DNA of 45,128 nucleotides from positions 1-45,128 of the forward strand of contig JAUSCK010000206.1 of the NCBI GenBank assembly GCA_030651035.1, given 5' to 3'. Positions 1 to 45,128 of this stretch are shown here, in pieces. Numbering within the stretch: position 1 is the stretch's first letter; the number at the start of each line of letters is the position of its first letter. Position numbers and translations under genes: made by a program. The notes under the pieces are model-generated. The model was not told where the DNA came from and searched no databases. It worked only from the letters and a program-made list of their open reading frames with translations. This DNA comes from Elusimicrobiota bacterium. GTDB taxonomy: Bacteria; Elusimicrobiota; Elusimicrobia; Elusimicrobiales; UBA9959.

Positions 1-16
1 ATGATAGGGGCGGTGG

Positions 17-214
17 TCAGGACTTCATACTTCTAAGCCTGCCCGTGACACCCTCGGCATGCTCCGAGACGGCCCTCGGCTTGGTCCGAGATACCCCTCG
101 CCATGCTCCGAGATGCCCCTCGGCTTGGTCCGAAAAACGCACTTCCTCCATAACTTCCTCGTTTCCGCGGAGAATTTCTATAATGACATCGGAATCAAGA
201 AGTATGTCATGCAT
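17..214 (-). pseudogene. truncated VapC-like PIN-domain toxin
   Basis: The first 25 or so residues read like the start of a VapC ribonuclease: a beta strand, then LLDSDVIIEIL, where the first aspartate is the usual first metal ligand of PIN domains, followed by an acidic helix. After residue 25 the reading frame enters the 22-bp tandem repeat at 51-138 and the translation becomes arginine-rich and repetitive, ending at 65 residues; VapC proteins usually have about 130. The remaining acidic catalytic residues are absent, so ribonuclease activity is unlikely. The start codon overlaps the end of the antitoxin gene by 8 nt, the normal vapBC arrangement. It is called broken by inference. The other possibility, a short expressed fragment, cannot be excluded. 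Confidence 0.7.
51..138. repeat. 4 x 22-bp tandem repeat interrupting vapC
   Basis: Four consecutive 22-bp units lie at 51-72, 73-94, 95-116 and 117-138. Each begins CCCTCG and carries a small inverted repeat (CTCGG ... CCGAG). Units 1 and 3 share CATGCTCCGAG, and units 2 and 4 share CTTGGTCCGA, so a 44-bp pair may have been duplicated. No spacers separate the units. The array begins exactly where VapC similarity stops. Confidence 0.85.
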
Positions 215-485
215 GCGGCTTCCTCCTTAACCGCAGTAACCGCCCCATCCGCGTTCCTTTACGCAGCGCCCGCACATAAGCCGCTGTGTCCCCTATGTCC
301 TTGCGGTCTTTCCATATACCGAACGCCGCCCTCATTCCGGCCCCAAAATTTGACGGCCCTGGACGCAGGTATTTCCGGTCAAGCGCGGACCGTATCAGAT
401 CCGACATGGACTGATGCGTGCGGAAACTCAGGGCGTGCAGGGTTTCCCACTGTTCCGTTGAAAGGTAGATCTGTGTTCGTCTCAT
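207..485 (-). CDS. VapB-like ribbon-helix-helix antitoxin
   Basis: This is a 92-residue protein. Its N-terminus (RTQIYLSTEQWETLHALS, then SMSDLIRSALDRKYL) has the pattern of a ribbon-helix-helix DNA-binding domain: a short beta strand, two helices and the S-x-S-x-x-IR segment. The C-terminal half is basic and would normally wrap and inhibit a PIN toxin. Its stop codon overlaps the start of the VapC remnant. It probably represses its own promoter, since a perfect 17-bp palindrome covers the -10 box just upstream. With the toxin broken, it may survive only as an orphan regulator. Family assignment rests on the fold pattern plus the neighbour; the exact subfamily is not resolved. Confidence 0.75.
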   Translation of the reverse strand: MRRTQIYLSTEQWETLHALSFRTHQSMSDLIRSALDRKYLRPGPSNFGAGMRAAFGIWKDRKDIGDTAAYVRALRKGTRMGRLLRLRRKPHA

Positions 486-521
486 GATGTATAGTATACA
501 TCACTATTGCACTATAGTCAA
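486..521 (-). promoter_or_regulatory. vapB promoter with palindromic operator
   Basis: On the minus strand, TTGACT (521-516), a 17-nt spacer and TATACT (498-493) form a near-consensus sigma-70-type promoter. The -10 box ends 7 nt before the vapB ATG, so transcription should start at or within a base of the start codon, giving a leaderless message. A perfect palindrome (GATGTATA, one base, TATACATC) at 486-502 covers the -10 and the predicted start site. This is the expected place for autorepression by a ribbon-helix-helix antitoxin. Confidence 0.8.
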
Positions 522-538
522 GGGCAGGGATTGCGGCC

Positions 539-1087
539 CTAAATTATCTCCCGCAGGAGTTCCTGGCGGGGCTGGGGGATTACTACTTTTTCTACGAGGA
601 GGCCTTTTTTGCCGGCTACGGCGGCGCCGGCGGCCACGGCGGTTTCCACGGCGGCTACGGAGCCGGTCATGGTGACGAAAGCTTTGCCGCCCAGGGCCAT
701 AGCCAGGCGGATTTCGAGGAGCTTTACGTTGCCGGCTTTTACAGCGGCATCGGCGGCTTCTATCAGGGCTGCGACCGAGAAAGCTTCTATAATGCCCAGG
801 GCCTCAAGTCCGTCCACCACAGTGATGCCTTCGATGGCCGGGAAAACCTCGGGATGGATGTTCGGGATAACAAAGCTGTCCACCAGGGAGTGCGCCGCCT
901 TTGCGGAGCCGGCTTCAACGGCGGCGTTAACATCGCCCACATCGCCCGCTATCAGCGCGATGTACTTACCGGCACAGATCGAACGCGAAAGTATCAATTT
1001 GATATTCGAGGTTTTCAGCATGGCGTCGGCCGCTTCCATGCCCTTGGCCACACTGGAAAGTTCAACACCGCCAATAGCGTTTAGCAT
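539..1087 (-). CDS. pduT: PduT-like trimeric microcompartment shell protein
   Basis: This 182-residue protein has two fused BMC domains (about 1-90 and 95-182), the architecture of trimeric BMC-T shell proteins. Similarity to PduT runs end to end: AIGGVELSSVAKGMEAADAML at the start, a SFVIPNIHPEVFPAI linker, then GIIEAFSVAALIEAADAA opening the second domain. Cys38 in SICAGK matches the PduT cysteine known to bind a 4Fe-4S cluster at the trimer pore. That cluster is thought to pass electrons across the shell to or from PduS, whose homologue lies 9 bp upstream. It is the last gene of a minus-strand set. No hexameric shell gene, vertex protein or signature enzyme is visible, so the rest of any compartment would be encoded elsewhere. 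Confidence 0.92.
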   Translation of the reverse strand: MLNAIGGVELSSVAKGMEAADAMLKTSNIKLILSRSICAGKYIALIAGDVGDVNAAVEAGSAKAAHSLVDSFVIPNIHPEVFPAIEGITVVDGLEALGIIEAFSVAALIEAADAAVKAGNVKLLEIRLAMALGGKAFVTMTGSVAAVETAVAAGAAVAGKKGLLVEKVVIPQPRQELLREII

Positions 1088-1096
1088 AATAAAACC

Positions 1097-2440
1097 TTAA
1101 GCGATTATCTCCACGTATTTTTCGTTGACCTTGCCGACGGTGCCGGCAATGCTCGCGTGCACCGGGCAGCCCAGCTTACCGGCGGGGATGTCCCCCACCA
1201 CCGCGCCTTTCTCCACTTTCTGCCCCTGCTTCACGGACGGGACGCAGGGAGCGCCAATATGCTGGCTCATTAAAATTTTAACACGGGAAGGTTTATAGTT
1301 GATGTCGGTCCAGGGGGCGTCTTTATTGTAATCCTCAAGCCCCAACCGCTTCACCAGTTTCGACACCGGCACCTTTCTATAATCGCGCACAGGGTGGACC
1401 TGTGGCGCGCGCCCTGTGTTCAGGGGCGAATTCATAAAGCCTATCTTAAGTTCGCGCAGGTCGGATTTGGCGGCAATGCAGGCCTCGCGCGGGTTAAGGC
1501 CCTCGGGGCAGGAATAGAGACTGCAGAGCGAACATTCGCAGCAGAGCAGGCCGTACTGGCTGTGCAGCTTATGTTCCGGCCCCCCGGAGAAAAGCATAGT
1601 GCGCATCACGCGGTGCGGCTGCACGTTGTGCCCCAGCAGGTAGCGCGGGCAAAACTCGGTGCAGAAGGAGCACTGGTCGCAGGCTGAGCGCCCGATGCGC
1701 GAGAACACGGCGCGGCTCTGCGCCTTCTTAACTATCAGCGGGTGATTTTTGGGAAGGACTATAATGCCGGCCGAAGCCTTCACCACCGGAAGGTCAAAAT
1801 CCGTCATCACCTTGCCCATCATGGGCCCGCCGTCGATGTAAGCGGGATCTTTGATGGTAAAGCCGCCGCACAGTTCCACAGCCTCGCGCCAGGTTATCCC
1901 TACGGGAACCCTGAAGGTGGCCGGCTTTTTCACGGCGCCGTTTACAGTTATGAATTTTTCGGTGACCGGTCGGCCGGGGAAGGCCGCGTTGTAGAGTGTT
2001 TCCACATTACTGACCACGCAGCCAACTTCGAGCGGTATGCCGCCGGGAGGCACTATGCGGCCGGTAGCCTCGAAGACCAGGCACTGCTCGTCGCCCGCGG
2101 GGTAATAGTCACCCATCTTCAGGACCGAGATATTTTTCCGGCCTTTGGCGAGCTCCTCCAGGCGGGGGATAATCTTCTCGTGCTTTTTCTTGATACCTAT
2201 TATGCCCTGCTTCGCGCACACGGCCTTCATCATCATTTCGAGCCCGTCAAAAACCCTGGCGGGAAAATATTCCAGGATCTTCTGGTCCTTCTTCAGGAGG
2301 GGTTCGCACTCGGCCGCGTTCGCCAGCGCGTACTCAGCCCGCCCCTGCGCTTTCACGTAGGCGGGAAAGCCCGCGCCGCCGGCTCCTACTACTCCGGCGC
2401 TGCGCAGGTTTCGGCTGAATTCGGCTGAAAAGTCGGACAT
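1097..2440 (-). CDS. pduS: PduS/RnfC-like flavin and iron-sulfur oxidoreductase
   Basis: This 447-residue protein belongs to the RnfC/PduS family. It opens with a GVVGAGGAGFP nucleotide-binding loop, followed by the Complex I 51-kDa-like and SLBB-type regions. Two 4Fe-4S motifs follow: Cys254, 257, 260, 264 and Cys300, 303, 306, 311. A barrel-sandwich-like C-terminus (KVEKGAVVGDIPAGKLG) ends the protein. In Pdu compartments PduS is an NADH-dependent cobalamin reductase that partners PduT. In other compartments the same family supplies redox balance. The pduT neighbour 9 bp downstream and the absence of rnfABDEG favour the microcompartment role over a membrane Rnf pump. The substrate here is unknown; cobalamin reduction is not shown by the sequence. 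Confidence 0.9.
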   Translation of the reverse strand: MSDFSAEFSRNLRSAGVVGAGGAGFPAYVKAQGRAEYALANAAECEPLLKKDQKILEYFPARVFDGLEMMMKAVCAKQGIIGIKKKHEKIIPRLEELAKGRKNISVLKMGDYYPAGDEQCLVFEATGRIVPPGGIPLEVGCVVSNVETLYNAAFPGRPVTEKFITVNGAVKKPATFRVPVGITWREAVELCGGFTIKDPAYIDGGPMMGKVMTDFDLPVVKASAGIIVLPKNHPLIVKKAQSRAVFSRIGRSACDQCSFCTEFCPRYLLGHNVQPHRVMRTMLFSGGPEHKLHSQYGLLCCECSLCSLYSCPEGLNPREACIAAKSDLRELKIGFMNSPLNTGRAPQVHPVRDYRKVPVSKLVKRLGLEDYNKDAPWTDINYKPSRVKILMSQHIGAPCVPSVKQGQKVEKGAVVGDIPAGKLGCPVHASIAGTVGKVNEKYVEIIA

Positions 2441-2455
2441 TAATGGCTTAAAAAA

Positions 2456-3685
2456 CTATTTGGCCGCGACCATACGCTTTTTGACAGCGGTGGCGAGGCG
2501 CTTTATCCCTTCGTCGATATCTTCGGGGGTGGGATAGGAGAAGTTCAGGCGCATGGTGTTCTTGCCGGAGCCGTCGCAATGGAAAGCGGAGCCTATCACG
2601 TAGGCCACGTTCTCTTTAAGGGCGTCGGCGAACATCTCGTCCGCGCTCATCCCTTCGGGCAGGCGCACCCACAGAAAAAGGCCGCCCTCCGGCCTGGTCC
2701 AGGTGACGCCTTCCGGCATGTATTTCTCAAGGGCGGCCACCATGGTCTCTTTCTTCAGCTTGTAGGTCTTTTTGACCACCTCGATATGCTTCTCGAAGTA
2801 GCCTGTGCGCAGGAAGTCCGCCGCGATAAGCTGGTTGAGGCTGGAGGTGCAGAGGTCGAGCGACTGCTTCAGGATCTCCATCTTCCTGATGATCTGGGGG
2901 TGGGCGAGGATGACGCCGAGGCGCAGGCCGGGCGCGAAGGTCTTGGAGAAGGTGAACAGCGAGATTATATTATTGGTCTTGCGGGTTTTCTGGTCGAGGC
3001 GGTAAAGCATGTCGGGCGCCGTGCCTTCAAAGCGTATCTGGCGATAGGGGGAGTCCTCTATTATTGCCACATCGTATTTTTCAGAAAGCTCTATCACCTT
3101 TTTACGCTTCTCCTGGGAGAGCGTTACGCCGCTGGGGTTCTGGAAGTCGGGCACCAGGTAGACGAATTTGTAATGCTCGTCCTGGCTCCTGAGCCAGACG
3201 AGTTTCTCTTCCAGTTCCTCGGTGCAGATGCCGTCGTCCTCCATCTTTACGCCGACGAAGTCCGCCCCATAGGATTTGAACACCTGCAGGCCGCCCATAT
3301 AGCTGGGCATCTCCACCAGCACGGGGTCTGAAGCGTCTATGAACAGCCGGCCCACCATGTCCAGCGCCTGCTGGGAGGCGGTGGTGACAATAAGGTTTTC
3401 GGGCTTGGCGGTTATGCCTTCGTGTTTTTCCAGGAACTTGATGAATTCCTCTTTCAGTTCGGGCAAGCCGTCGGTGGGCCCGTACTGCAGGGCCACTTTC
3501 CCCTTTTTGGCCATTATTTCCTTCACGGATTCAGCGACGAAATCGTACGGAAAATGCTCGGGGTCCGGGAGGCCGCCCGCGAAGGAGATCACTCCGGGTT
3601 TATTGGTTATCTTAAGGAGTTCACGGATAACGGAAGCTTTTGTGCGCCGGGGGGCGGTGGCAAGATTCTTTGTGATGTCTATCAT
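2456..3685 (-). CDS. PLP-dependent class I/II aminotransferase
   Basis: This 409-residue fold-type I aminotransferase resembles the 2-aminoadipate/aromatic (LysN-like, MocR-C-terminal) group. Visible marks are ISFAGGLPDPEHFP, LQYGPTDGLPELKEEF, the substrate and cofactor segment LVPDFQNPSG, and the PLP-binding lysine in FTFSKTFAPGLRLG. There is no N-terminal DNA-binding domain, so it is an enzyme rather than a MocR regulator. It likely moves an amino group between an amino acid and 2-oxoglutarate in the cytosol; the donor is unknown. A good Shine-Dalgarno (GGAGGA) precedes the ATG. It is the first gene of the set with pduS (15 bp downstream) and pduT, so co-transcription is likely, but whether it feeds the microcompartment proteins is inference. 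Confidence 0.88.
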   Translation of the reverse strand: MIDITKNLATAPRRTKASVIRELLKITNKPGVISFAGGLPDPEHFPYDFVAESVKEIMAKKGKVALQYGPTDGLPELKEEFIKFLEKHEGITAKPENLIVTTASQQALDMVGRLFIDASDPVLVEMPSYMGGLQVFKSYGADFVGVKMEDDGICTEELEEKLVWLRSQDEHYKFVYLVPDFQNPSGVTLSQEKRKKVIELSEKYDVAIIEDSPYRQIRFEGTAPDMLYRLDQKTRKTNNIISLFTFSKTFAPGLRLGVILAHPQIIRKMEILKQSLDLCTSSLNQLIAADFLRTGYFEKHIEVVKKTYKLKKETMVAALEKYMPEGVTWTRPEGGLFLWVRLPEGMSADEMFADALKENVAYVIGSAFHCDGSGKNTMRLNFSYPTPEDIDEGIKRLATAVKKRMVAAK

Positions 3686-3773
3686 TGATTCCTCCGCTTT
3701 AATTTTCGGCTATTTCGACGTCAAAGATAATTTACTCTATTAGGGGAGTTAATTCAAGGGGAAAAGCACGCCG

Positions 3774-5051
3774 TCATTCATCGCCCGGGGCGGCTTTGAC
3801 CGATGCTGCAAAATAATCCAGGTTTTCCTTATAGTAATCTTTCCTGGCCGGGTCGGTTTCAGCCGCGTGTTTTTTGGCGTAATAGGCCATGGCCTTCGGA
3901 TAGGCGGAGCCTTTCAGCTCCAGCAGGTCTTCCGGGAAAGGGCGCCCTGTGACGGCGCACGCCTTCTCAAGCGACTTTAAATGCTGGCTCAGCACCTCTA
4001 TGCCCATTTTTTTTGAGGCGTCACGGATAAAGGAGGCCGCCTCAAGTATGACCAGCGCGCCGCTTGTTTTCAGCGAATTAAGCACGGCGGGGTCGAGCTC
4101 ATATTTGGCGGCGTTGACGTCGGCCACGGCCAGGCAGTCCAGTGCCAGCGGGTAATTTTTTTCCGCCAGCGCCATGCCGCCGACGAAAAGCAGCGCGTCC
4201 GCGCTGAAAGGCGGCCAGCGGGCTTCGAAGAATTCCTCGAGGAACCCGGCGTACTCGGCTTTTTCCTTCTGCAGCCTGGCCAGCGAGACGCCGGTCTTCG
4301 CGTAATTCCCGGAGTCTCCGGCGGCATAGGCGAATATTTTAGAGTCTGCCTCCCGGTTCTTCTGTATGGTCTCGGCCTTCTCAAGGCTGAGGTAGCCGCC
4401 CAGCTGCTCCTCGTAATACTTGCGTATCTTCTCTTTGTAGCGGTCCATGTCCAGCGAAAGAGTGAAATAGCTGGCGAAAATGGTGTCCGTGTAGAGGTCG
4501 GTATATGCGCCGCGGATATAACTCCTGAGCAGGGCCGGGTCGGCTTTCATGCGCTCGTGCACATAGATATCCTCGGTAAGGTAGGCCTCGTATTCAAATT
4601 CAAGCGGGTTGGCCCCGGCGTCCTGGCGGTACTCCGGGTAGAGGTAGCACTGCACGGCGTGCACCAGTTCGTGCAGGTAGATGGGGTTGGTGTACTTCAC
4701 CAGCTCCGCACGCACTTCTTTATTGCCCCACAGCACTTCCACCACCTGGGAGTCCTTAAAGCCTTTGGCCGCGAACAGTTTCAGGATGAACCTGGAATTG
4801 AAATAGACCGCGTTCTTTACGGGGTCGAACCAGGCGAAGCAGGGGGAGGGGTCGCGCCGGATGAGCACGCGCAGGCCGGAATAGCCTTTTGCCTTTTCAA
4901 GCCTGCCGTAGAGCTCCCTGCCCGCCGGGACGGCGCGGAGCTGCGCCTCGAACTCCTTTTTCAATTTGGCGCTCAGCCGCGCGTCGTACTGGTAAGCCCC
5001 GGCAAAAGCCGGGAGCAGGAGTACGGCAAAAAAAACGATCAGCCGCTTCAT
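3774..5051 (-). CDS. secreted protein with HExxH metallopeptidase motif
   Basis: This is a 425-residue protein with a clear signal peptide (MKRLIVFFAVLLLPAFAGA, cleavage near residue 19). HELVH at 127-131 is a zinc-binding HExxH motif, and a Glu-rich helix about 20 residues later (EFEYEAYLTED) could supply the third ligand, as in gluzincins. The downstream part is helical and charged, with TPR-like alternation of Ala and Tyr. I do not recognise the family. A periplasmic or surface metallopeptidase is the simplest reading, but the motif may be structural only. The gene stands alone on the minus strand with its own promoter, TATAAT 6 nt before the ATG and no Shine-Dalgarno sequence. Confidence 0.6.
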   Translation of the reverse strand: MKRLIVFFAVLLLPAFAGAYQYDARLSAKLKKEFEAQLRAVPAGRELYGRLEKAKGYSGLRVLIRRDPSPCFAWFDPVKNAVYFNSRFILKLFAAKGFKDSQVVEVLWGNKEVRAELVKYTNPIYLHELVHAVQCYLYPEYRQDAGANPLEFEYEAYLTEDIYVHERMKADPALLRSYIRGAYTDLYTDTIFASYFTLSLDMDRYKEKIRKYYEEQLGGYLSLEKAETIQKNREADSKIFAYAAGDSGNYAKTGVSLARLQKEKAEYAGFLEEFFEARWPPFSADALLFVGGMALAEKNYPLALDCLAVADVNAAKYELDPAVLNSLKTSGALVILEAASFIRDASKKMGIEVLSQHLKSLEKACAVTGRPFPEDLLELKGSAYPKAMAYYAKKHAAETDPARKDYYKENLDYFAASVKAAPGDE

Positions 5052-5094
5052 TAGGCTATTATAAGATTTGACAAAGACCCCGGCAATGTATAAG
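5052..5094. promoter_or_regulatory. overlapping divergent promoters
   Basis: For the minus-strand gene, TTGCCG (5086-5081), 17 nt and TATAAT (5063-5058) leave 6 nt to the ATG. For the plus-strand ytxH-like gene, TTGACA at 5068-5073 is followed by TATAAG at 5089-5094 (15-nt spacer), or TAAGAT at 5091-5096 (17-nt spacer). The two promoters occupy the same 40 bp, so RNA polymerase binding to one should exclude the other. Confidence 0.6.
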
Positions 5095-5130
5095 ATTGAG
5101 TTAGCAATTAAATTTTACCGGAGGACTAAT

Positions 5131-5352
5131 ATGTCTGACAACAAAGGCGGAGAAATAATAGGCGCGTTCCTGGCAGGCGGCATCTTAGGCGCGGCCATCG
5201 GAGTACTGTTCGCCCCCAAAGCGGGAAAAGATACCCGTGAGCAGCTGGGCGACTGGATGGACGAGACCAAGGAAAAGGCCAAGGAAAAACTCGAGAAGCT
5301 CGAGGAGGAAATAAAGCGCCGCAAAGACCACCTGCTGAAGCACACGAATTAA
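5131..5352 (+). CDS. YtxH-domain protein
   Basis: This 73-residue protein has the YtxH pattern: a glycine/alanine membrane segment (GAFLAGGILGAAIGVLFAPKAG) followed by KDTREQL and a long charged helix rich in Lys and Glu. YtxH proteins are small single-pass membrane proteins, often stress-linked; their biochemical role is unknown. The start at 5131 is chosen over upstream codons because GGAGG lies 7 nt before it and the conserved MSDNKGGE begins there. A strong terminator follows 18 bp after the stop, so it is a one-gene transcript. Confidence 0.85.
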   Translation: MSDNKGGEIIGAFLAGGILGAAIGVLFAPKAGKDTREQLGDWMDETKEKAKEKLEKLEEEIKRRKDHLLKHTN

Positions 5353-5369
5353 GAGCAGCAGCGCTTACC

Positions 5370-5403
5370 AAAAAACCCCGCGTCAAAAGCGCGGGGTTTT
5401 TAT
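5370..5403 (+). terminator. rho-independent terminator of the ytxH-like gene
   Basis: An AAAACCCCGCG ... CGCGGGGTTTT stem with a short loop and a run of T residues lies directly after the ytxH-like stop codon. Confidence 0.9.
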
Positions 5404-5426
5404 TTTATCCGATTACTGAAGAAGAG

Positions 5427-5840
5427 CCGCGAGATGCGAAGTCGGGGCTTGCCCCGAACTTTGACCGCTTCGGGAAAAGTGCGGGGGCCTACCGCAGGGG
5501 GTCGGGGTCCTGACGAGGGGTTGCCCATTCCGCCGCGCAGGAACCGTTGCGCGGTTCCCCCCAGCCGAGATAATTAGGCTGGGGCCCCCCTCCCCAAAGC
5601 GGCTCCAGGGCAACCCCTCGCCACCCCTCCCGGTTTGGCTTATTTAAAAAAAAAGACTGCGCTGGCCGCGTCGTGCAACTGACGGAGACCGTGTGTTCGG
5701 GCTAGAGAAACCGGTAGGGGTGGCGAGGGTATGGGTTCGGCGGGCCTTCCCGCAGGCCGGAGCTTACGTAAGAGCGGAGGCCGAGGGGTGAGCGCGGCCA
5801 CGGTGTGGCCGATAGCGCGCCCGCCGGGCCCATACCCTCG
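5427..5840. repeat. non-coding structured repeat, copy A
   Basis: About 450 bp without a credible gene are packed with inverted repeats. 5515-5526 pairs with 5608-5619 (12/12). 5540-5558 and 5559-5584 are local hairpins. 5617-5636 pairs with 5708-5727 (19/20). 5724-5735 pairs with 5829-5840 (12/12). The 22 bases at 5427-5448 are identical to the reverse complement of 36157-36178. Shared words such as ACCGCAGGGG, CGGAGACCGTG, a ...CCGAGG... block and CGGTGTG occur in the same order at 35769-36095. I read the two as members of one element family; function is unknown. Confidence 0.75.
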
Positions 5841-5875
5841 ACACCCCTCGCGACGCGCATATTGCGTTCCGGCCC

Positions 5876-7384
5876 CTACGGATGCGGAACTATTGCTCCG
5901 TTTTCCTGCTTTGTGGATCCGAAGTTCAGCGGGGCGAGGAGCCAGCCCAGGGTGAAGGTGGAGACGGTGCCTATCACTATTATCCAGCTCCAGCCGATGG
6001 GCGCCAGGCCTTTTTCCGAGAGGTAAAGGGTAAGCCCGGCCAGCGCCGCGCTGAAGACCATGGCCAGAACGTTACTGCGGTTGGCCACCCGCTTGGTCAG
6101 CAGGCCCAGCAGGAAAATCCCCAGCAGGCTGCCGGCGGTGACCCCGTTTATCTTGAAGGCCAGCCAGAGCATGCGCCCGGAACCGGCCGCGCACAGCCAG
6201 GCGATGCCGGCGAGCAGCAGGCCGAAGCAGGCCACGCTGACGCGCGAGACGAACAGGTAATGCTTTTCGTCGCCGTCCTTCTTTATCAGCGGCCGGTAAA
6301 TATCCGTCACGAACGACGAGGAAAGAGAGCTGAGCGGCGAGTCTATACTGGCCAGCACCACAGCCATAAGCACCAGCCCCTTAAGCCCGGCAGGCAGCAC
6401 GTGCACCGTAAAATGCGACAGGATCTTGTCCGCGTTCTCCGGCAGCGGCAGCCCCGGGTGCTGCTTGTAGAACACGAAGAGCAGGGTGCCTATCACGAGG
6501 TAAAGCGCCGTCACGGGGAAACTGGCGAAGATCGTGGCGATGATCGTCTTCTGGCTCTCCCTGCGGGTCTCAAGCGTCAGCAGGCGCTGCATCAGCTCCT
6601 GGTCGGTGCCGAAAGCCGCCATGGAGCCGAAGACGCCGTTGAGCACGGCCACCCACAGCAGGTTGGGGTCCTTAACGCCCCAGCCCACGTTAAAGATAGA
6701 AAGCTTGCCCGCCTCCGAGGCCAGCTGCCAGGCCCCGGAAAACCCGCCGTCGATATGAAGCAGCAGGTACCCCGCCACGGCCGAGCCCGCGACGTAAAAG
6801 ATCACGGTCTCGAAGGCGCCGGTCCACATCACGGCCTTTATGCCGCCGAAGCCTATGAAGACTATGCTGATCACGGTAAAGAAGGCCAGCGTGTAGCCCA
6901 GGTGCCAACCCATAATGACCGCCACCGCCAGCGACGCCGCGTAAAGCCGCACGCCGGAGGCGAACAGGCGCGTTACAAAAAAGAAAGCCGAGCCGGCGTA
7001 TTGCGTTTCGGCGCCGAACCGGTGCTTCAGGAATTCATAAATGGTGGTGCAGTTGAACTTATAGAAAGCCGGGATAAAAAAGAAAGCTATCAATACCCGG
7101 GCCGTGGCCGAGCCGATGAAGAACTGCAGGTACCGCAGGTTCTCCGTGAAGCCTATCGGAGGGATACCCACTATGGTCATGGCGCTTATCTCGGTGGCCA
7201 CGAAAGAAAGGGTCCCCACCCAGACCGGCGTTTTGCGGCTGCCGAGGAAGTAGTCCTGCGTATCTTTTTCGCCCCTGCCCTTGAAATAAGCTATCGCGAA
7301 GAGCGCTATGACGGCGATGCCGAGCAGACCGTAGTCCAGCGGGGCCAGCCCGGTAATTTGTTGGAAAGCGGCTGTTTCGTTCAT
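5876..7384 (-). CDS. sodium:solute symporter (SSS family)
   Basis: This 502-residue integral membrane protein has about 13 hydrophobic segments. The N-terminal signature is that of the SSS family: DTQDYFLGSRKTPVWVGTLS after the first helix, then ATEISAMTIVGIPPIGF. Such transporters move sugars, amino acids, carboxylates or sialic acid with Na+ across the inner membrane. The substrate cannot be read from the sequence; the GTDQELMQRLLT and DSPLSSLSSSFVTDIYRP segments are typical of the wider family. A Shine-Dalgarno (GAGGG) precedes the ATG. It lies 16 bp downstream of mazG on the same strand and may be co-transcribed. Confidence 0.9.
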   Translation of the reverse strand: MNETAAFQQITGLAPLDYGLLGIAVIALFAIAYFKGRGEKDTQDYFLGSRKTPVWVGTLSFVATEISAMTIVGIPPIGFTENLRYLQFFIGSATARVLIAFFFIPAFYKFNCTTIYEFLKHRFGAETQYAGSAFFFVTRLFASGVRLYAASLAVAVIMGWHLGYTLAFFTVISIVFIGFGGIKAVMWTGAFETVIFYVAGSAVAGYLLLHIDGGFSGAWQLASEAGKLSIFNVGWGVKDPNLLWVAVLNGVFGSMAAFGTDQELMQRLLTLETRRESQKTIIATIFASFPVTALYLVIGTLLFVFYKQHPGLPLPENADKILSHFTVHVLPAGLKGLVLMAVVLASIDSPLSSLSSSFVTDIYRPLIKKDGDEKHYLFVSRVSVACFGLLLAGIAWLCAAGSGRMLWLAFKINGVTAGSLLGIFLLGLLTKRVANRSNVLAMVFSAALAGLTLYLSEKGLAPIGWSWIIVIGTVSTFTLGWLLAPLNFGSTKQENGAIVPHP

Positions 7385-7400
7385 GATAATCCCTCTATTT

Positions 7401-7883
7401 TTACCGGCATCTTGCCGCCGGCTTTAATATTCCCGCGCGCGCTTTTTCTGCCTTCTTTATGAGCTTCCACTGCTTCAGCACCTGGGCCGGGGTGGAAAAT
7501 TTTTCGCTCCCGCCCGCGAAAACATGCGGGTGGCGCCGCACCATCTTGGCGTTTATGGTCTTTATCACGTCCCCGAGGCCGAAGCGGCCGTCCCGCCGGG
7601 CCAGGGCGCTGTGGAAGACCACCTGCAGGAGAACGTCGCCGAGCTCCTCTTTCAGGTTCGCCCAGTCTTTTTTCCGCACGGCGCGGCTCACCTCGCCGGC
7701 TTCCTCGCGCAGGTACTTGAGCAGGGTGGCGTGGCTCTGCCTCCGGTCCCAGGGGCAGCCGCCCGGGGCCAGCAGCATTTTCATTATTTTTTCGAGCGAG
7801 CCCAGGGAGGAGCTGCGGGCGAGCCGCAGGGCCTCGCGGCTGAATTTTGGTTTAGGAGTCGGTTTGTCTTTCATTGGGAGCAT
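7401..7883 (-). CDS. mazG: MazG nucleoside triphosphate pyrophosphohydrolase
   Basis: This 160-residue, single-domain MazG protein has the all-alpha NTP pyrophosphatase signature: GGCPWDRRQSHATLLKYLREEAGEV, then LKEELGDVLLQVVFHS. The EExxE and ExxD residues that bind Mg2+ are intact. MazG hydrolyses (d)NTPs to NMP and pyrophosphate and is thought to clear non-canonical nucleotides. The family is often two tandem domains (about 260 residues); this short form keeps one. Two in-frame ATGs (7883 and 7874) are possible and neither has a clear Shine-Dalgarno. A TATACT box sits 4 nt before the first. The symporter gene follows. Confidence 0.9.
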   Translation of the reverse strand: MLPMKDKPTPKPKFSREALRLARSSSLGSLEKIMKMLLAPGGCPWDRRQSHATLLKYLREEAGEVSRAVRKKDWANLKEELGDVLLQVVFHSALARRDGRFGLGDVIKTINAKMVRRHPHVFAGGSEKFSTPAQVLKQWKLIKKAEKARAGILKPAARCR

Positions 7884-7946
7884 TAAAAGTATATAATTTT
7901 ATATCAATTTACCAAAACACGCGGCGGGCGTAAGCGCGGAGGGCGC
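7884..7946. promoter_or_regulatory. AT-rich divergent promoter region, mazG/thyX
   Basis: This 63-bp gap between divergent genes has an AT-rich core. On the plus strand TATAAT lies at 7892-7897. On the minus strand TATACT (7893-7888) and TATAAA (7903-7898) can serve mazG. The thyX ATG is preceded by GGAGGG at 7938-7943. No -35 box close to consensus was found. Confidence 0.5.
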
Positions 7947-9833
7947 ATGACCGGAACAACTATAAACACTGGCCAGGACCTTTACAAGACCCTGGACAAG
8001 GGCTTTGTGAAACTGGTGGAATTCATGGGAGGAGACCAGCGCGCCGTTGACTCGGCCCGCGTCTCCTTCGGCTCCGTCTCGAAGGGCGAAGAGCAAGACA
8101 AGAAGCTGGTGGAATACCTGCTGGCCAACGGCCACCTCAGCCCCTTCGAACATTCGGTGTTCCAGTTCCACGTAAAATGCCCCATCTTCGTGGCCAGGCA
8201 GTGGATGAGGCACCGCATCGCCTGCGTTACCGGGGAAACAAGACTTTGCTTCGATCTGCCGGCTGGACCGCGCGACGGCCGCTATAGAGCCTACCCGATG
8301 ACGGTAAGCGATTTTTACAGAAAATGGAACGAAGGCGCGAAACCCATACCGCATTCCCGCAAGCCTTCCATGCTCATGAAAATGCCGCAGCGCGAACGCC
8401 TTAAGCGGATGATGCTGAGAAACCTTGATGAAAACACCTGGACGATCAAACACACGGCGGTGGTCGACATATTCCGCACCGGTGAGAAACCTGTTTTTGA
8501 GGTGACACTGGAAGACGGTAAAAAAATACGCTGCACACAGGAGCACCGTTTCCTTTTTGAGGACGGCTGGAAAACGCTAAAAGAGGCAACCGGCCTGTCA
8601 ACTACAGGGAAGAAGACAACCTTCACAAGCGGTTTTCCCAGACTTGCCGTGAACGGGCGCGTTGTGGATAAGCCCCTGTATCGCGACAAAGAGTGGCTCA
8701 GGGAACAATACAACCGCCCGGAGGCCAGCGACAGTTCCTTAGCGGAAATGCTCGGTGTCTCCGGAGTCGTGATCCGCAAATGGCGCAGAATACACGGCCT
8801 TACCGGACTTAAGCCCGGCGGCTTCAGCAAAGGCCTTGCTCCGTGGAATAAAGGAAAAACCTACAGCTTATGGGACGGAACGCGTACGCTCAGCGCGGAG
8901 CATCTTGCGGCTTTAAGGTCCGCGCGCTGCGGCCCCAACTCCAACTTCTGGCGCGGCGGCGTATCCACCCCGCGCGCGACCATAGCACGCTGGACCACGG
9001 AAAACGCGCGAAAAATATTCGCCGCCGGCGGATACCGCTGCGCCGCATGCGGCGCAGCAGGCGGCCGGCTGCACGCCCACCATATAATTCCGGTGTGGGC
9101 GGATGACAGCAAGGCTTGCGACTTAAAAAACCTTACCACACTTTGCGCCGCGTGCCACCGCAACATTCACCGCACCAACTCCGAACTGGAGTTTGCGGGA
9201 AAAATGGCGGAGAAACAGGCTGTCGCACCGTACGCCAAAGTCGTCAAACCCAAAGCTCCGGTACGCAATCTTGTGCCGCACTGGGTGAGGATCTCCTCAA
9301 TAAAACATATCGGGGTCCAGGAAACCTATGACCTTACTGTTGCGGGTCCCTTCCACAATTACGTGGCGAACGGCATTGTGACTCATAATTCTTATAATGA
9401 AATCTCGGCCCGCTACACAGAGGTGAAGGACGAGTTCTACTACCCCGAGGCCTTCAGGGTGCAGGACAAGATAAACCGCCAAGGCTCGGTGCGCTCTGGC
9501 GCGCTTGAACAGGAAAAGATGCTGGCCGTTTATGACAAGGCGATAAAGGCCTCCTACGCCGCCTACAGCGAACTGCTGGAGGCCGGCGCCGCCAGGGAGA
9601 TGGCGCGCATGGTGCTTCCCGTGGCCCAGTATACGCAGTTCCACTGGACCATAAACGCCCGCAGCCTGCTGAACTTCATAGGCCTGCGCGCCGACGCCCA
9701 CGCCCAATACGAGATACGCCGGTACGCGGACGTCATAACGGAGATCTTCCGCGCTAAAATGCCCTGGACCTGGGAAGCCTGGTCAAAGCTTAAAGCTCTG
9801 CCAAAGGCGGCCAATGAAAATAAAACTGCTTAA
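7947..9833 (+). CDS. thyX: flavin-dependent thymidylate synthase with intein
   Basis: ThyX makes dTMP from dUMP using methylene-tetrahydrofolate, FAD and NADPH. The 628-residue precursor contains a 389-residue intein at residues 93-481. The spliced product would be 239 residues, a normal ThyX length. The N-terminal extein carries SFEHSVF-like FEHSVFQF and ends in ARQWMRHRIA. The C-terminal extein resumes with SYNEISARYTEV. Joining them restores the ThyX signature RHRx7S (RHRIASYNEIS), which binds dUMP/FAD, so the intein sits inside the active-site motif and the enzyme needs splicing to work. No thyA is in the window. GGAGGG precedes the ATG. The 3' end overlaps the next gene by 20 nt. Confidence 0.95.
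   Translation: MTGTTINTGQDLYKTLDKGFVKLVEFMGGDQRAVDSARVSFGSVSKGEEQDKKLVEYLLANGHLSPFEHSVFQFHVKCPIFVARQWMRHRIACVTGETRLCFDLPAGPRDGRYRAYPMTVSDFYRKWNEGAKPIPHSRKPSMLMKMPQRERLKRMMLRNLDENTWTIKHTAVVDIFRTGEKPVFEVTLEDGKKIRCTQEHRFLFEDGWKTLKEATGLSTTGKKTTFTSGFPRLAVNGRVVDKPLYRDKEWLREQYNRPEASDSSLAEMLGVSGVVIRKWRRIHGLTGLKPGGFSKGLAPWNKGKTYSLWDGTRTLSAEHLAALRSARCGPNSNFWRGGVSTPRATIARWTTENARKIFAAGGYRCAACGAAGGRLHAHHIIPVWADDSKACDLKNLTTLCAACHRNIHRTNSELEFAGKMAEKQAVAPYAKVVKPKAPVRNLVPHWVRISSIKHIGVQETYDLTVAGPFHNYVANGIVTHNSYNEISARYTEVKDEFYYPEAFRVQDKINRQGSVRSGALEQEKMLAVYDKAIKASYAAYSELLEAGAAREMARMVLPVAQYTQFHWTINARSLLNFIGLRADAHAQYEIRRYADVITEIFRAKMPWTWEAWSKLKALPKAANENKTA
8223..9389 (+). other. ThyX intein with HNH homing endonuclease
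   Basis: Splicing blocks are all visible. Block A begins at Cys1 (CVTGETRLCFDLPAG). Block B contains CTQEHRFLFEDGW with its conserved His. The end is TYDLTVAGPFHNYVANG followed by VTHN, where His-Asn precede Ser+1 of the extein. Between them lie a helix-turn-helix-like stretch (SSLAEMLGVSGVVIRKW), a NUMOD3-like APWNKGKT segment, and an HNH nuclease: Cys365/Cys368, HAHHIIP at 376-382, Asn395, Cys400/Cys403 and His404/408. The endonuclease looks complete. HNH enzymes with NUMOD-type DNA-binding modules are typical of phage and intron homing, so this is probably an active or recently active mobile intein. Confidence 0.93.
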
Positions 9834-10707
9834 CTCCGCCGCGCTGCTTTTAGCGGCCTCCGCCGCCTTCGCGGCCGGTCCGGCGGCGCCGCCCGCCCCG
9901 CAGTCCCCCGTCTGGAACGGAGTGCAACAGCACACCCTGAAGACCGGCGACATTGTGATCTACACTCCGGTAACGGGCATTGCCACCGCCCAGCAGACCT
10001 ACGATATTTTTGCGCCTTTCGACGGTCGCGTGGAGGAACTGCAAACGGAAGTTTTCAGCTTTGTCACGCCGTTAACGGTGCTGACCCGCATGGTCTCCAC
10101 GGAAATGGCGGCGTTGCTGGACTCCAGCCCCGAGGAATCGCGCAAGCAGACGGAGCGCCGCTGGCAGGACATCTACAGCTATACGGAGATAAAGCCGGAG
10201 ATCCAGGGCGTGGTCACCAATATTTATGTGGAACCCGGGACGCGGGTCAACAAGGGCGACCGCCTTTTCACCGTGGCGAAAAAGGTGGTAATAATAGGAA
10301 AGAACACCGAGCCGCTGTATTCCAAGCTGGCCGCCGGCATGACGGCGAAGGTGCAGCACGCCCGGAACACCGAAATGAAATTCGAGACCGAGCTTGTGGA
10401 TTTCCTGCGCATAAAGGGCACCCCGCTCATCAGCCGCCTCTGGCTGGAGGTGCTGGACCTCAGGGAAGGCATAAAGATAGGCGAGCAGTTCAACGGCGTG
10501 CTTTTTGTGGGAAAGAGCACGAACGCCATGCTGGTGCCCCGCCAGCATGTCATAGAATCCGGCGGCAGGCGCTTCCTGATAACCGAGATACAGACCGGAC
10601 TGGAAACAGCGGAGGAGATTGAACTGCTCGGCCATAGCTCGTTATACCTGGAGCCGGTCCGGCGCGCGGCGGAGATAAAAGATGGAAAAGACAAAAAAGC
10701 CCTCTAA
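9814..10707 (+). CDS. periplasmic membrane-fusion-protein-like adaptor
   Basis: This 297-residue protein has a signal peptide (LLNSAALLLAASAAFA, cleavage near residue 20), then a Pro/Ala linker. The body has two lipoyl/barrel-sandwich half-motifs (FAPFDGRVEEL and GVVTNIYVEPGTRVNKGDRLF) separated by a short helical stretch, and a C-terminal beta domain with LVPRQHVIESGGRRFLI. This is the order seen in HlyD/RND adaptor proteins. No pump or outer-membrane channel gene is adjacent, so it is an orphan adaptor or has taken another role. It overlaps thyX by 20 nt and the next gene by 26 nt, implying translational coupling. Function beyond a periplasmic adaptor-like fold is not claimed. Confidence 0.65.
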   Translation: MKIKLLNSAALLLAASAAFAAGPAAPPAPQSPVWNGVQQHTLKTGDIVIYTPVTGIATAQQTYDIFAPFDGRVEELQTEVFSFVTPLTVLTRMVSTEMAALLDSSPEESRKQTERRWQDIYSYTEIKPEIQGVVTNIYVEPGTRVNKGDRLFTVAKKVVIIGKNTEPLYSKLAAGMTAKVQHARNTEMKFETELVDFLRIKGTPLISRLWLEVLDLREGIKIGEQFNGVLFVGKSTNAMLVPRQHVIESGGRRFLITEIQTGLETAEEIELLGHSSLYLEPVRRAAEIKDGKDKKAL

Positions 10708-11380
10708 CATTTATTCCAGCTTCATGTTCTTGAAGCTGCAGCCGGACTTCCGGCGGCTTATTTCGAACGAGAAGATAGCGGCCAAGCAGGAATTCGAGAA
10801 CATGGTGGGCGCCTGCCAGGAGAAGGTCTTCCTGCGCACCTACATGGTCTCGGGCCTGCGCGCCGATTCCGACATACTTTTCTGGCGCATGTCCGACGAC
10901 CTGGCCTACCTGCAGGAGATCTGCGCGCGGACCTTCTCGACCGGCGCCGGGAAATATCTGACCCCGGTGCATTCCTTCCTGGGCGTGCACCACGGCCCCG
11001 AAACCGCGCAGCTGAAAAAAGACCTGGATTTCGGCTTCCTGCCCAGGGACACCTTCGGGCGCTACCGCTATATGCTGCTCCACCCCGTGGTGAAGGACCA
11101 TACCTGGTACGAGCTTTCCGAGGACGAGAGGGCGAAGCTCCTGTCGGAAAGGGGGCTGGTAGTGTCGCGCTACAAGGAAATACACGAGAATTTTTTCCTG
11201 TCCTACGGCCTGGACGACCAGGAGATAATAGTGGCCAGGGAGGCCAAGGCCCTTGAAGACCTGATCGCCTCGACGCAGGAACTCCGCCAGCAGCGCATCA
11301 AGAATTACACGACAGTGGACAAGCCGGTGTTCCTGTGCCTGGGAAAGCCCCTGACCGAGATACTGGACGCTATCAGTTAA
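10682..11380 (+). CDS. chlorite dismutase / HemQ family protein
   Basis: This 232-residue protein has the dimeric alpha-beta-barrel pattern of the chlorite dismutase family. The best anchors are YMLLHPVVKDHTWYELSEDERAKLL, which matches the family's P-x-x-K-x-x-x-WY-x-L segment, and SYGLDDQEIIVAREA near the C-terminal barrel. Members include chlorite dismutases, the coproheme decarboxylase HemQ and archaeal proteins of unknown role. I could not assign the proximal heme histidine: the usual HemQ HG before the GLDD segment reads ERG here, though His at the KEIHEN position could substitute. So heme binding is uncertain. It overlaps the adaptor gene upstream and is 31 bp from glgC. GGAG precedes the ATG. 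Confidence 0.75.
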   Translation: MEKTKKPSNIYSSFMFLKLQPDFRRLISNEKIAAKQEFENMVGACQEKVFLRTYMVSGLRADSDILFWRMSDDLAYLQEICARTFSTGAGKYLTPVHSFLGVHHGPETAQLKKDLDFGFLPRDTFGRYRYMLLHPVVKDHTWYELSEDERAKLLSERGLVVSRYKEIHENFFLSYGLDDQEIIVAREAKALEDLIASTQELRQQRIKNYTTVDKPVFLCLGKPLTEILDAIS

Positions 11381-11411
11381 CGGGCAGGGGAGGGGAGGAG
11401 GAGACAATTTC

Positions 11412-12620
11412 ATGAAAACCATAGGCATCATCATGGCGGGCGGCAAGGGTGAAAGGCTTTACCCCCTCACCAAGGAGCGCTCCAAACCGGCCGTGCCTTT
11501 CGGCGGCAAGTACCGCATCGTCGACTTCGTGCTTTCCAACTTCATCAACTCCGGCATCTACTCGAATTACGTGCTGGTGCAGTACATGTCCCAGTCCCTC
11601 ATAGAATACCTGCGCTCCACCTGGAACCTGGGCGGCATCACCAAGGAGCACTTCATAACCGTGGTCCCCCCGCAGATGCGCCTGGGGGAGATGTGGTACC
11701 GGGGCACCGCCGACGCCGTGAAGCAGAACCTGAACCTTATAAACGACTACAAGCCGGACCTGGTGGCCATCTTCGGCGCCGACCACATCTACCGCATGGA
11801 CATCCGCCAGATGATAGACTTCCACGTGGCCAGCAAGGCCGACGTAACCATCTCCGCGCTGACCGTGCCCATCAAGCAGGCCTCGCGCTTCGACACCGTC
11901 GTGGTGGACGCCAAGAACCGCGTAAACGGCTTCGAGGAAAAGCCCAAGAACCCCAAGCCGATGCCCGGCAACCCCAACGCCGTCCTGGCTTCCATGGGCA
12001 ACTACATCTTCAGCTACGACGCGCTGGTGAAGGTCCTTCACGAGGAATCGGGCGAGACGGCCGCTTTGGATTTCGGCAAGACCATACTGCCTAACATACT
12101 CAAGCAATACCGCGTCTTCGCCTACAACTTCGACGGGCAGAAGCTGCCCGGGATGAAGGCTTACGAGGAAAAGAGCTACTGGCGCGACGTAGGAACGCTG
12201 GAGGCCTTCTGGCAGACCAACATGGACCTGCTGGGCGCAAAGCCCAAGATGGACCTGAATAACAAGCTCTGGCCCATACAGGACTCCCGGCACACCGCCG
12301 CCCCCACCAAGATAATAGAGTCCAACCTGCAGGACTGCATGGTCTGCGACGGCTGCGTGATAACGCAGTCCTCGATCAAGCGCTGCATCCTCGCCAACGA
12401 CGTGATCATACACGAGAAATGCCAGCTTGAGGACTGCATAATAATGGACGCCTGCGAGATAAAGGCCGGTTCGCGCCTGAAAAAGGTCATCATGGACCGG
12501 CACAACACCATCGAGGCAAAAACCACGATAGGTTACAACCCGGACCAGGACGCCCAGCATTATTACATAGACCCCGACGGCATAGTTGTCATCCCGCGCG
12601 GCATCTCCAAGTGGCAGTAG
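11412..12620 (+). CDS. glgC: glucose-1-phosphate adenylyltransferase
   Basis: GlgC makes ADP-glucose from glucose-1-phosphate and ATP, the first committed step of glycogen synthesis. The 402-residue protein starts with the nucleotidyltransferase loop AGGKGERLYPLTKERSKPAVPFGG. It continues with GTADAVKQN, the catalytic FGADHIYRMD (Asp binding Mg2+), FEEKPKNPK and YWRDVGTLEAFW. The C-terminal third is a left-handed beta-helix with repeated isoleucine/valine hexads (SSIKRCILANDVIIHEKCQLEDCII). Length matches the family (about 400-430). A strong Shine-Dalgarno (GGAGGAG) precedes the ATG. No glycogen synthase is in the window. Confidence 0.95.
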   Translation: MKTIGIIMAGGKGERLYPLTKERSKPAVPFGGKYRIVDFVLSNFINSGIYSNYVLVQYMSQSLIEYLRSTWNLGGITKEHFITVVPPQMRLGEMWYRGTADAVKQNLNLINDYKPDLVAIFGADHIYRMDIRQMIDFHVASKADVTISALTVPIKQASRFDTVVVDAKNRVNGFEEKPKNPKPMPGNPNAVLASMGNYIFSYDALVKVLHEESGETAALDFGKTILPNILKQYRVFAYNFDGQKLPGMKAYEEKSYWRDVGTLEAFWQTNMDLLGAKPKMDLNNKLWPIQDSRHTAAPTKIIESNLQDCMVCDGCVITQSSIKRCILANDVIIHEKCQLEDCIIMDACEIKAGSRLKKVIMDRHNTIEAKTTIGYNPDQDAQHYYIDPDGIVVIPRGISKWQ

Positions 12621-12644
12621 GACAGAGCGCCGGGTACTTCCCTG

Positions 12645-13589
12645 ATGAACAGTAAAAAATTCAGGCTTAAGAACCGCGAAGAAATACTGGCCATACTGGG
12701 CGACGGGGACGAAGACCTGCGCGAGCTGGAGCGGGCGCTTAAGGTGCAGGTTTACGTCAGGCACCACCCCGAGACGGAAAGCGCCGACCTCACTGTCAAA
12801 GGCCAGCCGGCGGCCGTCGAGAAAGCCCTGCTCCGCCTGCGAGGAACGCTGGAAGAATTTTACATAGCCCGCCTGGCTCCGGAAGAAGCCCGCCCCGAGA
12901 TCGCCCCGCCGCTGCCCGAGGGCGCCCTTTACAAGACGAATTTCGGCGAGCTGATAAAGCCCCGCACCGAGAACCAGAAAAAATACGTCGAGGCGATACT
13001 CTCGGGCGATATGGTCGTCGGCGTGGGGCCGGCGGGCACGGGCAAGACCTACCTGGCCGCCGTCTGCGCGCTGCGCGCCCTGCGCTCCCAGCAGGTAAAG
13101 CGCATAATACTCACCAGGCCCATACTGGAAGCCGGGGAAAAACTGGGCTACCTGCCGGGAAATATCCTGGAAAAAGTCCACCCTTACCTGCGCCCCCTTC
13201 ACGACGCCTTTTACTCCCTGGTCGGCCCGGACAAGTTCAGAGCCATGCGGGCCGAAGAAGTTATTGAAACCGTGCCGCTGGCCTATATGCGCGGCCGCAC
13301 GCTTGAAAACGCCTTTATCATACTGGACGAGGCGCAGAACACCCTGCCGGAACAGATGAAAATGTTCCTTACCCGCATGGGGATGTTTTCAAAAGTCGTG
13401 ATAACAGGCGACGTCACGCAGATAGACCTGAAGGAAAAAGACCGCTCCGGCCTTGTGCTGATAAAAGATATTTTAAAAAAAGTAAAAGCCGTGAAATTCG
13501 TGAATTTCACCGCCACGGACGTGGCGCGCCACCCGCTGGTGAAAGAAATACTGGGCGCCTACGAAGAATGGGAGCGTGCGAAGAAGTAG
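12645..13589 (+). CDS. phoH: PhoH-like ATPase
   Basis: This 314-residue cytosolic P-loop ATPase of the PhoH (YbeZ) family has an N-terminal KH-like region (about 1-90), then Walker A GPAGTGKT near residues 128-135 and Walker B AFIILDEAQN. The VITGDVTQIDL and LTRPILEAGEKLGYLPG motifs are typical. PhoH/YbeZ is an RNA-linked ATPase that, with YbeY, takes part in rRNA maturation and ribosome quality control in model bacteria. The next gene is ybeY, a conserved pairing that supports both calls. The start has no clear Shine-Dalgarno, but the position fits the family. Confidence 0.93.
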   Translation: MNSKKFRLKNREEILAILGDGDEDLRELERALKVQVYVRHHPETESADLTVKGQPAAVEKALLRLRGTLEEFYIARLAPEEARPEIAPPLPEGALYKTNFGELIKPRTENQKKYVEAILSGDMVVGVGPAGTGKTYLAAVCALRALRSQQVKRIILTRPILEAGEKLGYLPGNILEKVHPYLRPLHDAFYSLVGPDKFRAMRAEEVIETVPLAYMRGRTLENAFIILDEAQNTLPEQMKMFLTRMGMFSKVVITGDVTQIDLKEKDRSGLVLIKDILKKVKAVKFVNFTATDVARHPLVKEILGAYEEWERAKK

Positions 13590-13622
13590 GCGCGGACGGG
13601 CCCGGCGGAGAGGGATCTTTTC

Positions 13623-14096
13623 ATGGCGATAACCATATTTTTCGGGCTGGAAGTTCCCGCGGAAGTGAAAGCGGCGAAGCCCGCGCTGGCCAGGGCCGCG
13701 GCGCTGGGGCTCGGCGCCCGCAACGCGCGCAGGCCGGTGAACCTGGTGTTCACCGGCGGGCCCGGCATAAAGGCCCTGAACCGCCGCTTTCTCAGCAAAA
13801 ACCGGGTGACGGACGTCATCGCCTTCAATTTCCCGCCGTCGCGGATCCCTGGCGCGGACTGGGGCGAGATCTACATCTGCCTGCCGGCCGCCGCCCGCCA
13901 GGCGCGCGCGCTGGGACATTCCCTGCTGACCGAGCTGCTGGTGCTCGCGGTGCACGGCGCCCTGCACCTGTCCGGCATGGACGACAACACCCCCGCAAAG
14001 CGCCGGGCGATGAACCTGAAAACGGCCTCAATATTAAAAAACTATAGCAGCGGAAAGCGAGAGAGCTTCAGTATCCCCCCACGCCCCCTTATTTGA
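13623..14096 (+). CDS. ybeY: YbeY endoribonuclease / rRNA maturation factor
   Basis: YbeY is a zinc-dependent single-strand endoribonuclease for 16S rRNA 3'-end maturation. The 157-residue protein has family segments LNRRFLSKNRVTDVIAFNFP and GEIYICLPAA. The metal site is HGALHLSGMDD. The family consensus is HGxLHLxGYDH with three His ligands. Here His111 and His115 are present, but the third ligand position (121) is Asp. Asp can bind zinc, so activity is possible but altered. It follows phoH by 33 bp, as in many genomes. A GAGAGG Shine-Dalgarno precedes the ATG. The last 20 residues are Ser/Pro-rich and not typical of the family. Confidence 0.9.
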   Translation: MAITIFFGLEVPAEVKAAKPALARAAALGLGARNARRPVNLVFTGGPGIKALNRRFLSKNRVTDVIAFNFPPSRIPGADWGEIYICLPAAARQARALGHSLLTELLVLAVHGALHLSGMDDNTPAKRRAMNLKTASILKNYSSGKRESFSIPPRPLI

Positions 14097-14112
14097 TAAA
14101 ATAAATATAAAT

Positions 14113-14772
14113 ATGCGTATCTCATTCCCCGCCATAGCTCTGCTGCTTTCGTTAACGGCGGCCCCGGCGACGGCCGGCCAGGAGACGGACGCGGACTCCG
14201 AGCGGCTGAGCCAGGACCTGATAACGGCCGTGGACAGCTGGCTGGGCCGGATAAACAACGCGCAGCAGCCCGACAAGCAGGTAAGCCCCGTTGATTTCGA
14301 CTCCATCTTCGACGATTCTTTTTTTTCAGGTTCCGACGACCCGATACGGGATATAGAGCTGGTGCAGAAGAAAATGAACCTGAAACTCGGGCCGAAACAA
14401 AAAGATTTTGACGCCTCCTACGGCAAGTGGGTAGCCGATAAGATGTCCCCCGCCGACCTCAGCCCGGAGGTGAGCTCAGACCGGAAGCATATTACGGTAA
14501 ACCTGATGAACCCGCCGGCGGAAAGCGGCTCCCTGAAGGTAAAGACGGATACAAAACGCATAAAGATCGATTATCTGCGGGAAGAAAAGCGGCAGGTGAC
14601 GAACCCCGACGGCAGCATTTCCACCTCGTCCGTCATGAAGCGGAAGCAGTGCGTCATGGCGGTGCCGAAAGACGCGGATCCGGCCAAATACAAGGTCCGC
14701 GTCTCGAAAGGCTCGGCGAGTATAATTTTTGACCGCTTGAAGAAGGCCAGGCGGACGGAGGTTTCAAAGTGA
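14113..14772 (+). CDS. exported small-heat-shock-like protein
   Basis: This 219-residue protein has a signal peptide (SFPAIALLLSLTAAPATA, cleavage near residue 21). The central part has DSIFDDSFFSGSDDPIRDIELVQKKM, then a beta-rich region with KHITVNLMNPPAESGSLKVKT and the ending CVMAVPKDADPAKYKVRVSKG. This resembles the alpha-crystallin domain ending (VP..vd..k.ka...nGvL.i..pk) of HSP20 proteins. I infer a periplasmic chaperone-like fold, a location unusual for sHSPs. The similarity is at pattern level only. Its stop overlaps the leuS start (GTGA), so the two are probably coupled, though no functional link is evident. Confidence 0.5.
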   Translation: MRISFPAIALLLSLTAAPATAGQETDADSERLSQDLITAVDSWLGRINNAQQPDKQVSPVDFDSIFDDSFFSGSDDPIRDIELVQKKMNLKLGPKQKDFDASYGKWVADKMSPADLSPEVSSDRKHITVNLMNPPAESGSLKVKTDTKRIKIDYLREEKRQVTNPDGSISTSSVMKRKQCVMAVPKDADPAKYKVRVSKGSASIIFDRLKKARRTEVSK

Positions 14773-17288
14773 AAACAGGAACGGACGCCCGCACCTTCCA
14801 GGAAATAGACGCGCGCCAGCAGGCCCGCTGGCGCGGGCAGGCCGCCTTCAAAACGGAGCGCCTGCCCGGAAAACCCAAATTTTACTGCCTCGACATGTTC
14901 CCCTATCCCTCGGGCGAAGGCCTGCACGTGGGACACCCGGAGGGCTACACCGCCTCCGACATACTTTGCCGCTACAAGCGCATGAAGGGCTTCGAGGTGC
15001 TGCACCCGATGGGCTGGGACGCCTTCGGCCTGCCCGCCGAGAACTACGCCATCAGCACCGGGGTCCACCCGCGCGTGACCACCGAAAAGAACTGCGCCAA
15101 TTACAAGCGCCAGCTGGAGTCACTGGGGTTCAGCTACGACTGGGACAGGGAAATAAGCACCACGGACCCGGCCTATTACAAGTGGACGCAGTGGGTGTTC
15201 CTGCAGCTTTACAAGAAGGGCCTGGCCTACGAGGCCACCACCATGCCGATAAACTGGTGCCCCAAGTGCAAGACCGGCCTGGCCAATGAGGAAGTTTTCC
15301 AGGGCCGCTGCGACCGCTGCGAGACCCCGATAGAAAAAAAGAACCTTAAGCAGTGGATGCTCAGGATCACCGCCTACGGCGACCGGCTGCTGGCCGGCCT
15401 GGAAGGCACCGATTGGCCGAATTCCACGATGCTGATGCAGAAGAACTGGGTAGGCCGCTCCGAGGGAGCAGAAGCGGACTTCGCGCTCCCCGGCGGCGAA
15501 AAGCTGACAGTCTTCACCACCCGCCCGGATACCCTGTACGGCGCCACCTACATGGTGCTCGCGCCCGAACACCCGCTTACTCTCAAACTGACGACGCCGG
15601 ACCAGAAAGCGGCAGTAGAAGCATACATAGCGGCGGCCGCCCGCAAATCCGACCTGGAGCGCACGGAGCTGGCCAAGGACAAGACGGGCGTTTTCACCGG
15701 CGCTTACGCCGTAAACCCGGTCAACGGCGAGAAACTTCCGGTCTGGACCGCCGACTACGTGCTGACCACCTACGGCACCGGCGCTATCATGGCCGTCCCC
15801 GCCCACGACTCACGGGACCACGAGTTCGCCGCCAAGTTCGGCCTGAAGATGATCGAAGTCCTGAAACCGCCGCCGGATTGGAAAGGCGAAGGCGCTTTCT
15901 GCGGAGACGGCACCGCCGTAAACTCCGGCATCATCGACGGCCTGCCCACGCAGGAAGCGAAGAAAAAGATCACGGCCTGGCTGGAGGAAAAAGGCATAGG
16001 CCGGGCCAAGGTGAATTTCAAGCTGCGCGACTGGCTCTTCGCCCGCCAGCGCTATTGGGGCGAACCGATCCCGCTGGTGCACTGCCCCAAATGCGGCACG
16101 GTCCCCGTGCCGGAGAAGGAGCTGCCTCTGTTGCTGCCCGACGTCGAGAAGTACCAGCCCACCGGCACCGGGGAATCCCCCCTTGCCGCCATAGACAGCT
16201 GGGTAAACACTTCCTGCCCCGCCTGCGGCGGAGCGGCTAAACGCGAAACCAACACCATGCCCCAGTGGGCCGGCTCCTGCTGGTATTACCTGCGCTTCAT
16301 AGACCCGAAGAACCCCTCAGCTTTTGTGGATAAGGAACTGGAAAAGGCCTGGATGCCGGTGGACCTTTATATAGGCGGCTCCGAGCACGCCGTCCTGCAC
16401 CTGCTCTACGCCAGGTTCTGGCACAAGGTCCTGTTCGACCTGGGACTGGTCTCCACGGACGAGCCTTTCAGGAAGCTCGTCCACCCCGGCATGATACTCG
16501 CCTACGCCTACCGCGACGGCAAAGGGGCCTACCGCGGCTACAAGGAGCTCGACATCGCGGAGGACGGCACCGCAAAAACGCCCGAGGGCGAAACGCTGAA
16601 GCCCGTGGTGGAGAAGATGTCCAAGTCCAAGAAGAACGTGATAAACCCCGACGATATACAGGAGCGCTACGGCACGGACGCCTTCCGCCTTTACGAGATG
16701 TTCCTGGGCCCGCTGGAAGACACCAAGCCCTGGAACCTGCGCGGCATAGAGGGAGTTTTCCGCTTCATGAAGCGCGCTTACGCCTGGGGCCTGGAACGGC
16801 ACTCCGCCCTTACGGAAGACAAGGCCTCCGGCCCGGACCTGATACTGCGGCACCAGACCATAGAAAAGGTGGGCGCCGACATCGAGGCTCTCAAGTTCAA
16901 CACGGCCATCTCCGCGCTGATGGTTTACCTGAACCGCCTGACGGAGCAGAAGGAGACCTCCCGGGAGGACTTCAACACCTTCCTGGCCCTGCTGCACCCC
17001 TTCGCGCCGCATGTCACGGACGAACTCTGGGAGCTCTCCGGCGGGGAAACCACCCTGATGAGACAGCCCTGGCCGAGAGCCGACAAGGCCGTTATCTCCT
17101 CGCGCGACATCGAGATCCCGGTCCAGGTGAACGGGAAGGTAAAAGGGCGGCTGACCGTGAAGGAAACAACGCCGCAGGACGAGATAAAGCGCCTGGCCCT
17201 CGAGGCCGCGGCGCCGCACACCGCGGGCAAAACCGTGCTTAAGGTCATAGTGGTCCCGGGCCGCCTGGTAAGCATTGTGGTTAAGTAA
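14769..17288 (+). CDS. leuS: leucyl-tRNA synthetase
   Basis: LeuRS charges tRNA-Leu. The 839-residue protein is of normal bacterial length and has all landmarks. These are the HIGH-type HVGH at 53-56, the inserted zinc-like module with CPKCKT and CDRC, and the CP1 editing domain (TTRPDTLYGATYMVLAPEHP and YGTGAIMAVPAHDSRDHEFA). KMSKS lies at about 616-620, followed by the anticodon-binding domain and a C-terminal domain with VQVNGKVKGRL. It starts with GTG at 14769, overlapping the preceding stop. The order leuS-lptE-holA is the same as in Escherichia coli. Confidence 0.97.
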   Translation: MKTGTDARTFQEIDARQQARWRGQAAFKTERLPGKPKFYCLDMFPYPSGEGLHVGHPEGYTASDILCRYKRMKGFEVLHPMGWDAFGLPAENYAISTGVHPRVTTEKNCANYKRQLESLGFSYDWDREISTTDPAYYKWTQWVFLQLYKKGLAYEATTMPINWCPKCKTGLANEEVFQGRCDRCETPIEKKNLKQWMLRITAYGDRLLAGLEGTDWPNSTMLMQKNWVGRSEGAEADFALPGGEKLTVFTTRPDTLYGATYMVLAPEHPLTLKLTTPDQKAAVEAYIAAAARKSDLERTELAKDKTGVFTGAYAVNPVNGEKLPVWTADYVLTTYGTGAIMAVPAHDSRDHEFAAKFGLKMIEVLKPPPDWKGEGAFCGDGTAVNSGIIDGLPTQEAKKKITAWLEEKGIGRAKVNFKLRDWLFARQRYWGEPIPLVHCPKCGTVPVPEKELPLLLPDVEKYQPTGTGESPLAAIDSWVNTSCPACGGAAKRETNTMPQWAGSCWYYLRFIDPKNPSAFVDKELEKAWMPVDLYIGGSEHAVLHLLYARFWHKVLFDLGLVSTDEPFRKLVHPGMILAYAYRDGKGAYRGYKELDIAEDGTAKTPEGETLKPVVEKMSKSKKNVINPDDIQERYGTDAFRLYEMFLGPLEDTKPWNLRGIEGVFRFMKRAYAWGLERHSALTEDKASGPDLILRHQTIEKVGADIEALKFNTAISALMVYLNRLTEQKETSREDFNTFLALLHPFAPHVTDELWELSGGETTLMRQPWPRADKAVISSRDIEIPVQVNGKVKGRLTVKETTPQDEIKRLALEAAAPHTAGKTVLKVIVVPGRLVSIVVK

Positions 17289-17320
17289 GTGGTAAGCAGT
17301 AAGCTTAATCCTTAATCCTT
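17289..17320. repeat. short GGTAAG/TAATCC intergenic repeat
   Basis: After the leuS stop, GTGGTAAGCAGTAAG is followed by CTTAATCCTTAATCCTT. The same words occur, more often and in inverted orientation, at 23983-24057 between pilC and pilT. It appears to be a partial copy of that element. Confidence 0.55.
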
Positions 17321-17337
17321 GTAGTCACGGGGGAATT

Positions 17338-17925
17338 ATGAAGAAATTGATATTTTTTACCGCGGTTTTAGGGCTTGCCGCATGCTCAAGCTCGGATATA
17401 ATATACAAGCCCGCCACGCAGAAACTGCCGCTGTACATCAAGCGCATAGCCGTGCGGCCCTTCGCCAACAAGACCCAGCAGTTCGGGCTTGAAGAGAAGA
17501 TCACGCTTAAGGTGATAGAGGAATTCCTGAAGAACGGGGAGTACATCGTGTCTCCCGAAAACGCGGCGCAGGGCGTGATAGTGGGCGAGATAAGCCACTA
17601 CATACTCACCCCGATACAGTACGACGTGAACCTGGTGCCCACGGTTTACAAGCTCAACGTGATCGCCGGGCTGCGCCTGCTGGACCGCGAGCAGAACCGC
17701 TACCTGTGGGAGGAGCCGGCCCTGCAGGTGACCAAGATATATTCCGCCGCCAACCTGCCGGGAGGGCTCACGGAGGAGCAGGCCAGGGAAGCCCTGTGGG
17801 AGATACTGGCCAAGGACGTGGTGCTGCGCACGGTATCGGGCTTCGGCTCGGTTTCCAGCACCTCGCAGAAAAAGCTGCCCGGGAACCAGGACGTGCAGCA
17901 GTCGTCAGGCACCGTTATTCCCTAA
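17338..17925 (+). CDS. lptE: LPS-assembly lipoprotein LptE
   Basis: This 195-residue lipoprotein has signal peptide MKKLIFFTAVLGLAAC; the lipobox LAAC places the lipidated Cys at 16. The body has the LptE/RlpB pattern: YIKRIAVRPFANKTQQFGLEEKIT, a helix with VIEEFLKNGEY, then GVIVGEISHYILTPIQYD and a final strand-helix. LptE plugs the LptD beta-barrel and helps insert lipopolysaccharide at the outer membrane. Its place between leuS and holA is the same as in E. coli, which supports the call. The 25-residue Ser/Gln-rich tail is likely disordered. Shine-Dalgarno GGGGG precedes the ATG. Confidence 0.88.
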   Translation: MKKLIFFTAVLGLAACSSSDIIYKPATQKLPLYIKRIAVRPFANKTQQFGLEEKITLKVIEEFLKNGEYIVSPENAAQGVIVGEISHYILTPIQYDVNLVPTVYKLNVIAGLRLLDREQNRYLWEEPALQVTKIYSAANLPGGLTEEQAREALWEILAKDVVLRTVSGFGSVSSTSQKKLPGNQDVQQSSGTVIP

Positions 17926-17956
17926 TTTATGAACTATCAGCCGCATGAGAGATTGA

Positions 17957-18025
17957 ACATGGATAAACAGGATGGACAGGATTTGTATTTCCCTCTCTTA
18001 TCCTGTTTATCCTGTTCATCGATGT
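17957..18025. repeat. ACATGGAT/ACAGGAT palindromic repeat, copy 1
   Basis: The left arm (17957-17982) starts ACATGGATAAACAGGATGG; the right arm (18000-18025) is its imperfect inverted copy. The AT-rich loop is 17 nt. It lies between lptE and holA. Four related copies occur in this window. Confidence 0.9.
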
Positions 18026-18035
18026 GAGTAAATAA

Positions 18036-19037
18036 ATGCCGACACTAACCCCGAAAGCGCTGGCCGACGAATGGGCCAAAAAGAAAACCCGCCCGGTGTA
18101 TTATCTCTGCGGAGAGGAAACCGCGATGAAGGACGCGGCCCTGAAGCGCCTTGAGGGGATCTTTAAGCCGGAATCTTTCAATTTCTCGGTGCGCGACGCC
18201 GAGACCGCGGACATAGCGCAGGCCCTGGACGAGGCGCAGACCGCGCCGATGCTGGCCGAGGTGCGCTTTGTGGCGCTGAAGCGGGTTGAGAAACTTAAAA
18301 AAGAGCCGCTCAAGGCCCTGCTGGCCTACCTGGAGGACCCCTGCCCCAGCGCCTGCCTGCTGCTGCTGTCCGACTGGCCGCGCGAGAAGCAGGACCCCAT
18401 TCCCGGCGCGCTCGGCCCGGAATCCGCCGTTGTGAATTTCGACACGATGTCCCCGGCCCAGGCCATAGAGCGCCTTAACTCCGTGCTGCTGGCGAACGGC
18501 GTGAAGACCGACGGCGAAGCGCTGGAACTGCTGGTGGAACTGCTGGGGACGGATTCGGTAACGCTGGACGGCGAGGCGGAAAAGATCGTCCTCTACATGC
18601 ACGGGCAGAACAGGTTCTTCAACCCTGACGACGCGCTGGCCCTGGCCGGCTTCGCCCGGACGCAGCATCCTTTTGCACTCTCCAACGCGGTCTGCTCAAG
18701 GCGCCCGGCCGAAGCCGCCCAGGCCGCCGCCAGCATGCTGGCCTTTGGCACAGAGCCGCTGGCCCTGCTGTCCCAGATCTCCCGCGCGGTGGAGAGGCTG
18801 CTCAAGGTGAAGCGGCTGTCAGCGGCCGGCGAAGGCCCCGCCGCCTGCTACCAGGCCGGCATGTCCCCGGGCCAGTACCACGCGTTGCTGCAAAACGCGG
18901 GGGCTTATACCGAGGAGAAACTCCTGCGCGCCCTAAGGCGCTGCCTTGAGGCGGAGGAGCTGCTTAAATCTTCTTCCAAAAGGGACCCGGGGCTGGTTAT
19001 CAGGCAGCTGGCTTACGAGATAACTTCAGCCAAGTAG
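18036..19037 (+). CDS. holA: DNA polymerase III subunit delta
   Basis: This 333-residue protein is HolA, the delta subunit of the clamp loader. Family marks are an N-terminal VYYLCGEETAMKDAALKRL (the modified P-loop-like start), FNFSVRDAETADIAQALDEAQTAPMLAEVRFVALKRVEKLK, then LGTDSVTLDGEAEKIVLY and a C-terminal helical collar (LLKSSSKRDPGLVIRQLAYEI). Delta opens the sliding clamp at primer ends. It follows lptE as in the leuS-lptE-holA order of E. coli, separated here by a palindromic repeat. No clear Shine-Dalgarno is seen; the start is placed by family length. Confidence 0.93.
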   Translation: MPTLTPKALADEWAKKKTRPVYYLCGEETAMKDAALKRLEGIFKPESFNFSVRDAETADIAQALDEAQTAPMLAEVRFVALKRVEKLKKEPLKALLAYLEDPCPSACLLLLSDWPREKQDPIPGALGPESAVVNFDTMSPAQAIERLNSVLLANGVKTDGEALELLVELLGTDSVTLDGEAEKIVLYMHGQNRFFNPDDALALAGFARTQHPFALSNAVCSRRPAEAAQAAASMLAFGTEPLALLSQISRAVERLLKVKRLSAAGEGPAACYQAGMSPGQYHALLQNAGAYTEEKLLRALRRCLEAEELLKSSSKRDPGLVIRQLAYEITSAK

Positions 19038-19063
19038 GATGAAGATCGGACGGCCAAAGCAAA

Positions 19064-19086
19064 ACCCCGGCTGACTGCGCCGGGGT
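19064..19086 (-). terminator. terminator hairpin after rpsT
   Basis: ACCCCGGC and GCCGGGGT pair over a 7-nt loop. Read on the minus strand it is followed by TTTTGCTTT, so it best serves rpsT, though it may also stop the converging holA transcript. Confidence 0.7.
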
Positions 19087-19112
19087 AGCTCTTTCTAAAC
19101 AAAGAAAGAATA

Positions 19113-19409
19113 TTATTTCACTGAAGGGTTCTGCGCTATCGCCTTAACGCGCGCTGCGAGGCGGGATTTCTTCCGCGCGGCGGCTTTCCAGTGGATAGTG
19201 CTGGTCTTGGCGGCCTTATCGAGCAGGGCATAAGCTTTGGGCAGCATTTTCTGCGCGTTCTCCATGTCGTTCTTGACAATGAGAGTGCCGAACTCTTTTA
19301 AAGTGTCGTGGATCCTGGTTTTTACGCCCCTGTTCTTGGAGGCCAGCTTCTCTGATTTGCGCCAGGCTTTGATAGCGCTGGTATGTCTTCCGGTCTTGAG
19401 TTTTGCCAT
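19113..19409 (-). CDS. rpsT: 30S ribosomal protein bS20
   Basis: This 98-residue basic protein has the S20 pattern: MAKLKTGRHTSAIKAWRKSEKLASKNRGVKTRI, a central helix, and LDKAAKTSTIHWKAAARKKSRLAARV. S20 binds 16S rRNA early in small-subunit assembly. The length is slightly above the usual 85-90, with an acidic-to-basic helical core. It is divergent from murJ with only 22 bp between start codons, so their promoters must overlap. A terminator hairpin lies 26 bp after the stop. Confidence 0.96.
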   Translation of the reverse strand: MAKLKTGRHTSAIKAWRKSEKLASKNRGVKTRIHDTLKEFGTLIVKNDMENAQKMLPKAYALLDKAAKTSTIHWKAAARKKSRLAARVKAIAQNPSVK

Positions 19410-19431
19410 AGTAGCGATAGTTTATCATTCT

Positions 19432-20985
19432 ATGCCCGAAAAAGCAAATACCCTCCCCCCTTCCTTCGCGCGGGGACTGTCCGGCATGGCCGGGGCCGGC
19501 CTCATAACCAAGGCTCTCGGCTACGCGCGGGACGCCCTGCTGGTGGCTTTTTTCGGCGGCGGGGCGCTGGCCGATGCCTACTACGCGGCTTTCCGGCTGA
19601 TGAACGTTTTCAGGCGCACCGTGGGCGAAGGCGCGCTCAACGCGGTGTTCATCCCCCTTCTTGAAAAGGAAAAAACGCGCGGGAAAGCCGCCGGACAGGC
19701 TTTCTTTTCCTCCTCCTGGACGGTTATCTTTTTCGGCTCGGCCCTGCTGTGCGCCGGCGGGGTCATTTTCAGGCGCGAGATGGTCGTGCTGGCAGCCTGG
19801 GGATTCAGGGGCGTGCCGGGCCAGGTCGAGCTTACCGCGCTGCTCGCCGCGGCCTTCATGCCCCACCTGGTCTTCGTGAACGCGGCGGCGCTTTTCACCG
19901 CCACGCTGAATTCCGCGCGCAGGTTCTTTTTGCCGGCGCTGGCTCCCGCCGCTTTTTCAATTTCCGTAATAGCCGTGCTGGCGGCTTTCCATTACGGCCT
20001 GTTCAGCGGGCTGGACGCGCGGGGCAAAATAATACTGGTGGCGGCCGTGGCTTCGGCGTCGGGCCTGCTGCAGGCCCTGGCGCTGCTGCCGCTGCTCAGG
20101 CGCGAGGGCTACGGGCTCGCGTTCACGAACCCCTTCAGGAACCTGGGCGCGGCGCCGGCCCTGATGGCCGCCGCGCCGGCCGCCCTGACGCTGGCCCAGG
20201 ACCAGGTTTCCATGCTGATAAACACCATGTACGCCAGTTTCCTGCCGCCCGGCTCGATCACCGCCATCTACAATTCGGCGCGCCTGGTCCAGTTCCCCGT
20301 TTCGCTTTTCGCGGTGGCCGCGGCTACCCTGTCCCTGCCCGAACTCGCGGCGAGGTCGGCGGCCGGAGACGCCGAAGGTTTCCGGCGTCAGCTGAAACCC
20401 GCGCTTACAGCTTCCTGGCTTATAATGCTGCCCGCCGCGCTGGGCATCGCCGTCATGGCCCTGCCGGTCTGCAGGGCGCTTTTCGAACACGGGAAGTTTT
20501 CACCCGAGCAGAGCCTGGCCACGTCGCGCGCGCTTTTCTGGCTCGCGCTGGGTCTTCCCGCCTACGGGCTGAACAAGGTGGCGGCCTCCGCCCTTTACGC
20601 CATGAGCAGGCAGAAAGCGCCGATAGCTATTATCTCCGGCCAGCTGGCGCTGAACGCGCTGCTGTGCCTGCCGCTGATGCGCTCAATGGGAGCGGGCGGA
20701 CTCATGCTGGCGACCTCGCTGAGTTCCTGGGCCGCGGCCCTGGCCTTCCTTGCCGCGCTAAAGTCCGAAGCCGGTTTCAGCCCGCTGGCTATACCGCTTT
20801 TCAGGCCGGCGCTGGCGGCGGCTGTTTCAGCGCTGTCCGCGCTGGCTTTGCGGGAAGCCCTGGCTCCCGCCGGCCCGCTCCTGGTAACCGCCGTCGCGGT
20901 GCCGTCCGCGGTGGCCGTTTATTTCCTCGCCCTTAAAGTCCTTAATGTGGAAGAAAGAAATCTGGTAACCGGCGGCAAATTTTAA
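19432..20985 (+). CDS. murJ: lipid II flippase MurJ
   Basis: This 517-residue membrane protein has about 14 transmembrane segments and the MurJ/MviN start: GMAGAGLITKALGYARDALLVAFFGGGALADAYYAAFRL then NVFRRTVGEGALNAVFIPLL. It moves lipid II, the peptidoglycan precursor, across the inner membrane. Further marks are QDQVSMLINTMYASFLPPGSI and EHGKFSPEQSLATSRALFW. The start at 19432 is chosen because it gives the family length; upstream in-frame codons would overlap rpsT. No Shine-Dalgarno is visible. uvrC begins 2 bp after the stop. Confidence 0.92.
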   Translation: MPEKANTLPPSFARGLSGMAGAGLITKALGYARDALLVAFFGGGALADAYYAAFRLMNVFRRTVGEGALNAVFIPLLEKEKTRGKAAGQAFFSSSWTVIFFGSALLCAGGVIFRREMVVLAAWGFRGVPGQVELTALLAAAFMPHLVFVNAAALFTATLNSARRFFLPALAPAAFSISVIAVLAAFHYGLFSGLDARGKIILVAAVASASGLLQALALLPLLRREGYGLAFTNPFRNLGAAPALMAAAPAALTLAQDQVSMLINTMYASFLPPGSITAIYNSARLVQFPVSLFAVAAATLSLPELAARSAAGDAEGFRRQLKPALTASWLIMLPAALGIAVMALPVCRALFEHGKFSPEQSLATSRALFWLALGLPAYGLNKVAASALYAMSRQKAPIAIISGQLALNALLCLPLMRSMGAGGLMLATSLSSWAAALAFLAALKSEAGFSPLAIPLFRPALAAAVSALSALALREALAPAGPLLVTAVAVPSAVAVYFLALKVLNVEERNLVTGGKF

Positions 20986-20987
20986 TA

Positions 20988-22292
20988 ATGGACCTGACAC
21001 ATTTACCGGCCAGCCCCGGAGTCTACCTGATGCGCGACGCGACCGGCGCCGTGCTTTACGTCGGCAAGGCCAAGGACCTGCGCCACCGCGTAGCGCAGTA
21101 TTTCCAGAAAAACCCGTCCGACACCAGGGGAAAGATCCCCAACCTTGTCGCGCTCATCCGCAGCATAGACTACATAGCCTCCGCCAGCGAACGAGAAGCC
21201 CTGCTGACCGAGCGCCAGCTCATACACGGCCTCCAGCCTTTCTTCAACGAGATGTGGAAAGACTCCAAGACCTACCCGTACCTGGAGCTGACCCGCGAGG
21301 ATTTCCCCCGCCTGCTGTTCACCCGCAGGAAGACGAAGGACGGGGGGCGGTACTTCGGTCCCTATCCTAAAGTGGAGCCGCTGAAGAAGCTCACAGGCTA
21401 TCTCTGGCGGATAAAGTTCATAAATTTGCGCCGCTGCCGCTGGGAGTTTTCCGTTGAAAAGCCCCTGGCTGAGCGCAAGATAAAAGCCTGCCTTTACTTC
21501 CACACCGGCCAGTGCACCGCGCCCTGCGCCGGGAAGATCTCGAAGGCGGCCTACGGCGCCCTGGCGGCGCGCGTGGCGGATTTCCTTAAAGGCGACTTCG
21601 AAAAGCTCCGCCTCGCTTTCAAAGCCAGGATGGCGCGCGCCGCCGCCAAGCTGGCCTACGAGGAAGCCTCCATGTACCGCGATTTCCTCAGCGCCTTCTC
21701 CCACATGGAGGAGCGCGTGCTCGTGCACAAGCTGGACCCGGATTTTCTGCAGCAGGCCACCGGCCGCACCGGGGCCGTTACCGCCCTTAAAGGGGCGCTG
21801 GGGCTGGCCCGCCCCCCCGCCCATATAGAGGCCTTCGACACCTCAAGCCTTTTCGGCAAGCAGGCGGCGGGCTCCTCGGTCTGTTTCATCAACGGCGAGA
21901 AGAACACCGCGCATTACCGTAAATACCGCATCAATTTCAAGAACGCTCCGGAGGGCGGGAACGACTTCGCCATGATGGAGGAGATAGTGGGCCGCCGCCT
22001 GGCGCAGCTGAAGAAGAAAGAGGAAACCCCGCCCGACCTGCTGCTGATCGACGGCGGGCCGGGCCAGCTGGCGGCGGCCATGAAGGCCCTGCGCGCGGCT
22101 GGCATGAAAATCCCGGTAATAGGGCTGGCCAAGCGGCTTGAGGAGATCTATATGCCGGGACGGGTGATGCCGCTGCTGCTTGACCGGGCGCATGCGGGGC
22201 TCAGGCTGCTGCAGGCGCTGCGCGACGAGGCGCACCGCTTCGGGGTGACCTACCACCGGAAGCTCCGCGGTAAAATAGGATATGAAGATTGA
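20988..22292 (+). CDS. uvrC: compact UvrC excinuclease subunit
   Basis: UvrC makes both incisions in nucleotide excision repair. This 434-residue version has a complete GIY-YIG domain (PGVYLMRDATGAVLYVGKAKDLRHRV), the Cys cluster region (CLYFHTGQCTAPCAG), a UVR motif (about 205-240) and the RNase H-like nuclease with Asp284 (AFDTSS), LLIDGGPGQL and DEAHRF. Typical UvrC is about 600 residues. The roughly 100-residue segment usually found between UVR and the nuclease is missing. So is the C-terminal (HhH)2 DNA-binding domain: it stops 14 residues after HRF. The palindromic repeat at 22302 starts 10 bp past the stop codon. Activity is plausible, since catalytic residues are retained, but DNA binding would differ. 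Confidence 0.9.
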   Translation: MDLTHLPASPGVYLMRDATGAVLYVGKAKDLRHRVAQYFQKNPSDTRGKIPNLVALIRSIDYIASASEREALLTERQLIHGLQPFFNEMWKDSKTYPYLELTREDFPRLLFTRRKTKDGGRYFGPYPKVEPLKKLTGYLWRIKFINLRRCRWEFSVEKPLAERKIKACLYFHTGQCTAPCAGKISKAAYGALAARVADFLKGDFEKLRLAFKARMARAAAKLAYEEASMYRDFLSAFSHMEERVLVHKLDPDFLQQATGRTGAVTALKGALGLARPPAHIEAFDTSSLFGKQAAGSSVCFINGEKNTAHYRKYRINFKNAPEGGNDFAMMEEIVGRRLAQLKKKEETPPDLLLIDGGPGQLAAAMKALRAAGMKIPVIGLAKRLEEIYMPGRVMPLLLDRAHAGLRLLQALRDEAHRFGVTYHRKLRGKIGYED

Positions 22293-22301
22293 TGGTTATA
22301 T

Positions 22302-22367
22302 ACATGGATAGACAGGATGTACAGGATTTTTTTCCTCTTATATCCTGTTTATCCTGTTCATCCATGT
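22302..22367. repeat. ACATGGAT/ACAGGAT palindromic repeat, copy 2
   Basis: The left arm starts ACATGGATAGACAGGATGT and the right arm ends CATCCATGT at 22367. It lies between uvrC and the alkyltransferase gene. Confidence 0.9.
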
Positions 22368-22406
22368 GAATTATATTTTGTGACAAAGAAACAGGTTTTA
22401 TTGGTG

Positions 22407-22697
22407 ATGAAAACTTATACGCCGTTCCAGCAGGCGGTATGGCGGGCCTGCATGGGCATCCCGTCGGGCCGGACACGGAGCTATAAGTGGATAGCGGAGA
22501 AGATAGGCAAGCGCGGCGCGGCGAGGGCGGTGGGCTCGGCGCTGGGAAAGAACCCTTTCGCGCCCATCGTTCCCTGCCACAGGGTCATAAAGTCCGACGG
22601 CACGCCCGGCGGCTTCTCCGCCCCCGGCGGCGTAAAAGCGAAGGTACAACTCCTGGAAATAGAAAAAGCCCGGGAAAACCCGGGCCTTAAACTTTAA
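22407..22697 (+). CDS. O6-alkylguanine-DNA alkyltransferase, single domain
   Basis: This 96-residue protein consists only of the DNA-binding/methyltransferase domain. It begins TPFQQAVWRACMGIPSGRTRSYKWIA, and the active site is IVPCHRVIKSDGTPGGFSAPGGVKAK. The Cys of PCHRV is the acceptor that removes alkyl groups from O6-guanine in a suicide reaction. Alkyltransferase-like proteins have Trp or another residue there, so this one should be active. Ogt/MGMT usually carry an extra N-terminal domain of about 70-80 residues, which is absent. The start is uncertain among TTG 22401, GTG 22404 and ATG 22407. It is flanked by repeat copies on both sides. Confidence 0.88.
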   Translation: MKTYTPFQQAVWRACMGIPSGRTRSYKWIAEKIGKRGAARAVGSALGKNPFAPIVPCHRVIKSDGTPGGFSAPGGVKAKVQLLEIEKARENPGLKL

Positions 22698-22770
22698 ACA
22701 TGGATAGACAGGATATACAGGATTTTTTATTTTTCCCTTTACATATCCTGTTTATCCTGCTCATCCATGT
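22698..22770. repeat. ACATGGAT/ACAGGAT palindromic repeat, copy 3
   Basis: It starts one base after the alkyltransferase stop and fills most of the gap to the convergent pilC gene. The arms are ACATGGATAGACAGGATAT and its inverted counterpart ending CATCCATGT. As a hairpin between convergent genes it could also end transcription. Confidence 0.9.
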
Positions 22771-22788
22771 GATTAAACTTTTCTGTCT

Positions 22789-23979
22789 TTACCCGACCAT
22801 GTCGCCCAGGGCGAACATGGGCATGAACATGGCGATGACTATGGTGCCCACCACAAAGCCCAGGATAATTATGATAAGCGGCTCTATCATGGAGGTCAGG
22901 CCCTTGACGGCGGTATCGACCTCCTGGTCGTAGAAGTCGGCTATCTTGTTCAGCATGTTGTCCAGCCCGCCGGTCTCCTCGCCCACGCTTATCATCTGTA
23001 TGACCATAGGCGGGAAAATATTGGCTTTCTTGAGCGGGTCGGAGATGCGGCCGCCCTCCTTAATGGAGTCGCGGCTGGCGTTGATGGCGTTCTCTATTAT
23101 TTTGTTGCCGGAGGTCTGCGCTACCGTCTCGAGGCCCTGCAGGATGGGCACGCCGGATTTGATAAGCGTGCCCAGCGTGCGGCTGAATTTGGCGATGGCC
23201 ACCTTCTTCAGCAGTATGCCGAAAACGGGCAGCTTAAGCGAAAGCTCGTCGATCTTCTCCTGGCCCTGCTTGGTCTTCATCCACTTCTTGAACAGCCAGA
23301 CCCCGCCGCCTATAAACGGCAGCATATAGAGAAGTTTGGCTCGCAGGAAATCGGAGATGCCGATGATAACGCGGGTCAGGAGGGGAAGCTCGGCGCCGAA
23401 GCTGCCGAAGATGTCCTTGAAGATAGGGATGACGAAGACTATCAGGAAGATAGTGATGATGCCGGCCGCGCTGAACACCACCGTGGGGTACATCAGCGCG
23501 CTCTTCACTTTTGACTTAAGGGCCTCGTTGGCTTCCAGGTAGGCGGAAAGCCGCTCGAGTATGGTGTCAAGGATACCGCCCACCTCGCCGGCCTTTATCA
23601 TGGCCACGTAAAGCTCGGTAAAAGCCTGCGGGTGCTTCTTCATTCCGTCGGCAATGGAAAGGCCGGCCTCGATGTCGGTGCGCAGGGCTCCTACCACGTA
23701 TTTAAACCCGGGGCTCTCAGCCTGCGCCTCAAGAATGTTTAGGCCCTGCACGATGGGCACGCCCGCGGACACCAGCGTGGAAAGCTGGCGGGAGAACATG
23801 ACGACGTCCTTGTTGTCTACCTTACCTTTTTTCGCCTTCTTGACCGGGGCCGGCTTTACCTCGATCACGGACAGCTTCTGCTCGCGCAGGCGGGTCATGG
23901 CGACTTTCTGGTCGGCGGCCTCTACAGTGCCTTCCGTAAGTTTGCCGGCTGAGTCCTTAGCTTTATAGGCAAATTGCAT
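22789..23979 (-). CDS. pilC: type IV pilus inner-membrane platform protein PilC
   Basis: This 396-residue GspF/PilC family protein has two repeated cytoplasmic domains carrying the signature GE..G.L (GEVGGILDTILERLSAYLE and GEETGGLDNMLNKIADFYDQEVD) and three or four membrane segments. The N-terminus is the usual QFAYKAKDSAGKLTEGTVEAA. PilC links the PilB and PilT motors to the growing pilus. It is the third gene of pilB-pilT-pilC, all minus. The 91-bp gap to pilT holds a repeat element. No Shine-Dalgarno is evident before the ATG. Confidence 0.95.
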   Translation of the reverse strand: MQFAYKAKDSAGKLTEGTVEAADQKVAMTRLREQKLSVIEVKPAPVKKAKKGKVDNKDVVMFSRQLSTLVSAGVPIVQGLNILEAQAESPGFKYVVGALRTDIEAGLSIADGMKKHPQAFTELYVAMIKAGEVGGILDTILERLSAYLEANEALKSKVKSALMYPTVVFSAAGIITIFLIVFVIPIFKDIFGSFGAELPLLTRVIIGISDFLRAKLLYMLPFIGGGVWLFKKWMKTKQGQEKIDELSLKLPVFGILLKKVAIAKFSRTLGTLIKSGVPILQGLETVAQTSGNKIIENAINASRDSIKEGGRISDPLKKANIFPPMVIQMISVGEETGGLDNMLNKIADFYDQEVDTAVKGLTSMIEPLIIIILGFVVGTIVIAMFMPMFALGDMVG

Positions 23980-23982
23980 AAT

Positions 23983-24057
23983 TGGTAAGCGGTAAGGATT
24001 AAGTGGTAAGGATTAAGCAGCAAGCAGCAGGTTTTAATCCTTAATCCTTAATCCTTT
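23983..24057. repeat. GGTAAGGATTAAG / TTAATCC inverted repeat
   Basis: Two direct copies of GGTAAGGATTAAG (23991-24003, 24005-24017) face TTAATCCTTAATCCTTAATCC (24034 onward), which can fold into a stem with an 16-nt loop. It fills the pilT-pilC gap and resembles 17289-17320. Confidence 0.7.
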
Positions 24058-24070
24058 TGTATCCCCCTGC

Positions 24071-25147
24071 TCAGCTGGAAACAGAGAGGGTCTTCTGCAG
24101 AAGCTTCTTCAGGTCCTCGGGATCGGCCGAGCGGGTGATGGCTTCCTGGTAGCTGATCTTCTGCTTCTTATAGAGGTCCACCAGCGACTGGTTCATGGTG
24201 ACCATGCCGAACTTGCCGCCGGTCTGTATGATGGTCGGTATCTGCTCGATCTTCTGCTCGCGGATGAGGTTGCGGACGGCTGAATTGGCGATGAGCACTT
24301 CGCAGGCCAGCGTGCGGCCCGTGCCGCTGGCCATGGGCAGCAGCTGCTGGGCGAACACGCCCTGCAGCACGAACGACAGCTGAACGCGGATCTGCTCCTG
24401 CTGGTGCGGCGGAAAAACGTCGATGATGCGGTTGATGGTCTGGGCGGCGTCGGAGGTGTGCAGCGTGGAAAGCACCAGGTGGCCGGTCTCGGCGATGTTC
24501 AGGGCGGCGCCAATGGTCTCAAGGTCGCGCAGCTCGCCGATAAGGATGACGTCGGGGTCCTGCCGCAGCACGTGGCGCAGCGCCGCGCCGAAAGTCTCGG
24601 TGTCCGCGCCGACTTCGCGCTGGTTCACGATGCTCTTCTTGTGGGTATGCACGTATTCGATCGGGTCCTCGACGGTAATGATGTGGTAATTGCGGTGCTC
24701 GTTGAGGTAGTCTATCATCGAGGCCAGCGTGGTGGATTTACCGGAGCCGGTGGGGCCGGTTATCAGCAGCAGGCCCTTGGTCATCTTCATAAGGTCGTAA
24801 ACCACGGGCGGCAGGTTCAGCTCGTCGAAAGTCTTGTACTTGCTGGGGATGGAGCGGATGGCCGCGCCCACCACGCCGCGCTGGCGGTAGGCGTTCATGC
24901 GCAGCCGGCCCATGCCCTTTATGCCGAAGGCGAAGTCGAGCTCGTTGGTGGCCTCGAAGCGCTGGCGCTGGGCGTCGGTCATCAGCGAGAAGATCAGCGT
25001 CTGGCACATCTCAGGCGTGAGCTTTTCAAAAGGGGTCTGGACAAGTTCCCCGTCTATGCGGAGCATCGGGGTGGCGCCGGCGGTGAGGTGGATGTCCGAG
25101 GCGTTCTTCTCGTGCATCATTATAAACTGCTCGCTCATTGTTACCAT
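24071..25147 (-). CDS. pilT: pilus retraction ATPase PilT
   Basis: PilT is the hexameric ATPase that depolymerises type IV pili, powering twitching. The 358-residue protein begins MVTMSEQFIMMHEKNASDIHLTAG. It contains Walker A GPTGSGKSTTLASM, the Asp box ITVEDPIEYVH, Walker B-region DPDVILIGELRD, the His box HLVLSTLHTSDA, and the PilT AIRNLIRE-like VRNLIREQK with a C-terminal helix. The start at 25147 is preferred because AGGAG sits 8 nt upstream; a longer reading frame to 25213 adds 22 residues outside the family. It lies between pilB and pilC. Confidence 0.95.
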   Translation of the reverse strand: MVTMSEQFIMMHEKNASDIHLTAGATPMLRIDGELVQTPFEKLTPEMCQTLIFSLMTDAQRQRFEATNELDFAFGIKGMGRLRMNAYRQRGVVGAAIRSIPSKYKTFDELNLPPVVYDLMKMTKGLLLITGPTGSGKSTTLASMIDYLNEHRNYHIITVEDPIEYVHTHKKSIVNQREVGADTETFGAALRHVLRQDPDVILIGELRDLETIGAALNIAETGHLVLSTLHTSDAAQTINRIIDVFPPHQQEQIRVQLSFVLQGVFAQQLLPMASGTGRTLACEVLIANSAVRNLIREQKIEQIPTIIQTGGKFGMVTMNQSLVDLYKKQKISYQEAITRSADPEDLKKLLQKTLSVSS

Positions 25148-25260
25148 AAAGAGTGCTCCTGGAGAAACCGCTGGTATGCTGGTAGCTGGTATGCGATAAG
25201 GAATTTTCCTCATGGCACGCCGGCATTCCAGCCTGCTAGCAAAAGCTGCAAGTCAACTTT

Positions 25261-27030
25261 TCAGTCGACGTCCGATCCCGTGACGCGTATGACCTCTTCT
25301 ACCGTGGTCGCGCCGGTAAAAAGCTTGCGGAGGGCGGATTCCCTCAGGGTGATCATGCCGTTCTTACGGCCGGCCTCTTTTATCCTGGAAACGTGCGCCT
25401 TCTCTATGATAAGGCCCCTGATCGCGTCGTTGATCTCAAGTATTTCATGTATACCCATGCGGCCCTTGTAGCCGGTCTTGGCGCAGACATCGCAGCCCCT
25501 GCCCCTGGACAGCACTATTTTACCATTTTTAACATGGTTATCAAGGATAGTTTTGGGCACCCCGAGGCTCACCATCATCTCGGGCTTAACCTCGTAGGTT
25601 TCCTTGCAGTGCCTGCAGATGCCGCGCACCAGGCGCTGGGCCACCACCATCAGCAGCGTGGAAGAGGTAAGGAACGGCTCTACGCCCATCATGCCTATGC
25701 GGGTTATGGCGCCGGGCGCGTCGTTGGTGTGCAGCGTTGAAAACACCAGGTGGCCGGTCATGGCCGCGTTGATGGCCGTGGCCATGGTCTCAAAGTCGCG
25801 GATCTCGCCCACCATTATTATGTCCGGGTCCTGGCGCAGGAAGGAGCGCAGGCCGGAGGCGAAGGTGAGGCCGACGTCGGCGTTGACCATCACCTGGTTT
25901 ATGCCCTCCAGCTGGTATTCTATGGGGTCTTCAATGGTGACTATATTGACGTCCGGCTCGTTAAGCGTGGCCAGCGCCGAATAAAGCGTGGTGGATTTGC
26001 CGGAGCCGGTGGGGCCCGTTACCAGGTTTATACCGTGAGGGGCTTTGAGGCACTTGGCGAAAATGGCCAGGTTTTCCGGTTCCATGCCCAGGTCCTCCAG
26101 CCTCAGCTTCAGGCCGGAGGAATCCAGGATGCGCATCACCACTTTTTCGCCGGGGCCGCAGGGCAGGATGGAAACGCGCAGGTCTATCTCGCGATCGTCG
26201 ATCTTAAGCTTGGTGCGCCCGTCCTGCGGCAGGCGGCGCTCGGAGATGTCCAGCGTGGACATGATCTTCAGGCGGCTGACGATGGCGTTGTGGAATTTTT
26301 TGGGAGGAGAGGGCTGCGCGTGCAGCACGCCGTCTATGCGGAAGCGCACCTTGGTTTCCTTGTAGGAGGGCTCTATGTGTATGTCGGAGGCGTGGGCCTT
26401 TATGGCGGAGGAGATGATGAGGTTCACCATCTGCACTATCGGGGCGGCCTCCCCCTTCTCCGCAAGGGAAATCAGGTCTTCCCCCCCGCCTTTGGAGGCA
26501 TCTTCCTCCACAAGCGACACTTCGGTGGTCCCGCCGATGGTCTTTTTCAGGATCTCGTCCAGCGCCTCTTTCGAGGTTTTTGTGCCGTAATGCTTATCAA
26601 TGGCCGCTGCGATATCGGATTCGGAGCCGAAAACCGGCTTGACGTCGTAGCCGGTCATCATCTTGAGGTCGTCGAGGATCACTATATTGAGCGGGTCCTC
26701 CATGGCGACCTTCAGCCTGCCGTCGCTTTTCTCGACCGCTATAAGACCGTAGCGCCGGGCTATGTTCTCCGGGATGATCTTGAGGAGGTCCTCTTTTATC
26801 TCCAGCCCGCGCAGGTCCACGAACTCTATGCCGAACTGCTTGCTGAGGAATTCCAGCAGGGTGTGCTCGTCGATATATTTCTTATGTATCAGCAGCTGCC
26901 CGAGCTTGCCGCCGCCGGTGCGCTGCAGGTCCAGCGCCTCGCCGAGCTGGGCGGAGGTGAGCAGGCCGGAGGAGACGAGCATCTCGCCGAGGCGCCTGGA
27001 GATATTGATGGATATGCCTTTTTCAGCCAT
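25261..27030 (-). CDS. pilB: pilus assembly ATPase PilB
   Basis: PilB drives pilus extension. The 589-residue protein has an N-terminal MshEN/GspE-N domain (RRLGEMLVSSGLLTSAQLGEAL ... GLIAVEKSDGRLKVAMEDPLN), a linker with VEEDASKGGGEDL, then the ATPase core. That core has Walker A GPTGSGKSTTLYSAL, the Asp box TIEDPIEYQLEGINQ, MVGEIRDFETM and the His box HLVFSTLHTNDA. A tetracysteine zinc motif (CRHC ... CDVC) follows. It is the first gene of pilB-pilT-pilC, with the pilT gap of 113 bp. It follows the large GYF-like gene at 27213, separated by a palindromic repeat. Confidence 0.96.
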   Translation of the reverse strand: MAEKGISINISRRLGEMLVSSGLLTSAQLGEALDLQRTGGGKLGQLLIHKKYIDEHTLLEFLSKQFGIEFVDLRGLEIKEDLLKIIPENIARRYGLIAVEKSDGRLKVAMEDPLNIVILDDLKMMTGYDVKPVFGSESDIAAAIDKHYGTKTSKEALDEILKKTIGGTTEVSLVEEDASKGGGEDLISLAEKGEAAPIVQMVNLIISSAIKAHASDIHIEPSYKETKVRFRIDGVLHAQPSPPKKFHNAIVSRLKIMSTLDISERRLPQDGRTKLKIDDREIDLRVSILPCGPGEKVVMRILDSSGLKLRLEDLGMEPENLAIFAKCLKAPHGINLVTGPTGSGKSTTLYSALATLNEPDVNIVTIEDPIEYQLEGINQVMVNADVGLTFASGLRSFLRQDPDIIMVGEIRDFETMATAINAAMTGHLVFSTLHTNDAPGAITRIGMMGVEPFLTSSTLLMVVAQRLVRGICRHCKETYEVKPEMMVSLGVPKTILDNHVKNGKIVLSRGRGCDVCAKTGYKGRMGIHEILEINDAIRGLIIEKAHVSRIKEAGRKNGMITLRESALRKLFTGATTVEEVIRVTGSDVD

Positions 27031-27091
27031 ACAAAGAGGTGATCAGCTATAAAGCTACGACGACTGACTTATATATTACAAAATATCATTC

Positions 27092-27161
27092 ACATGGATG
27101 AGCAGGATGGACAGGATGAAACAAGGCAAACACAAATCCTGTCTATCCTGTCTATCCATGT
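27092..27161. repeat. ACATGGAT/ACAGGAT palindromic repeat, copy 4
   Basis: The arms are ACATGGATGAGCAGGATGG and the inverted counterpart ending TATCCATGT at 27161. It lies between the GYF-like gene and pilB on the minus strand. Confidence 0.9.
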
Positions 27162-27212
27162 TTGAATTATGCGGGCGGCCGGCGGCCGGTTATTATCCTG
27201 TATTGCCGGCCG

Positions 27213-29729
27213 TTAGAACAATTCTTCGTCGGATTCCTGGGCTTTGAGGTATTTTACCTGCTCCGAGCCTTCGGCCTGGACGTTTTCAAACCCGGTAGGG
27301 TCCTGCTCTGCCTGAGCCCCGGCGGGCGGGGCGTCCGGCAGGGGAAGTATGGGAATACCGCCGGGCCGGGAGGCTTTGCGGGCGGGCTTGGCCTTGGGCT
27401 TCTTGACGGGCGCCGCGCTGGCGCTCTTTTCCTTGGAGGAAAAATCAAGGAGCTCCATGGCGTTGTTGTTTATGCCGCGCACTATGTCACGTTTGACGAC
27501 ATCAACCTCGAAGTGGTAGATAAGGGGTTCCTGTTTGGGCCTTAACAAGCGGTACTGCACAAGGAAGATGTCTCCATGCAGCGGCGTGGCGGTCCACTCC
27601 TCGTTCGCGCCGCCCGAGGAGCCTGAGAGGAAAGAGTTGGCGAACCAGGTAGCCACGGTGCCGCGGCCGCCGGAAAGCTTATATCCCTTTACGATTTCAA
27701 GGGCCTTTTTTATATTCTCGTTGGCCGGTTTCTCCGCGGGGACCGGCTGCTGCTTCGGGGGCAGCTGTACGTCAGGCGACGGCACCGGCTCCGCCTTATC
27801 CAGTACGGGCGCGGGTTCAGTCTTGCCTTCCAGCTGGCTGTCCATGGCGGCTGATTTTTTCTTGCCGCCGAGGTTGAGCATTGAAAACTCGGAAAAGCTC
27901 ACGCCCTCGCCCATGAAAAAGTAACCCAGGCCGCCGGCTGCCATCGACCCGAAAACCACAAGTATGGTTATAAAGGCCATCCTGCCGCCTTTTTTCTTCG
28001 CTTTTCCAGGGGGCGCGGGTTCAGGCTTTCCTTTTACGGTCTGGACAGGAATGCGCATTGTTACATCCGGAGATTCGGGAGCCGCGGCGGGCGCTTTTTC
28101 CTGGGCGGCCGGGACAGCGGCGGGCGCTTTTTCCTGGGCGGCGGGGGCAGCGGCGGGCGCCAGCTGGGCCGAAGGCGGAAATGACTGGGGAGCCGGCGCT
28201 TTGACCTGGGGCGCCGGGGCAGGCTGCTGGACCGATGCCTCAACATAGGGCTGGAACTGGAAGCCGTGCTGCACCTGCGGCGCGCGGTACTGGGCCGGAG
28301 CCGGGGCCGGGGCTGGAGTCGGCTCCGGGGCCGGAGTCGGCTCCGGCTGCTGTATACCGAAGTCATAAGTGGGCGGCTTTACCGGCTGGGGCTGCTCGGC
28401 CGCGGGCTGAGCGTAGGAAGAGGGAGCTTCGTAGCGGGTCTCTATCTGGAACTGCTGAGTGGTCTCCGACTGCTTAGGGGTAACCACCGTAAAATCGTAG
28501 ACTATGCCGCCCGCCTGCTGGGGAAGGGGCTCAAAAGCTTCGGGGCCTTTGTACGCCCCGGCGGGAGCGGCCTCCGGGCCGGGCAGGGGTTTGTCGTAAT
28601 GCGAACCGTATACATAGGCCGGGGGCTGAGTCTGGCCCAGGCTCTTGAATTTGCGGCTGGTAAGATCATCGTCCTCGTCTTCTTCCTTAAGCTCTCTGCC
28701 GAGCGAGGTCTCCAGCTTTATCTCGGAACCGCGGGAGATGCTCCTATATGACCTGGCCGCGCTCTCCGGCCGGGTTTTTTCCGCCTCGGCGTGTTTTGCT
28801 TCCTCCGCGGAGACTTCGGAAAGAGGCTCGGGCTTCAGCGCGTGGAATTCCATGGCCGGCTCAGCGGTGACAGCTTTGGGAGCAGGGAGCTTAGCGGCCG
28901 GCTCGGTGAGCTGGACCGGGGGTGTCTCGCGGCTGATTTCCTGTACTTCTCTCTTTATCTCCTCCTGTTCTTTTCTCTCTGTCTCCTCCTGTTCTTTTCT
29001 CTCTGTCTCTTCCTGTTCTTTTCTCTTTATCTCCTCCTGTTCCTGTCTCTGTATCGCTTCCTGTTCTTCTTTCTTTATATCTTCGATCTGCCGCACGGTT
29101 TCGGCTTTTTCCTTGAGATCGGCCAGGTGGCGCAGCTGTTCAAATTCACGGGCGCTCACATAGGACTTGCCGAGCTCGCTTTTGAGGCGGGCCTCCAGTT
29201 CGGCTATGCGCTCGCGGTTCTTCTTCTCCTCCATATCCTTGGAGCGGATCTTTTCGAGGAGGAGGTTTTTCTCCCAGCGTGCGGCTTCCAGCTCCTCCTG
29301 TATGTGGGAGAGGCGTATGTCAAATTTTTCGGCCAGGTCGTAGTCGGTTTCGGGGGCGGCCCTGCCGGCGGCGGCTGAGGGACCCTCCTTATAGGCGCCC
29401 AGGATATTGTCGATGGTGTCGAGGAGTTCGCCGTAGGAGGCCCCGGTGGAGGGCTCCCTGTTCTCGAAGTAGCTGGCGCTGGAATTGAAGCCGGTTTCGT
29501 ACTCGTAGGTCCCCGCTACCACGCCCGCGGTGATGGTGCGGCCGGAGCCGTAGCTTAAGGCCGAGGCGATCTCACCGACCTGCGAGGCGGGGCGCCAGTC
29601 GCCGGGGTTGTCGCCGGTGCAGGTCTCGGGGCAGACAAGGCTTTCCTCGGCAAAAGCCGGAAGAGCCAGCATTTCTGCCGGCTCGTAGGGGCCAAGTATG
29701 TTGCCTTCCGAGTAGAACCAATATTTCAT
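27213..29729 (-). CDS. GYF-like, coiled-coil, Pro-rich single-pass membrane protein
   Basis: This 838-residue protein is not from a family I can name, but its parts are clear. Residues 1-55 (KYWFYSEGNILGPYEPAEML ... GDWRPASQV) resemble the GYF_2/DUF4339 fold. About 130-280 is a charged coiled coil with 8-residue repeats (RKEQEETE type). About 280-570 is Pro/Ala/Gln-rich and disordered, with an 11-residue repeat (AAQEKAPAAVP). A single membrane helix (AFITILVVFGSMAAGGLGYFF) lies near 582-604. After it comes another Pro-rich linker and a small globular domain (ENIKKALEIVKGYKLSGGRG ... YHFEVDVVKRDIVRGINNNA). The layout suggests a cytoplasmic adaptor joined to a periplasmic sensor. Its position just upstream of pilB, on the same strand, suggests but does not prove a role in pilus control. 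Confidence 0.75.
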   Translation of the reverse strand: MKYWFYSEGNILGPYEPAEMLALPAFAEESLVCPETCTGDNPGDWRPASQVGEIASALSYGSGRTITAGVVAGTYEYETGFNSSASYFENREPSTGASYGELLDTIDNILGAYKEGPSAAAGRAAPETDYDLAEKFDIRLSHIQEELEAARWEKNLLLEKIRSKDMEEKKNRERIAELEARLKSELGKSYVSAREFEQLRHLADLKEKAETVRQIEDIKKEEQEAIQRQEQEEIKRKEQEETERKEQEETERKEQEEIKREVQEISRETPPVQLTEPAAKLPAPKAVTAEPAMEFHALKPEPLSEVSAEEAKHAEAEKTRPESAARSYRSISRGSEIKLETSLGRELKEEDEDDDLTSRKFKSLGQTQPPAYVYGSHYDKPLPGPEAAPAGAYKGPEAFEPLPQQAGGIVYDFTVVTPKQSETTQQFQIETRYEAPSSYAQPAAEQPQPVKPPTYDFGIQQPEPTPAPEPTPAPAPAPAQYRAPQVQHGFQFQPYVEASVQQPAPAPQVKAPAPQSFPPSAQLAPAAAPAAQEKAPAAVPAAQEKAPAAAPESPDVTMRIPVQTVKGKPEPAPPGKAKKKGGRMAFITILVVFGSMAAGGLGYFFMGEGVSFSEFSMLNLGGKKKSAAMDSQLEGKTEPAPVLDKAEPVPSPDVQLPPKQQPVPAEKPANENIKKALEIVKGYKLSGGRGTVATWFANSFLSGSSGGANEEWTATPLHGDIFLVQYRLLRPKQEPLIYHFEVDVVKRDIVRGINNNAMELLDFSSKEKSASAAPVKKPKAKPARKASRPGGIPILPLPDAPPAGAQAEQDPTGFENVQAEGSEQVKYLKAQESDEELF
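28957..29076. repeat. 5 x 24-bp tandem repeat in the coiled coil
   Basis: Five in-frame 24-bp units (28957-28980, 28981-29004, 29005-29028, 29029-29052, 29053-29076) encode the 8-residue coiled-coil repeat. Units 1-3 are nearly identical, so this stretch could change length by slippage without breaking the frame. Confidence 0.85.
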
Positions 29730-29880
29730 AAGGTTACAAGGAAAGTTTACTATTTACCTATTTAAGATTTAATACAGGAATGTGGCAATTTTGTTACAAG
29801 GGGGCTCGGGGCGAATTCCCCCCGCTCGGGAGCTTTGGGGAATGGACCGCGAGAGGCCTAGCCGGGGTGGCCGCCCCTCG
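29730..29880 (-). promoter_or_regulatory. upstream region of the GYF-like gene
   Basis: This 151-bp gap holds an AT-rich half next to the GYF-like start. On the minus strand TTGCCA, 17 nt and TTAAAT form a moderate promoter about 40 bp before the ATG. The GC-rich half near gltX has short palindromes (GCTCGGGG, CCGCTCGGGAGC) and an ACCGCGAG word shared with the long structured repeats. No gene is seen. Confidence 0.4.
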
Positions 29881-31332
29881 CTATATAAGCGTCAGGGCTT
29901 TGTCCAGGCGCTTAAGGGACTCTTCTTTGCCGAGGTACTCTATCATGCGGAAAAGAGTCGGGCCGTCGGAGCGGCCGGAGAGGGCCACGCGCACGGGGTG
30001 GAAGACCTGGCCTGCTTTTAAGCCGCCGGACTTGGCGAAAGCGCGGGTGGCGGCTTCTATGGGAGCCTCTTTAAACTCGGGCAGGGCGGAATAGACCTCT
30101 TTGATCCCCTTGATTACCTGAGGGACTTCCGGATTCTTAAGCGTCTTTGCCACCGCCTCGGGGCTGTAAACCGGGTCCTTGAAGAAGAACTCGACCTTGG
30201 CCGGGAGCTCAGCCAGCAGTTTGCACTTCTCCTGCTCCAGGGCCACGATATCGATGAGCGGCACCCTGCCGGCGGAAATGTCCAGGCCGGATTCTTTTAC
30301 GAACGGCAAAGCGAGCGCCAGGAAATCCTCTTTCGGAAGCAGGCGTATGTACTCGCCGTTCATCCAGTCCAGCTTCACCGGGTCGAAGATGGCGGGGCTT
30401 TTCTGGCAGCCCTTCAGGTCGAATTTTTCCTCCAGCTCGCCTTTCTTGAACAGCTGCTGGCTCTCGGGATTGGACCAGCCAAGCAGTGCCAGGTAATTCT
30501 TCATGGTCTCCGGCAGGTAGCCCTGCCTGCGGTATTCACCAACGGAGGCGGCGCCGTGGCGCTTGGAGAGGCGGGTGCCGTCGGGGCCGAGTATCATGGA
30601 GAGATGGCCGAGCTCCGGCGCCTTCCAGCCCAGCGCCGCGTAGAGGTGCAGCTGCAGCGGGGTATTCGAGATATGGTCGTCGCCGCGCACCACGTGCGTT
30701 ATCTCCATCAGGTGGTCGTCCACCACGCAGGCGAAATTGTAGGTCGGGTAGCCTGAGGCCTTCAGCATAACAAAGTCGGAGAGCACTTTATTCTCGAACT
30801 TCATTTCTTTGTGCACCAGGTCGGTCCAGCCGACCGAACCCTCTTTGGACATCAGGAAGCGCGCTACCGGCTTGCGCCCCTGCGCCTCGAAAGCTTTGCG
30901 CTGGTCTTCGGTCAGGCTTCGGCAGCGCCCGTCGTACAAAGGGTCTCGTTTCTCGACCAGGGCCTTTTTGCGCGACTCATCAAGCTCTTCGGGGGAACAG
31001 TAGCAGAGGAAGGCCTTGCCCTCCCGGAGCAGCTGGTCGGCATATTTGCGGTATATCCCCTGCGCCTCGCGTACGCTCTGCACGTAAGGGCCGCAGGAGC
31101 CTTTCTCCATGCCGTCGGGCATGGCGCCCTCGTCCCAGTTAAGGCCCAGCCAGAGCATACTTTCGAAGATGGACTTTGTGGACTCCGCCGTGGAGCGGTC
31201 CTCATCGGTATCTTCGATGCGGAGGATGAAGGTGCCTTTATGTTTCCTGGCCAAAAGGTAGTTAAACAATGCGGTGCGGGCGCCGCCTATATGGAGGTGT
31301 CCTGTGGGTGAGGGAGCGAATCTTACGCGCAT
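29881..31332 (-). CDS. gltX: glutamyl-tRNA synthetase
   Basis: This 483-residue class I synthetase charges tRNA-Glu. The HIGH-type motif is in RFAPSPTGHLHIGGARTALF at the N-terminus; KMSKS appears as RLSKRHGAAS. The FILRIEDTDEDRS segment and the C-terminal helical anticodon-binding domain are standard. A separate glutaminyl-tRNA synthetase is encoded at 34003, so this enzyme is probably discriminating. It is the last gene of glnS-nadK-recN-gltX on the minus strand, 28 bp after recN, with AAAGGA as Shine-Dalgarno. Confidence 0.96.
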   Translation of the reverse strand: MRVRFAPSPTGHLHIGGARTALFNYLLARKHKGTFILRIEDTDEDRSTAESTKSIFESMLWLGLNWDEGAMPDGMEKGSCGPYVQSVREAQGIYRKYADQLLREGKAFLCYCSPEELDESRKKALVEKRDPLYDGRCRSLTEDQRKAFEAQGRKPVARFLMSKEGSVGWTDLVHKEMKFENKVLSDFVMLKASGYPTYNFACVVDDHLMEITHVVRGDDHISNTPLQLHLYAALGWKAPELGHLSMILGPDGTRLSKRHGAASVGEYRRQGYLPETMKNYLALLGWSNPESQQLFKKGELEEKFDLKGCQKSPAIFDPVKLDWMNGEYIRLLPKEDFLALALPFVKESGLDISAGRVPLIDIVALEQEKCKLLAELPAKVEFFFKDPVYSPEAVAKTLKNPEVPQVIKGIKEVYSALPEFKEAPIEAATRAFAKSGGLKAGQVFHPVRVALSGRSDGPTLFRMIEYLGKEESLKRLDKALTLI

Positions 31333-31360
31333 ACGGTTTCCTTTATTTACCTGTTACCGG

Positions 31361-33010
31361 TTATTTCCGGGCCTCTGACAGAAGTTCTTTGGCGTGTTTC
31401 AAGCCGAGTTCGGAAGACTGTTTTTTACCGCCCAGCATCCGGGCTATTTCGCGCTCGCGCGCTGCGGGGTCCAGGAGGCTCACCGCGGCCGCGGAAACGC
31501 CGTTCTTCACGGCTTTCTCCACGAAGAAATGCGCGCCGCCGAAAGCCGCCACCTGCGGCAGATGCGTTATACAGAAGATCTGTTTGTCCGCGGCCAGCCT
31601 GGCCAGTTTTTCGCCGACCAGCCGGCCCGTCACGGAGCCCACCCCGGCGTCCACCTCGTCGAAGACCTGCGCGCCGATGCGGTCCACGCGTGACAGCGCG
31701 GTCTTGAGCGCGAGCATTATGCGGGCCATCTCGCCGCCGGAGGCCGTGTAGCGCAGCGGCCTCAGCGGGTAGCCGGGGTTGGCGGTAAAAAGATATTCCA
31801 CGGAGTCGCCGCCGGACGAGGTGATTGCCGCCTCGTCATAGGCGGCGTCCACGGCAAAGCGCACTTCCCTGAAGCCGAGACCCTGCGCCTCTTCAAGTAT
31901 CTCGGCCGAGAGCTTTTTGGCCGCCGCCAGGCGCTTTTCGTGAAGCGCCAGCGCCAGTTTTTCAAGCTTGCCGCGGGCGGCGGCGAGTTTTTTCTCCAGC
32001 TCGGAGCGGTCAAGCGTCAGATCGTCCAGGCTGCTCACTTTGGCGCGCAGTTCCTCCGCTTTAGCCAGCACGGCGCGGATGTCCGCCCCGTATTTCTTTT
32101 TAAGGCTTTTGAATTTATCAAGGCGCGAAAGGCAGCGGTCCACTTCGGAAGGGTTGGAATGCACGCCGCGCCCGTAGGCGCGCAGCTCTCCTGAAAGGTC
32201 GCGCAGCTCTATGGCCGCGGAGGCCAGCCGCGCGGCCAGGTGTTCCGCCGACGGGTCGATGGCGGACAGGGCCCTGATCTTCTCCAGGGATTTCTCGGCG
32301 TTCCCCGCGGCGTCGTCGATCAGCGCGTGCGTGTCGCCGGAAAGGGAAAACAGTTTCTCGGAATTTTTAAGGCGCGGCCAAAGGGCCTCAAGCTCCTCCT
32401 CCTCGCCTTCTTTTAAATTGGCCGCTTCTATCTCGTTAAGCTGGAAGCGGTAAAGGTCAAGCAGGCGGGCGCGCTCGTCCTCGGACATGGAAACGGCGTT
32501 AAGCCGCTCCTCAAGGGAGCGGGCCTCCTGCCAGGCCTCAAAAACCGACTTAACCTCTTTATCAAGCTTGCCGTAGCGGTCAAGCAGGTCGCGCTGGGTT
32601 TCGGGCTTAAGCAGGCTCTGGTGCTCGTTCTGGCCGTGGAAATCCACAAGGAAACCGCCTATTTCTGAAAGCTGCGCCAGCGTTGCGGCCGCGCCGTTTA
32701 CGGCGGCCTTGGTGCGGCCTTTGGGATCGGACTGGCGGCGTATGGTCACCGCCCCGCCCTTTATATCCCAGCGCTCCATTAACTTGGCAGGCAGGTTCCC
32801 GGCCAGGAATTCCCCCTCCACCTCGGCTGAGGCGGCGCCGGGCCTCAGGATGTCGGACCCGGAGCGCTCGCCCAGCAGGAAACCCAGCGCGGAAATTATT
32901 ATAGATTTGCCGGCCCCCGTCTCGCCGGTGAAAATATTAAGCCCCGGCGCCGGCTCAAGCTCCAGCGCCTCAATAACGGCAAAATTCCTGATCAGCAGTT
33001 TCTTCAGCAT
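31361..33010 (-). CDS. recN: DNA repair protein RecN
   Basis: RecN is an SMC-like ATPase acting in double-strand break repair. The 549-residue protein has Walker A GETGAGKS at 29-36, the long coiled-coil arms, the ABC signature YTASGGEMARIMLALK and Walker B QVFDEVDAGVGS, followed by the D-loop/His region ITHLPQVAAFG. The start at 33010 (MLKKLLIRNFAVIE) is preferred over 33034 because the family begins with that strand. It lies downstream of nadK with a palindromic repeat in the gap, and upstream of gltX. Confidence 0.95.
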   Translation of the reverse strand: MLKKLLIRNFAVIEALELEPAPGLNIFTGETGAGKSIIISALGFLLGERSGSDILRPGAASAEVEGEFLAGNLPAKLMERWDIKGGAVTIRRQSDPKGRTKAAVNGAAATLAQLSEIGGFLVDFHGQNEHQSLLKPETQRDLLDRYGKLDKEVKSVFEAWQEARSLEERLNAVSMSEDERARLLDLYRFQLNEIEAANLKEGEEEELEALWPRLKNSEKLFSLSGDTHALIDDAAGNAEKSLEKIRALSAIDPSAEHLAARLASAAIELRDLSGELRAYGRGVHSNPSEVDRCLSRLDKFKSLKKKYGADIRAVLAKAEELRAKVSSLDDLTLDRSELEKKLAAARGKLEKLALALHEKRLAAAKKLSAEILEEAQGLGFREVRFAVDAAYDEAAITSSGGDSVEYLFTANPGYPLRPLRYTASGGEMARIMLALKTALSRVDRIGAQVFDEVDAGVGSVTGRLVGEKLARLAADKQIFCITHLPQVAAFGGAHFFVEKAVKNGVSAAAVSLLDPAAREREIARMLGGKKQSSELGLKHAKELLSEARK

Positions 33011-33033
33011 AAAAAAATAGTCAGAGAAAAGCA

Positions 33034-33132
33034 TTCACCGCAGAGGCGCAGAGAGCGCAGAGTGGAGTCAAAGCGACACGTTTTCCTGCCTCGGGAATTC
33101 CCCCTCTGCGTCCTCCGCGTCTCTGCGGTGAA
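33034..33132. repeat. TTCACCGCAGAG inverted repeat, copy 1
   Basis: The left arm (33034-33062) begins TTCACCGCAGAGGCGCAGAG. The right arm (33104-33132) is its imperfect inverted copy ending CTGCGGTGAA. It lies between nadK and recN. A second copy is at 44436-44566. Confidence 0.88.
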
Positions 33133-33152
33133 AAACAGGAAATTCCCCTGTC

Positions 33153-33995
33153 CTAGCGTTCGCCCCAGCTCAATTTGCGGCGCAGGACGTCGAAATATGA
33201 AAATCCGGCGGGGGCCAGCAGCTCAAGGCTGCGCGGATGCCGGCCCACCAGCACCGTATCTCCCGGCTCAAGGTTAAAAGTCTCCTGCCCGTCCATAGAA
33301 AGCCGCAGCTGCTGCGGGCCTGAGCGCCAGCCCTGCACCGCAACGCGCAGCTCCTCAGAAGCCGAGAGCACTATGGGCCGATGGGTCAGGGTGTGCGGGC
33401 AGATGGGCGAAAGCAGAAAGACCTCCAGGTCCGGCAGCACAATGGGGCCGGAGGCCGCCAGGTTGTAAGCCGTGGAACCGCTGGGAGTTGATATTATAAG
33501 GCCGTCCCCGAAATATTCGCTCAGGAACTGGCTGCCGAAAGAGGCGCGCAGCGGAAAAGCCCTGGCTTCGGGGCTTCTGATCACGCAGTCGTTGAGCGCC
33601 GGCATGGGCCCGAAAACCTTTTTCCCGCCGCGCAGCACGCTGACGGCGAGCAGGCTGCGCTTGAATTTCCTGAAACCGCCGCGCAGGAACACTTCCGCGC
33701 TCTTAAGGAACTCTTTCTGCTCTATGCCGCTCAGGAAACCCAGGCCGCCCGCATTGATGCCCAGCACCGGGAGGCCCAGGGCTATTACATGGCGGGCGGC
33801 GTAAAGCACCGTTCCGTCGCCGCCGACGGCCACGGCCGCGTCCGCGGCCTTAACCTCGCAGGCGGCGTCATTTACGCATATTTTACTGACCTTAACGCCC
33901 TGGACCTTCAGCCTGCGCACTATCGCCGAGGAGTAAGCCAGCGCCTTGCGGCTTCTGGAGTTGTAAAAAAGGACTACGCTTTTTATCTTTTTCAT
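33153..33995 (-). CDS. nadK: NAD kinase
   Basis: NadK phosphorylates NAD to NADP. The 280-residue protein has the diagnostic GGDGT at 58-62 (VAVGGDGTVLYAAR), then LGINAGGLGFLSG, SEYFGDGLIISTPSGSTAYNLAASGPIV and the C-terminal SMDGQETFNL region. Length is normal. It starts 7 bp after glnS, so the two are likely co-transcribed. The upstream sequence has no strong Shine-Dalgarno, consistent with coupling. Confidence 0.95.
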   Translation of the reverse strand: MKKIKSVVLFYNSRSRKALAYSSAIVRRLKVQGVKVSKICVNDAACEVKAADAAVAVGGDGTVLYAARHVIALGLPVLGINAGGLGFLSGIEQKEFLKSAEVFLRGGFRKFKRSLLAVSVLRGGKKVFGPMPALNDCVIRSPEARAFPLRASFGSQFLSEYFGDGLIISTPSGSTAYNLAASGPIVLPDLEVFLLSPICPHTLTHRPIVLSASEELRVAVQGWRSGPQQLRLSMDGQETFNLEPGDTVLVGRHPRSLELLAPAGFSYFDVLRRKLSWGER

Positions 33996-34002
33996 AGTCT
34001 GC

Positions 34003-35697
34003 CTATTTCGCCGCCGGATCTTTCTGCTCGATCTTGGCCCAGGTATCTTTAAGGGTCACCGTGCGGTTGAACACCGGCGCGCCGGGTTTTGAATCCTTGG
34101 GATCCGCGAAAAAGTAACCGAGCCGCTCGAACTGGACCCGCGAGCCGGCGGGAAGAGCCTTCAGGCCGGGTTCGCACCAGGCGCTATCCAGCACTTCCAG
34201 GGAGCCGGGGTTCAGGTTTTCCTTGAAGTCGCGGCCTTCTTCCACATCCTCCGGCGCGCGCTTGGAGAACAAGGCGTCGTACAGCCGCACCGGGGCAGCG
34301 AACCCGTGCCGGGCCGAAACCCAGTGTATCGTGCCCTTTATCTTGCGCCCGTCGGGCGCAGTCCCGCCGCGGCTGGCCGGGTCATAGGTGCAATGGACTT
34401 CGGTAACATTTCCCGCCGCGTCTTTAATCACGGCTTCGCACTTGATTATATAGGTGGCCCGCAGGCGCACTTCCTGCCCCGGGGTCAGGCGGAAGAACTT
34501 CTTCGGCGGGACTTCCTTGAAATCGTCCTGCTCGATATACAGCTCCCGGCAGAACGGGACTTTGCGGGTCCCGGCGGCCGGGTCCTCCGGATTATTCACC
34601 AGGTCCATCTCCTCCGCCTGGTCCTGCGGGTAATTGGTTATCACCACTTTTAACGGACGCAGCACCGCCATGAACCGGGGCGCGGTCTTGTTCAATTCGT
34701 TTCGCAGGGAGTTTTCCAGCACCCAGATATCCACTATGCTGTTGAACTTGGCCACGCCTATCTCGGCGCAGAAAGCCCGGATGGATCCGGAGGTGTAGCC
34801 CCTGCGGCGAAGCCCGGAAATGGTGGGCATGCGCGGGTCGTCCCAGCCGCTGACGTGGTTATCACGCACCAGCTCCAGCAGCTTGCGCTTGCTCAGGACC
34901 GTGTTGCTCAGGTTCAGGCGGGCGAATTCTATCTGCCGGGGATGGTATATGCCCAGCTCGGTCAGGAACCAGTCGTACAGCGGCCGGTGGTTCTCGAATT
35001 CAAGTGTGCAGATGGAATGGGTTATCTGCTCGATGGAGTCTTCCAGGCCGTGCGCCCAGTCATACATGGGATACACGCACCAGGCGCCTTTCTGGCGGTG
35101 ATGCTCGGCGTGCAGGATGCGGTACATTACGGGGTCGCGCATGTACAGGTTCGGGTGGGCCATGTCTATCTTCGCGCGCAGCACCCGCGAGCCGTCGGGG
35201 AATTCGCCGCGCTTCATGCGCTCGAACAGGTCGACGTTCTCTTCTACGGACCGGCTGCGGAAGGGGCTGTCTTTGCCCGCCTCGCTCGGCGAGCCGCGGT
35301 GCCGCCTGGTCTCTTCGGCGGTCTGGTCGCACACGTAGGCTTTGCCCTTTTTGACCAGCGCCATGGCCCAGTCGTACATCTGCGGGAAATAGTCGGAGGC
35401 GAAAAACAGCCTGTCCTCGAAATCCCCCCCCAGCCACCTGACGTCCTCAACGATGGAATCGACGTACTCCTGCTCTTCCTTGGAGGGGTTGGTGTCGTCG
35501 AAACGGAGGTTGAATTTGCCCTTGTAATCGCGGGCTATGCCGGAGTTGAGGCAGATGGATTTGGCGTGGCCGATATGCAGGTACCCGTTGGGCTCCGGCG
35601 GGAAGCGCGTATGCACGCGTCCCCCGAACTTGCCCGAGGCCAGGTCCGCGTCAATAATTTCGCGAATAAAATTAGATTTGGGTTCCGAATTTTCCAT
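34003..35697 (-). CDS. glnS: glutaminyl-tRNA synthetase
   Basis: This 564-residue class I synthetase charges tRNA-Gln directly. The HIGH motif is [23 protein letters not shown]-like is VLSKRKL. The [17 protein letters not shown] and [25 protein letters not shown] segments separate GlnRS from GluRS. The C-terminal two-barrel anticodon domain ([27 protein letters not shown]) is complete. It heads the glnS-nadK-recN-gltX set. TATAAT lies 5 nt before the ATG and there is no Shine-Dalgarno, suggesting a leaderless message. Confidence 0.96.
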
Positions 35698-35708
35698 ATA
35701 AAATTATA
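35698..35708 (-). promoter_or_regulatory. glnS -10 box and leaderless start
   Basis: TATAAT (minus strand, 35708-35703) stands 5 nt before the glnS ATG. The -35 position does not match consensus. A start site 7 nt after the box would be at or inside the start codon. Confidence 0.5.
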
Positions 35709-35739
35709 ACAATTTATAAGTCTTAAGGGCTTACACGCG

Positions 35740-36178
35740 TTCGGGCGGCATACCGAAGGGATCGGGGACCGCGAGATGCCAAGTCGGGGGCTTACCGCAG
35801 GGGCCAGAACGCAAAACCGGCGTCGCGTACACCGTACGCGCGCCTGCCTGCCTCAGGCTCGGCGCTTACGCAAGCCTCGCCTTCCGGCGGCTTTTGCTAA
35901 CCTGGCCCCTGCGGTCTCCCCCTCCGCTCACTTTATCAGTTAGCACATTTTTTATTAAAACGGGTAACCTGGGCGGAGACCGTGGGGATCGGGTCAGCAA
36001 AAGCCGCCGGGATGGAGCGAAGCGACAGTTCCCCGCCCCGAGCTTGCGTAGCGCGAGGGCCGAGGCAGGCAGGCGCGCGCACGGTGTGCGCGACGCCGGT
36101 TTTGATGACCCGGTCCCCACGGTATGCCGCCCGAATCCATGCTAATCCCGCAGTAGGCCCCGACTTCGCATCTCGCGG
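35740..36178. repeat. non-coding structured repeat, copy B
   Basis: About 440 bp without a gene form a nested palindrome. 35813-35854 pairs with 36062-36103 (40/42 complementary). 35884-35898 pairs with 35996-36010 (15/15). CGGTCTCC at 35912-35919 pairs with 35975-35982. 35740-35755 pairs with 36120-36135 (15/16 or better). 35769-35790 pairs with 36157-36178 (20/22). Several words match copy A at 5427-5840 in the same order. It separates the glnS set from purH. Confidence 0.8.
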
Positions 36179-36187
36179 TTGAAATAT

Positions 36188-37687
36188 TTAATGCCTGAAG
36201 TGGCGGATGCCGGCGAACAGCATGGCGGCGTTCTTCGAATCGCAGAGCTGCACGCAGTCCTCGTCGTCCTGCCAGCCGCCGGGCTGGATCACGGCGCTTA
36301 TCCCGCCGGCCAGGGCAGCCTGCAGGGTCTTAAGCGGCAGGGCCGCGTCGGCGGCCATCACGAGCGGGCCGGAGCCGGGCAGAATGGACCGCTTGTCCCG
36401 CATTTTCCACAGGGCGCTCCTGACCGCGTCGTAGGTGGAACTCTCCGAAGCGCTGACGGCTATGGTGCAATGCCCTTCGGCAAGCGCCACGGCGTAGGTT
36501 TTGGCGTATTTGACGGTTTTCCAGGCAAGTCTCAGCGTCCGCGCCTCAGCGTCGGTCGGCCTGCGCCTGGTGACGCAGGCGGGCTCGGCGGAAAAAAGCC
36601 TGTTATCCTTGGACTCGATAAGCACCCCGCCGGATACGGAGCGCAGCTCCACCTCGTAGGGTGAAAGCACCGGGGCTGAAAGCGACAGGACCCGCAGGCC
36701 TTCCTTGGCCCGCAGTATTTTTAGCGCCTCGGGACCGTAGCCCGTGGCTATCACGCTCTCTATGAAAGTTTCAGCCAGTATCCCGGCGGTTTCGGCTTCG
36801 ACCTGCCGGTTGAAGGCGGCGGTGCCGCCGACGGCCCCCGCCGGATCGCTCTTCAAAGCGCCGCGCAGGCTTTCCGCCTGCGTGCCGGCGGCGCAGGCCC
36901 CGGCGGGCCTGTCGTGCTTGGCTATAACGCAGACGGGCTCGTCGAATTCCAGCGCCAGCTCGAAGGCGGTATCCAGATCAAGATAGTGGTTGAGGTTAAA
37001 GGGACCGCCGCAAAGTATTTTGGCGGCGTTGAGACCGCGCGGGCGGGCGCCGCTGAGGGCGTAAAAAGCGGCTTTCTGGTGGCGGTTCTCGCCGTAATCC
37101 AGGTCCGCCACTTTTCTCAGGCTCATCACAACTTCGTCGCCCAGCAGGTTCCCTGTCTCGGAAAGGTACTGCGCCACGGTCGCGTCGTAGGCGGCCAGGT
37201 GCTGCCAGGCCCTGGCGGCCAGCTGTTTTTTCAGTTCCTGCTCAAGGCCGCCGTCCTCCTTGAGGGCGCGAAGCACGGGGCCGTAATCCACCGGGCTGGA
37301 GAGGGTTATGACGTTCTCGAAATCGCGGGCGGCGGCGCGCAGCACGGCGGAATTGGACTGGTCCAGGTAATTGGAGAGCTCGCTGATAGCGAACTCCTCC
37401 TGCCCCACGATGCTGGCTATGGGGTAGAGGTTCGCGGCCACGATGTAAAAGGACGGCAGCTCCACGCCGTTCTCGGAAACGGCGGGGAAGCGCCCGGAAA
37501 GGGCTTTAAGCACGGAATAAGGCACCGGCGGGGAATAGCGCACCTCCTCCGCCTCTATGCCGGCCTCGGCCAGCAGCTTATAGGTCGACCCCGAGGCGTA
37601 TATCTCGAACCCCAGTTCTTCCAGGCCGAGGGCGAATTCCTCCACCCCGGTCTTGTTGTAAACGCTCAAATAAACTGTTTTATCCAT
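36188..37687 (-). CDS. purH: bifunctional AICAR transformylase / IMP cyclohydrolase
   Basis: PurH does the last two steps of purine synthesis. The 499-residue protein has an N-terminal MGS-like cyclohydrolase domain (YLSVYNKTGVEEFALGLEELGFEIYASGSTYKLL) and the AICAR transformylase domain (MSLRKVADLDYGENRHQKAAFY). The latter includes the catalytic KH in AKHDRPAGACAAG, where most members have KHxNPxG, and VMAADAALPLKTLQAALAGGISAVIQPGGW near the end. The ATG at 37687 is preferred over 37699 (three extra Phe). The promoter region holds a palindromic repeat at 37702-37770. Confidence 0.95.
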   Translation of the reverse strand: MDKTVYLSVYNKTGVEEFALGLEELGFEIYASGSTYKLLAEAGIEAEEVRYSPPVPYSVLKALSGRFPAVSENGVELPSFYIVAANLYPIASIVGQEEFAISELSNYLDQSNSAVLRAAARDFENVITLSSPVDYGPVLRALKEDGGLEQELKKQLAARAWQHLAAYDATVAQYLSETGNLLGDEVVMSLRKVADLDYGENRHQKAAFYALSGARPRGLNAAKILCGGPFNLNHYLDLDTAFELALEFDEPVCVIAKHDRPAGACAAGTQAESLRGALKSDPAGAVGGTAAFNRQVEAETAGILAETFIESVIATGYGPEALKILRAKEGLRVLSLSAPVLSPYEVELRSVSGGVLIESKDNRLFSAEPACVTRRRPTDAEARTLRLAWKTVKYAKTYAVALAEGHCTIAVSASESSTYDAVRSALWKMRDKRSILPGSGPLVMAADAALPLKTLQAALAGGISAVIQPGGWQDDEDCVQLCDSKNAAMLFAGIRHFRH

Positions 37688-37701
37688 AAAAAAGAACATT
37701 C

Positions 37702-37770
37702 ACATCGATAAACAGGATGGACAGGATAAGAGGAAAAAATAAAAATCCTGTATATCCTGTCTATCCATGT
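37702..37770. repeat. ACATGGAT/ACAGGAT palindromic repeat, copy 5
   Basis: The left arm starts ACATCGATAAACAGGATGG and the right arm ends TATCCATGT at 37770. It lies just upstream of purH, in the gap after ligA. Confidence 0.9.
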
Positions 37771-37813
37771 TAAATCTTTATTCGGCGCACCGTATCATAA
37801 ATTACTGCAACAC

Positions 37814-40242
<2,429 letters not shown>

Positions 40243-40397
40243 AAGATGTAAAGACCTTTTATCTGTCTATATGATACAAAATTTCCAAACGGCCCGAAGC
40301 AAAAACTTCGGCCGGGCGGCCCCCGCGCTTTGCTTTTCGCCGGCTTCTTTGGTAGACTTTAAGCGGAAGCAAATCTATACTTGGACGGAGGTTTAAA
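40243..40397. promoter_or_regulatory. nusB/slipin divergent intergenic region
   Basis: This 155-bp gap holds, for the slipin gene, TAGACT, a 17-nt spacer and TATACT ending at 40380, followed by the Shine-Dalgarno GGAGG at 40387-40391. A hairpin (CCGAAG, loop, CTTCGG) sits at 40294-40311. The nusB side is AT-rich, with no promoter close to consensus. Confidence 0.45.
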
Positions 40398-41147
40398 ATG
40401 GGTTTAGCGCCTTTAATTATAATCATCGTAGTGATTCTTTTCGCCAGCATAAAAGTCCTTAACGAATACGAGCGCGGCGTGACCCTCACGCTGGGCCGCT
40501 TCACGGGAGTAAAAGGCCCGGGCCTGATATTCCTTATCCCCGGCGTGCAGCAGATGTTCCGCATGAGCACGCGCGTGGTGGTGCTCGACGTCCCCCCGCA
40601 GGACGTGATCACCCGCGACAACATCTCGGTGAAGGTCAACGCCGTTGTCTACTTCCGGGTGGTCGACCCCCAGGCCGCCGTGCTGAACGTGGAGAACTAT
40701 ATGTACGCCACCAGCCAGCTGGCGCAGACCACGCTCAGGAGCGTGCTAGGCCAGCAGGAGCTGGACGACCTGCTCGCCCAGCGCGACAAGATCAATAAGA
40801 ACCTCCAGGAGATACTGGACCTGCACACCGAGCCCTGGGGCATAAAGATCTCCAGCGTGGAAGTTAAGAACGTGGACCTGCCGCAGGAAATGCAGCGCGC
40901 CATAGCCAAGCAGGCCGAAGCCGAGCGCGAGCGCCGGGCCAAGGTCATCCATGCCGAAGGCGAATTCCAGGCCGCTCAGAAGCTCTCCGACGCGGCGCAG
41001 ATCATGACCGTACATCCCGCCGCCATCCAGCTCAGATACCTGCAGACCCTGGCTGAGATCTCCGTGGAGAAGAACTCGACCATAATCTTCCCCGTGCCCG
41101 TGGACTTCCTCAAGATGTTCATGGAAAGCCGCAAACCCCAGGCATAA
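40398..41147 (+). CDS. SPFH-domain protein, slipin/stomatin type
   Basis: This 249-residue protein has an N-terminal membrane hairpin ([19 protein letters not shown]) and a full SPFH domain: [59 protein letters not shown] and [16 protein letters not shown] helical coiled-coil end follows ([25 protein letters not shown]). Slipins form membrane-bound oligomers and often pair with an NfeD protease or scaffold; no nfeD is adjacent. It stands alone, with its own promoter-like box and a strong terminator after it. Confidence 0.92.
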
Positions 41148-41164
41148 AAAGCCTGCGCCAATTG

Positions 41165-41199
41165 ACGGGAGCGGCCCTGACCGGCCGCTCCCGTTTTTT
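41165..41199 (+). terminator. rho-independent terminator of the slipin gene
   Basis: A perfect 12-bp stem (ACGGGAGCGGCC and GGCCGCTCCCGT) with a 6-nt loop is followed by six T residues. Confidence 0.92.
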
Positions 41200-41227
41200 A
41201 CGCACTACCAGCCTCCCCCCGATTGGC

Positions 41228-41239
41228 TATAATCTATAT
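41228..41239 (+). promoter_or_regulatory. hemW -10 box, leaderless start
   Basis: TATAAT at 41228-41233 is 6 nt before the hemW ATG at 41240, and there is no Shine-Dalgarno. The -35 position is not recognisable. The slipin terminator lies just upstream, so an independent promoter is needed here. Confidence 0.55.
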
Positions 41240-42331
41240 ATGACAGGGCTTTACATCCATATCCCGTTCTGCCGGGCCAAGTGCGGCTATTGCGACTTCG
41301 CCTCGGCGCTCGGGAAGCCTGAGGAGATAGACGTTTTCCTGGAGGCGCTCTCCAGGGAGGCTTCCACCCATTCCGCCCTGGCGGGAAAGTTCAACACCCT
41401 TTATGTCGGCGGCGGCACGCCCAGCCTGCTTTCGACGGACCAGCTTAAAAAACTTATTTTCATCGTTTCAGGCCTGACCGGGCCTCTGCGGCGCCTGGCG
41501 GAAAGCACGTTCGAGGCCAACCCGGAAAGCCTGGACGCGGAGAAGGCCGCCCTGCTGAAAAAAGCCGGCGTAAGCCGCATAAGCCTGGGCCTGCAGGCCT
41601 GCCAGGACGACCTGCTGAAGCGGCTGGGCCGCGTGGCGATGTCCGGGGATTTCCTGAAAGCCTTCGGCCTGCTGCGCGCCGCCGGTTTCGATAACATAAA
41701 CGCGGACCTGATGTGCGGCCTGCCCGGCCAGACGCTGAAGGATTTCGCGGACTCCATAGAATGGCTGCTGAAGTTCAAGCCTGAACATGTTTCCTTTTAC
41801 GCGCTTGAAGTGCACGACGGTACGCCGTTCTCCGCGGACGGCGTGAAAGAGGAACCCGAAGCGTCGGCTGACATGTACGAGGCGGGGGCGGCCTCGCTTA
41901 AGCTGGCCGGCCTTGTCCGCTACGAGATCTCGAATTTCGCCCGGCCCGGGCGGGAGTCCGTCCATAACCTGAATTACTGGGAGCAGGGCGAATACCTGGG
42001 CCTTGGCCCTTCGGCCGCCTCCTACCTGGGCGGCGAGCGGCGAGCGAACACCACCGGCACCGCGGCCTACGTGAGAGCGGCCCTGGCCGGGGAAGAGATA
42101 CCGCAGCAGTCCCGGGAAACCCTCACAGGCCGGAAGAAGAACGCTGAAAAAATAATGCTGGGCCTGCGCAGAACCGCCGGAATTGAACTGCCGGACGATA
42201 TATTTATAGAATTTAACGAAGAGACGGACCGGCTGCTGGCTGCCGGCCTTATTGAAAAGGCCGGCAGCCGGATAAAAATAAAAGAAGACCGCCTGTACGT
42301 CTCCAACGCCGTCTTCCGCGAATTTGTGTAG
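41240..42331 (+). CDS. hemW: HemW-like radical SAM protein
   Basis: This 363-residue radical SAM protein is of the HemN/HemW group. The cluster motif CRAKCGYC (Cys11, 15, 18) follows LYIHIPF. Other marks are LYVGGGTPSLLS, ESTFEANPESLDAEKAALLKKAGVSRISLGLQ, NINADLMCGLPGQTLKDF and NLNYWEQGEYLGLGPSAASYL. HemW is a heme chaperone rather than a true coproporphyrinogen oxidase; HemN has a Cys directly after the cluster motif, which is Asp-Phe here. The start at 41240 is chosen because MTGLYIHIPF matches the family start; the upstream frame runs through the terminator. Confidence 0.92.
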   Translation: MTGLYIHIPFCRAKCGYCDFASALGKPEEIDVFLEALSREASTHSALAGKFNTLYVGGGTPSLLSTDQLKKLIFIVSGLTGPLRRLAESTFEANPESLDAEKAALLKKAGVSRISLGLQACQDDLLKRLGRVAMSGDFLKAFGLLRAAGFDNINADLMCGLPGQTLKDFADSIEWLLKFKPEHVSFYALEVHDGTPFSADGVKEEPEASADMYEAGAASLKLAGLVRYEISNFARPGRESVHNLNYWEQGEYLGLGPSAASYLGGERRANTTGTAAYVRAALAGEEIPQQSRETLTGRKKNAEKIMLGLRRTAGIELPDDIFIEFNEETDRLLAAGLIEKAGSRIKIKEDRLYVSNAVFREFV

Positions 42332-42353
42332 TTAGTGTAAACCGGGAGCTTAA

Positions 42354-42452
42354 GTGAACCTGCGAAAATTCTGGATGCGCATGCGAGCGGCAGCGAGCTT
42401 CCCCATAAGGAAGTACTGTTCCCTGTCCTTGCGTATAAGGAAAATCAAGTGA
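42354..42452 (+). pseudogene. duplicated start of the next small gene
   Basis: A GTG-started frame of 32 codons begins MNLRKFWMR, nearly the same as MNIRKFWMR of the next gene, then diverges and stops at TGA 42450-42452. That stop overlaps the next GTG start. 25 of 30 bases match between 42352-42381 and 42447-42476. Codons after the match read through an inverted copy of the next gene (see 42408-42498). It is best seen as a remnant of local duplication, not a working gene. Confidence 0.6.
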
Positions 42453-42498
42453 ATATCAGGAAATTCTGGATGCGCAAGGACAGGGAACAGTACTTCCT
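42408..42498. repeat. perfect 26-bp inverted repeat at gene start
   Basis: 42408-42433 is the exact reverse complement (26/26) of 42473-42498, which encodes residues 9-17 of the small membrane protein. The GTG start (42449) lies in the loop, so the mRNA could form a long hairpin around its own start codon. Confidence 0.9.
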
Positions 42499-42739
42499 GA
42501 CCGGGATAATATTTGCCAGCTGCATAGGGGCCTTCATATCGTCCTACTGGCATTTCACGGACCGCACAACTGTCCGCCAGAATATAAAGATCAGGGCGAA
42601 AGAAACCACTAAAACGCAGCAGTTCAAACTCAGGGATGTGCAGTACACCCCCGTGAAGCTGCGCGCGGGAGCCACGCGGTATTACCGCCTGGACGATGAC
42701 TCAAAGCCGTCGGTGCCGAAGATGGGTGAAGATGAATAA
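42449..42739 (+). CDS. small single-pass membrane protein
   Basis: This 96-residue protein begins with GTG and reads NIRKFWMRKDREQYFLTG, a membrane helix (IIFASCIGAFISSYWHF) and a basic then mixed tail ending PKMGEDE. No family is recognised. It overlaps the next gene by 8 nt, so the pair is probably co-translated. An inverted repeat around its start codon may affect translation. Confidence 0.7.
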   Translation: MNIRKFWMRKDREQYFLTGIIFASCIGAFISSYWHFTDRTTVRQNIKIRAKETTKTQQFKLRDVQYTPVKLRAGATRYYRLDDDSKPSVPKMGEDE

Positions 42740-43361
42740 CTTTAGCCTTTATCCTCTGGCCTTAAGCCTTTTCCTGCTGGCCGCTTTCAGCCCCGCTCCG
42801 CTGGCGGCCCAGCTTAACACCCGGCCGGAGGAGCAGTCTTTTGACTACGATCCCGACGCCAGTAAAGAGACGCCGAAGATACAGCAGTTCTCCGCCGAAA
42901 CCACCTTTGAGGACGCCGTGATGGTAAACCACCCCATATACGGCACCATCATGTTCTCAAAATACCGCTGGAGAAGCTGGGTTACGCGCGCGCTCTATCT
43001 TGCGCTTATGAATATAGCGCTGATAGCCATCATCCTCTCCCTTTCAAAGGACCAGGAGTACAATCTGATAATCTCCTACGTTCTTTCGGGCGCCAGCTTC
43101 ACTATGTCGTTCTGGATCTTTCTTTGCGCCGTCCTTATCTTCCAGCTGAATTCCAACGCCTGGCTGTACGTGCTGCCGGTTTCTGCGGCCACGGCCGTGG
43201 CCGGCTACGTGGTGCTGATAAAGATAAAAAGATCCGACGTCTCGTTTACCGAGCTCAAGGATTCTTTCAAGAGAATGAGCGCGGTCTCGCAGGAGGACCA
43301 GCGCCTGCTTTCAGTGGAAGGAACTCCCGGCGACTGGCCCGACGAAGACTTCATAAAATAG
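42732..43361 (+). CDS. hypothetical membrane protein with signal peptide
   Basis: This 209-residue protein has a signal peptide (LYPLALSLFLLAAFSPAPLAA, cleavage near residue 26), a periplasmic stretch of about 55 residues and three hydrophobic segments. These are YLALMNIALIAIILSL, NLIISYVLSGASFTMSFWIFLCAVLIF and WLYVLPVSAATAVAGYVVLI. A charged cytoplasmic-like tail (LKDSFKRMSAVSQEDQRLL) ends it. The start at 42732 is chosen for the signal peptide and the GGGTGAAG Shine-Dalgarno. No known family was recognised. It follows the small membrane protein with overlap. Confidence 0.75.
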   Translation: MNNFSLYPLALSLFLLAAFSPAPLAAQLNTRPEEQSFDYDPDASKETPKIQQFSAETTFEDAVMVNHPIYGTIMFSKYRWRSWVTRALYLALMNIALIAIILSLSKDQEYNLIISYVLSGASFTMSFWIFLCAVLIFQLNSNAWLYVLPVSAATAVAGYVVLIKIKRSDVSFTELKDSFKRMSAVSQEDQRLLSVEGTPGDWPDEDFIK

Positions 43362-43376
43362 CGAATAGCGAACAAA

Positions 43377-43415
43377 ACGGATGGCGCGAATAATTACATA
43401 TTCGCGCCATCCGTT
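43377..43415. terminator. bidirectional terminator between convergent genes
   Basis: A 16-bp stem (ACGGATGGCGCGAATA and TATTCGCGCCATCCGT) with a 6-nt loop lies between the plus-strand membrane gene and the minus-strand PorV-like gene. Outer GCGAATA/TATTCGC words can extend it. Confidence 0.85.
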
Positions 43416-43436
43416 CTTTATTCGCGTTATTTGCTT

Positions 43437-44363
43437 TTAGAACTGCATCCAAACGCCGAAGCGGTGGATATTGCCGAGGTCGCCGAAAGGCAGGAAGGCG
43501 TAGTCCACGCCGAGGCCCTGCACCTTTATCCCGAAACCCAGGCTAAGGCCCACCTCCGACCCCAGGTTGGAGGTGTCGTAGCCGAACTTGTAGCCCCCGC
43601 GCAGCGCGAAGGCGTTGCGGAACCAGTACTCGGCGCCCAGCGAGGGGTAGAATTTCTCGTCCTGCAGGTATTCGTTTATTTCGACAGCCAGGTTGAACTT
43701 CTCCGTGGCCTTGTAAAGGGCTCCGGCGCGCAGGTTAAGCGGCAGGGAGTCGGCCTCGTCCACGAACTTCATTTTGGTGCCCAGGTTCTGTATGACCAGT
43801 GACAGGTTCATCTTTTCCGTGGCGCGGTAGATGGCCCCGGCGTCCACCGCCACGGCGAAGGCGTTCTTGGTGTCTATGGCCGAGCGGATGAATTTTACGG
43901 CTAAGCCGCCGTCCAGGCGAGGCAGGGAATCGGGGGCGATGTCCTTCCTGGCGTAGGCCAGGGTAACGGCCATGTCGCTGGCGTTAAAAGTGCCCAGCTC
44001 CGGCACCGCTCCGGAAGCGTCATTAAGCGTCTTCGCTATCCCGCCCACCGTCATGAAGGTGGCCCCGAAGCCGAACCGGTTTTCCCCCACCTTGCCGGCG
44101 TAGGAGAGGTTTCCCATCTTGGCGTCCTGCAGGTAGGTGCTGAAGTCCAGCCCGGCCTCCTGCTTGTCGGACTGGGCCAGGCCCGCCGGGTTGACGAATA
44201 CCGCGCCGGAATCGTCCGCCAGGGCGCTGAACGCCCCGGCCATGGCCACCGCGCGCGGGCTCATGGCGGCCTTCAGGAAAGGCGCCGCCGTAGTTCCCGC
44301 TCCGGAAGAGTAAGCCCCGGCCGGCAGTGCCAGCAGCAGGCAGAGAATAAATATCTTTTTCAT
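43437..44363 (-). CDS. PorV/PorQ-like outer-membrane beta-barrel protein
   Basis: This 308-residue protein has a signal peptide (KKIFILCLLLALPAGAYS) and then the PorV/PorQ start: GAGTTAAPFLKAAMSPRAVAMAGAFSALADDSGAVFVNPAGLAQ. The rest is alternating beta strands (FGFGATFMTVGG, AVTLAYARKD, GGLAVKFIRS, NLRAGALYKATEKFNLAVEI) ending in Phe, as outer-membrane barrels do. PorV acts as a shuttle for type 9 secreted proteins in Bacteroidota. In other phyla this family is present without a known T9SS role. The upstream gene on the same strand has a sorting-type C-terminal domain, which supports such a link. Confidence 0.8.
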   Translation of the reverse strand: MKKIFILCLLLALPAGAYSSGAGTTAAPFLKAAMSPRAVAMAGAFSALADDSGAVFVNPAGLAQSDKQEAGLDFSTYLQDAKMGNLSYAGKVGENRFGFGATFMTVGGIAKTLNDASGAVPELGTFNASDMAVTLAYARKDIAPDSLPRLDGGLAVKFIRSAIDTKNAFAVAVDAGAIYRATEKMNLSLVIQNLGTKMKFVDEADSLPLNLRAGALYKATEKFNLAVEINEYLQDEKFYPSLGAEYWFRNAFALRGGYKFGYDTSNLGSEVGLSLGFGIKVQGLGVDYAFLPFGDLGNIHRFGVWMQF

Positions 44364-44435
44364 ATATTACCTCAATCGAGTCTTTTCCTAAACAAACACG
44401 AGCAAATCAAAACGATTTAAGAGAACTTCCCGATA

Positions 44436-44566
44436 TTCACCGCTGAGGCGCAGAGGTCGCAGAGCACAGAGTGAGCAGAACGGCAAAATACGAATTAATA
44501 TTTATTCCTCCGAATACTGCGGTGTCGCTTCGCTCCACTCTGCGACCTCTGCGCCTCTGCGGTGAA
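44436..44566. repeat. TTCACCGCAGAG inverted repeat, copy 2
   Basis: The left arm begins TTCACCGCTGAGGCGCAGAG and the right arm ends CTCTGCGGTGAA at 44566. It lies between the sorting-domain gene and the PorV-like gene, in the same family as 33034-33132. Confidence 0.88.
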
Positions 44567-44584
44567 ATTCTTAACGCTGCTGCC

Positions 44585-45128
44585 TTACTTGATTATCGCC
44601 ATCTTGTGGGCCTTCTTGCCCAGCTTCTTGCCGTCCATGTAGGTCAGCATGAAATAGACGCCGGACGCGCAGTTCTGGTTGGTGTCATTCTTGCCGTCCC
44701 ACTCGGAGTAATAAACGCCATTGGTCGCACTCAGGTTGTCCCTTATGCCCTCATCTATGGTGCGCACCTTCTCACCCACCAGGTTATAGATGACGAACTT
44801 CAGGTTCCCTTTCATACCGGCGGGCAGGTTATACTTTATAACCGTGCCGTTCGTGGGATACGGGTCTGCTATCCCGGAAGCTCCCGCGTTCGCGTCATTG
44901 CTCAGGTCCACGTTCTTATTCTTAAGGTTGAACGGGTTGGGCATGTTGTAAACCTGGAACGACGAACTGAACGCAGCCGTTCCTGTGGGCGGGTTCGCCG
45001 TGAACACCGCGAAGCGTCCGCTCTGCACGGCGGGCGCGGCCGACGGCACAAAGCGGCCCTTGACCACGGCGCTCATGCCGAAGCGCTTGCGGCCCAGCGG
45101 GGTGGTGACATCGTCGATGCCCGAGTAC
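44585..45128 (-). CDS. protein with FlgD-like/sorting C-terminal domain (partial)
   Basis: The reading frame is open to the window end and lacks its start. The 181 visible residues include a Ser/Ala/Pro-rich part and NPFNLKNKNVDLSND, then a beta-sandwich end: GTVIKYNLPAGMKGNLKFVIYNLVGEKVRTI, YSEWDGKNDTNQNCASGVYFMLTYMDGKKLGKKAHKMAIIK. The N-P-F ... WDGxxxxGxxxxSGVYF ... K(M/L)xxxK pattern is that of FlgD-Ig-like and type 9 type C-terminal domains, usually found on secreted or surface proteins. The PorV-like gene follows on the same strand. Confidence 0.75.
   Translation of the reverse strand, partial: YSGIDDVTTPLGRKRFGMSAVVKGRFVPSAAPAVQSGRFAVFTANPPTGTAAFSSSFQVYNMPNPFNLKNKNVDLSNDANAGASGIADPYPTNGTVIKYNLPAGMKGNLKFVIYNLVGEKVRTIDEGIRDNLSATNGVYYSEWDGKNDTNQNCASGVYFMLTYMDGKKLGKKAHKMAIIK

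What the first reader, a model, noticed from the sequence alone, without database searches (positions are those of the whole stretch)
539..3685. Minimal microcompartment electron-transfer module: aminotransferase, PduS, PduT
The PduT-like shell protein keeps the iron-sulfur Cys38 and sits 9 bp from a PduS-like protein with both 4Fe-4S motifs. Yet no hexameric shell gene, vertex protein, aldehyde dehydrogenase, alcohol dehydrogenase, phosphotransacylase or signature enzyme is nearby. An aminotransferase leads the set instead. This could be a satellite of a compartment encoded elsewhere, a shell-free electron-transfer pair, or a compartment with an amino-acid-derived substrate. It is the best candidate here for an undescribed system.
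Basis: partly seen in the sequence, partly recalled or inferred. Interest (0 to 1): 0.7.

Follow-up and report, generated by a model that had tools for sequence, protein, structure and literature searches.

The report
Electron-export genes of known-type bacterial microcompartment
The two shell electron-transfer genes look isolated only because the assembled piece of DNA ends there; in this genome and its relatives they are the front end of a complete, already described type of bacterial organelle that breaks down deoxyribose phosphate from DNA, and the neighbouring aminotransferase is an ordinary housekeeping gene.

Summary
The three genes are real: an aminotransferase (AT), a PduS-like flavo-iron-sulfur protein and a PduT-like shell protein with pore Cys38. 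The "missing compartment" is a contig-end artefact. The window is one whole contig that stops 538 bp beyond pduT. Contig C60 of the same genome carries TIM, PduL, two BMC-H, three BMC-P, acylating AldDH, BMC-T, RpiB and DeoC, with no alcohol dehydrogenase. A vapC toxin gene is split between the two contig ends; in a congeneric genome it lies unbroken between pduT and TIM. In 24 of 29 congeners pduST and BMC-H share a contig; the other five break at contig ends. The locus fits the known SPU (sugar-phosphate-utilising) microcompartment, for which PduS and TIM are already reported in Atribacteria. PduS/PduT most likely re-oxidise luminal NADH from AldDH through the shell, replacing the missing alcohol dehydrogenase (inferred). 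The AT is not the signature enzyme: it is single-copy in relatives without shells and unlinked to pduST in the sister family. A shell-free pair is not supported: 50 of 50 relatives and 31 of 31 distant genomes also encode shell proteins. True pduST satellites occur in other phyla. Some relatives lack shell, pduST, AldDH and RpiB but keep AT-TIM-DeoC.

The parts
539..1087 (-). PduT-like single BMC-T shell protein with pore Cys38 (predicted [4Fe-4S] ligand)
   Evidence: PF00936 x2; PduT structures as nearest solved relatives; Cys at position 38 in the adjacent-to-pduS PduT relatives aligned, whereas the C60 BMC-T has Ser there
1097..2440 (-). PduS-like RnfC/NuoF-family flavoprotein with two [4Fe-4S] motifs
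   Evidence: PF01512, PF10531, PF13534, PF13375; Cys motif positions 254-264 and 300-311
2456..3685 (-). PLP aminotransferase of the LysN / multi-substrate type; adjacent by conserved synteny, probably not part of the compartment
   Evidence: PF00155; best solved relatives 1x0m, 3aov, 1wst, 2egy; single copy in BMC-less relatives
207..485 (-). ribbon-helix-helix (VapB-like) antitoxin inserted downstream of pduT
   Evidence: PF01402; same gene at the same place in L070
141..214 (-). 5' part of a vapC (PIN-toxin-like) gene; its 3' part starts at C60 base ~141
   Evidence: rc window maps to L070 2611-3168 and C60 141-716 maps to L070 3162-3742
1..140 (.). repeat-rich sequence interrupting vapC at the contig end; similar repeat at the start of C60
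   Evidence: 75.9% match C145 61-141 / C60 63-141; other copies in the genome at C317 and C146

Best explanation
pduS-pduT is the 5' part of a single SPU-type microcompartment locus whose order is AT - pduS - pduT - [toxin-antitoxin insert] - TIM - pduL - BMC-H - BMC-P - AldDH - BMC-T - rpiB - BMC-P - BMC-P - deoC - BMC-H - orf93. It is split across two contigs because a repeat element sits in an inserted vapC gene. [quoted passage not shown] Acylating AldDH turns acetaldehyde into acetyl-CoA and NADH, and PduL makes acetyl-phosphate, which a cytosolic acetate kinase uses for ATP. TIM handles the triose phosphate outside. The locus has no alcohol dehydrogenase, so PduS on the luminal face re-oxidises NADH through flavin and two [4Fe-4S] clusters and passes electrons to the [4Fe-4S] cluster in the PduT pore, which exports them to a cytosolic acceptor. 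The AT is a housekeeping transaminase at the border of the locus.
For: Shown here. C60 carries the rest of the locus. Both contig ends map to adjoining bases of one congeneric contig (L070 ...3168 / 3162...), which itself reads AT-pduS-pduT-RHH-vapC-AbrB-TIM-pduL. The full order is contiguous in, for example, G019, G023, G028, G010 and G005. 24 of 29 congeners have pduS and BMC-H on one contig, and the other five break at contig ends. DeoC, TIM, PduL and AldDH models pass NCBIfam cut-offs. DeoC, AldDH and PduL carry N-terminal encapsulation-peptide-like extensions. No ADH gene is in the C60 BMC cluster. Acetate kinase is present in the genome. Cys38 is kept in PduT, while the main-locus BMC-T has Ser. 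Relatives that lack the shell also lack pduS, pduT, AldDH and rpiB, and their DeoC/PduL lack the extension. Literature: PduS oxidises NADH, has FMN plus two [4Fe-4S], and binds PduT (PMC2982820); SPU definition (PMC8217296, PMC4207490).
Against: The contig join is inferred from a relative, not from reads of this genome; at least ~280 bp of repeat and possibly a longer element lie unassembled or unplaced between the contigs. The direction of electron flow and the cytosolic acceptor are untested. For Atribacteria the opposite carbon flux (acetaldehyde condensation as an NADH sink) has been proposed (PMC6281690). One Fe-type alcohol dehydrogenase exists elsewhere in the genome and could serve the compartment.
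Confidence: 0.7

Rival explanations
1. True satellite: pduST sits at a distant chromosomal site in this genome and serves the C60 compartment in trans.
For: Real satellites of this pair exist: in Elusimicrobia G101 and G102, the sister-family genomes G093 and G095, and genomes of several other phyla, pduST lies away from the main BMC locus.
Against: The two contig ends meet base to base on L070 and split one vapC gene; the pair is contiguous with the main locus in 24 of 29 congeners, and the other five break at contig ends.
Confidence: 0.05
2. The compartment runs in reverse as an NADH sink: AldDH reduces acetyl-CoA to acetaldehyde, DeoC condenses it with glyceraldehyde-3-phosphate, and PduS/PduT bring electrons in.
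For: Proposed for Atribacteria loci with the same DeoC/RpiB/AldDH/PduS set (PMC6281690, PMC6776118). DeoC and AldDH reactions are reversible (general knowledge).
Against: TIM and PduL are conserved in the locus and acetate kinase is present, which fits catabolism to acetate better. The published PduT cluster potential of +99 mV (PMC2982820) favours outward electron flow. Neither point is decisive.
Confidence: 0.2
3. Compartment with an amino-acid-derived substrate in which the aminotransferase is the signature enzyme.
For: AT is 15 bp from pduS, and the adjacency holds in 46 of 47 f1 relatives with both genes. An RMM2 locus with an aminotransferase is discussed in PMC4207490.
Against: AT is single-copy and conserved in relatives with no BMC (G029, G036, G043, G046, G048 and gut members of the sister family). 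It is unlinked in G093 and G095 and has no encapsulation extension, and DeoC/RpiB already supply the signature chemistry.
Confidence: 0.03
4. Shell-free soluble PduS-PduT electron-transfer pair.
For: None beyond isolation in the window.
Against: All 50 relatives with a PduS orthologue also have BMC domains, and 31 of 31 distant genomes have BMC-H and BMC-P proteins. Shell-less f1 relatives lack pduST too.
Confidence: 0.01

Closest known systems
SPU (sugar-phosphate-utilising) microcompartment, especially the Atribacteria form (Axen 2014, PMC4207490; Sutter 2021, PMC8217296; PMC6776118)
   Same: DeoC plus RpiB signature pair, AldDH, PduL, BMC-H/BMC-P/BMC-T shell, PduS homologue, TIM in or beside the locus, no alcohol dehydrogenase
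   Different: Elusimicrobiota host; pduS-pduT integrated between an aminotransferase and TIM; toxin-antitoxin inserts between pduT and TIM; SPU subtype (1-7) not assigned because the published subtype models were not available here
PduS-PduT of the PDU microcompartment (Citrobacter/Salmonella)
   Same: Domain architecture, both [4Fe-4S] motif spacings, pore Cys38, tandem gene order
   Different: No B12-dependent diol dehydratase in the locus; below the NCBIfam equivalog cut-off for PduT (128.6 against 250.3 bits)
PduS/PduT of glycyl-radical microcompartments (PMC6325248)
   Same: B12-independent compartments carrying the tandem pduS-pduT pair, with a proposed lumen-cytosol electron path
   Different: Different signature enzyme; no glycyl radical enzyme in this locus

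Membership tests
SPU microcompartment | DeoC-type aldolase (pfam01791) in the locus | tested here: met
   C60 8455-9450, PF01791 and TIGR00126 291.9 bits against cut-off 117.3
SPU microcompartment | RpiB-type isomerase (pfam02502) in the locus | tested here: met
   C60 7220-7666, PF02502
[quoted passage not shown]
   two BMC-H and three BMC-P on C60
SPU microcompartment | core acylating AldDH and PTAC | tested here: met
   NF011927 567.5 against 403 bits; NF011652 240.2 against 209 bits
SPU microcompartment | assembles a shell and degrades deoxyribose phosphate | not testable with these tools
   needs cells or purified proteins
SPU subtypes 1-7 | match to published subtype shell-protein models | not tested
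PduT | BMC-T fold with pore cysteine | tested here: met
   (by sequence; no structure solved or predicted here)
PduT | NCBIfam TIGR02526 equivalog cut-off | tested here: not met
   128.6 against 250.3 bits; hence 'PduT-like'
PduS | four-domain architecture and two 4Fe-4S motifs | tested here: met
   spacing as in PMC2982820
PduS | NADH-dependent reductase that binds PduT | not testable with these tools
   biochemistry needed
BMC satellite locus | distal from the main locus | tested here: not met
   contig ends adjoin on L070; synteny in congeners

The most novel reading that the evidence does not exclude
pduS-pduT is a portable, shell-obligate electron-export cassette that many sugar-phosphate compartments across phyla use instead of an internal alcohol dehydrogenase, mostly as a true satellite, and that became fused into the main operon in one Elusimicrobiota family. 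Natural shell-loss lineages drop exactly this cassette with AldDH, RpiB and the shell, and strip the encapsulation extension from DeoC and PduL.
Probability: 0.4. Interest if true: 0.5.

Novelty: new member of a known kind. Interest (0 to 1): 0.3.

Why it matters
It removes a candidate 'undescribed system' and replaces it with a well-supported SPU microcompartment in a phylum (Elusimicrobiota) for which a search of the held papers turned up no clear description of one. The comparative data also give natural experiments on an open question, how compartments without alcohol dehydrogenase recycle NADH: PduS/PduT occur only with a shell in every genome checked and are missing where the shell is missing.

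Tried and rejected
Satellite, shell-free and amino-acid-substrate readings (see rivals). AT as signature enzyme: rejected by its presence in BMC-less relatives. Direct end overlap of C145 and C60: no exact overlap of 11 bp or more; only a 76% repeat. Rfam search of window and C60: no hit. Trees of DeoC, TIM and AT to decide shell loss against ancestral absence in G029: TIM and AT of G029 sit inside its genus, but DeoC groups with shell-less G036 at SH-aLRT 94 on long branches, so loss with possible DeoC replacement is likely but unproven.

Full report
What is in the window. The three genes are present as described, on the minus strand, 9 and 15 bp apart. The shell protein has two BMC domains and Cys38. 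The PduS-like protein has the FMN, SLBB, dicluster and RnfC domains and both tetracysteine motifs. The aminotransferase is a class I/II enzyme closest to the archaeal multi-substrate and Thermus alpha-aminoadipate enzymes. The window is all of contig C145 in a 320-contig assembly; pduT reads towards its first base, 538 bp away.

The rest of the compartment. Contig C60 of the same genome holds, on the plus strand, TIM, PduL, BMC-H, BMC-P, acylating AldDH, BMC-T, RpiB, BMC-P, BMC-P, DeoC, BMC-H and a 93-aa ORF. Its BMC-T has Ser at the Cys38 position. There is no second PduS in the genome. C60 begins with toxin-antitoxin genes.

The two contigs adjoin. The reverse complement of window 141-700 matches L070 (a congeneric contig) at 2611-3168, and C60 141-716 matches L070 3162-3742. 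L070 reads AT-pduS-pduT-RHH-vapC-AbrB-TIM-pduL without a break, so a single vapC gene is cut between the two contigs of our genome. Both contig ends carry 140 bases of related repeat that occurs elsewhere in the genome, a sufficient reason for an assembly break. That this genome has the same order as L070 is inference, but a strong one.

Synteny. In relatives the whole order AT-pduS-pduT-TIM-pduL-BMCH-BMCP-AldDH-BMCT-RpiB-BMCP-BMCP-DeoC-BMCH-orf93 is contiguous. In the genus, 24 of 29 other genomes with PduS have BMC-H on the same contig and five break near contig ends; in the rest of the family it is 12 of 18, again mostly contig ends (counted by hand). G035 is an exception, with at least 4.9 kb free of BMC genes beyond pduT. 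The pduT-TIM interval varies from about 50 bp to about 8 kb and often holds toxin-antitoxin genes.

The aminotransferase. Within the family it lies next to pduS in 46 of 47 genomes (counted by hand); in the exception, G040, it is at the other end of the same locus. It is, however, single-copy in relatives with no BMC at all (G029, G036, G043, G046, G048 and gut genomes of the sister family), and in G093 and G095 it is on a different contig from pduS. It is best read as a bordering housekeeping gene.

Natural shell loss. G029, in the same genus, and G036 and G043 keep AT-TIM-(PduL)-DeoC but have no shell gene, pduS, pduT, AldDH or RpiB at the locus. Their DeoC and PduL lack the N-terminal extension that carries the encapsulation peptide in the compartment versions. 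This separates the genes that go with the shell (pduS, pduT, AldDH, rpiB) from those that do not (AT, TIM, PduL, DeoC). Whether these genomes lost the shell or never had it at this locus is not settled by the trees, though loss is likely for G029.

No shell-free pair. All 50 relatives with a PduS orthologue have BMC domains. Thirty-one genomes from other lineages (Omnitrophota, Planctomycetota, Ignavibacteria, Acidobacteria, Sumerlaeota, Wallbacteria, more distant Elusimicrobia) that carry PduS, nearly all with PduT beside it, all have BMC-H and BMC-P. In many of these the pair has no BMC neighbours within up to 10 kb on either side, so real satellites exist, just not here.

Mechanism and literature. 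The gene set meets the published definition of SPU compartments (DeoC + RpiB + AldDH, proposed to act on DNA breakdown products; PMC8217296, PMC4207490). Atribacteria SPU loci already include PduS and, in one case, TIM. Axen et al. [quoted passage not shown]). Export of electrons from AldDH-derived NADH is therefore the likeliest role. This step is inferred, as is the direction of flux; reverse flux has been proposed for Atribacteria. Acetate kinase (two copies) and one Fe-ADH are elsewhere in the genome. The confidence of 0.7 is for the whole statement; for the narrower claim that pduST belongs to this SPU locus and adjoins C60 I would give about 0.93.

Verdict. Ordinary as a system, with an informative comparative setting. 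New member of a known kind.

Noticed in passing
window 7947-9833 (+): Thymidylate synthase ThyX interrupted by an intein with an HNH endonuclease domain.
   Followed up: no
L142, L143, L145 (G029, G043, G036): Shell-less relatives keep AT-TIM-(PduL)-DeoC but lack shell, pduS, pduT, AldDH and rpiB; their DeoC and PduL lack the N-terminal encapsulation extension.
   Followed up: partly
L007 8455-9450; also L166, L170, L171, L173, L178: The N-terminal linker of the encapsulated DeoC carries a conserved cysteine cluster (ENTCxxxCxxC in the family; varied CxxC-rich forms in other phyla), absent from shell-less DeoC: a possible metal or Fe-S site in an aldolase linker.
   Followed up: partly
L096, L098, L106, L112, L133 and others: True satellite pduS-pduT pairs in many phyla, far from the main BMC locus of the same genome.
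   Followed up: partly
between pduT and TIM (window 1-538; L069, L078, L081): Recurrent toxin-antitoxin and other insertions in the same operon interval, up to about 8 kb.
   Followed up: partly
window ~33033-33133 and 44433-44572; L007 3604-3710 and 8034-8145: Short repeat family, partly palindromic, shared by intergenic regions of both contigs, including inside the BMC operon; no Rfam match.
   Followed up: no
window ~17946-18025, 22302-22371, 27087-27162, 37692-37779; L007 ~4370-4459: About 80-bp repeats, 75-80% identical, in both orientations; one copy lies between pduL and BMC-H.
   Followed up: no
L154 ~1819 (G095): The main-locus BMC-T of G095 has a Cys at the PduT Cys38 position although the genome also has a separate PduT.
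   Followed up: no
window 3774-5051 (-): Conserved 425-aa protein upstream of AT with an HExxH metallopeptidase-like motif and no Pfam or NCBIfam match.
   Followed up: no

Follow-up and report, generated by a model that had tools for sequence, protein, structure and literature searches.

Two intergenic stretches of the window, by which we mean the whole 45,128 nucleotides of DNA analysed here (contig C145 of a 4.47-Mb, 320-contig genome), are made up of nested inverted repeats. The original prediction took them for two copies of one element, which might be a new structured RNA, a MITE-like element or a nucleoid or termination site, and the question raised by this locus is which of these they are. 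Copy A (5427-5850) is flanked by a YtxH-like gene (+) and a sodium:solute symporter gene (-). The neighbours of copy B (35740-36179), a glutamyl/glutaminyl-tRNA synthetase gene and a purH-like gene, are both encoded on the minus strand. The nested self-complementarity of both copies was confirmed far beyond chance, as folding with RNA parameters gave z = -6.5 for the 441-nt copy A and z = -14.2 for the 451-nt copy B. The inner arms differ in sequence between A and B, and each copy has retained its own self-complementarity. The shared inverted end was also borne out: CCGCGAGATGCSAAGTCGGGG occurs exactly at 5427-5447 (+), 35769-35789 (+) and 36158-36178 (-), with a chance expectation of 0.01, and its single extra match, at 29847, has 3 mismatches. 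For copy A, the predicted start at 5427 held and the predicted end at 5840 did not, since the element ends nearer 5850. The parts of the two copies are as follows.

5427..5447 (+): terminal motif CCGCGAGATGCGAAGTCGGGG of copy A, with an inverted match in copy B.
5452..5486 (no strand): small hairpin module H4 (CCCCGAACTTT...AAAGTGCGGGG), a dispersed repeat, from the sequence and from BLAST matches of query positions 20-81 in the same genome.
5490..5500 (+): outer stem of the H1 type (TACCGCAGGGG), of which only the left half is present, from sequence comparison.
5511..5623 (no strand): hairpin module H3, with arms at 5511-5526 and 5608-5623, from the inverted-repeat search.
5615..5729 (no strand): inverted repeat around the AT-rich spacer that separates module H3 from module H2, from the inverted-repeat scan.
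5715..5850 (-): the H1-type unit of copy A, a three-way junction of variant H2 (75.2 bits, E 1.3e-13).
35740..36135 (no strand): outermost inverted repeat of copy B, with arms at 35740-35766 and 36109-36135, from the inverted-repeat scan.
35769..35789 (+): terminal motif on the left of copy B's inner composite, an exact motif match.
35786..35922 (+): H1 unit of copy B (153.1 bits, as a training sequence; z = -6.6 for the single-stranded DNA fold).
35972..36131 (-): the other H1 unit of copy B, which is inverted and forms an inverted doublet (67.9 bits, E 4.2e-12).
36158..36178 (-): terminal motif on the right of copy B, an exact motif match.

Copy A is composed of the terminal motif, H4, a partial H1 stem, H3 and H2, and copy B of an outer inverted repeat that encloses a composite of the terminal motif and two inverted H1 units. 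The relatedness of A and B stands in that they share modules, but they are different composites of common hairpin modules and not two copies of a simple 400-nt element. A hairpin model trained on H1 units from the same genome recognised the one H1-type unit in copy A and the second unit of copy B, both absent from the training set, whereas the 153-bit score of the unit at 35786-35922 comes from a sequence used for training. The H2 unit of copy A gave z = -5.8 for the single-stranded DNA fold, and near-identical modules are present elsewhere in the genome. Judging from the sequence, the half-stem at 5490..5500 was apparently interrupted by the next module. The other parts are dispersed as well: when up to 3 mismatches were allowed, the terminal motif was found in the same genome at 34 places and the reversed pattern at 11; a pattern related to H4 gave 16 exact matches, and its control none; an H3-type hairpin, alike by eye, lies at the orthologous C279 site of genome G142. 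From the evidence set out below, A and B are probably composites in which non-autonomous mobile DNA hairpins, long resident in one Elusimicrobiota lineage, are nested, and H1 itself most likely represents old hairpins of this kind at gene 3' ends.

H1 is a quasi-palindromic DNA of about 137 nt that forms a three-way-junction hairpin. Its parts are a variable outer stem, the conserved internal loop AAC/TAAC, a short stem rich in A/T and, at the sides, two hairpins whose loops are conserved. Most copies keep the AAC/TAAC loop as well as the loops ACACCGT and TTACGCAA. Further copies were readily collected: BLAST searches of the same genome gave 92 matches with copy A as the query and 124 with copy B, and there were many more in relatives. 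At least 27 H1 copies are present in this genome. Since numerous matches fall at contig ends, the repeats probably broke the assembly, and because many H1 and H2 copies are among them (e.g., C36:1, C154:8, C193:1, C255:1 and C262:1), the true copy number is probably higher. The 19 internal regions that we read are mosaics of the terminal motif CCGCGAGATGCNNAGTCGGGG, H1, its variant H2 and the hairpins H3 and H4, and isolated H1 units without the terminal motif were seen by eye. Model R1 was built from an alignment of 24 H1 units of this genome, out of 28 sequences. In genome_contigs, the core pattern was found in at least 113 stretches, with titles of Elusimicrobia/Elusimicrobiales or of 'bacterium' bins, and R1 identified 124 H1 units on 100 of these 113 loci. 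Inverted H1 doublets are present at such loci as in copy B. In a sample of 119 genomes from the phylum, H1 was detected in 10, all of them among the 12 genomes of the family to which the window belongs (a count of 27 per genome in this sample means at least 27). Thus, H1 in this sample is confined to one family-level Elusimicrobiota lineage. The core pattern had 0 matches in viral_contigs, which rules against a viral origin.

An unbiased inverted-repeat scan returned other hairpin families instead of H1. The hairpin repeat ACATGGATNNACAGGATNNACAGGAT and its complement occur at window positions 17957-18025, 22302-22367, 22698-22770, 27092-27161 and 37745-37770; with at most 1 mismatch allowed, they gave 105 and 102 matches in the same genome, and the control gave 0. 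A third inverted-repeat family, of the TTCACCGC(A/T)GAGGCGCAGAG type, lies at 33034-33132 and 44436-44566; similar repeats are presumably present in other phyla. Palindromes of AAGGATTAAG-type units are common to two contigs (window 23994-24056 and C52 18546-18635, L097), and two strong isolated inverted repeats at 42400-42506 (107 nt) and 43376-43415 (40 nt) are by eye unrelated to H1.

The position of H1 relative to genes was analysed with a home-made codon-usage gene caller on 109 of the 124 units, excluding those near locus ends or without two gene calls, and 108 of these 109 were intergenic. H1 lay between convergent genes 23 times and between divergent genes 6 times, as compared with 48 and 45 gene pairs at the same loci (Fisher p 0.0096), and the median distance was 43 to gene 3' ends versus 91 to gene starts. 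With respect to co-directional neighbour genes, 41 units were in sense and 38 in antisense orientation. These results indicate that H1 prefers positions after gene 3' ends, in either orientation. No T-run was seen by eye after H1 at the sites read, and a plain terminator is unlikely.

The flanks of the H1 units had matches in all 32 genomes of the genus, so that orthologous sites could be compared. On the 3' side of rnpB, H1 was present in 19 of 29 genomes, 18 in sense and 1 in antisense; in 14 of these genomes the unit starts 4-14 nt behind rnpB, and in the other five, where it is nested or composite, 43-133 nt behind it. The C252 site, after a stop codon, carried H1 in 22 of 27 genomes by the model (one partial), with 14 sense and 9 antisense among 23 units, and the C266 site, also after a stop codon, in 18 of 29 genomes, with 4 sense and 14 antisense; at each of these two sites one genome has a run of N. 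The skew at rnpB and C266 could hint at a strand-specific role. By contrast with these widely filled sites, C279, read in 23 of the 32 matched genomes, is by eye filled with H1 in the genome of the window and with a hairpin of the H3 type, similar in its outer ends, in G142; the other 21 have neither. At the copy B site, reading the first 480 bases by eye in 12 genomes revealed elements in G110, G142 and G129, perhaps a remnant in G124, and no element in the other eight. Some H1 sites are therefore conserved across the genus and others are occupied in few species only. At C266, G142 has another hairpin type in place of H1 (GGTATAGGCAAAGGTGCAGGTA ... TACCTGCGCCTTCACCTTTACC, L323). Within rnpB itself, the RNase P RNA gene of the window's genome carries an H4 hairpin in an apical loop (G000:C198:3881-3909, L376), at a place that reads CCC-GCAA-GGG in other genomes, and G144 (L398) has a similar insert in a different rnpB loop.

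A structured RNA is usually proved by covariation, and the covarying structure that had been suspected in the arms turned out to be very strong. Both-sided changes were found in 26 of the 40 pairs among the 24 units of the same genome, and in 32 of 40 among the 124 units. In the latter set, which was fitted to model R1 with a fit that leans towards pairing, 93.6% of the cells were paired, 843 changes were both-sided against 38 one-sided, and all five measures were above all 500 shuffles and all slid controls. A covariation pipeline would label H1 an RNA.

A selected RNA fold should tolerate G·U far more than A·C. Among 4878 cells of the 124 units, G·T occurred 48 times and A·C 62 times. Because H1 units occur in both orientations, the count was redone with 41 units from two gene junctions oriented by transcription, and it gave 18 G·U versus 25 A·C of 1592. 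On the other hand, the RNase P RNA from the same genus (28 sequences, from 28 of 29 rnpB matches) showed 380 G·U versus 3 A·C of 3128, with a structure from RNAalifold that accepts G·U and may inflate this number somewhat, not hundredfold; its one-sided and both-sided changes were 99 each. RNase P RNA was used as the control because the 13 tRNA acceptor stems, with 3 versus 2, were too small a set. Directly 3' of rnpB, the outer stems of 14 H1 units (of 19, as the five nested or composite ones were excluded) had 33 both-sided changes versus 1 one-sided, with 1 G·T and 9 A·C. The H1 arms change jointly without passing through G·U, and hence their complementarity is kept as DNA. These results clearly indicate that the pairing of H1 is maintained at the DNA level and not by RNA selection. 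A function of the folded DNA under selection is expected to lack G·U in the same way as template switching, and the two are not separable here.

The proposal of a new structured RNA was not supported by this comparison. On that view, H1 would be a hairpin in 3'-UTRs or between cistrons with a role in protecting or processing transcripts, for example at the 3' end of RNase P RNA, and its covariation would come from selection on the fold. The strength of the covariation, the location (close behind rnpB in 14 of the 19 genomes that have H1 there, and behind stop codons at C252 and C266) and the orientation bias at rnpB and C266 all agree with it. Nevertheless, wobble pairs are not in excess while the adjoining RNase P RNA is full of them, the overall orientation is random, several orthologous sites are without H1, and the whole window gave 0 Rfam matches at the gathering threshold, and we regard this explanation as improbable. 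H1 is a large family that passes the covariation test and yet is maintained as DNA, with the adjoining RNase P RNA as a built-in control. The transcription-oriented count of G·U versus A·C provides a simple general check that distinguishes RNA structure from mobile or self-correcting DNA palindromes.

Signs of mobility came from the orthologous sites. C279 is occupied in 2 of 23 genomes, and at rnpB clean empty sites and H1 nested in H1 were both observed by eye. Of the ten genomes without H1 at rnpB, seven have short junctions with no long hairpin and three (G134, G131 and G121) have other sequence. G142, G110 and G106 have a new H1 behind a piece of an old one; G126 and G128 carry an H2-type composite instead, in G126 after part of an old H1 (all by eye). 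No target-site duplication was recognised at rnpB and C279, where filled and empty sites are too different for the junctions to be read. Insertion into pre-existing palindromes was rejected as a rule, since the empty C279 and rnpB sites are by eye mostly hairpin-free; some empty C266 sites do carry short hairpins.

As the driving enzyme, Y1 (RAYT-type) transposases come to mind, and H1 would then be an oversized REP/REPIN-like element moved by them. Genes of Y1_Tnp, the only transposase family searched, were found in each of the 14 genomes examined within the bacterial family, and the genome of the window has 9; the inverted H1 doublets resemble REPINs; and RAYT enzymes read folded single-stranded DNA hairpins with bulges (PMC8266576). 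However, no H1 was found within about 1.5 kb of any of the 36 Y1-transposase loci searched, and the Y1 counts do not track H1, as G108 has 9 Y1 genes and no H1 match, and G110 has 1 Y1 gene and at least 27 H1. G082 is similar to G108, these two having 8-9 Y1_Tnp genes and few or no H1 matches. Furthermore, there is no conserved base or foot tetranucleotide outside the stem in 123 H1 units, and the unit is more than 3 times the size of a REP; by eye, many outer stems contain a (C/T)GTC step. Y1/RAYT was consequently dropped as the driver of H1, and we judge a REP/REPIN origin of this kind distinctly unlikely.

The cores and the arms of H1 behave differently. Several identical cores recur inside different stems, and in genome STB_10 a 90-nt core is identical to the letter in five copies, whose left arms agree at only 12-16 of 20-21 positions in 9 of 10 pairs and are each complementary to their own right arm at 16-19 of 20-21. 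Over 186 distinct H1 units, own arms match at 83.5% and swapped arms at 61.5%. The left arms were less than 60% identical in 10 of 103 pairs of near-identical cores, so the same core in different stems is a minority. At C252 and C266, compared with one match per genome and site (39 of 41 primary matches, the partial G137 match excluded), core similarity was 0.645 within the same site versus 0.639 between sites, and stems were nominally somewhat more alike at the same site (0.642 versus 0.584). Cores were 0.656 similar within a genome versus 0.637 between genomes (3231 of 20000 permutations, not significant); genome-wide homogenisation of cores is thus not a general rule, and their concerted evolution within genomes found no support at these two sites.

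Template switching between inverted repeats is described in PMC8604942 as homogenising the arms and inverting the spacers. PMC8794818 proposes it as the origin of compensatory changes in RNA stems and as able to create and maintain hairpins. By this process alone, old palindromes could grow and stay perfect at fixed places, and many H1 sites are indeed old and shared. We consider such an immobile H1 very improbable, because one conserved core, including the identical 90-nt cores, stands at many unrelated sites, copies are nested, and occupied sites face clean empty ones.

The reading that we prefer, old mobile DNA hairpins, would work as follows. Non-autonomous mobility would account for the dispersal, the nesting and the present/absent sites; the units are seen between genes alone, as inverted doublets or inserted in one another. 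During replication the polymerase may switch templates between the arms, and this would produce their complementarity and probably the inversion of cores too. The loops AAC/TAAC, ACACCGT and TTACGCAA persist in most copies, which suggests that something also selects these unpaired bases; by analogy with REP transposases, this could be a presumed enzyme that recognises the folded single strand during movement of the element. It is also conceivable, although rather unlikely, that the inner core travels from hairpin to hairpin as a structure-targeted cassette and lands in, replaces or flips inside stems fixed at genes, being guided by the folded single strand and the conserved loops through the presumed enzyme. 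If so, the genomes of this lineage would carry a population of hairpins living inside hairpins. In any case, the H1 set provides natural data for the evolution and spread of DNA hairpins in bacteria.

No earlier description of such elements was found in the literature searched, a coverage that most subscription journals lie outside. A likeness to integron attC sites was set aside because the AAC/TAAC bases are not complementary. The mitochondrial repetitive and double-hairpin elements (PMC2800124) are in form likewise small repeated intergenic DNA hairpins with multi-hairpin forms and no known mobilising gene. They also enter variable parts of RNA genes, where the insert found here is H4 and not H1; they are organellar, and in the sponge cases the loops carry substitutions and the stems are conserved, which is the reverse of H1. 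REP/REPIN elements (PMC3733652, PMC8266576) share with H1 the intergenic location mostly downstream of genes, the inverted doublets, and the variable stems with conserved unpaired bases. They differ in being 20-40 bp with a GTAG or CGTC tag and in having RAYT transposases, whereas H1 is a three-way junction of about 137 nt with no tag outside the stem and no linked transposase (0 of 36 Y1 loci). Template-switch inverted repeats (PMC8604942, PMC8794818) resemble H1 in the joint change of the arms and the inversion of the spacer; the process is known from scattered inverted repeats and RNA genes, whereas here it would work on a dispersed family with a core of about 90 nt. Like bacterial MITEs, H1 is short, non-coding, repeated, intergenic and nested, with inverted ends, and terminal inverted repeats of the MITE type are present in copy B (35769-35789 and 36158-36178). 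Of the predicted identities the MITE-like one came nearest, and it held for the repetition, the nesting and the presence or absence at orthologous sites, but no parent transposon was found, with Y1_Tnp as the family searched, and no target-site duplication was recognised, and the terminal motif belongs to the composites and is absent by eye from isolated H1 units. We file H1 under the mobile DNA hairpins as a new variant, and not with the REPs, the MITEs or the RNA families.
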